In this document: positions 1 through 26,171 of the stretch, piece after piece | Numbering within the stretch: the first letter of the stretch is position 1 | Layout: each line of letters opens with the position of its first letter | Virus record (IMG/VR): IMGVR_UViG_3300028837_000561 | Coordinates: 1 to 26,171 of that record | Direction: 5' to 3' (one strand) | From: a virus | DNA length: 26,171 bases | Program-made: the position numbers and the translations under genes | Notes under the pieces: generated by a model | The model's database searches: none | What the model saw: the letters and a program-made list of their open reading frames with translations, nothing else | Told to the model about the DNA's origin: nothing

Positions 1-1
1 G

Positions 2-97
2 AAAGAACCTTGGTACTTTGGCTTTGGTTTAGTAATGGGGGTTGTTACTTGGTTTGGTCTAATAACAATCACTTTAGTAATTTGGGGGGTGATATGA
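2..97 (+). CDS. C-terminus of a membrane protein (partial, 5' end outside window)
   Basis: The frame is open from the window edge to a TGA at 95-97. It encodes about 31 residues dominated by one hydrophobic segment (FGLVMGVVTWFGLITITLV), which would span the membrane once. The TGA overlaps the ATG at 94 of the next gene as ATGA, the same coupling seen throughout this genome, which argues that the frame is real. Position upstream of a virion-type gene suggests a small phage membrane protein, but its function cannot be named from this fragment. Confidence 0.5.
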   Translation, partial: KEPWYFGFGLVMGVVTWFGLITITLVIWGVI

Positions 98-1245
98 TTT
101 TATCACAGATGATAACAGCATTGAGAATTGAACTACAGGATAGAGATACTGATAGTCTCTTCCACTCCAAAGATGACCTTGCTCGTGCTATTGATAAATC
201 TGTAGCCCTTATGTCTAGACTCATCCCTAAGAGGACTATGGTTGAGACATCTATTGGGGGGGCAATCACAGGAGAGACATTAACAATAAGTAGCAATACA
301 GGCACACTTGCTTATAAACCTGTCAAAGTAGATAGCCTTAGTATTGAAGGGAAGACTCTCCATACTGATTATACTGTCAACTACCTTACTGGTGTAGTTA
401 CAGAAGTAGGTAGTGGTCTCCCAGATACAGATTATACAGTCTCTTATGAGCTAGACCCAAGGATAATTAATCTAAGTTCCTTAGTACCAGATTATATCAA
501 GATAGAAAGGGTTGAATATCCTGCTGGACAAGACCCTCCTACCAATCCTACCTTTGACCTTATAGGTGATTATTTACTGGTTAGGGGCAATAAAGTTACT
601 CTTGCTGAAGATAAACAACTCAGGGTTATCTACTTGGCTGAATGGACTCCCCCAGATGATAATGGTGAAGGGGACTTCCCAAATCATCTTAATAATGCTG
701 TTGTTATAGGGAGTGCAGGACAGGCTCTTATCTTCAAAGCTGAGAAATATGTTAAAGAAGCTGTAGATGTCTTGACAACCATTACTCCTCCTACAGCACC
801 TACTGCTCCAACATTGAGTTTTACTGATGTTGGGACTGCTTTAATTGCTGTAGGAACGAGGATAACTGCTGGTGCTGGCTATCTTACTACTGGTACAGAT
901 AAAATCAATGCAGCTACTAGAGGTCATGAGGTTGGTAAGACCTATGGTGCTTATGGAGATATTGAAGGGAATCTTGCTGGTGCTTATGTCAGTCAAGCTA
1001 TTGCATACCTGAGAGAGGAAGAAGCTAAGCTCACTAAGTATGCCAGCGAGGTAACTGTTTTTGGTAGTGAAACCAACCTTCATACAGCACAGGTTAATGA
1101 CCAGGGAATGAAAGCTAGAAACTTCTTGGACATAGCCAGTAGATACCTAGCTAGTGGACAGGCTAAGATTCAAGAGATGCTTATTATGCTAGGTACAAAG
1201 ATTGAATTCCCAACAACTAAGGCTCTACCTGCTCAGAGGGAGTAG
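94..1245 (+). CDS. putative virion structural protein (383 aa)
   Basis: I chose the ATG at 94 because GGGGGGT lies just upstream and it overlaps the preceding TGA; the frame is open further upstream only because of the neighbouring gene. The N-terminal half (MILSQMITALRIEL, then beta-rich segments with repeated DYTV-type strands around residues 90-120) recalls head-tail connector and adaptor proteins, which begin with a helical segment. A Pro/Thr/Ala-rich linker (PPTAPTAP, about residue 233) leads to a Gly/Ala-rich and then helical C-terminal part (about residues 290-370). Family assignment is inference; I do not recognise a specific family. Its plus-strand orientation agrees with the packaging/head genes at the other end of the window, so it may belong to the same late module. 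Confidence 0.55.
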   Translation: MILSQMITALRIELQDRDTDSLFHSKDDLARAIDKSVALMSRLIPKRTMVETSIGGAITGETLTISSNTGTLAYKPVKVDSLSIEGKTLHTDYTVNYLTGVVTEVGSGLPDTDYTVSYELDPRIINLSSLVPDYIKIERVEYPAGQDPPTNPTFDLIGDYLLVRGNKVTLAEDKQLRVIYLAEWTPPDDNGEGDFPNHLNNAVVIGSAGQALIFKAEKYVKEAVDVLTTITPPTAPTAPTLSFTDVGTALIAVGTRITAGAGYLTTGTDKINAATRGHEVGKTYGAYGDIEGNLAGAYVSQAIAYLREEEAKLTKYASEVTVFGSETNLHTAQVNDQGMKARNFLDIASRYLASGQAKIQEMLIMLGTKIEFPTTKALPAQRE

Positions 1246-1420
1246 ACTTAACCCATATTCTACCTGATAGCTTTCTGTGCATTTCAGTAGTGGATATGTA
1301 TTCAGGGCAGTCATTCCTAGAGTGGCATTTAAGATTAGCTCTATATCCTTTCTCACAGGTAGGCTTTCTCTTTGCTAGGTCATATCCATACCACCAGCAC
1401 ATGTCTATCTGGTTACTCAC
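1217..1420 (-). CDS. small Cys-rich protein (67 aa), unknown function
   Basis: Cys residues are spaced as C-x13-C-x9-C-x6-C, within CWWYGYDLAKRK and NDCPEY segments, which looks like a compact zinc-binding protein. A GTG at 1420 follows GGGGAAGATA and overlaps the stop of the upstream gene (1413-1415); an in-frame ATG at 1432 is an alternative. It is the last gene of the minus-strand array, and its 3' end overlaps the 3' end of the convergent plus-strand gene by 29 bp. I do not recognise the family. The composition (charged, four Cys, Trp pair) and coupled position favour a real gene over a shadow. Confidence 0.5.
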   Translation of the reverse strand: MSNQIDMCWWYGYDLAKRKPTCEKGYRANLKCHSRNDCPEYISTTEMHRKLSGRIWVKSTPSEQVEP

Positions 1421-1874
1421 TATCTTCCCCATGAAGGATACGAGCAATCTTAGTATAGACATGAACATCTGTGAGTCTGGTATCTATAGTCTCTATCTTC
1501 CCCTCATATCCTTGTGACAGCATCCATAAAGCTGCATCCAACTGCTTCATCATATAGACTAAAGCTACAACTGCTGGTTTACTAAGGTCAAGGTTAGGAT
1601 AGTTGGAAAAGATGTCAGCTACTCTCTTGAAGTTACCAAGGGAGTCTCCACCTGTAGCATAATCAGCGTTCTTTTGTGAGTGAAGCTCTAACTCATGTTG
1701 AGTCATTTCTAAGAACTTCAGATGTCCCTTGAACTCAGTCTTTAAGTTCCATCTTATCTCTTCCTTTAACATTGTTACCTCCTTATTACGATTATAGAAA
1801 CACCTTGAACAAACAGAGAAATTAGAAGGATTATCCCACCCACACTCAGGACATTCCCAAATATTACCTTTCAT
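1413..1874 (-). CDS. DUF1599-like (nucleotide-modification associated domain 1) protein with N-terminal RanBP2-type zinc finger
   Basis: Two parts are visible. Residues 1-34 contain W-x-C-x2-C-x3-N-x6-C-x2-C, which is exactly the RanBP2-type zinc-finger pattern. From residue 35 the protein has KNADYATGGDSLGNFKRVAD, an ALVYMMKQLDAALWML helix and IDTRLTDVHVYTKIARIL, matching the DUF1599/Nmad1 family of all-alpha phage proteins linked to nucleotide metabolism or base modification; a direct activity is not established. The ATG at 1874 has GGAGGTAATA in front. A second in-frame ATG at 1772 has its own AAGGAGGTAACA, so a form lacking the zinc finger could be made. The gene overlaps the HD gene by 11 bp. 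Confidence 0.7.
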   Translation of the reverse strand: MKGNIWECPECGWDNPSNFSVCSRCFYNRNKEVTMLKEEIRWNLKTEFKGHLKFLEMTQHELELHSQKNADYATGGDSLGNFKRVADIFSNYPNLDLSKPAVVALVYMMKQLDAALWMLSQGYEGKIETIDTRLTDVHVYTKIARILHGEDSE

Positions 1875-2430
1875 TATTACCTCCATATTCTTCAAATCTC
1901 CAAAGAAACCCATTCATAGATGCTCTTGGACTTCGGGGGATAATTGTTCCCTCTAAAGGTTCTGGTAAATTCCCCCAGTCCTCCCCATGATACATGAGGT
2001 CTCTCCCTTCTGTAGCCCCTACAATATTGTCAGCTTTCTTAACAGCTTCTTGTACCTTTTTATCCCACTTGATACCAAATCTGGACATGATAACTGGGAG
2101 TATTTCATCTTCAACTTTTTGTAGTACAGGGAGTCTGTACTTTACTGGTCTAATGTTATCCCCAATGTAGGCTTCCGCAGCATCATGGAGTAGAGCTGCC
2201 AATTTATATTTATAATCTACAATCTCTGATACTCTGATACTGTGGTCTGCTACTGAATAGAATTGCTTACAATGTCCCCCATACCTGCATATCAGACTAA
2301 GTGCATGAGCTATATCCTCAATATCTATATCTTCTTCAGTCATCTCAAAGGGATTAACCTTCTTACCAGAGGAGACTTCCATACATCCTCTAGACTCACC
2401 TGTGAAAAGTCCTGTCGTATCTACAGTCAT
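1864..2430 (-). CDS. HD-domain phosphohydrolase, YfbR-like (188 aa)
   Basis: The HD signature is present in order: H63 in ADHS, HDAAEAYIGD at 82-91 (H82, D83, E86, D91) and a distal Asp in VKKADNIV. This set coordinates the metal in YfbR-type nucleoside monophosphate phosphohydrolases, so the likely role is dNMP dephosphorylation or pool control in the host cytoplasm. The ATG at 2430 follows AAAGGAGAAGAA and overlaps the previous stop as ATGA; upstream in-frame codons belong to the preceding gene. Context with DUF1599 and the polymerase supports a nucleotide-pool function. Exact substrate is inference. Confidence 0.8.
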   Translation of the reverse strand: MTVDTTGLFTGESRGCMEVSSGKKVNPFEMTEEDIDIEDIAHALSLICRYGGHCKQFYSVADHSIRVSEIVDYKYKLAALLHDAAEAYIGDNIRPVKYRLPVLQKVEDEILPVIMSRFGIKWDKKVQEAVKKADNIVGATEGRDLMYHGEDWGNLPEPLEGTIIPRSPRASMNGFLWRFEEYGGNNER

Positions 2431-2660
2431 TTCTTCTCCTTTTGGGGAAGGTAAACAGGACATTCCCACACTGGGGTAACTAAGTTATACTTTACATCCA
2501 GGTCAAAAAGTTTAGTTGCTATTGGACAGTTTTCTGTAGAACCAGGGTGAAAGTTTTGGCATCCTTGCCAGCAAAGGCAATGTTCCCTATGCCTCCCTAA
2601 TAAATCCTCATCCACAGCAACAGTAGCTTTATGGTGAACATATCTTATTATCTTACCCAT
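2427..2660 (-). CDS. small Cys-rich protein (77 aa), unknown
   Basis: The start at 2660 has GAGGAGGAAATA in front. The protein has HCLCWQGCQNFHPG, then NCPIATKLFDLD and a C-terminal VTPVWECPVY; the five Cys and one or two His could bind a metal. No enzymatic motif is visible and I do not recognise the family. It is coupled at both ends: its ATG shares a base with the preceding TAA, and its TGA overlaps the HD gene start. Confidence 0.65.
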   Translation of the reverse strand: MGKIIRYVHHKATVAVDEDLLGRHREHCLCWQGCQNFHPGSTENCPIATKLFDLDVKYNLVTPVWECPVYLPQKEKK

Positions 2661-2893
2661 TATTTCCTCCTCAGATATAGAATGTACCAACAGGCTGCTG
2701 TTAATGTCGTAGAGATGGTGGCTAAGTACAGTCCCAATGTTACATAACAGACAACAAACATAGTCAATACCAGTGCTGTTGGTAAGGATGTTATTGCAGG
2801 GAGCTTTGTCCTCTTTATTATAGAGGCAACAAGAGCTGGTGCAAAGATGAATCCCCCAATCATAAAAGCAATATCTTGCCAGATTATTTCCAT
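2660..2893 (-). CDS. small integral membrane protein (77 aa)
   Basis: Two to three hydrophobic segments are visible: IAFMIGGFIFAPALVASII near the N-terminus, LVLTMFVVCYVTLGLYLATI in the middle, and a short C-terminal hydrophobic stretch before a basic LRRK end. The ATG at 2893 follows AAAGGAGTTAGGCACAA. Function unknown; phages use such proteins for lysis, superinfection exclusion or membrane anchoring, but no specific sign of any of these is seen. Its ribosome binding site sits just 3' of a small hairpin (2911-2925). Confidence 0.65.
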   Translation of the reverse strand: MEIIWQDIAFMIGGFIFAPALVASIIKRTKLPAITSLPTALVLTMFVVCYVTLGLYLATISTTLTAACWYILYLRRK

Positions 2894-3036
2894 TTGTGCC
2901 TAACTCCTTTGGAACAAATCGTTCCTGTTTCATTCTTAAAGGCTATTTCAAGATAGCCTCATTAATAACTGGTTTGAAGTCCTATATACATAAAATCCTA
3001 CAACCCCCTTCTGCAACGAATTTTACCCTTAACTTA
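2894..3036 (-). promoter_or_regulatory. intergenic gap with two hairpins
   Basis: On the minus strand this gap holds AGGCTAT...ATAGCCT (arms 2953-2959 and 2940-2946, 6-nt loop) followed by TTT, resembling a weak terminator. Next is GGAAC...GTTCC (2921-2925 and 2911-2915), which ends directly before the AAAGGAG of the 2893 gene. The pair could lower or regulate expression of the downstream membrane protein. No convincing promoter is seen; a TATATA stretch near 2980 has no good -35. Confidence 0.35.
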
Positions 3037-3915
3037 TTAGACTATAACTTTGATTGCTTGTCTAGGTCTATCAGGTAGTTCCTTCCAATAGGATGAATGA
3101 GGGGTAAGTAGCTTGACCAAGGGAGTTGCCATGTCAACTGGAGGGAAGCCATAGAACTCAGAATAACCTCCCCATTTCAGATAAGCATTGGTCTTGATTA
3201 ACATCTTTCTATGGGCTATTACTCTTCCTATCTTAAAACCAGTCTCATTTCCTTTAGAATCTTTCTCTAATCTAGTTCGTGGGTCAGGAATTAAATAGAC
3301 AACAGGTGCAGCATTCACTACATGGTCATGGCTCATCAAGTAGGCATCTGCATGCATCCATGAGGAAGTCCTTTCTACCTTTACTGCTTTAGCAGAAGCA
3401 GTTCTAGCCCCACCATATCCATGTGTCTGGTACAGCCAAAAAACATAAGGTCTATCTTCATGGCTACTGTTCCCACCACCAAAACTTATTTTATGCAATA
3501 ACCCCTCAGACCTATAAGGAATCTCTAGCCTCTTGGCTATATCCCTGACTATATGGATTCCAGCCTCTGTCCAGATTCTGTCCTCATGATTACCATCAAC
3601 TGCCCCAAGAAACTTCTTTCTATAAGGATACAGTATATCCCCTATCTTATCTCTCTGGTTTTCAGGAGAACCTACTTGTTTATAAATTTCCCCTTTAGAA
3701 GTCCTAAGAGCAGCTTCACAAAGGTCTCCATTGAGGAGACTATAAGCATTAGGTCTATCAAGGAAATCCAAAGTTTGCTTGAGATGTCTCATAGAGAACA
3801 AAGGATTCCCATAATGGATGTCTGAGATTGGGGGCAAGTCTATACAATCAAATTCAGGGTCAAGCTCATGAGCATAATAGACTAACTCTCCCTGTGTTAG
3901 GATTTCTTCTTCCAT
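3037..3915 (-). CDS. calcineurin-like metallophosphoesterase (292 aa)
   Basis: The five metallophosphoesterase blocks occur in order: SDIHYG (D32, H34), LNGDLCE (G63, D64), DGNHED (N109, H110, with Glu replacing the usual Asp at 111), THGYGG around residue 165, and SHDH around residue 195. These form the dinuclear metal site of phosphodiesterases and phosphatases. The length suits a stand-alone phage enzyme; SbcD-type DNA nuclease or another phosphodiesterase role are both possible. The ATG at 3915 follows GGAAGGAGGATAGAAG. It lies 4 bp after the HNH gene stop. Confidence 0.85.
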   Translation of the reverse strand: MEEEILTQGELVYYAHELDPEFDCIDLPPISDIHYGNPLFSMRHLKQTLDFLDRPNAYSLLNGDLCEAALRTSKGEIYKQVGSPENQRDKIGDILYPYRKKFLGAVDGNHEDRIWTEAGIHIVRDIAKRLEIPYRSEGLLHKISFGGGNSSHEDRPYVFWLYQTHGYGGARTASAKAVKVERTSSWMHADAYLMSHDHVVNAAPVVYLIPDPRTRLEKDSKGNETGFKIGRVIAHRKMLIKTNAYLKWGGYSEFYGFPPVDMATPLVKLLTPHSSYWKELPDRPRQAIKVIV

Positions 3916-3919
3916 TCTT

Positions 3920-4360
3920 CTATCCTCCTTCCTTTTGGAGTATCAATTGCAACTTTCTCAATGTTCTTTGTTCTCTGAACATCTGTGCTCTCTTAATAAA
4001 TTGACAATTCATACACAGTGTTTGATACCCCTTTGGATAAGCATTCGCTTTCAAGTATTGATAGAAACCATAATTATATTTCTTGACCTTTCTTCTTTCT
4101 ACTGCTCCATCATTGTTAATATGGTCAATACTCAAACAATCCATTCTCTCCTCTTTGCAAAGAACACAGTGAGGTTTATCCCCACCTGAATAAAAAGAAA
4201 GAACATCATATTTTAGCTTCTGGTAATTCCTCCAATCTCTTTCCCTATGTTCCTTTCCATATTGCCTTTCTTTGGCTCTTCTTTCTTCCAAATGATTCTG
4301 GCGATATTTCCGACAACCTTCTATGTTTCGTTGCCTCTTTTCTGTCTCAGTCAAAGGCAT
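3920..4360 (-). CDS. free-standing HNH endonuclease (146 aa)
   Basis: The N-terminal third is highly charged and helical (Arg/Lys/Glu-rich). Then follow CVLC (residues about 65-68), IDHINNDG (about 78-85, containing the catalytic His) and LCMNCQFIKRAQ (second Cys pair and basic residues), the usual order for zinc-stabilised HNH homing-type nucleases. Such genes often sit beside or inside polymerase and methyltransferase genes as selfish elements. The ATG at 4360 follows GAGGGGAAAG and overlaps the methyltransferase end by 14 bp. Confidence 0.8.
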   Translation of the reverse strand: MPLTETEKRQRNIEGCRKYRQNHLEERRAKERQYGKEHRERDWRNYQKLKYDVLSFYSGGDKPHCVLCKEERMDCLSIDHINNDGAVERRKVKKYNYGFYQYLKANAYPKGYQTLCMNCQFIKRAQMFREQRTLRKLQLILQKEGG

Positions 4361-5030
4361 CTTTCCCCTCTTTCTTAAAAAATTCTATCCTCTCTAAAAC
4401 CCTTTTATAATATTCGGGGTCAATTTCATAACCAATGATATTCCTGTCCAACTTCAAAGCTGCAATTATAGAAGCTCCTGAACCAATATATGGGTCAAGG
4501 ATGAAATCACCCTTATCTGTTGAGTTTTCTATAATTTTTTGATAGAGGGACACTGGTTTCTGAGTTGCATGAATTCTATTACTTCCAACTCTGGGAATTG
4601 TCCAGATGTCTGGTTCTCTAGCTCCCTTATATGTCCAACCTTTCCCTTTTGTTCCCAGAAAGATGACTTCATATTGATTACCAAAGCTACCCATCAGGTC
4701 TCCAGCAGTCCTATTACCCTTATCCCAGACTATCTCATTGCGTAAGAAGGTATGAAATTGCTGTTGAAACCACCAAGCTTCCTGCCAATTAGTAAAGAAA
4801 TAGAAAGCTCCTCCAGGTTTAAGAACACGAATGCTCTCCTTGACTACTTCTAGCTGGTCAGACCTGTCTTGTTGGACAAGGGACTGACTTAGCTTACTCT
4901 CTTTGTCCTTCCTATGTCCAGTCTTATAATCAAAGTAGGGGGGGTCAAGGAGAGCAAGGTCAAATATATCAGAATCCATTCGTTTGAGAGCTTCAAGACA
5001 GTCTTTATTAAGAACAATAGGTATAATCAT
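4347..5030 (-). CDS. DNA methyltransferase, beta class (N6-adenine or N4-cytosine)
   Basis: Motif IV is LLDPPYF (DPPY at 29-32), and motif I, FILDPYIGSGAS (177-187), comes later. The order IV then I defines beta-class amino-methyltransferases, and DPPY is most usual for N6-adenine enzymes. Length 227 aa is short, and no large target-recognition domain is visible beyond the middle region (residues 90-150). No cognate restriction enzyme is adjacent, so it is probably an orphan used to protect phage DNA or mark it. The ATG at 5030 follows AGGAGGTCTA and shares its A with the upstream TAA. Confidence 0.85.
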   Translation of the reverse strand: MIIPIVLNKDCLEALKRMDSDIFDLALLDPPYFDYKTGHRKDKESKLSQSLVQQDRSDQLEVVKESIRVLKPGGAFYFFTNWQEAWWFQQQFHTFLRNEIVWDKGNRTAGDLMGSFGNQYEVIFLGTKGKGWTYKGAREPDIWTIPRVGSNRIHATQKPVSLYQKIIENSTDKGDFILDPYIGSGASIIAALKLDRNIIGYEIDPEYYKRVLERIEFFKKEGKDAFD

Positions 5031-5749
5031 TAGACCTCCTCTAGTTCTGAATAACGTTTACCAATCATTGTAGTGAAGGGATAGTCAGGAAGTATGCTTG
5101 CTAGTGTTCTACACTTTATTAAGGTTTCAGGCAAGAGGGAGTCAGGGACTTCAAGAAGGATTTCATCATGTACCTGCAGCACTAATTTAACTTCCCTATC
5201 TAGTATCCTTCTCAAGTGTAGCATAGCTAGCTTTATAATGTCAACTGCTGTCCCTTGAATGATGGTATTGACTATCTTCTTTTCAGCTTTCTCCCTCATC
5301 CTCCAACTACCAGCTTTAAGTTCGGGTAAGGGTCTGATTCTACCAAACATGTTGATGACAAATCCCTCTTCTTTAGCTTGGGATACCTTTTCTTCCATCC
5401 ACTTATAAAGAGTAGGGTAAGTTCTTTTTCTCTCTTCTTGGAACTCTAAAGCTTCTGCAGGGGTACATTCCAGCATCTCTGCCAGTTTATCTTCAGTAGC
5501 ACCATAGACATCAGCAAAGTTACCTTGCTTGGCTTTGTAACGTCTCTCTTTCATCACAACCTCATCATCAGTCCAACCAAACATCCTTATAGCAGTAGCC
5601 ATATGGAGGTCTCCAGTCTTCAAATCCTCCAGCATCTGAGGGTCTTGAGATAGGATAGCAAGAACCCTTAGCTCTATCTGGCTAGCATCAAGAGAAACGA
5701 AGGAGTAGCCTTCCTCAGCTACAATGCATGACCTCAGTGTATTAGCCAT
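5030..5749 (-). CDS. polA: family A DNA polymerase, C-terminal palm/fingers part of a split PolA (239 aa)
   Basis: All three polymerase motifs are present: motif A FVSLDASQIELR (18-28, Asp21), motif B RRYKAKQGNFADVYG (about 69-83, with the Arg, Lys and Phe at the 4-residue spacing of the O helix) and motif C LQVHDEILLEV (191-201, Asp195 and Glu196). The product begins at ANTLRS, just after the place where other family A enzymes carry the TGRLSS..PNLQNIP block. That block is not in this gene. ATG 5749 follows AAAGGAGCTAG and overlaps the upstream stop by 8 bp, so it is a proper start and the split is organised for translation. Confidence 0.85.
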   Translation of the reverse strand: MANTLRSCIVAEEGYSFVSLDASQIELRVLAILSQDPQMLEDLKTGDLHMATAIRMFGWTDDEVVMKERRYKAKQGNFADVYGATEDKLAEMLECTPAEALEFQEERKRTYPTLYKWMEEKVSQAKEEGFVINMFGRIRPLPELKAGSWRMREKAEKKIVNTIIQGTAVDIIKLAMLHLRRILDREVKLVLQVHDEILLEVPDSLLPETLIKCRTLASILPDYPFTTMIGKRYSELEEV

Positions 5750-6776
5750 CTAGCTCCTTTGTTACTATGATAGGGACTCTATCAAAAAAGCCTATAATGT
5801 TCTTTCTTCTTATCCATTTATACCAGTAGAATTTAAACCATAACCAGGTATGTCTCTTAATGGTAAAGGATTCTATTGGAATATCAAAGTCTGTATGAAT
5901 CCTGCCATAAGTATCTACATTTCTAAAAGCAGGTACATAGGTAGAGAGAGTCTTCATTATACTCTTTCTCTCCAGGAACTTATCAGCTATAGGATGATGT
6001 AAAGGTTCAAGAGCTTCTTTGGAGACTGCATCCTTACCTGATTTAGTCTTTCTAGTACCTACTATTCCCTTATCCTGCAGAGCTTTTGCTGCCTGTGGGT
6101 TACTATCAAAGTTGATGTCACCTAACTCAGCCCTTAGAACTTCTTCCAGGGCTTTAACTTTGGTGATAGCATCTTGCTCTACTTCAGTCAGCTTATGTTG
6201 GTCTATCAGTAGTCCCCATTCCTCCATCTCCATAATGAGTTCTATGCAGGGCTTATCTATCTCCTCATATAAGGGGGTTCTAGGTAGTCTCTCCCATAGG
6301 AGATAGGTATTACAGGCATGTATAATAGATATGCCACCCATTACAATATGGTCTATTGCTATGTTACCCTGGTTCTTCTTCTTCCATTGGGAAGTAACAG
6401 AGGGACATTCCCTAAGAAGCAGAGTAGAAGATAAGGAGGCTAGACTATTCTCCAATATCCCTGCTGAGTAAGCTAGCAGTTTAGTATCATCATAATCCTT
6501 GACTGTATAACCTAGTCCCCATAGTTGGGGTAAGTCAAACTTAACATTCTGGATAATGACAAGAGGAATATTATCAACAAGTTGGTGTAGCAAAGCATCC
6601 CTAACATTGAAGAAGTAATAGCCAATATTAGCAGATATAGCTATTGCTATCCCCAAAGGAAGTCTGTTGTCTAAGGAAACAGTCTCTATATCTAGAGCTA
6701 TTCTTTCCTTATTACTAAACAGAACTTCTAGTGCTTCTTCCCTGCTTACGTTTGGCTGATTTGTTATGAACTGCAT
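5742..6776 (-). CDS. polA: family A DNA polymerase, N-terminal exonuclease/thumb part of a split PolA
   Basis: Residues 1-160 form a DnaQ-like 3'-5' exonuclease domain: ALDIET (D29, E31) and QNVKFD (N76, D80) are intact. In the third motif the expected Asp appears as Asn (ACN, about residue 155), so proofreading may be impaired. Residues 175-297 match the PolA thumb/palm entry, with EWGLLID, FDSNPQAAKAL and a TYGRIHTDFD end. After that the sequence becomes an unrelated Trp/Phe/Lys-rich tail (about 298-344, WLWFKFYWYKW) instead of the usual TGRLSS..PNLQN block. The start at 6776 has only a weak AAGGAAAGAAG upstream and overlaps the preceding gene by 62 bp. Confidence 0.8.
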   Translation of the reverse strand: MQFITNQPNVSREEALEVLFSNKERIALDIETVSLDNRLPLGIAIAISANIGYYFFNVRDALLHQLVDNIPLVIIQNVKFDLPQLWGLGYTVKDYDDTKLLAYSAGILENSLASLSSTLLLRECPSVTSQWKKKNQGNIAIDHIVMGGISIIHACNTYLLWERLPRTPLYEEIDKPCIELIMEMEEWGLLIDQHKLTEVEQDAITKVKALEEVLRAELGDINFDSNPQAAKALQDKGIVGTRKTKSGKDAVSKEALEPLHHPIADKFLERKSIMKTLSTYVPAFRNVDTYGRIHTDFDIPIESFTIKRHTWLWFKFYWYKWIRRKNIIGFFDRVPIIVTKELDG

Positions 6777-6948
6777 TTGAAGCTCTTCTTTCCTTTATCT
6801 CTTCTTCTTCTGCTGATGTCAGTTCCTTTCTGAACCATATTCGGTCATACCCATAATCATTGGTAATTGCAAAAGGCTCATATCCTCTGAATAAATAAGT
6901 ATCAACCTCATCTTTGAATTTTACCTGACAACTTGTTACTTCCCACAT
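6715..6948 (-). CDS. hypothetical protein (77 aa)
   Basis: A small charged protein with an aromatic-rich first half (FRGYEPFAITNDYGYDRIWF) and a helical basic C-terminus (EEEEIKERR then KSAKRKQGR). No known motif is recognised. The ATG at 6948 directly follows the TGA of the zinc-ribbon gene, with AAGGAGAA in front. The 3' part overlaps the PolA N-terminal gene by 62 bp, which is longer than most overlaps here; either polymerase translation starts later or both frames are used. Confidence 0.55.
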   Translation of the reverse strand: MWEVTSCQVKFKDEVDTYLFRGYEPFAITNDYGYDRIWFRKELTSAEEEEIKERRASNAVHNKSAKRKQGRSTRSSV

Positions 6949-7098
6949 TCATTTCTCCTTCTTCAAGAATCTCCTCATATATTTTATTTCCTTCTTGAGA
7001 GTCTCAATACGTTCAAGCAGACAATTCAGACATAAGGGTAAATCTGGTTTCACATAGTAAAGAGTGCCAGTAGTCTTACCACATTCGGGGCATAACAT
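6949..7098 (-). CDS. zinc-ribbon mini-protein (49 aa)
   Basis: The reading frame starts at ATG 7098, immediately after the TAA of the previous gene, with AAAGGAGGAATAA in front. CPEC near the N-terminus and CLNC at about residues 23-26 form a four-Cys zinc ribbon, followed by a Lys/Glu/Arg-rich amphipathic helix (LERIETLKKEIKYMRRFLKK). It looks like a tiny nucleic-acid or protein-binding adaptor; no family is recognised. Confidence 0.6.
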   Translation of the reverse strand: MLCPECGKTTGTLYYVKPDLPLCLNCLLERIETLKKEIKYMRRFLKKEK

Positions 7099-7272
7099 TT
7101 ATTCCTCCTTTATACAGGACATTATATCTGTAAAGTCTGTTATTACAGGACAGTCCCTAATCTGTATCTTCCAACAGTACTGACATTGCCTCCAACACCT
7201 GTCCCCAAAGATAAACCTATGCCAGTGATTCCACTGATGTCCCCTGAATAAACATCTTAACCTTTTTATCAT
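7099..7272 (-). CDS. small Cys/Trp/His-rich protein (57 aa)
   Basis: ATG 7272 overlaps the stop of the ERCC4-type nuclease as ATGA. The protein has C7, then GHQWNHWHRF, then RCWRQCQYCW (three Cys) and two later Cys, and is strongly basic in the first half. The arrangement suggests a metal-stabilised nucleic-acid-binding peptide. No family is recognised. Tight coupling on both sides and a perfect ribosome binding site for the next gene inside its 3' end support that it is real. Confidence 0.55.
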   Translation of the reverse strand: MIKRLRCLFRGHQWNHWHRFIFGDRCWRQCQYCWKIQIRDCPVITDFTDIMSCIKEE

Positions 7273-8003
7273 TCTTTACCTACCCCCTCTTTTAATTTGA
7301 GTAACAGTATCTTGCCTAAACCATCTATCTCTAGTAGTTCTTTATCATCTGCATGAAGGATATTCCAGATAGAACCATACTTATATATCAGTTGTATTGC
7401 TACCTTCTCAGGCATCCTATTCACTAGGGCTAGCAGCTTGGGAACAGCAGGATTCTTTGACATCTTCACAGGCATCTTAGGTGTCCTTAGCCTTCTAAAC
7501 AGGGTCTTTTGTTCTTCTGGTCTTCTCCTCTGGTTGTAAAGAACCTTAATCAAATCCATAGTACAGCTAAAGTTAGGACTGTGGATTAACTCTATCCCCA
7601 TTTCTGATATATCGGATAGAGCACCCCCTATGAAGGTGTACTTAGCTTTGGGAAACACCTTAACCCTGAAATATCCCTTACCTGATTTCTTGTGTAGAGC
7701 TAATGAATCTTTAACTAATTGTGATTTTACTTCACCAGTGAAGCTGTCATAGACTCCTTCTGTCAAGAGGATAACCGATGAGTAAGCCTCAGAGCATTTG
7801 ACTAACTGTGATTCTAACTCACCAGACCAAAGCTTCTGAAGAAGATTACCTATTTCACATCGTTCAATGCCCAGGGGATTATTATCCCTATCCAAGAAAG
7901 AATAGTCCCCTGCATCCATAGGCTGTACTTCAACATCAAGTTCATTCAGAACCTCAGGAATCTCTGGGTGTTGAGCTACTTCTCTGGTATCTACAGCTAT
8001 CAT
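7269..8003 (-). CDS. ERCC4/XPF-type nuclease-like protein with C-terminal HhH (244 aa)
   Basis: The N-terminal 100 residues follow the ERCC4 fold: DTRE at 5-8, AGDYSF (Asp33) and GIERCEIGNLL at about 45-55. In active family members this last block is ERKxxxD; here Lys is Cys and the final Asp is Asn. The C-terminal 50 residues (LLEIDGLGKILLLKLKEG) form a helix-hairpin-helix for DNA binding. Known phage relatives cut branched DNA. The changed active site raises the chance of weak or structure-binding-only activity. The start is ATG 8003, next to the clamp-like gene stop. Confidence 0.75.
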   Translation of the reverse strand: MIAVDTREVAQHPEIPEVLNELDVEVQPMDAGDYSFLDRDNNPLGIERCEIGNLLQKLWSGELESQLVKCSEAYSSVILLTEGVYDSFTGEVKSQLVKDSLALHKKSGKGYFRVKVFPKAKYTFIGGALSDISEMGIELIHSPNFSCTMDLIKVLYNQRRRPEEQKTLFRRLRTPKMPVKMSKNPAVPKLLALVNRMPEKVAIQLIYKYGSIWNILHADDKELLEIDGLGKILLLKLKEGVGKE

Positions 8004-8444
8004 CTAATCCTCCCATTTTGTAAGTACAGGCATAATTATTCCTTTTGTTTTCTCTTCAGGTATCTCTACTCTAACAGGTTTATCCTTCCCATAGAAATGA
8101 AATCTAACAGGATTGGTATCATTCCCCAAGGCAGAGATAAGCTTCTTTAGAAGTTCCCTGTTTAGGGCTATACTAAAAACTGGTTTGTTCTTAGCGAAGT
8201 ACTGCTCAAATAAGTCTGCAGAAGGATAGGTATATTGCCCCACTACTTCACAACTAAGATTATTCTTGTTAATATCATCAGCTTCAAAAAGCATATCCTT
8301 TCCTAAGTATGGGACAACCTTCTGGACATAAATATAAGCATCACTAGCTTCGATAAAGCCTTTCTTTACATGGACATATTGGAGGACTGTATCTCTACCT
8401 TTTGATACAGCCTTAGCAGTTGCCTTCTGGCACTTATCTAACAT
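8004..8444 (-). CDS. small sliding-clamp-like (DnaN-related) protein (146 aa)
   Basis: I chose ATG 8444, with AAGGAGGTTGAGA in front; codons upstream belong to another frame. The first 60 residues resemble the start of a beta-clamp domain (helix KCQKATAKAVSK, then strands and ASDAYIYV in the place of the family's ATD loop). The last 50 resemble a clamp domain end (SIALNRELLKKLISAL, strand VRFHFYG, and KGIIMPVL like the family's terminal MPV). A bacterial clamp is about 370 aa with three domains; this has room for one, so it would need to oligomerise. Identification is by pattern only. Confidence 0.5.
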   Translation of the reverse strand: MLDKCQKATAKAVSKGRDTVLQYVHVKKGFIEASDAYIYVQKVVPYLGKDMLFEADDINKNNLSCEVVGQYTYPSADLFEQYFAKNKPVFSIALNRELLKKLISALGNDTNPVRFHFYGKDKPVRVEIPEEKTKGIIMPVLTKWED

Positions 8445-8455
8445 TCTCAACCTCC

Positions 8456-8587
8456 TTACATGACTGCTTTGCCATAGTTCCTGCAATTCCTATTAAGACA
8501 TTGCCTCCTACCTATTTTGAGACCATGAAATGTAATCATGGCATGTAAGGGTTCTTTACAGATACGACATTTAGCAATTTGTTTCAT
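8456..8587 (-). CDS. zinc-finger mini-protein (43 aa)
   Basis: ATG 8587 overlaps the upstream TGA as ATGA and has AGGAGGCTAAAGG in front. CRIC (7-10) and CLNRNC (about 30-35) give four Cys with a basic, His-containing middle. The TAA at 8456-8458 lies 11 bp before the next start, whose ribosome binding site it overlaps. Function unknown; the shape is a minimal zinc ribbon. Confidence 0.55.
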   Translation of the reverse strand: MKQIAKCRICKEPLHAMITFHGLKIGRRQCLNRNCRNYGKAVM

Positions 8588-9327
8588 CCTTTAGCCTCCT
8601 GATAAGCTTCCATAAAACTACGACCTGTGAATTCATACTCAGGTAGAGGTTGGGTCAGGGCAGCACCTTTGACCTTCACCAGTTTGAAGAAGAAGCTCCC
8701 ATTAGTCTTCTGATAGATGATTGCTATGCTACGAAAGCGGTATTTGTTGTGCTTCTCTCCTTCTAGCTTCTGTCCAAACTCCTTAACCATTAGCCCCTCA
8801 ACTCCAGTCCTGGGGATTTTCTCTTTAGGACTATAATCAGTTAAGCTGGTTGTAGCCAGAACATTGAAGTCACTCCATCTTAGAGCATCATCAAAGATGT
8901 CCTCATTATGCATCCTCTTTATAACAGTCCAATCAGTTAGACCATCAAAGCCTCCGAAGTCTGCCTTACCAGACTCACGCCTTAATGCCAAGATGTGCTG
9001 TGATGGGGACTCACCATAGACATAGCGAGAGAAGGCACTTTGGGCTAAATCCCAGAAGACACCCATCATGTCAAAAGCACACCAATCATCTGGGGTCAAG
9101 ACTCCCTTTGCTTCCTTGTAGTCTGTAATAAGCTTATCCCAATTAGGTGTTACATTCTTGACTGTCAGGTTAGGAAGTTCCAATCCCATCTCTTCCAATG
9201 TCAGGTTGATGTCGCCTTCAGCATCAAAGGCATAGACCCTCCTATTAGGATACTGGACAGCTAGCTGTATAATAGCTATTGTCTTGCCTGAATTTGTATT
9301 ACCACCTATTAGAATCTTATCTCTCAT
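8584..9327 (-). CDS. phage RecA-like P-loop ATPase (AAA_24/Sak4-type), 247 aa
   Basis: Walker A is GGNTNSGKT at residues 8-16, and a Walker B-like strand WCAFDMM lies near residue 85. YAFDAEGD (32-39) is the post-Walker acidic segment typical of the AAA_24/Sak4 group, phage RecA-fold ATPases that aid strand annealing together with an SSB. Its neighbours (a Cas4/RecB-like nuclease upstream, an ERCC4-type nuclease and a clamp-like protein downstream) fit recombination-dependent replication. The C-terminal 60 residues are beta-rich and carry no other motif. Assignment to Sak4 rather than another RecA-like family is inference. Confidence 0.7.
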   Translation of the reverse strand: MRDKILIGGNTNSGKTIAIIQLAVQYPNRRVYAFDAEGDINLTLEEMGLELPNLTVKNVTPNWDKLITDYKEAKGVLTPDDWCAFDMMGVFWDLAQSAFSRYVYGESPSQHILALRRESGKADFGGFDGLTDWTVIKRMHNEDIFDDALRWSDFNVLATTSLTDYSPKEKIPRTGVEGLMVKEFGQKLEGEKHNKYRFRSIAIIYQKTNGSFFFKLVKVKGAALTQPLPEYEFTGRSFMEAYQEAKG

Positions 9328-9530
9328 TATCCCTTATCCTCCTTGTTTGCTAGGAGTGTTTCTATCTCAATTATACTTGGGAAGTCAATTACCCAGCCAA
9401 GCATCTCTAAATTGCCTCTTAATCTCCAGTACCAAGACTCATTCCCCCTGAATTTTGAATATCTACCTTCACATCTGAGCATTGGTTGGAGCTTTTTAAG
9501 CATCCCTATTACTTCTTCTTCTGTCTTCAT
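9327..9530 (-). CDS. hypothetical protein (67 aa)
   Basis: The ATG at 9530 overlaps the previous TGA as ATGA with GGGGGGAAGAA in front, and its own stop shares a base with the next ATG. The N-terminus is helical (TEEEVIGMLKKLQPML), followed by a short aromatic region (ESWYWRLRGNLEMLGWVID). No motif is recognised. It lies between two recombination genes, so it may be an accessory subunit, but nothing in the sequence proves this. Confidence 0.6.
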   Translation of the reverse strand: MKTEEEVIGMLKKLQPMLRCEGRYSKFRGNESWYWRLRGNLEMLGWVIDFPSIIEIETLLANKEDKG

Positions 9531-10450
9531 TTCTTCCCCCCATAAACTGCTGAACCTACATCACAAAACTGCCAAACATCACAGAAGGATTCACATCGTC
9601 TTCGCTGTCCTGTTGGTGATGTCCAGGCTTCTTCAGCATTACAAGGTGGAGGTAATTGTTTACTCTCCAATGCTGATAGAAGTGCTTCTCGTTTGGCATG
9701 GAAGTATCCTAAAACAGCAGTATCATCAAGTCGTTTCACTGGTATTACAACAATGTTCTCATTGATACCCCGATTCTCAGCAACTATTGTTCCTCCATCC
9801 CGAACTGTAACTTGGATGAGCATCTTGCTTATAGGGAATCCAAGTGCCTCAATCTTGATGCGGTAGTGATTTAGCTGTAATTCCCAGTCCCACATGTCAA
9901 TTGCTGTAGGGTCTTGTGTAAAGATATTTATCATCTTTGGGCTACCAGCTTTCCCCCAGTTCCCTGACTTTTGGTAAACTGCACCTGAAGGGTCAGGAGC
10001 TTTCTTACTTACTAGCCCCAGTGCTTTTGCTACTTTGAAACTACCTGATGTCTTATAGTCCCAGAGCTCATAAGCTTCCGTTGGTACAGTAGTCTCATCA
10101 GGTACTAAGAGGTCAAAGATACCTGTAACCTCACCCTCAAGCTTCTCTTCAGCTATCATATTAAATTTCTTAGCTATCACTTCAAACTTGTGATGGTGTT
10201 TGCTACCTAGTAGGGAGAAGGCTTGGTCAAAGGGATTTACACTATAATTTTGAGTAATCTGCAGGTAGGATAACCTTGTCCCATTAAGTAGCTGTGTTGT
10301 TGAGGGTGTACCAGTCCATATCCTTTGCTTTGCTATTGCTATCAGTGTAGGTAAAGACAGGCATCTCCCTTCAGGACGAGGGCATTTGTTCAAGCATTGG
10401 TTAATCTCTCGTTCTTCCTTGTCTGGACAGATAAATTTTGTTATTGGCAT
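9527..10450 (-). CDS. PD-(D/E)XK nuclease of the Cas4/RecB type with Cys cluster (307 aa)
   Basis: The catalytic core is visible: GIFD (D113), WDYKTSG (D131, K133) and QLNHY (192-196), the QxxxY motif of RecB-family nucleases. Four Cys at 270, 286, 290 and 296, and further Cys at 8, 19, 23 and 30, match the idea of a 4Fe-4S cluster as in Cas4 and AddB, although the exact ligands cannot be picked from sequence alone. Expected activity is single-strand DNA exonuclease or end resection feeding the RecA-like ATPase next door. ATG 10450 follows AAGGAGGTTAC. Not a CRISPR gene: no array or cas1/cas2 is in the window. Confidence 0.8.
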   Translation of the reverse strand: MPITKFICPDKEEREINQCLNKCPRPEGRCLSLPTLIAIAKQRIWTGTPSTTQLLNGTRLSYLQITQNYSVNPFDQAFSLLGSKHHHKFEVIAKKFNMIAEEKLEGEVTGIFDLLVPDETTVPTEAYELWDYKTSGSFKVAKALGLVSKKAPDPSGAVYQKSGNWGKAGSPKMINIFTQDPTAIDMWDWELQLNHYRIKIEALGFPISKMLIQVTVRDGGTIVAENRGINENIVVIPVKRLDDTAVLGYFHAKREALLSALESKQLPPPCNAEEAWTSPTGQRRRCESFCDVWQFCDVGSAVYGGKK

Positions 10451-10602
10451 GTAACCTCCTTCTTCTCTTTAAATCCTCTCAACCTAAGATACCAGTGGCA
10501 TAACTGCCGAAGAATTTTATTTTTTGTAAACACGAATGCTTCTGAATTATAGAAACCCAGTCCCCATTTGATTTGCATTAGCTTCCCAAAATTAGTTACC
10601 AT
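10441..10602 (-). CDS. hypothetical small protein (53 aa)
   Basis: ATG 10602 has AAGGAGACTGGTG in front and lies within the end of the upstream gene; its stop overlaps the start of the nuclease gene by 10 bp. The product has a GFYNSEAFVFTKNKIL segment and an aromatic HWYLRLRGFKEKK end, with no known motif. It fills the 140-bp gap between the two flanking genes, and the ribosome binding site and coupling support coding. Confidence 0.5.
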   Translation of the reverse strand: MVTNFGKLMQIKWGLGFYNSEAFVFTKNKILRQLCHWYLRLRGFKEKKEVTCQ

Positions 10603-10978
10603 CACCAGTCTCCTTACTATCTATTAGTTCCTTAATGACACAGCATAAGGCTAAGGCTGGTTCTATCCCCTTCTCTATAAACTTGAGCCATTCAGCAAAG
10701 AGAAATTTATAGATACTTACTATACTAGTTAAACCCATAGGCAACATGCTTACTTCAGCAATATACTTTGGCACAAGATATTGGAAGATAGCATTAAAAG
10801 ATTTGGGGAAGTCAGGTGTATACCATTCAATTCTATACCTCTCTGGTGATAATTTTTCTGGGTAACGCCAGCCCCACCAATCTCTATCAGGTCGTGGTGT
10901 GCTTCCAGGACTATATTCCTCTTGTGTAGCCTTCTGAAAACCTGCAAATTCAAGTAACTTTCTATTCAGTTCATCCAT
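10592..10978 (-). CDS. phage ABA-sandwich-like hypothetical protein (128 aa)
   Basis: The N-terminal NRKLLEFAGF, a Trp-rich middle (DRDWWGWRYPE), PDFPKSFNAIFQYLVPK and a terminal PALALCCVIKELI helix follow the pattern of a widespread phage family with an ABA-sandwich domain, whose function is unknown. ATG 10978 follows GGGGAGGAGATTC and overlaps the preceding gene by 8 bp. The family link is from memory of the pattern and is tentative. Confidence 0.6.
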   Translation of the reverse strand: MDELNRKLLEFAGFQKATQEEYSPGSTPRPDRDWWGWRYPEKLSPERYRIEWYTPDFPKSFNAIFQYLVPKYIAEVSMLPMGLTSIVSIYKFLFAEWLKFIEKGIEPALALCCVIKELIDSKETGDGN

Positions 10979-11180
10979 GAATCTCCTCCCCTAGACTACC
11001 AGCAAACCTTATTAGGGTTAGCATCTCTTGAGGGTTGAGTTGGACAATGCTCTTAGTCATTCCAACTACCCTCTCTCCAACCTTTAAAGGTCTCTCATGG
11101 CTAATTAAGAATACCTTCCCATTCCAAACAACATCTTTATCCTCACCACCAGTATTAAGTTTTGATATTACATGTGACAT
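10971..11180 (-). CDS. hypothetical protein (69 aa)
   Basis: ATG 11180 follows AAGGAGATAGAT. A beta-rich first half (DVVWNGKVFLISHE, LKVGERVVGMT) is followed by an amphipathic helix (PQEMLTLIRFAGSLGEE). No motif is recognised. It is the first gene after the structured RNA gap 11201-11404, so its expression may depend on that leader. Confidence 0.6.
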   Translation of the reverse strand: MSHVISKLNTGGEDKDVVWNGKVFLISHERPLKVGERVVGMTKSIVQLNPQEMLTLIRFAGSLGEEIHG

Positions 11181-11200
11181 ATCTATCTCCTTATTAAATT

Positions 11201-11301
11201 CCCCCCCCTGCAGCTACATAGCATACACCACAGGGGGGCAAGAGACAGAGAGGTTGGGCTGAATCACACCCCCTGAGACTGCCTCTTATACGCTTCTCAG
11301 G
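11201..11301 (-). promoter_or_regulatory. leader with three mutually exclusive hairpins
   Basis: Read 5' to 3' on the minus strand, CCTGAGA (11301-11295) can pair with TCTCAGG (11278-11272). CAGGGGG (11275-11269), which overlaps that arm, can pair with CCCCCCTG (11238-11231). The same CCCCCCTG can instead pair with CAGGGGGG at 11210-11203, part of a G8 run next to the ribosome binding site of the 11180 gene. Such overlapping choices are the layout of an attenuator or riboswitch-like switch. No ligand class is recognised, and there is no U-tract. Confidence 0.4.
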
Positions 11302-11305
11302 CTTT

Positions 11306-11404
11306 GGCTGGCGTGAGATTTGAACTCATCTTATTGCACTACCACAGTTAAAATAGGAGTTGAACCTATAGACTGTCGCTAAACAGTAGACCATTCCACC
11401 AGCC
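11306..11404 (-). ncRNA. tRNA-like element (99 nt), atypical or degenerate tRNA
   Basis: The ends form a 7-bp acceptor-like stem (GGCTGGT at 11404-11398 with GCCAGCC at 11312-11306, one G-T pair). A T-arm-like hairpin TGAG-TTCAAAT-CTCA (11328-11314) directly precedes the 3' strand. A second perfect T-arm-like hairpin ATAGG-TTCAACT-CCTAT (11369-11353) lies in the middle, and ACTGT...ACAGT (11387-11372) resembles an anticodon stem but with a 6-nt loop. AATGGTCTAC resembles a D-loop. The whole does not fold as a standard tRNA, and no anticodon can be assigned. It may be two tRNA remnants fused, a tRNA with an inserted segment, or a tRNA mimic. CCA is not encoded. Confidence 0.4.
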
Positions 11405-11426
11405 TTACTAGATTCCTTTTCTCCTC

Positions 11427-12125
11427 CTACGAGGGCTTTTTGTAGACTCCCTCTACCTCTACCAACTTACCTTCCTTGACTAAGGCTGCAGTTATAGCAC
11501 CTGCCTTAGCTAAAGGCAACAAGGGACTACCCTTGAGTTGGGGATGAAGGGTAATGGCACTCCTGAACTGAGCTTCTGTCTTATCAAAAGCAAGCTCTAA
11601 GGCAATTGCCATTGGGTCTACATCAGGTGGTGGTGGAGCTTGTTCAGTTGTTGGTGTAGGTGTTGCAGGAGTAGCTGTTGAAGGTGCTCCTACATCTGCA
11701 ACTCCAGCTATCACATAGTTGGTATAAGACCTTTTCACACCCTTGATTTCCCACTCCTTCGTGACCTTCTTCCAAGTGACTCTTTTCCCTTTGATACCAT
11801 CAGGTAAAAGAACCTTGTGTGCATCTGCTGATGCTAGGAACTCATCAACCCAGAAGCTCCCATCATAATCAGACATGTTTATTCGGAAAGAGAACGCCTC
11901 CGATATATCCATCTCCAACTCTTCAGTAACTTCTAGAGGGACATTATTAGCACACTCTACTTCAAAGAATGTCTTGGGGGGGATAACATTACCATCATCA
12001 TCAATTAGCTTACCTCCCCATTGCCCCTCATCTATACTAACTACATCCCCTTCAAAGGACTGTAGAGCTTCCCTTACCTGTCCCCATCCTCCTGACTTAG
12101 CATCTTCCTTTTTGTATACAGACAT
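11427..12125 (-). CDS. unknown phage protein with Pro/Thr linker; possible OB-fold ssDNA-binding role (232 aa)
   Basis: Residues 1-145 are beta-rich and acidic (FEGDVVSIDEG, TFFEVECANNVPLE, GKRVTWKKVTKEWEI). A Pro/Thr/Ala linker follows (about 148-168), and then a helical C-terminal domain of about 60 residues ending in a strand pair (VKEGKLVEVEGVYKK). Position between the RepA-like ATPase and the recombination genes, and the strand-rich first half, make an OB-fold single-strand binding function plausible, but no diagnostic motif is visible. ATG 12125 follows AAAAGGAGGAGTA and overlaps the upstream TAA. Confidence 0.5.
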   Translation of the reverse strand: MSVYKKEDAKSGGWGQVREALQSFEGDVVSIDEGQWGGKLIDDDGNVIPPKTFFEVECANNVPLEVTEELEMDISEAFSFRINMSDYDGSFWVDEFLASADAHKVLLPDGIKGKRVTWKKVTKEWEIKGVKRSYTNYVIAGVADVGAPSTATPATPTPTTEQAPPPPDVDPMAIALELAFDKTEAQFRSAITLHPQLKGSPLLPLAKAGAITAALVKEGKLVEVEGVYKKPS

Positions 12126-12316
12126 TACTCCTCCTTTTTATCCTCTTTATTTGGGTCAGTATAGAAGAATGCCTCAATTGTCTCGGCTACATAATCCCTC
12201 AGTCTCCAAGCATAAGCTAAGGGGCTTATTTCAAAAGCAGCCCTACCATAGGTGTTAGCAGCAGTATTGAGACTTACTTCTTTAATATGTCGCTGTTCTT
12301 TATTAGGTATAAACAA
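12125..12316 (-). CDS. small protein carrying a 14-residue block copied from the RepA-like ATPase (63 aa)
   Basis: The start is TTG at 12316, with AAAAGGAGGTCTGA in front. Residues 28-41 (FEISPLAYAWRLRD) are encoded by a 42-bp stretch identical to one in the neighbouring ATPase gene, in the same reading frame. The rest (KEVSLNTAANTYG before, YVAETIEAFFYTDPN after) is unrelated to the ATPase and resembles a small helical phage protein. The block has thus been inserted into or substituted in this gene. Function unknown. Confidence 0.55.
   Translation of the reverse strand: MFIPNKEQRHIKEVSLNTAANTYGRAAFEISPLAYAWRLRDYVAETIEAFFYTDPNKEDKKEE
12194..12235. repeat. 42-bp direct repeat, copy 1 (in small gene)
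   Basis: Identical over 42 bases to 12827-12868. Flanking bases differ on both sides. It encodes 14 residues on the minus strand in the same frame as in copy 2. Confidence 0.95.
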
Positions 12317-12373
12317 ATCAGACCTCCTTTTCTTATTCCAGCCAGTACCTTAATACCTACGCATACTCACCCC

Positions 12374-13084
12374 CTATAATCGTCTCCATGTATAGTTTTC
12401 AAATACAACATTGATGTTAGAAATCTCATGTGTTGCCTGTCTAGCCTTTGTCTGGAGTTGAACTCCACTAGGCTGTTCAGCCATAAACAGTAGTGTATCT
12501 ACAAATCCTGCAAGTCTACTATGTCCCCTTGCTCTATCAACAGAATTAACTGACATCAGGTTCTTATTAGTGTGATGTACCAGTACAATACTAGCCTCAT
12601 GTTCAGTCTTTAGGATATTCATTCTCTCTATAAATCTAGCTATATCCCTGCTATCATTCTCATCTCCACCAAAACAGGCAGCTAGACAGTCAAGGATGAT
12701 AAGCTTTGGACTGAAGGGTCTGATAGCTGCAGCAAACCTATTGAAATTCTCTTCCTCATCAATATACATTAGCATAGGGGAAGCCTCATATAACATTTGA
12801 CTTTGCAATGCAAAGTTACCTTCCATATCCCTCAGTCTCCAAGCATAAGCTAAGGGGCTTATTTCAAATTGGGCTATCAATACTCTTGCTTGCTCTGTTG
12901 TAAACCCAAGAAAAGGTGTGCCAGTAGCAACACAGAAAGCCATATACTCAGATAGCCATGACTTCTTAACCTTTGGGCTACCATATAGGAGCATTGTACC
13001 TTGCTTTGGGAGTATATCTTGAATGTAAAACTGGGGTCGGGGGAGATTCCAATGGACATACTCGCTGACATCATGTATTTCCAT
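12374..13084 (-). CDS. RepA/DnaB-like hexameric ATPase (AAA_25-type), 236 aa
   Basis: Walker A is GSPKVKKSW at 35-43; the usual Gly before Lys-Ser (GxPKxGKS) is Lys here. FEIS (73-76) follows the second strand as in RepA-family helicases, Walker B is LIILDCLAA (about 133-141), then HHTNK (sensor His) and RGHSRLAGFVDTLLFM, the family's RGSSxLxxxxD segment. The length is that of a bare RecA-fold core, so DNA unwinding or loading in phage replication is the likely role, with the polymerase downstream. ATG 13084 has only a weak AAAAGAG upstream. Confidence 0.75.
   Translation of the reverse strand: MEIHDVSEYVHWNLPRPQFYIQDILPKQGTMLLYGSPKVKKSWLSEYMAFCVATGTPFLGFTTEQARVLIAQFEISPLAYAWRLRDMEGNFALQSQMLYEASPMLMYIDEEENFNRFAAAIRPFSPKLIILDCLAACFGGDENDSRDIARFIERMNILKTEHEASIVLVHHTNKNLMSVNSVDRARGHSRLAGFVDTLLFMAEQPSGVQLQTKARQATHEISNINVVFENYTWRRL
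12827..12868. repeat. 42-bp direct repeat, copy 2 (in RepA-like ATPase)
   Basis: Identical to 12194-12235. In this gene the block sits where the RecA-like fold expects the post-Walker FE(I/M)xP segment, so this is the likely source copy. Confidence 0.95.
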
Positions 13085-13126
13085 ACTCTTTTGTAGTGAG
13101 GTAGTTTAAACCTATCATACCTGTTT

Positions 13127-13342
13127 CTAGGTGTCAAGGGGATGTTCAGGCTTTTCATCATCAGCCATTACAGCTAGCTTTTCAACATCTTCAATAGGGA
13201 ACTCTGGGAAGTCACAAGAGACTTGGAAGCCTTTTACTCCTCTATTGAAGCAACAGGTATCACACTCAAAGGTAAGATAGTCCAGAGGACACTCAGTAGT
13301 TACCCCTTCTGTACTAAAATGGACTGTTCTCATATCATCCAT
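13127..13342 (-). CDS. small Cys-rich acidic protein (71 aa)
   Basis: ATG 13342 overlaps the preceding stop by 8 bp and has no strong ribosome binding site, so translation is probably coupled. Cys residues occur as TECPLDYLTFECDTCCFNRG and one more (VSCDF), which could form a zinc knuckle; the C-terminus is acidic. No family is recognised. Confidence 0.5.
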   Translation of the reverse strand: MDDMRTVHFSTEGVTTECPLDYLTFECDTCCFNRGVKGFQVSCDFPEFPIEDVEKLAVMADDEKPEHPLDT

Positions 13343-13553
13343 TGGGACTGCTTTTCTTCCACCAGTCCTGTTTTTGGATACTTAGTGCTTGACTAACATG
13401 GCTGTAAGCATTAATTAATCTATCTACTCCTTTATGAGCTTCTTTTTTAGCTTCTTCCAATTGGTCAAAACATCTTGATACACAGATGTCGTAGTTATGT
13501 CCTTTCTCATCTGTGTAAAGTTGACTACATAAGGAGCATTTCCTTTGTGCCAT
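13335..13553 (-). CDS. small zinc-finger-like protein (72 aa)
   Basis: ATG 13553 follows AGGGGGTAAC, one base after the stop of the membrane mini-protein. KCSLC near the N-terminus pairs with CVSRC around residue 25-29 to form a four-Cys site; the rest is a long charged helix (QLEEAKKEAHKGVDRLINAY). The shape resembles a zinc-headed coiled coil. Function unknown. Confidence 0.6.
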   Translation of the reverse strand: MAQRKCSLCSQLYTDEKGHNYDICVSRCFDQLEEAKKEAHKGVDRLINAYSHVSQALSIQKQDWWKKSSPNG

Positions 13554-13554
13554 G

Positions 13555-13656
13555 TTACCCCCTAATGAGCCTTTTAATTCCTGAATAAATAAAGGCAACT
13601 GGTAATAGGAGGATAGTTACTAATGTGAATATTGCCCACCATAACTCATTTTTCAT
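13555..13656 (-). CDS. single-pass membrane mini-protein (33 aa)
   Basis: ATG 13656 overlaps the upstream TGA as ATGA and follows AGGAGGAATGATAA. The product has a short N-terminus, one hydrophobic segment (ELWWAIFTLVTILLLPVAFI) and a basic tail (IKRLIRG), so an N-out/C-in or small holin-like topology is possible. It is too short for a firm family call. Confidence 0.55.
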   Translation of the reverse strand: MKNELWWAIFTLVTILLLPVAFIYSGIKRLIRG

Positions 13657-13991
13657 TTATCATTCCTCCTAATACACCTTCCAACCCGAAGGTAGTCAGT
13701 GAAACCCTCATTGAAATCCCAGTCACCTTCTCCAAACTCATCAAAAGGTATAGTAACATCATTTAAGGGGGTGACTTCATGTAAAACAAAGGTTGTATCC
13801 CGAAGGGGACATTTTTCAAAGAAGCTCCTTGCTCCTCTAAGGGTACATAGTATCATCAGACCAAGACAACCAGGGTCAGACTTCCTATCCTTTGTGACCT
13901 CTCCCTCTTTATAAATATGTTTCCTGTCCCAGGATTCAAAGGCTGACTCTAGCTGTCCATCTATTACCTTAAATACCTTATAGAATTTCAC
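13653..13991 (-). CDS. hypothetical protein (112 aa)
   Basis: The start is GTG at 13991 with AAGGAGGTGAGTAA in front. Beta-rich with an aromatic N-terminus (KFYKVFKVID), one central Cys cluster (C42 and C49 region) and an acidic patch (DEFGEGDWDFNEGF). No motif is recognised. It directly follows the JAB gene (stop 14004) and could belong to the same unit. Confidence 0.6.
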   Translation of the reverse strand: MKFYKVFKVIDGQLESAFESWDRKHIYKEGEVTKDRKSDPGCLGLMILCTLRGARSFFEKCPLRDTTFVLHEVTPLNDVTIPFDEFGEGDWDFNEGFTDYLRVGRCIRRNDK

Positions 13992-14003
13992 TTACTCACC
14001 TCC

Positions 14004-14726
14004 TTACCAGAAGCCTAGACCAGCTTCTTGAATCTCTTTTATTGCCTGGTTTATTTCTTCTTGACTTTGTTCTGGATTCTCTTCATCAAGTGGTACTTGT
14101 CTCCCCATATTCCCATACCTGAAGGGTACAAAAGGTGTTTCTGGCTCATAGACTCCAAGCTGTTCATAAGCTTTTTTCACATCTACAACTGTATAAATCT
14201 TCTTCCCCTTCTCTATGTTAGCCTTAGCCTTTCTGAGAAACTTAGCCTTATTAAATAAAGGTGTAGGTTGGACATACTTTACCTCTCCCTTGACAGAAGC
14301 TACCTTACCACAGAGAGTTGTCCGATAGCTAACTGCATCAAACTCTAATGCAGTGTTTCTCTTTGCTACAGTTATACTAATAGGGAAGTTCTGGTCTACA
14401 TGTTCCTTGTCAGTTGCAGAATGAAAAGCCCCCATACTGTGATGGGAGTGAATTACTCCAACACATTTCTGTGGGATATGGAAGGGTTCAGCTTCTGCAC
14501 TGGTAGAGGATGCTTCTGCGTGAGGAGGAATAAATATATCCTCTATGAAGAAGTTCTCCTTCTTAGACTGTTTCCCTACTAGATAAGCCAGCCATTCCTG
14601 ATGAGCATATTCTTCCATGAGAAACTCTATCTTCTGTCTAGGTTTATTCCCTATGAAGATGATTACATCCTTTACCAGAGAACACTGAACGAATCTATCA
14701 TCCTTCTTGTTTACTTCCCAAGGCAT
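14004..14726 (-). CDS. JAB/MPN (JAMM) metallopeptidase, deubiquitinase-like (240 aa)
   Basis: The zinc site is complete: E44 in AHQEWLAYLVG, then H93-S-H95, seven residues, S103, two residues, D106, i.e. HxHx7Sx2D. This is the catalytic set of JAMM isopeptidases, which cut ubiquitin-like proteins from targets. A Ser/Ala-rich loop (70-80) precedes the site. A C-terminal extension of about 100 residues has a Lys-rich helix and an acidic GluGln-rich tail. It lies last in the Ubl-E2-E1-JAB cassette, so removing or maturing the Ubl is the expected role. ATG 14726 follows AGGAGGTAATT. Confidence 0.85.
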   Translation of the reverse strand: MPWEVNKKDDRFVQCSLVKDVIIFIGNKPRQKIEFLMEEYAHQEWLAYLVGKQSKKENFFIEDIFIPPHAEASSTSAEAEPFHIPQKCVGVIHSHHSMGAFHSATDKEHVDQNFPISITVAKRNTALEFDAVSYRTTLCGKVASVKGEVKYVQPTPLFNKAKFLRKAKANIEKGKKIYTVVDVKKAYEQLGVYEPETPFVPFRYGNMGRQVPLDEENPEQSQEEINQAIKEIQEAGLGFW

Positions 14727-14748
14727 AATTACCTCCTATACCTTTTGT

Positions 14749-14856
14749 TTATTCCCTTTCTCTTAAAACAACCACCCGAACTTCAGGTAAACCAAGTTTA
14801 ATATAGCCTACACGAGGCTCATCATAGGTAAGTACAGGGCTGTTGAGCTTAATCAT
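14749..14856 (-). CDS. mini-protein between E1-like and JAB genes (35 aa)
   Basis: ATG 14856 overlaps the E1 stop as ATGA; a GGAGAG lies about 14 bases upstream, which is distant. The product is a short strand-rich peptide (RVGYIKLGLPEVRVVVLRE) with no Cys. It fills most of the gap between the two enzyme genes. It may be a real accessory peptide or a chance frame; the overlap style favours the first. Confidence 0.4.
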   Translation of the reverse strand: MIKLNSPVLTYDEPRVGYIKLGLPEVRVVVLRERE

Positions 14857-15605
14857 ATTCGTATGTTTACTCTCCTTACTCTTCTTTCTCTTGCAACTTC
14901 CCTATCCCTCTCCATCTGAGCTACTCTTGACCTAACAAGAGGAGAATCCCCCTCTTGTCTGCACCTCTTAGAGAGTCTCTTATACCTTTGTACTGCAGGA
15001 ACACCTATCTCTGACAAGTCAAGACCAACCTCTTGTTGGGGATACTTCATCAGTTTTGCCACAGCAAGGGCAGCTACAGTAGCACTAGGTACAACCCAGG
15101 AAGGGTTAATTTCATACTGTTCTTCTTCAACATCTTTCTTTATCCAGCCTGAAACATTGCTGGTAACAGTCATGTGAGTACCATCATAGCCAGCCCTAAT
15201 ATAACCCTTATGAGCTTTGAGACAAGCATTGTAAAGGGTATGCTGAGCCTTCGGGGAGTCAGTGCAATCTATAACCCAGTCACTAACACGAAGCTGGATA
15301 TTGAGGAATAATTCTTCTAGCTTCTCTTGCACTGCCACTATGATTATATTTGGTCTTAGAGGGAGAATAAATTCCTTTGCTACCTCTACTTTAGGTCTGC
15401 CTATTGAACCTTCACATACAGGGAGTCTATTTCTGTTGGATTCCTCTAAAACATCGGGGTCAAACAGGTAGAGATTAGGTATACCACTCATAGCACAATA
15501 GGTAGCAACCCAGAAGCCTACTCCTCCAACACCAGCAATTGTCACACCTCCTCTGGGTATACTAAGGTTTAGTTGCTGTTGTCTTGTATATAACTCAAGT
15601 GGCAT
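14853..15605 (-). CDS. ThiF/E1-like adenylating enzyme (250 aa)
   Basis: The Rossmann nucleotide loop GVGGVG is at 25-30. FDPDVLEESNRNR (49-60) matches the family D-x-D-x(5)-N-x-N-R block, GRPKVEVA (Lys72) is the ATP-binding Lys, and DCTDS (113-117) is the metal-binding Asp block. All adenylation residues are therefore in place, so it should adenylate the C-terminus of a ubiquitin-like or sulfur-carrier protein. No Cys is visible in the crossover-loop region after residue 140 where E1 enzymes carry their thioester Cys; the only later one is near residue 213. The C-terminus is highly Arg-rich. ATG 15605 follows AGGAGAGATTA and overlaps the E2-like stop. Confidence 0.85.
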   Translation of the reverse strand: MPLELYTRQQQLNLSIPRGGVTIAGVGGVGFWVATYCAMSGIPNLYLFDPDVLEESNRNRLPVCEGSIGRPKVEVAKEFILPLRPNIIIVAVQEKLEELFLNIQLRVSDWVIDCTDSPKAQHTLYNACLKAHKGYIRAGYDGTHMTVTSNVSGWIKKDVEEEQYEINPSWVVPSATVAALAVAKLMKYPQQEVGLDLSEIGVPAVQRYKRLSKRCRQEGDSPLVRSRVAQMERDREVARERRVRRVNIRI

Positions 15606-16630
15606 TAATCTCTCCTAGCTGCTCCCCATCTGTTAGCATGTGGATTATCAGTATTAGTAGCCCCAGCAGTGTCAACTTCAAGGGCAACTAGGTAATCTTC
15701 TTCATCTCTAGCTGGAAGTGAACCTTCCTCACCTAACCTTTCACCCCTGTCTATCAAATCATGGATATTAATCAGACCTATTGGCTCACTTGTCATTAGA
15801 CTATCAGCATTGATAGTTATCAGTGAGGTCTCCAATGTGTGAGCCAACCTTGCTAGTGTCCCAATCCTTCCATCCCATCTTTCGGGTAGCTGTACATCCC
15901 CCCAACAGTCATAACTTGTGCCATGATAATGATTAAACTTACTACCCTGACGATTAACCAGTGTTATAGATTGGAAGGTACTTCTATCTCCTATTATATA
16001 TCTGACAAAAGTATCATGCCTTAGTCTATCTACATCTATTGCCCCCAACTTATACCTGACTCTTGACCTCACTATATATTGAGGGTTGTAAACAAGAGGC
16101 AAGCTATAGGTATAGTAGTTGTCCTGGGCATTTACTATACATCTGTTCATAAGCAAATCAGCAGGTTCATAACGCAGTTGAGGAAGAATAATTTCAGTTC
16201 TAACCTTACGAATCTCAGTTAAATAAGCATGGTGAAGACTAGCAGCCAAGCTTTCTACTTGGCGATGTTGTGACCTCAGATTCCCCAAAAGATATGTTAT
16301 CTCTTCCTTCACCTGCCCCTCAACAATTTCATTAGCATCAAAAGTGGATGTCTTACCAGCGATAACAATGTTAATATTAGTTTCAATATCAGGGAGAGTC
16401 CAATCTAATCGGTTTGGTTCTGGTTGCTCAATAGAGTTGTGTGCTTCAAGAAGAGCATCTAAAGGAATCTCAGCCTGTGAAAGTATCTCTCTTAGTTGGA
16501 CTGCTCTAGGACAATTAGAATCTATCAGGCAGAAAGCATGCACCCCCAAATCCATTGAGATAATTATACCTTCGGGGTGCTGCTCTGTCTTAATGTTTTC
16601 TAAAGCTCTTAATACCTGTCTTAAATCCAT
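15605..16630 (-). CDS. E2-like (RWD/UBC-fold) ubiquitin-conjugating-type protein (341 aa)
   Basis: Residues 165-280 follow an E2-like plan: strands YTYSLPLVYNP and ITLVNRQG, then NHYHG (H234, H236), a flap with Cys242 in YDCWGD, and a long helix (GTLARLAHTLETSL) ending in a TINADS segment like the E2 NPDSP turn. Bacterial E2 families have the same HxH..C layout. The first 160 residues hold an N-terminal domain (sheet GIIISMDLGVHAF) and a coiled-coil-like helix (about 105-145). The match is by pattern only. The E1-like gene starts at its last base. ATG 16630 lacks a good ribosome binding site (GAGG 15 bases away). Confidence 0.65.
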   Translation of the reverse strand: MDLRQVLRALENIKTEQHPEGIIISMDLGVHAFCLIDSNCPRAVQLREILSQAEIPLDALLEAHNSIEQPEPNRLDWTLPDIETNINIVIAGKTSTFDANEIVEGQVKEEITYLLGNLRSQHRQVESLAASLHHAYLTEIRKVRTEIILPQLRYEPADLLMNRCIVNAQDNYYTYSLPLVYNPQYIVRSRVRYKLGAIDVDRLRHDTFVRYIIGDRSTFQSITLVNRQGSKFNHYHGTSYDCWGDVQLPERWDGRIGTLARLAHTLETSLITINADSLMTSEPIGLINIHDLIDRGERLGEEGSLPARDEEDYLVALEVDTAGATNTDNPHANRWGAARRD

Positions 16631-16922
16631 CTGATTATACTTTATACCTCAATTAAATAGTGCCTGAATTACTAAGCTGAGTCCCAAATCTAAACTAGTT
16701 AATAGTTACTAAACAGGTCAACCTTTCTGTCCAGGCACTATGCTGGCATGTTTTATCCAATAGGGGAAAGAATTCTGACTACAACAGGAGGTGACTGTGC
16801 GACAGTGATAATAGACTCCCCTCTTGGGCAGGAAAATTTTAACCAGACACTATAAATCTGGGTAGTAAACTTCTTACCAAGTTTCACTACTGCGTTCCTC
16901 TTTGTGCAACCAGCCATTACAC
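16631..16922 (-). other. 292-bp structured spacer between Ubl-like and E2-like genes
   Basis: The spacer holds inverted repeats: GTAGTGAAACTT with AAGTTTACTAC (16890-16879 and 16872-16862, one bulge); ACTGT-CGC-ACAGT (about 16794-16806); and TAGTGCCTG with CAGGCACTA (16740-16732 and 16666-16658, 65 bases apart). It is unusually long for this array, where genes normally overlap. It could be a structured 5' leader controlling the E2-like gene, which itself has a poor ribosome binding site. A 54-codon frame crosses part of it (see next entry). Confidence 0.45.
16753..16917 (-). CDS. doubtful small ORF (54 aa) in the Ubl-E2 spacer
   Basis: ATG 16917 lies 5 bases after the Ubl-like stop but has no ribosome binding site. 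The basic product (NAVVKLGKKF, two Cys) ends in SPIG. It overlaps two hairpins. Coding is uncertain, and the RNA structures may be the true content. It is listed because it is the only sizeable frame in this gap on the transcribed strand. Confidence 0.2.
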   Translation of the reverse strand: MAGCTKRNAVVKLGKKFTTQIYSVWLKFSCPRGESIITVAQSPPVVVRILSPIG

Positions 16923-17288
16923 TCAGCCTACCTTATCATAGCTGGTAAGAGTTATCCTCTGCCCAGCTTCAATAAGCTCTGGTGCATCCGAAGGATTGAC
17001 AACCTCCGAGCCATTGAGGAATACCCTGAAGTATCCACCATAATGAGCCTCATCAGCTATCCGTTCTACTGTCCCCTGGAAGGGAGCTCCAACTGGAACT
17101 CCGACTGAATCACCTCTGCCAGTCTCTATTCGGACTTCCTCAGGTGCAGTAGCAGCCCACTCATCAGGTGTAGCTTCACCAGTCTCCTCGGTCTCTTCCC
17201 TCTGGAGTAATTGTCTGGGCTCGGTCAATCCTCTCCTCTCCGCCTCTTCCCTTGTAATGAAATGACCATGCTCATCTCTGAAAGCCAC
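16923..17288 (-). CDS. ubiquitin-like beta-grasp protein ending in glycine (121 aa)
   Basis: I chose GTG 17288 (AAAAAGGAGG, then 6 bases); a TTG at 17294 would touch the ribosome binding site. Residues about 50-121 fit a beta-grasp fold: strand VRIETGRG, hairpin turn, helix TVERIADEA, strand FRVFLNGSEV, DAPELIEAG and a last strand RITLTSYDKVG. The chain ends at Gly with no tail, as needed for adenylation by an E1. The first 45 residues are a charged, probably disordered extension. The gene looks richer in G+C than its neighbours. It is first in the operon that holds E2-, E1- and JAB-like genes, which strengthens the call; by sequence alone it is moderate. Confidence 0.65.
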   Translation of the reverse strand: MAFRDEHGHFITREEAERRGLTEPRQLLQREETEETGEATPDEWAATAPEEVRIETGRGDSVGVPVGAPFQGTVERIADEAHYGGYFRVFLNGSEVVNPSDAPELIEAGQRITLTSYDKVG

Positions 17289-17336
17289 TAGCAACCTCCT
17301 TTTTGTTATTTAGCTACACGTTGTAGCCATAAATCT

Positions 17337-17365
17337 ACTCTATAAGACCTGCTATCAGGTGTCAA
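17337..17365 (-). promoter_or_regulatory. sigma70-type promoter for the minus-strand array
   Basis: TTGACA (17365-17360), 17 bases, TAGAGT (17342-17337); TATAGA at 17344-17339 is an alternative -10. The spacer holds the palindrome CCTGATAGCAGG, a possible operator. The leader then has hairpin GCTACA-ACG-TGTAGC (within 17311-17329) before the Ubl-like start. It would drive the conjugation cassette and probably the replication genes. Confidence 0.6.
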
Positions 17366-17442
17366 GCTTTAAAGCGGTAAACCTAGCTACTTACCTCAAC
17401 ACCTATTAGCACAGTAGTTCTAACGATTGCCCCCTTTATCCC

Positions 17443-17472
17443 TTGACACCCTGAAGGGAGGTATGCTAGAGT
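17443..17472 (+). promoter_or_regulatory. sigma70-type promoter for the plus-strand small genes
   Basis: TTGACA (17443-17448), 18 bases, TAGAGT (17467-17472), the same -10 as in the divergent promoter. CCCTT...AAGGG arms surround the -35 box, and a leader hairpin AGCCTAA-GA-TTAGGCT follows near 17484-17499. The ribosome binding site AAAGGAGGTAGAGAC precedes ATG 17526. Confidence 0.5.
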
Positions 17473-17525
17473 CCTAGTAGCTAGCCTAAGATTAGGCTGG
17501 ACTATGACCGAAAGGAGGTAGAGAC

Positions 17526-17693
17526 ATGGAGGCTAAAGTTGAAGATGGCAAACTGATTCTCACTGTTCCTTTGACCAGTGGGGTCTCCTCCAAGTCAGGC
17601 AAGACCCTTGTAGTTGCTACTACAGGTGGTTTCCAACCAGTGCCTGATACCAACATGCAGTTTTCTCTTAATGTTATTAAACCCAAGAGCTAA
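17526..17693 (+). CDS. small beta-rich protein (55 aa), unknown
   Basis: ATG 17526 has AAAGGAGGTAGAGAC in front and is the first gene after the promoter at 17443. The product is beta-rich (EDGKLILTVPL, GKTLVVATTGGFQPV, QFSLNVIKPK) with no Cys. Similar tiny early proteins with a GKTLVVAS-like centre are common in phages, but their function is unknown to me. Good start and promoter make coding likely. Confidence 0.65.
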   Translation: MEAKVEDGKLILTVPLTSGVSSKSGKTLVVATTGGFQPVPDTNMQFSLNVIKPKS

Positions 17694-17758
17694 CAGGACT
17701 TTAATAACAACACTCACTATTAAGACTTACTTTAACAACTGAATAAGGGGGTATTGAA

Positions 17759-17992
17759 ATGAAGATGCTGTGGAACAAATTCAAGACTGCATCTGTTAGT
17801 GCAAGCAAGCTGAAGGAAATCAATCTCTATCCTTGTAGAGAGACCAATGGATATGAGGTTTTGGGATGGTACAATAGTAATGAATCTTTTAACTTTGGTC
17901 AGTTCACTACTGAAGCTGATGCCAGAAACTTCATTGATAACTTACACCTGCAGATTGCTAACAGCAAGGAGGTGATTCTTGAACAAGGGTGA
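17759..17992 (+). CDS. hypothetical protein (77 aa)
   Basis: ATG 17759 follows AAGGGGGTATTGAA. Upstream lies TTAACAACTGAATAA (17732-17746), nearly identical to the box before the 18886 gene. The protein has an aromatic middle (NGYEVLGWYNSNESFNFGQF) followed by an amphipathic helix (EADARNFIDNLHLQIANSK). No family is recognised. The 3' end overlaps the next gene by 14 bp. Confidence 0.6.
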   Translation: MKMLWNKFKTASVSASKLKEINLYPCRETNGYEVLGWYNSNESFNFGQFTTEADARNFIDNLHLQIANSKEVILEQG

Positions 17993-18251
17993 GAGCAGGA
18001 ACAAGAGGAAGAGGAGACTGGCAAGGATGAGAGCTCATGAAGGGATGGATACTACCAAATTCCAGATGACCCTTGATAGGGGAGTGATACCAATCCCTGC
18101 CCCTGATGTTCATGAGCATCTGGATAAGGCTGTTATCAAGGAGACCCTACTTGTCCCCACTGTTGCTGGGGAACTATCTATTGCTCCTACTAAGAGGAAG
18201 AGGAAGCAGAAGCCTAAACCACCACCACCTGTGCCAAAGGAGGTGAGCTAA
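17979..18251 (+). CDS. strongly basic, Pro-rich tailed protein (90 aa)
   Basis: The start is TTG 17979, 6 bases after AAGGAGG. Both ends are very basic (NKRKRRLARMRAH at the N-terminus; KRKRKQKPKPPPPVPK at the C-terminus) with a neutral middle. It probably binds nucleic acid or acidic proteins; no domain is recognised. It overlaps the upstream gene and shares its last base with the next ATG. Confidence 0.55.
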   Translation: MNKGESRNKRKRRLARMRAHEGMDTTKFQMTLDRGVIPIPAPDVHEHLDKAVIKETLLVPTVAGELSIAPTKRKRKQKPKPPPPVPKEVS

Positions 18252-18448
18252 TGGCTAAAGATGAGGTTAAGTTTTCATGTGGCTGTGGTTTCCAAACCAG
18301 AGACCTCTTGACAGCAATGGCTCATGCAGATGAGAAGAAGCATACATTGGATGTGCTAGGTAAGATTCATCCTAATGAGCCCAAAGCCAGAAACCAGAGG
18401 AAAGAGGATGTTCCTTTTAATCCTAAGAGGACAGTGAGGCTGGTATGA
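18251..18448 (+). CDS. C2H2-like zinc-finger protein (65 aa)
   Basis: ATG 18251 follows AAAGGAGGTGAGCTA. SCGCGF and HADEKKH lie about 14 residues apart, giving a C-x-C...H-x5-H set that could bind zinc like a short C2H2 finger. The C-terminal half is basic and low in structure (NPKRTVRL). Regulatory or nucleic-acid-binding function is inference. Confidence 0.6.
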   Translation: MAKDEVKFSCGCGFQTRDLLTAMAHADEKKHTLDVLGKIHPNEPKARNQRKEDVPFNPKRTVRLV

Positions 18449-18615
18449 TAAGCAAAGCAGAACTCATCGGACTACTTGGTGGAGTGGATATTTCCAGAGC
18501 AAGAGGAACTGGGGACAACCAGTACACCTGCAGTCTGCTGAAAGCTATGCTCAAGACATCATATACACTCCTGCATCCAGCTTGGGCTATTGAGCTATAT
18601 CTACGAAGGAACTAA
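18445..18615 (+). CDS. hypothetical protein (56 aa)
   Basis: ATG 18445 overlaps the upstream TGA as ATGA. The product has a helical N-terminus (KAELIGLLGGVDI), a polar loop with one Cys and a second helix (HPAWAIELYLRRN). No motif is recognised. Immediately after its stop is another good ribosome binding site (AAAAGGAGGTAAGG) that leads to no reading frame longer than a few codons. Confidence 0.5.
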   Translation: MISKAELIGLLGGVDISRARGTGDNQYTCSLLKAMLKTSYTLLHPAWAIELYLRRN

Positions 18616-18675
18616 AAGGAGGTAAGGATAAGACGGATTAAACACTGATTGATTACAATTGAATATGAGTTAGAG

Positions 18676-18702
18676 AAGGGGGAAGTTAGCTGCTTCCCCT
18701 TT
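18676..18702 (+). terminator. rho-independent-like terminator
   Basis: AAGGGGGAAG (18676-18685) pairs with CTTCCCCTT (18693-18701) with one bulged G and a 7-base loop; a pyrimidine stretch (TCCTCTTGTCC) follows. It ends the 17526-18615 small-gene transcript before the next promoter. Confidence 0.5.
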
Positions 18703-18798
18703 CCTCTTGTCCTGTATGTCGGTCTGCTTCCTGTCAGAATACTAGCAATTAACTTGCGACTTATTACAATTTACTTGCAGGATACTTGCTTTTACCGC

Positions 18799-18868
18799 TT
18801 GACATATAGGCACAGGCGTAGTAGTATAATGATGTCGGGTTGACATAGCGAACCTTAACAACTAAATA
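18799..18868 (+). promoter_or_regulatory. tandem promoters for the 18886 gene
   Basis: P1: TTGACA 18799-18804, 17 bases, TAGTAT 18822-18827; a perfect TATAAT sits at 18825 but with a 20-base spacer. P2: TTGACA 18840-18845, 17 bases, TAAATA 18863-18868. The P2 -10 lies inside TTAACAACTAAATAA (18855-18869), a box shared with the region upstream of 17759. Confidence 0.5.
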
Positions 18869-18885
18869 AAGCTGGAGGTGACTAA

Positions 18886-19500
18886 ATGGATAACCTATAT
18901 GCTGAACTTCCAAATGATGAATTGGAAGCTTTGAAGGCAAAGTATCCTGACAATGCTAGCATCACAAGCCTGATTGATGGAATTCTGGAAGCTAGAGGCA
19001 AGGAAGAAGAAGCAACTAAAATTCGTGACACGTTTAGCAAAAAGGTTGCGAAACTTGCTTCACTACCTGATCCCCCTGAAGGTGTATATAATGTATACCT
19101 TCGTTGGGCAGAAGTTGAAGATGATAGTGTTGAACCTGTTGAAGTAAAGCTTCCTGATGAGAAAACCGAAATGAGACTACCAAAAGTGTGGAAATGGGTT
19201 GTAGAAATTAACCATGCAGACAAGGTAGTCACAGGCAAGGTAAAATTGGGGAATGGTGAAGCTACTAGGGGAATAGGGAATAAGGTTTGGGGAAGGAGTG
19301 AAAACGGTATGTCCCTATTGCTAACTGATGTTAGCTGGAGAGACGCTATCAAAGCTATCAATCTGGATGCTTCAAAGCTAGCCTATGCTAAGGCGGACAA
19401 GCTAGGGAAGAAGGAAGATGGTGCAACCTTCATTCTTGAGACATCCGCTTCAGGCAAAAAGGATTTGGAATCTGCAGGGTTTATAACTACAACCGAATAA
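18886..19500 (+). CDS. hypothetical protein (204 aa) in its own transcription unit
   Basis: ATG 18886 follows GGAGGTGACTAA. The N-terminal 60 residues are helical and charged (NDELEALKAKYPDNASI, ARGKEEEATKIRDTFSKKVAKL). The middle holds strand-rich, Trp-containing sequence (YNVYLRWAEVE, KVWKWVVEINHADK), and the C-terminus is helical with many Lys/Asp. No Cys and no known motif. It stands alone with its own promoters, between a terminator and a non-coding region, which is how accessory (moron-type) genes often sit. Possible roles include anti-defence or host control; nothing in the sequence selects between them. Confidence 0.6.
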   Translation: MDNLYAELPNDELEALKAKYPDNASITSLIDGILEARGKEEEATKIRDTFSKKVAKLASLPDPPEGVYNVYLRWAEVEDDSVEPVEVKLPDEKTEMRLPKVWKWVVEINHADKVVTGKVKLGNGEATRGIGNKVWGRSENGMSLLLTDVSWRDAIKAINLDASKLAYAKADKLGKKEDGATFILETSASGKKDLESAGFITTTE

Positions 19501-19805
19501 CCTTCACCACCACACAATCTTTAGGGGGGATTGGGCAATGCTATGTAAAGCCTAGTCTCCCCTTCCTTTATGCCTGTTAATAGAACAAATGTGCTTATAG
19601 GGGGGGGTGTACCCCTAGACCTTGCCAATAGACACGACTCCCCCCCCGAAGTGGCTCATTCATAAAAAATGGTCTGACCCTTAAAATCTGCTCTGGTTTA
19701 CAGAGAAGGTCTGCTCTGGTTAGTGAAATAAACATTTGGGATACCAGGCTTTTATATAACTTATATGGTATAGTTTTATCATTTGATATATTTATAAGAT
19801 AAGTC
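19501..19805. other. 305-bp non-coding region with G/C-run hairpins and repeats
   Basis: Downstream of the plus-strand gene: GGGGA...TCCCC (19526-19530 and 19558-19562, with inner GGC/GCC) is a terminator-like hairpin. G8 at 19600-19607 can pair with C8 at 19640-19647 across a 32-base loop, or with CCCC at about 19612-19615. Two copies of TCTGCTCTGGTT follow (19687, 19710), then AT-rich DNA and a palindrome TTATAAGA-TAAG-TCTTATAA (19792-19811) over the end of the minus-strand gene. No tRNA or ORF is seen. Confidence 0.5.
19687..19721. repeat. two 12-bp direct repeats, 23-bp period
   Basis: TCTGCTCTGGTT occurs at 19687-19698 and 19710-19721. A 23-bp period is about two helical turns, so a protein binding both would sit on one face. 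It could be a short operator or iteron-like site; only two copies are present. Confidence 0.6.
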
Positions 19806-20021
19806 TTATAAGAGTTTAGGTGCTACTACACTAGGTTCGGGTTTATTCTTAGAATGTGGGATAGTCCCACCTATTTTAAGTTGATGAGCACTGCAGTCCA
19901 GACACATACCAAAAGTAAATCCTCCAGGGAGTCTAACTACTGTGATTATTAAATTAGTTCTTTCGCAGTAGTCACATTTACCCCTGCTTCTTCGGTACAT
20001 ATCTTTACTGAGTCTTGTCAT
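19806..20021 (-). CDS. zinc-ribbon protein (71 aa)
   Basis: ATG 20021 follows CCAGGAGGATAGCT. CDYC (16-19) and CLDC (about 40-43) form a four-Cys ribbon flanked by basic residues (MYRRSRGKC). The C-terminus is Pro-rich and probably loose. Likely DNA- or RNA-binding; family not recognised. Its stop lies within the 19792-19811 palindrome. Confidence 0.6.
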   Translation of the reverse strand: MTRLSKDMYRRSRGKCDYCERTNLIITVVRLPGGFTFGMCLDCSAHQLKIGGTIPHSKNKPEPSVVAPKLL

Positions 20022-20023
20022 AG

Positions 20024-20323
20024 CTATCCTCCTGGGGATGTAATAGAGAAAGGTATAACAGATATTGTTTGGGCAAGCTGGTTACATTCCTTCCTATTAG
20101 ATTTTGTAATCCTTATTTCCCTTCCTAAATCATCTTTTAACCAAAGCTCCTTTAGGCAGGGATATATATTCAGTGTTTCTACTGCTTCCTTTATAAGTTC
20201 ATCCATGTTTAATACTCCTTCATCATAAGCATCAGCTTGCATCCTCAATATACTTTTTGAGGTGTGTCCTAGCTTACCAGTAGACTTAGCTTCTTCAAGC
20301 CACTGACGATACCTGTTTGCCAT
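20024..20323 (-). CDS. hypothetical protein (99 aa)
   Basis: ATG 20323 lacks a good ribosome binding site but lies within the end of the upstream gene (29-bp overlap), so coupling is likely. Helical throughout (RQWLEEAKSTGKL, DELIKEAVETLNIY) with a short strand (GREIRITKSN). No motif is recognised. Confidence 0.5.
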   Translation of the reverse strand: MANRYRQWLEEAKSTGKLGHTSKSILRMQADAYDEGVLNMDELIKEAVETLNIYPCLKELWLKDDLGREIRITKSNRKECNQLAQTISVIPFSITSPGG

Positions 20324-20468
20324 AACTTATTATTCGGCTTGTTCTTGTATCACTCCCACATACTGAGCAATGGAAAGGCTCTGTGAAGGTTGTTGGCTGG
20401 TAAGCTCTGCAGTTTGGACACCATCTTAGAATTCTTCCTTTAAGATTCCTTGGAGTTTCTTTTTCCAT
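20295..20468 (-). CDS. zinc-ribbon mini-protein (57 aa)
   Basis: I chose ATG 20468, with ATAAAGGAGGATAGA in front. CPNC (17-20) and CSVC (about 34-37) with a short aromatic loop make a classical zinc ribbon resembling those in transcription and translation factors. The rest is basic. Probably nucleic-acid binding; no specific family. Confidence 0.6.
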   Translation of the reverse strand: MEKETPRNLKGRILRWCPNCRAYQPTTFTEPFHCSVCGSDTRTSRIISYGKQVSSVA

Positions 20469-20560
20469 TCTATCCTCCTTTATAAGGGGCAGGGCTGGTA
20501 TACTGAGCACAATACCATTTAACTTTGCTATTGCACCCTGCTTTTTATATTTAATATAAG

Positions 20561-20959
20561 CTATTCCCTAATCTTTGTCAATAGATTCTTAACCCAAACA
20601 TAGGGAGTAAAATAAGACCAAGAGAACATTTCACCAGAGGGAATCTGTTTGAACATTCTACCATTATCATAAAGCCAATGGATTATTCTCCAGTGAATTT
20701 TAAGCCAGAAGTGAATAAACTTATACTGAGCATAACCCCAGGGATAGAAAGTATAGATGTCAGAATCCATTTCATATTCTTCCCCAACTTTTCTCATCCC
20801 AAAAGCTTTGAGTATGAGATGGAGTTCAGGAGATTTGAGCCTAATATCCCTTTTTACATATTCAATAAAGACCCCATTCTTCTTTTCTCTTGGTTCTACA
20901 ATCTTAACATCAGCTATAAAGTTTAATCCTTCCAAATGGTTAATTGATATTGCTACCAT
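20561..20959 (-). CDS. hypothetical protein (132 aa)
   Basis: ATG 20959 has GGAGGAATTAAAACT in front and overlaps the upstream stop by 7 bp. The first half is strand-rich (LNFIADVKIVEP, VFIEYVKRDIRL); the second is very aromatic (YPWGYAQYKFIHFWLKIHW), perhaps a membrane-surface or hydrophobic-core segment rather than a true membrane span. No family is recognised. Confidence 0.55.
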   Translation of the reverse strand: MVAISINHLEGLNFIADVKIVEPREKKNGVFIEYVKRDIRLKSPELHLILKAFGMRKVGEEYEMDSDIYTFYPWGYAQYKFIHFWLKIHWRIIHWLYDNGRMFKQIPSGEMFSWSYFTPYVWVKNLLTKIRE

Positions 20960-21312
20960 AGTTTTAATTCCTCCAATTCAGCTTCCAACTCCCTTACTTT
21001 TTCTTCATTTCTAGTCCTCCTGTAGTAATTTATTAAACATCTGAGTCTATAAGCTTGCACATAGTTCTTATACTTTCTTGGTCTACCACGCTTAGGTTTT
21101 CTCTCTGGGGGGGTAGTTTGAAGTTCCCAGTTATGGAATCTCTGTAAGAACTTTTCCTCACTCCATTTTATAAAACATTGTGGATGAAAAACAAGAGGAA
21201 GAACTCCCCTTTCTGGGATTCTAATTGGAAGGATTACTGCCTTTTCACCTTGGAACAAATAAGTTTGACAGTGATGGCAGAGTTGTTCATTTTTGAGATA
21301 ACAAAAGTTCAT
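20953..21312 (-). CDS. zinc-finger plus AT-hook DNA-binding protein (119 aa)
   Basis: The N-terminal half has LCHHC (about 11-15) and FHPQCF (about 43-48), a CxxC...HxxC treble-clef/LIM-like metal site. A KPKRGRPRKYKN segment (about 72-83) is a clear AT-hook (GRP core with basic flanks). A helical, charged C-terminus (NEEKVRELEAELEELK) could dimerise. It is first in a minus-strand unit divergent from the terminase genes, so a late-gene regulator role is plausible. ATG 21312 has no ribosome binding site. Confidence 0.65.
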   Translation of the reverse strand: MNFCYLKNEQLCHHCQTYLFQGEKAVILPIRIPERGVLPLVFHPQCFIKWSEEKFLQRFHNWELQTTPPERKPKRGRPRKYKNYVQAYRLRCLINYYRRTRNEEKVRELEAELEELKLW

Positions 21313-21404
21313 TCTAATTTTTTGGGGTTTTACATCTTATAATACATAGTAATAGGGGTAAATTTAGCTATGGCTCAAAGCTAGTATTTAACGATAATAA
21401 GTAT

Positions 21405-21433
21405 ATTTTATATTACCTCCTAAACCTTGTCAA
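21405..21433 (-). promoter_or_regulatory. promoter for the 21312-19806 unit
   Basis: TTGACA (21433-21428), 17 bases, TAAAAT (21410-21405). It gives a leader of about 90 bases to ATG 21312. The -35 lies next to the operator-like repeats of the divergent promoters. Confidence 0.5.
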
Positions 21434-21436
21434 GCC

Positions 21437-21473
21437 TTTTTGTCAGACTTTTCCCTTCTTGACAAAAAGTCTG
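21437..21473. promoter_or_regulatory. operator-like overlapping inverted repeats
   Basis: TTTTTGTCA (21437-21445) with TGACAAAAA (21460-21468), and CAGACTTTT (21444-21452) with AAAAGTCTG (21465-21473). Both perfect 9-bp pairs overlap the -35 of the 21459 promoter, as expected for a repressor or activator site between divergent transcripts. Confidence 0.55.
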
Positions 21474-21488
21474 GTAGTGTTTTATAAA
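21459..21488 (+). promoter_or_regulatory. upstream promoter of the packaging genes
   Basis: TTGACA (21459-21464), 18 bases, TATAAA (21483-21488). Its -35 is covered by the inverted repeats at 21437-21473, so this copy is probably the regulated one. Confidence 0.55.
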
Positions 21489-21506
21489 AGAATATAAGAA
21501 CACTGC

Positions 21507-21536
21507 TTGACAAAGAAATAAGACCTATTTTATACT
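21507..21536 (+). promoter_or_regulatory. downstream promoter; predicts a leaderless mRNA
   Basis: TTGACA (21507-21512), 18 bases, TATACT (21531-21536). The ATG of the terminase small subunit is at 21543, six bases after the -10, so transcription would start at or next to the start codon. No ribosome binding site lies before this ATG. Confidence 0.6.
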
Positions 21537-21542
21537 GTCTAT

Positions 21543-22052
21543 ATGAGCCTGTATGATGATATAAAATCCCTTACAGGGATAAGAAGGAAATATATACTGT
21601 TAAGGATTGCCCATGTAGACCCAGAAGCAGCCAGAAAGCTGGTTGGTATCAAGAAAGGTACTTTCAATAATTGGAGCAAAGAAGAGGTTTTTGTTAATAT
21701 TCACAGGCAAATTGATGATTTTGGTCAGGAATATAAACAAGAAGCTATAAAATTACTGAGGAGAGACAACCAGTTAGAGGCAGTCCTTCTTGAAGCTGAT
21801 ATTATCAGTCGTATAAAAGCAGAGATAGAATCTGGTAACTATGACTTGCTAAGGACAAATCTAGCCAAGGTTGTTTATGATAAACTAATTTCAGACCTTG
21901 ATTTCCAACCAAAAGCTTTATCATTGACTTGGCAAGAGAGGATAGGGCAATTGGGTACTCAGCAACCGGAAGAAATTGAGGGAGTACCTTATCATTTGAC
22001 TGAGGGGGAAAGTGAAGCAATCCCTGAAGAAGTTAGTCAGCAGCAGGACTAA
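21543..22052 (+). CDS. terS: putative terminase small subunit (169 aa)
   Basis: It lies directly before the large terminase. Residues 20-50 (ARKLVGIKKGTFNNW after an HVDPEA helix) form a helix-turn-helix-like DNA-binding segment. Long helices follow (QEYKQEAIKLLRRDNQLEAVLLEADIIS region), as in small terminases that assemble into rings on the packaging site. The C-terminus is acidic (GESEAIPEEVSQQQ). Identification rests mainly on position and on the HTH plus helix plan. ATG 21543 has no ribosome binding site and is probably read from a leaderless transcript. Confidence 0.65.
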   Translation: MSLYDDIKSLTGIRRKYILLRIAHVDPEAARKLVGIKKGTFNNWSKEEVFVNIHRQIDDFGQEYKQEAIKLLRRDNQLEAVLLEADIISRIKAEIESGNYDLLRTNLAKVVYDKLISDLDFQPKALSLTWQERIGQLGTQQPEEIEGVPYHLTEGESEAIPEEVSQQQD

Positions 22053-22134
22053 TATTCGTAGAGCCCACCTCTCCCGAAGGATAAATAAACCTTTGCATAG
22101 GCTCAAACGGAAGTACAGGATAAAAGGATGGTAA
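22012..22134 (+). CDS. possible basic mini-protein spanning the TerS-TerL junction (40 aa)
   Basis: GTG 22012 follows GAGGGGGAAA; the TAA at 22132-22134 overlaps the TerL start (22128). The product is extremely basic (NIRRAHLSRRINKPLHRLKR) with no acidic residue. It covers the otherwise empty 75-bp gap between the terminase genes and could couple their translation. A leader-peptide role or a chance frame are both possible. Confidence 0.4.
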   Translation: MKQSLKKLVSSRTNIRRAHLSRRINKPLHRLKRKYRIKGW

Positions 22135-23639
22135 CAACCCAATCAAAGGTAGATAGAATAGGGTTAATTGGAGACCTTCTCTACATAGATAATAAAGAAG
22201 GTCAGGTAGTACCTTTCAGGCTCAATAGGATGCAAAGGTACTTCCATACTTATAAATCCAATAGGAACATAGTCCTTAAACATCGTCAAGGAGGAATGAC
22301 CTCTAGTATTCTAGCTGATATGCTCATGGATTCTATTACTGTTCCTCATACTTATTCTGCAGTAGTCTCTCATGAAACAAGGTCAACTCAGCGACTACTT
22401 GATAAAGTCCAATTCTTCTATGATACTATGCAACCTCCTAAACCCGAGATAGGAGCAGAAAGCAGGTCTGAGAAGACCTTCCCTGAATATCATAGTTCCG
22501 TCTACATAGGGACAGCGGGGGCAAGAGCTTTTGGTAGGGGTGACATGATTAGAAAGGCTCTTCTTTCTGAGCTACCTTTTTATGAAGACCCAGGGAAAGT
22601 TTTGACAGGTGTGGAGGATGCAGTGCCTTTATCTGGTGAGCTTAATATTGAAGCAACTCCTAATGGTGAAGATAATCTTTTCTTTGAGAGATGGACACAA
22701 GCTAGGGAAGGGAAGTCTCCTTATAAACCTTTCTTCTTTCCTTGGTGGTGGACAGAAGACTACCAGATACCAATAGGTTCAGAATATTCCCTACCCGAAG
22801 ATAGGGGGGAGCTAACTTTTACTGGGGAAGAGGTTGAACTTATAGAGAAACATCATCTTATTGAAGCCCAGATAAGGTGGAGACGCTGGAAGATTGCTGA
22901 GAAAGGGGGTCTCTTTTGGCAGGAGTTCCCAGAAGATGAAGTGTCTTGTTTCATTACTATTGGAGACCCTGTTTTTGACCAGTTTATTTTGAATAACTTA
23001 GCCCAGAATTGTTATGAAGGAACAAGACATCCCGAAGGTTGGGTTTATTGGATAGCACCCGAAAAGGGTAAAAATTATACTATTGGGGTAGATACCAGTG
23101 CAGGAGCACCAGGGGGTAGCTACAGTGCTGCTGCTGTTCTTGATGATGATTGGAGAGTTTGTGCTACATTTCAGGCAAGGATAGAACCCCATACTTTTGC
23201 AGAACTTCTCAAAAAGATGGGAACATGGTATAATATGGCAGAACTGGTAGTGGAAAGGAACTTTACTGGTTATGCAGTGCTTTCTTCCCTAGCTGGAGGG
23301 GTAGACTTGACACATGAGGGAGTGGGTCTTGCTAACTATCCTAACATATATAGGGAAAGGGATTTCCTTTCTGGTAAGATTACCAGTAAACTTGGTTGGT
23401 GGACAATGGACTCAACCAGGCAGTATATGATGAATAGGGCTAAGATTATGCTACCAACTGTAAACTTATGGGATGTTAATCTTGTTAGGCAAATGAGGAG
23501 TTTTAGGTTTATCAAATATAAACCAACAGCCCAGACCTTTGATGACTTGGCTATGGCTTTTATGATTGCAGTAGCAGCCAAGAGTGTATCAGGGGGGTCA
23601 AGAGGTTTCAGAGGTTCTGTCCCAGGTTGGGCTTGGTAA
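22128..23639 (+). CDS. terL: terminase large subunit (503 aa)
   Basis: The ATPase half has the variant Walker A of large terminases (KHRQGGMTS, residues 51-59) and a hydrophobic strand ending in acidic residues (KALLSELPFYED, about 143-154) in the Walker B position. The nuclease half shows TIGVDTSAG (about 319-327) and ELVVERNFTG (about 370-379), matching the first two acidic blocks of the RNase H-like fold, with a later FDDLAMAF Asp pair (about 470). It pumps DNA into the prohead and cuts it at the end of a round. ATG 22128 is the only start after an in-frame stop; its ribosome binding site (AGGATAAAAGG) is modest. Confidence 0.9.
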   Translation: MVTTQSKVDRIGLIGDLLYIDNKEGQVVPFRLNRMQRYFHTYKSNRNIVLKHRQGGMTSSILADMLMDSITVPHTYSAVVSHETRSTQRLLDKVQFFYDTMQPPKPEIGAESRSEKTFPEYHSSVYIGTAGARAFGRGDMIRKALLSELPFYEDPGKVLTGVEDAVPLSGELNIEATPNGEDNLFFERWTQAREGKSPYKPFFFPWWWTEDYQIPIGSEYSLPEDRGELTFTGEEVELIEKHHLIEAQIRWRRWKIAEKGGLFWQEFPEDEVSCFITIGDPVFDQFILNNLAQNCYEGTRHPEGWVYWIAPEKGKNYTIGVDTSAGAPGGSYSAAAVLDDDWRVCATFQARIEPHTFAELLKKMGTWYNMAELVVERNFTGYAVLSSLAGGVDLTHEGVGLANYPNIYRERDFLSGKITSKLGWWTMDSTRQYMMNRAKIMLPTVNLWDVNLVRQMRSFRFIKYKPTAQTFDDLAMAFMIAVAAKSVSGGSRGFRGSVPGWAW

Positions 23640-23648
23640 GGAGGCAAT

Positions 23649-25397
23649 ATGGAGCAACAGGAAGTCATTAATGATATTGCAAAGCTAAAGAGATACTGGG
23701 AAAAGCGTAACAAAAAGTTTCGTGACTGGTATGAGATTCTTCTTCTTGTAGACTTACTAGCTACTAAGAAGATGGAAAGTTACGCTAGTAATGAACCCCA
23801 AACTTTTTATAATATGGCTCATTACCTTCTGACTAAGGGTGAGTTATCTCATTCTATCTCAATAGCAGATGAGTCAGCAATAGAGCTAGATAGAAGGGCA
23901 AGAGTCAATAGGGGTTGTGAGTTCATGTGGAAGCAGATAGATAAGGAGAGACAGGCAGGAGGTGAGCAAACTTTTATTGATGATGCAGCCTTCTTCTTGC
24001 TAGTTCTTGGTTGGTATAGTATGGTCTATGCTTTTGATAAGGAGACTGGTCTTCTCAAAGCTCAAGTATGGAATCCAGCAGATACCTATCCTAGATTTGT
24101 TAATAATAGAACAGTGTCTTGTGTCCATTCCTACAAAATAACAGAGGAAGAAGCTAAGATAAAAGCTCAAGACAATGGTTGGAGCTATACCTCTCCTGTG
24201 AGTTCCCCTTATGGTTTTGTGACACTTGATGATTACTTCTATCAAACTAATGAGGCTCTCTACAATATGATACTCATTGACAATCAGGATGTGACTGGTT
24301 GGGTAGATAGACCAGATATGAAACTTGTTGTAGGAGCAGTAGGAGGCTTTCCTGATAAAGGAAGCTTAACTCAAAGGAAGAGGTTGGGGGAATCTTGGAA
24401 AGAGTTAAAGGGTAGAGGAATCTTTGAAGTCAATGCAAACATAGGCAACCACTTTAACAAGTGGAAGTCAGAAATGTCACAGATACTTCGTGATACTTCA
24501 CAACCAATAACACAGGAACATAGTGGGAGTCCCAATGCAACTCCTGAACAGCTTAGGGAAAGAGGGGCTTTGTTCCACTATGCCCCAGGAGAGGCAGGTC
24601 TCTCAAGGCTACCTCCTGCAGCAATCCCAATAGAGTTGCAAGCTCACCTGGTAGAAATGAGGAGAGAAATCCAGAAGGGTAGTTTTAATGATGCTGTCTA
24701 TGGTATGGTAGAAGGACAGCCTGGATATGCTCTAAGCTTACTAGCTACATCCAGTGCCAACCAAATCCTTTACCCCTACATGGATGGTAAACACCTTATC
24801 ATATCAGGAGGGGATGAGTTCTGGTTGTCAAGGTTAAAAACATCCAAGCGTGTCTTTAACATCAGAGGAAAGTTCCTTGAGAAGCTATCACCTGTAGATA
24901 TTCCTGAGAATGTTACAATGGAAGTAGAATCAGATGTAGCTACACCTAAAGATTGGTTAGAGAGAGGGACTATTGGGGGTATGGTCAGAGAGGACTTTGA
25001 TAAAGCAACTTTGCTCAGTGAGATTTATAAAGTTAAAGACCCACAGGCTATCCTTAGAAGGAAAGCTCTTGATAGAGCCTTAGACCATCCAATGACCCAG
25101 AATGTAGAGCTAATAGCTAGCTATTATGTTCATGCAGACTATCTGGAGAAGAGAGGGGATTTAAGGCAAGCAGAGTTGTTTAAGAAAGCAGCTCAAGCCC
25201 TTGAAGGTCAACTTGGTGTCCCCCCAGCAGGACAGGGTAGACCAGAGGAATCCCCTAGAATAGAAGCTGAGAGAGAAGCAGGGAGTCCAAAACCAAGAGC
25301 TACTTCCAGACCTGAGATAGCCCCTCCAGAAACAAGAGGGGGATTTACTCCTCAGCAGCTTCGTGGTATGGTAGGTAGTGGAAGGATAAAGAGGTAA
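23649..25397 (+). CDS. portal protein (582 aa)
   Basis: It follows TerL by 9 bp, with AAGGAGGCAAT before ATG 23649. Length is typical of portals. Visible features: an N-terminal helical region (NDIAKLKRYWEKRNKKFRDW), a mixed core with ETGLLKAQVWNPADTYP (the family's wing-like region), helices around QAHLVEMRREIQKGSF followed by YGMVEGQPGYALSLLA, and a Pro/Arg/Glu-rich disordered C-terminus from about residue 525. Call is from position, size and fold pattern; no catalytic motif exists in this family. It forms the dodecamer through which DNA enters the head. Confidence 0.75.
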   Translation: MEQQEVINDIAKLKRYWEKRNKKFRDWYEILLLVDLLATKKMESYASNEPQTFYNMAHYLLTKGELSHSISIADESAIELDRRARVNRGCEFMWKQIDKERQAGGEQTFIDDAAFFLLVLGWYSMVYAFDKETGLLKAQVWNPADTYPRFVNNRTVSCVHSYKITEEEAKIKAQDNGWSYTSPVSSPYGFVTLDDYFYQTNEALYNMILIDNQDVTGWVDRPDMKLVVGAVGGFPDKGSLTQRKRLGESWKELKGRGIFEVNANIGNHFNKWKSEMSQILRDTSQPITQEHSGSPNATPEQLRERGALFHYAPGEAGLSRLPPAAIPIELQAHLVEMRREIQKGSFNDAVYGMVEGQPGYALSLLATSSANQILYPYMDGKHLIISGGDEFWLSRLKTSKRVFNIRGKFLEKLSPVDIPENVTMEVESDVATPKDWLERGTIGGMVREDFDKATLLSEIYKVKDPQAILRRKALDRALDHPMTQNVELIASYYVHADYLEKRGDLRQAELFKKAAQALEGQLGVPPAGQGRPEESPRIEAEREAGSPKPRATSRPEIAPPETRGGFTPQQLRGMVGSGRIKR

Positions 25398-25401
25398 TAA
25401 G

Positions 25402-26171
25402 ATGGCTGATAATAAAGAACCAATAGCTAAGTTCCCTGACTTGTATTCAGAAGCCGATATTGAGAGAAGGAAACAACTCAAGAAGGAAGTTGAAGCTCTT
25501 CATGAGGCTTATGGTACTCACTTTGCTCCTGAGGCTTGGGAAGCTAAACCAGCTTGGGAAAGAGGTTTGAGAAGAGTAGGTGAGGTAGCTTATCTTCCTG
25601 AATGGTTTGGTACGGAAAGAGCCAGAACTCTTGAGAGATTTACTCCTTGGCTTGAGGTAGGTTTTACTCCTGAGATGGCTGACAGGATGAAAGCCCAGAC
25701 AGAATCAGAGCTAAGGGAACTCCAAAGAAGGGAGCAGATAGCTAAGAACTTACCAAGAATCAAGGAACACATGGAAGCCTTATCCTTATTGGGTAAGCTT
25801 ACTGGGGAAGAGGCTCAACTTTATGAGCTAATTCCAGACCTTAATCCTGGGAGAGCAGACAGCCTTAATCTTACTGATGATGAACGACAGTGGTTTCTTG
25901 ATTATGCTACAAAGTTAGCTAAAGAGGGTATACCTGAAGGTGCTCCTTTTCCATCTCCTGAAACCCTAGAGGAGCTAATGGCTCAGTTTAACATCATAGC
26001 TCCCTCTGTAGACCCAAGGTTCATCATGTCAACAGTAGCTTTCTCCAAAAATGTAGAGCAACTAGGTACTGCTTTACAACAGGCTTATCCTCCAAAAGAT
26101 ATAGATGTAAGTCCAGAGCAACTAGCTCAAGATAAGATATGGAAGGAGTTGTGGGAAAGGGGTATTCTCCC
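25402..26171 (+). CDS. putative virion/head protein, N-terminal part (gene runs off the window)
   Basis: The frame is open from ATG 25402 (GAGGTAATAA in front) to the window end, about 256 residues with no stop. It is acidic and helical with many Glu/Ala/Leu (ERRKQLKKEVEALHEAYG, ELRELQRREQIAKNLPRIKE), and has aromatic patches (EVAYLPEWFGTERARTL). Position directly after the portal suggests a scaffold, minor head or internal virion protein. No motif is recognised. Confidence 0.6.
   Translation, partial: MADNKEPIAKFPDLYSEADIERRKQLKKEVEALHEAYGTHFAPEAWEAKPAWERGLRRVGEVAYLPEWFGTERARTLERFTPWLEVGFTPEMADRMKAQTESELRELQRREQIAKNLPRIKEHMEALSLLGKLTGEEAQLYELIPDLNPGRADSLNLTDDERQWFLDYATKLAKEGIPEGAPFPSPETLEELMAQFNIIAPSVDPRFIMSTVAFSKNVEQLGTALQQAYPPKDIDVSPEQLAQDKIWKELWERGIL

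Follow-up and report, generated by a model that had tools for sequence, protein, structure and literature searches.

The window analyzed here, i.e., the whole stretch of 26,171 nucleotides of an IMG/VR virus record, contains four genes that probably constitute a minimal ubiquitin-like conjugation cycle working in phage DNA replication; we put the probability of this reading at about 0.6. The genes lie on one strand in the order UBL-E2-E1-JAB (Table 1), and the window also encodes a terminase, a DNA polymerase and an exonuclease. A first-pass annotation, made from the letters only, had located the four open reading frames in this operon order and proposed that they form a set for activation, conjugation and deconjugation of a ubiquitin-like protein within a phage replication array. 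The gene set and its setting were borne out, whereas a significant match to the UBC fold was not obtained.

Table 1. Features of the cassette and its surroundings in the window.
Feature	Position	Strand	Size and particulars	Basis
UBL, ubiquitin-like beta-grasp protein	16923..17288	-	121 aa, GTG start	Model, fold search, conserved Gly
E2-like protein	15605..16630	-	341 aa; HYH234-236, Cys242	Conserved residues, profile match
E1-like adenylating enzyme, ThiF family	14853..15605	-	250 aa	Pfam ThiF 6e-27
JAB/JAMM metallopeptidase	14004..14726	-	240 aa	Pfam Prok-JAB 5e-6
Neighbor, AAA_25/RepA-like replication ATPase	12374..13084	-		Pfam AAA_25 7e-32; PHROG primase/helicase families
Promoter-like site upstream of UBL	17337..17365	-	TTGACA-N17-TAGAGT	Site scan
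Divergent promoter-like site mirroring that of UBL	17443..17472	+		Site scan

Homologous four-gene cassettes are present on approximately 22 non-redundant environmental phage contigs, with the UBL-E2-E1-JAB order retained, and alignments of all four proteins revealed key residues that are invariant across the 22-24 homologues available for each. Comparison between the T4-like members gave dN/dS values of 0.03-0.24 for all four genes, indicating that they are under purifying selection in the relatives tested. Because of the conserved order in about 22 phages, the invariant residues and the low dN/dS values, the set is, judged from its sequences, not a product of chance. The relatives were recovered with the E1-like protein as the query; with E2-like proteins as the query, a single-protein scan of viral contigs and a tblastn search of phage records returned nothing. 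The diversity in alignments A2 and A3 was too high for pattern scans. The E1-like genes of L031, L035 and L048, which are accompanied by TFIIB-like proteins, were assigned to other systems, as were those of L061 and L062. No account of such a phage cassette was found in the literature covered; bioRxiv and most subscription papers were outside the search, and an earlier description is possible.

The UBL gene is preceded, at a distance of six bases, by AGGAGG, and its product ends with Gly121, which is exposed without processing. The protein has an N-terminal extension of ~50 residues, which is shared with the L013 homologue, and a single beta-grasp domain, modeled by AF2 with a pLDDT above 90 throughout. 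All of the listed top Foldseek matches in the PDB are beta-grasp proteins of the ubiquitin, SUMO, TGS or MoaD type, with probabilities of 0.92-1.0 but E values of ~0.01. Thus, the beta-grasp protein ending in Gly that had been predicted in the first pass is indeed encoded here, although no family in Pfam, PHROG or PADLOC accommodates it. The Gly is invariant among the 22 homologues aligned. It is preceded by Ala, Val or Pro, and only L058 shows AGG before its tail. One to five extra residues follow the Gly in half of the homologues (11/22), which fits maturation by the JAB peptidase.

The E1-like protein consists of one ThiF domain, a Rossmann-type adenylation domain with a complete nucleotide-binding site (GVGGVG, D49/D51, N57, N59, R60, K72, and D113). 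All adenylation features of the ThiF/E1 superfamily (GxGGxG, D, N, R, K, D) are there, as annotated earlier, and the site residues are invariant in the 23 sequences aligned, N59 nearly so. Its profile matches yeast Uba1, MccB, ThiF, MoeB, and UBA5 in the PDB, and the best NCBIfam matches are ThiF and MoeB. The catalytic cysteine of E1 enzymes, which is present in the E1s of PRTRC and of the sister phages discussed below, is absent from all 23 clade members; in the window, its region is occupied by PSW168-170, of which Ser169 is invariant. Therefore, the UBL is likely transferred directly from the adenylate to the cysteine of the E2-like protein.

Absence of the catalytic cysteine is also a property of adenylate-only enzymes of the MoeB type and, together with the NCBIfam matches, would suit a sulfur-carrier module. 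Here, a ThiS/MoaD-like UBL would be adenylated by the ThiF-like enzyme and receive sulfur with the Cys protein as transfer partner, after which JAB would release the carrier; the phage would thereby gain a nucleotide, tRNA or cofactor that carries a thio modification. In sulfur operons, JAB genes do adjoin ThiS/MoaD genes (PMC1779556). However, the E1 cysteine is kept in the sister cassettes, Prok-E2_D is the best match of the E2-like protein among the profiles compared, and no sulfurtransferase, cysteine desulfurase or rhodanese was recognized among the conserved neighbors. Moreover, GG is the customary ending of ThiS/MoaD sulfur carriers, but the UBL terminates with AG or VG. Altogether, we regard such a module as improbable.

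The E2-like protein has a coiled-coil N-terminal half and a core domain at residues ~156-300. The HxH and the cysteine that had been picked out earlier are found in this core, as HYH234-236 and the catalytic-type Cys242 of a CxGx4P motif, and a helix begins 14 residues past the cysteine. F232, H234, Y235, H236, C242, W243, G244, and N274 are invariant in 24 sequences; the invariant His residues precede the cysteine, and none after it is invariant in this set. W335, near the C-terminus, is conserved as well. A terminal Trp motif shared by the E2-like protein and the UBL was not equated with the N-terminal DIWTF stretch of the clamp loader, which looks like a property of that protein itself. In the model, the core has pLDDT values of 90-97, and a hairpin and a helix are inserted within the sheet. 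Foldseek yielded nothing significant against the PDB and viral structures, in part since the query was the full-length chain, including the low-confidence coiled coil; the UBC-type proteins UFC1, Tsg101, a Plasmodium E2, and Cap2 were among the matches, but only at E values of 0.6-1.1. Hence, structure prediction and fold search, the check proposed with the first-pass annotation, identified the fold of the UBL but not that of the E2-like protein. The latter belongs to no Pfam family and matches neither UBC in Pfam nor Prok-E2_D (PF14460/TIGR03737) in hmmscan. Among 41 profiles compared by hhalign, PRTRC B/Prok-E2_D matched best (E = 0.013; none of 150 shuffles scored as well), with the cysteine and the CxGx4P motif in register, and PRTRC B itself matches UBC E2s (E = 4.5e-4). 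These profile comparisons lend modest support to a kinship with E2 enzymes. A direct search of PDB sequences with the E2-like profile gave chance matches only, and hhalign of the core against Cap2 and UBC sequences gave no direct significance.

Since neither the fold search nor Pfam produced a significant UBC match and HxH plus Cys could ligate zinc, the HYH/Cys protein might be a metal-binding or structural replication protein, leaving a unit of only the ThiF-like enzyme, the UBL and JAB. This is very unlikely, as the E2-like gene always lies between those of UBL and E1, its cysteine motif is in register with that of PRTRC B, and the HPHxxxxxGC-type motifs of the sister phages resemble the HPN...C motif of E2s.

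JAB contains the complete JAMM signature, E...HxHx7Sx2D, in the form of E44, HSH93-95, S103, and D106. These five residues are invariant in the 23 JABs aligned, and the intact zinc site reported previously is thereby confirmed.

In the conjugation cycle that we favor, JAB would trim the residues past the Gly in about half of the homologues, the window UBL having its Gly already free. The ThiF-type enzyme would then use ATP to adenylate this Gly, and the UBL would pass, from the adenylate or via an ester on Ser169, to Cys242, with HYH standing in for the His-Pro-Asn motif of E2s. The E2-like protein would hand the UBL to its target without a separate E3, and JAB would take it off again. The likeliest targets would be replication proteins and, in the T4-like relatives, the sliding clamp first.

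Linkage to replication genes had been noted earlier for the window alone and is now seen in T4-like phages, in the window clade and in crAss001. In the T4-like relatives, the genes for the clamp loader (gp44-gp62) and the sliding clamp (gp45) lie directly upstream of the cassette in 20/20 cases. In the window clade, where no clamp gene is in view, the cassette is accompanied by genes for a RepA-type AAA protein, a Sak4-like protein, an exonuclease, and a polymerase, and in L012 the AAA_25/RepA-like ATPase gene directly follows JAB. In crAss001, the cassette is linked with primase and uracil-DNA glycosylase genes. Thus, the cassette is consistently linked to DNA replication genes, although such linkage is not proof of the target. 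The early-type promoter suggested previously does exist as a sequence upstream of UBL, and there is an imperfect inverted repeat of 20 nt whose arms contain the -35 hexamers of this site and its divergent counterpart; however, promoter-like sites in the region are not more frequent than in shuffles (12 vs. 10.2).

The position in the replication module might merely ensure early expression of a cassette that tags virion proteins of rival phages or host defense proteins. Bacteria turn Ubl conjugation on phages in the Bil and CBASS defense systems (PMC11354881, PMC10097602), Bil tags phage tails, and the UBL sequence diverges among the phages. Nevertheless, invariable adjacency to the clamp genes in T4-like phages and replication or repair linkage elsewhere would be unexpected for mobile exclusion cargo, and PADLOC has no match for UBL, the E2-like protein or JAB. 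A role in conflict therefore seems unlikely. More tentatively than the conjugation cycle as such, we consider it possible that several unrelated groups of tailed phages possess complete Ubl pathways for their own replisomes, with a Cys-less E1, and that the sliding clamp is the substrate of the T4-like version, by analogy with PCNA ubiquitination and SUMOylation.

The bacterial operons with Ubl, E2, E1, and JAB known so far either belong to plasmids, where their function is unknown (PRTRC), or serve as anti-phage defenses (Bil, CBASS). Whole cassettes in phage replication modules reverse this picture, since the phages themselves seem to employ ubiquitin-like tags when they replicate their DNA. 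Bacterial viruses may label components of their own replication apparatus in a way that resembles what eukaryotic cells do. Such a parallel to eukaryotic clamp modification would bear on the origin of ubiquitin systems. The idea is testable now, since the cultured phages crAss001, DAC15 and Fpv1 carry cassettes, masked by E1 labels such as thiamine-biosynthesis protein or hypothetical.

These cultured phages carry sister cassettes with the order UBL-E2-JAB-E1 (gp79-gp76 in crAss001; Fpv1 is from Flavobacterium), as do the marine L045 and L052 and also L047. They share with the window cassette the four parts, the link to replication and, mostly, an E2 motif of the HxH...CxG type (e.g., LHPHISNRSGCFG, YMHSHV..PCTG, and GHPCLENSLNICMG), but the positions of E1 and JAB are swapped, the E1 keeps its catalytic cysteine, and the UBL of the crAss-like sisters has a long C-terminal extension. 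Pairwise profile similarity between the E2s of the two types is not significant.

The nearest known system is the distantly related PRTRC cassette, which Iyer et al. (2006) listed as class 6d and which is found on large plasmids of proteobacteria and Bacteroidota. In PRTRC, too, Ubl, E2-like protein, ThiF-type E1, and JAB each have a gene of their own, ParB genes and, in one instance, ssb genes are located nearby, and the JAB (PRTRC A) and E1 profiles are clearly related to those of the phages (E = 2e-7 and 9e-13, respectively), in addition to the shared CxGx4P motif. However, the PRTRC order is ParB-E-C(Ubl)-F-B(E2)-A(JAB)-ThiF, and the phage set has no ParB, E or F partners and no PSCS cysteine in its E1. 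DUF2016 was not found at the N-terminus of the window JAB in Pfam and profile searches, and the UBL has no Pfam match to Prok_Ub (PF14454; hhalign E = 0.26), which PRTRC C itself does match. Furthermore, the conserved His follows the cysteine in the PRTRC E2 (PMC1779556) and precedes it in the phage protein. Membership in PRTRC was therefore rejected, and only a distant kinship was retained.

Bil also combines Ubl, E2, E1, and JAB in one operon, and the first-pass annotation had credited it with the order seen here. Its actual order is Ubl-E2-JAB-E1, BilA contains a pair of Ubl domains, BilB carries CEHH after the cysteine, and BilD combines an inactive and an active adenylation domain with a Cys domain (PMC11354881). 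The window set shares none of these properties; membership was rejected, and kinship with Bil is unsupported. Type II CBASS possesses E2, E1 and JAB activities in Cap2/Cap3, but E2 and E1 are fused in Cap2 and a cGAS-like enzyme is conjugated, whereas the phage set consists of separate genes and has its own UBL. Finally, a Ubl and a JAB are also encoded by phage lambda, as TAPI and TAPK (PMC1779556). These function in tail assembly and lie in the tail module without E1 or E2, whereas the window set lies in a replication module together with an E1 and an E2-like protein.

The source of the window (an IMG/VR virus record of 26,171 bases) is a tailed phage, in which the genes for a ubiquitin-like protein (UBL), an E2-like protein, an E1 and a JAB peptidase stand at the upstream end of a leftward array (see table). 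The coordinates and residues assigned to these genes in the first-pass annotation were all correct on re-checking. The UBL gene starts with GTG, is preceded by AGGAGG and stops directly after Gly121; it is followed after 292 bases by the E2-like gene, the end of which overlaps the E1 start (TAATG), and 126 bases separate E1 and JAB. The divergent intergenic region upstream of UBL contains two outward-facing promoter-like sites, with both -35 hexamers within a 20-nt imperfect inverted repeat. Elsewhere, a short ORF bears the peptide FEISPLAYAWRLRD of the neighboring AAA ATPase through an exact 42-nt direct repeat. The DNA polymerase homology (PHROG 17) is spread over two overlapping ORFs, the first part ending separately also in L012, a related contig of the window clade. 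One array gene, with a weak PHROG match, is read from its sequence as Sak4-like.

Features of the window and of related loci
Feature	Position	Strand
UBL	17288-16923	-
E2-like	16630-15605	-
E1	15605-14853	-
JAB	14726-14004	-
Terminase large subunit	22128-23639	+
Array: AAA_25/RepA-like ATPase, exonuclease, Sak4-like, ERCC4-nuclease-like, DNA polymerase, methyltransferase, 5'-nucleotidase-like		-
Promoter-like site	17337-17365	-
Promoter-like site	17443-17472	+
42-nt direct repeat	12194-12235, 12827-12868	
Short ORF	12125-12316	
Split DNA polymerase	5030-5749, 5742-6776	
GIY-YIG-like genes	L007:8573-9307, L008:8492-9421, L009:8568-9239, L024:7106-7942	opposite to cassette
Second E1 fragment	L008:9239-9418	
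phrog_850 protein	L009:10775-12367	
crAss001 cassette locus	L091 (76400-87131)	
Fpv1 interrupted JAB	L089:2665-4957	

A search of viral contigs with the window E1 gave ten relatives, to which an alignment-based scan added about 18 close ones. Of 84,980 prokaryote genomes covered in one scan, only two MAGs contained the full cassette, on three contigs with phage-like gene content. According to profile searches, UBL, E2-like, E1 and JAB genes follow in identical order in every locus holding the whole region. Purifying selection is apparent among T4-like members from pairwise dN/dS values of 0.03-0.24, with dS saturated in some pairs. The proposed four-gene set is real, as evidenced by homologous cassettes, conserved order and invariant residues. 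In one relative (L001), the E2-like gene is doubled in tandem, with HYH and the Cys in both copies. In four others, mutually related GIY-YIG-like endonuclease genes lie between cassette genes, and L008 has a second E1 fragment. Downstream of the cassette, L001, L014, L015 and L024 carry tandem paralogues of a ~200-280-aa protein (families F17 and F25), and L009 shortly downstream a 530-aa protein of the phage RNA-binding family phrog_850 (5e-59) with a Ro60/TROVE look.

The cassette is linked to replication genes. In 20/20 T4-like relatives, which were picked via E1 and not via the clamp, and in which some UBLs were placed by separate profile searches, the genes before it on the same strand are homologous to gp44, gp62 and gp45 (the sliding clamp). 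In PHROGs, the clamp loader was matched at 4e-57 and 2e-15 and the processivity factor at 5e-9 to 2e-7, the clamp family being recognized in three of five clamp homologues scanned. In the window clade (the window, L012 and L013), JAB is followed further along, in L012 directly, by RepA-type AAA, a conserved 232-aa protein, exonuclease, Sak4-like, nuclease and polymerase genes. Most likely, the cassette provides a cycle of Ubl conjugation and deconjugation that serves phage replication; the probability that it is a genuine conjugation pathway tied to replication is put at about 60%. That its targets are proteins of the replisome, the clamp for instance, is possible but less likely.

The last Gly of UBL is invariant in an alignment of 22 sequences, 11 of which have 1-5 residues beyond it. 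The AlphaFold2 model, based on 22 sequences, shows a beta-grasp fold (beta-beta-alpha-beta-beta-beta; pLDDT >90 across the domain), and the PDB matches listed are ubiquitin, SUMO, UBX, MoaD, TGS and similar (probabilities 0.92-1.0, E-values ~0.01). JAB (Pfam Prok-JAB), with E44, H93, H95, S103 and D106 invariant in 23 members, would be the maturation/deconjugation enzyme. E1 matches Pfam ThiF (6e-27), its profile matches structures of Uba1, MccB, ThiF, MoeB, UBA5 and Cap2, and its nucleotide-site residues are conserved (23 members); it presumably adenylates the UBL. The catalytic Cys, present in ThiF of PRTRC, a bacterial plasmid cassette (PSCS), and in sister-phage E1s (PCTMKHT, ICSYKQT), is absent in 23/23 members of the window E1 clade (support 0.968). 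The corresponding stretch is PSWVVP, with Pro168 and Ser169 invariant, but as Ser169 is off the exact Cys column in the MAFFT alignment, a Cys-to-Ser exchange is only a suggestion. This E1 may pass Ubl from the adenylate directly to C242 of the E2-like protein; alternatively, a Cys-less E1 might form an ester intermediate or a thiocarboxylate product. A sulfur-carrier role for the cassette and a role in conflict are each improbable. In viral contigs L031, L035 and L048, a TFIIB-like zinc protein is encoded beside a ThiF-type E1 and JAB, in L048 also a chaperonin; these contigs may come from archaeal viruses that carry a further system of the Ubl type.

The weakest point of the finding lies in the E2-like protein, in its fold and its chemistry. 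A family match is absent in Pfam, NCBIfam, PHROGs and PADLOC. F232, H234, Y235, H236, C242, W243, G244 and N274 are invariant (22-24 members), and the core (156-300) is predicted with pLDDT 90-97. Foldseek gave no significant match of the model in the PDB; UFC1, Tsg101 UEV, a Plasmodium E2 and Cap2, all UBC-type, appeared at E 0.6-1.1 amid coiled-coil matches. In the model, an inserted hairpin and helix interrupt the sheet, and 14 residues separate the Cys from the helix, as in UBE2D2. Profile-profile comparison is more telling than Foldseek: the best of 41 profiles was PRTRC protein B (score 22.0, E=0.013; runner-up 20.2), whose score was reached in 0/150 column shuffles (maximum 19.9), with the Cys in register in a CxGx4P pattern. 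PRTRC B is Prok-E2_D by Pfam and has a match of its own to canonical UBC E2s (E=4.5e-4, four E2 sequences compared). On this evidence, kinship of the E2-like protein to E2 enzymes is likely, short of proof. DVWST-like peptides end most E2-like proteins and VW/YWDN-like peptides start many UBLs among L001-L059 (pattern counts 11/24 and 8/22, vs. 18/419 other ORFs); they possibly represent a shared docking motif.

Sister cassettes with the order UBL-E2-JAB-E1 adjoin Sak4-like and primase-like genes in marine phages L045 and L052 and uracil-DNA glycosylase (UDG) in crAss-like phages L030 and L057, neighbor names in unannotated contigs being readings of the sequences; L047 carries one too. Cultured phages with the crAss type are crAss001, DAC15 and Flavobacterium Fpv1. 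In crAss001, gp79-gp78-gp77-gp76 are flanked by primase gp80 and UDG gp74; gp79-type proteins, without Pfam match, are putative UBLs by position and sequence pattern. The cassettes of crAss001 (L091), Fpv1 (L089), DAC15 (L093) and L090 stand under the labels hypothetical, metalloprotease and thiamine biosynthesis protein. An opposite-strand endonuclease gene interrupts the Fpv1 JAB just before HSH of the JAMM motif, probably as a homing-type intron or insertion. E2-like motifs are YMHSHV...PCTG or similar in the crAss type, LHPHISNRSGCFG in the marine phages and GHPCLENSLNICMG in L047, the last of which falls, at E=0.058, on the HPN...C stretch of UBC. Profile similarity of sister E2s to the window E2 and to one another is not significant, so the phage cassettes need not all have a single origin.

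Phage Ubl plus JAB genes were earlier described in tail modules only, and Ubl-JAB-E1-E2 operons (class 6d) in bacteria (Iyer et al., 2006; PMC1779556). Class 6d matches the PRTRC system, of which the fetched loci have the order ParB-E-C-F-B-A-ThiF. Five of six PRTRC features tested are lacking in the phage set; for the sixth, the E2-like family Prok-E2_D, the phage protein had no family match, while PRTRC B was its best partner in profile-profile comparison. Bil, an anti-phage system, has the order Ubl-E2-JAB-E1, a double Ubl, CEHH and an E1 Cys domain (PMC11354881). The window cassette shows none of the Bil features tested, and the likening to Bil in the first-pass annotation therefore fails. 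No description of a replication-linked phage Ubl cassette was found in the literature searched, and the main text of a 2021 survey of crAss-like phages does not mention the cassette. The phage cassette is a widespread, conserved, replication-linked variant of the bacterial Ubl-E2-E1-JAB kind, and its spread, conservation and tie to phage replication make the finding weightier than initially supposed.
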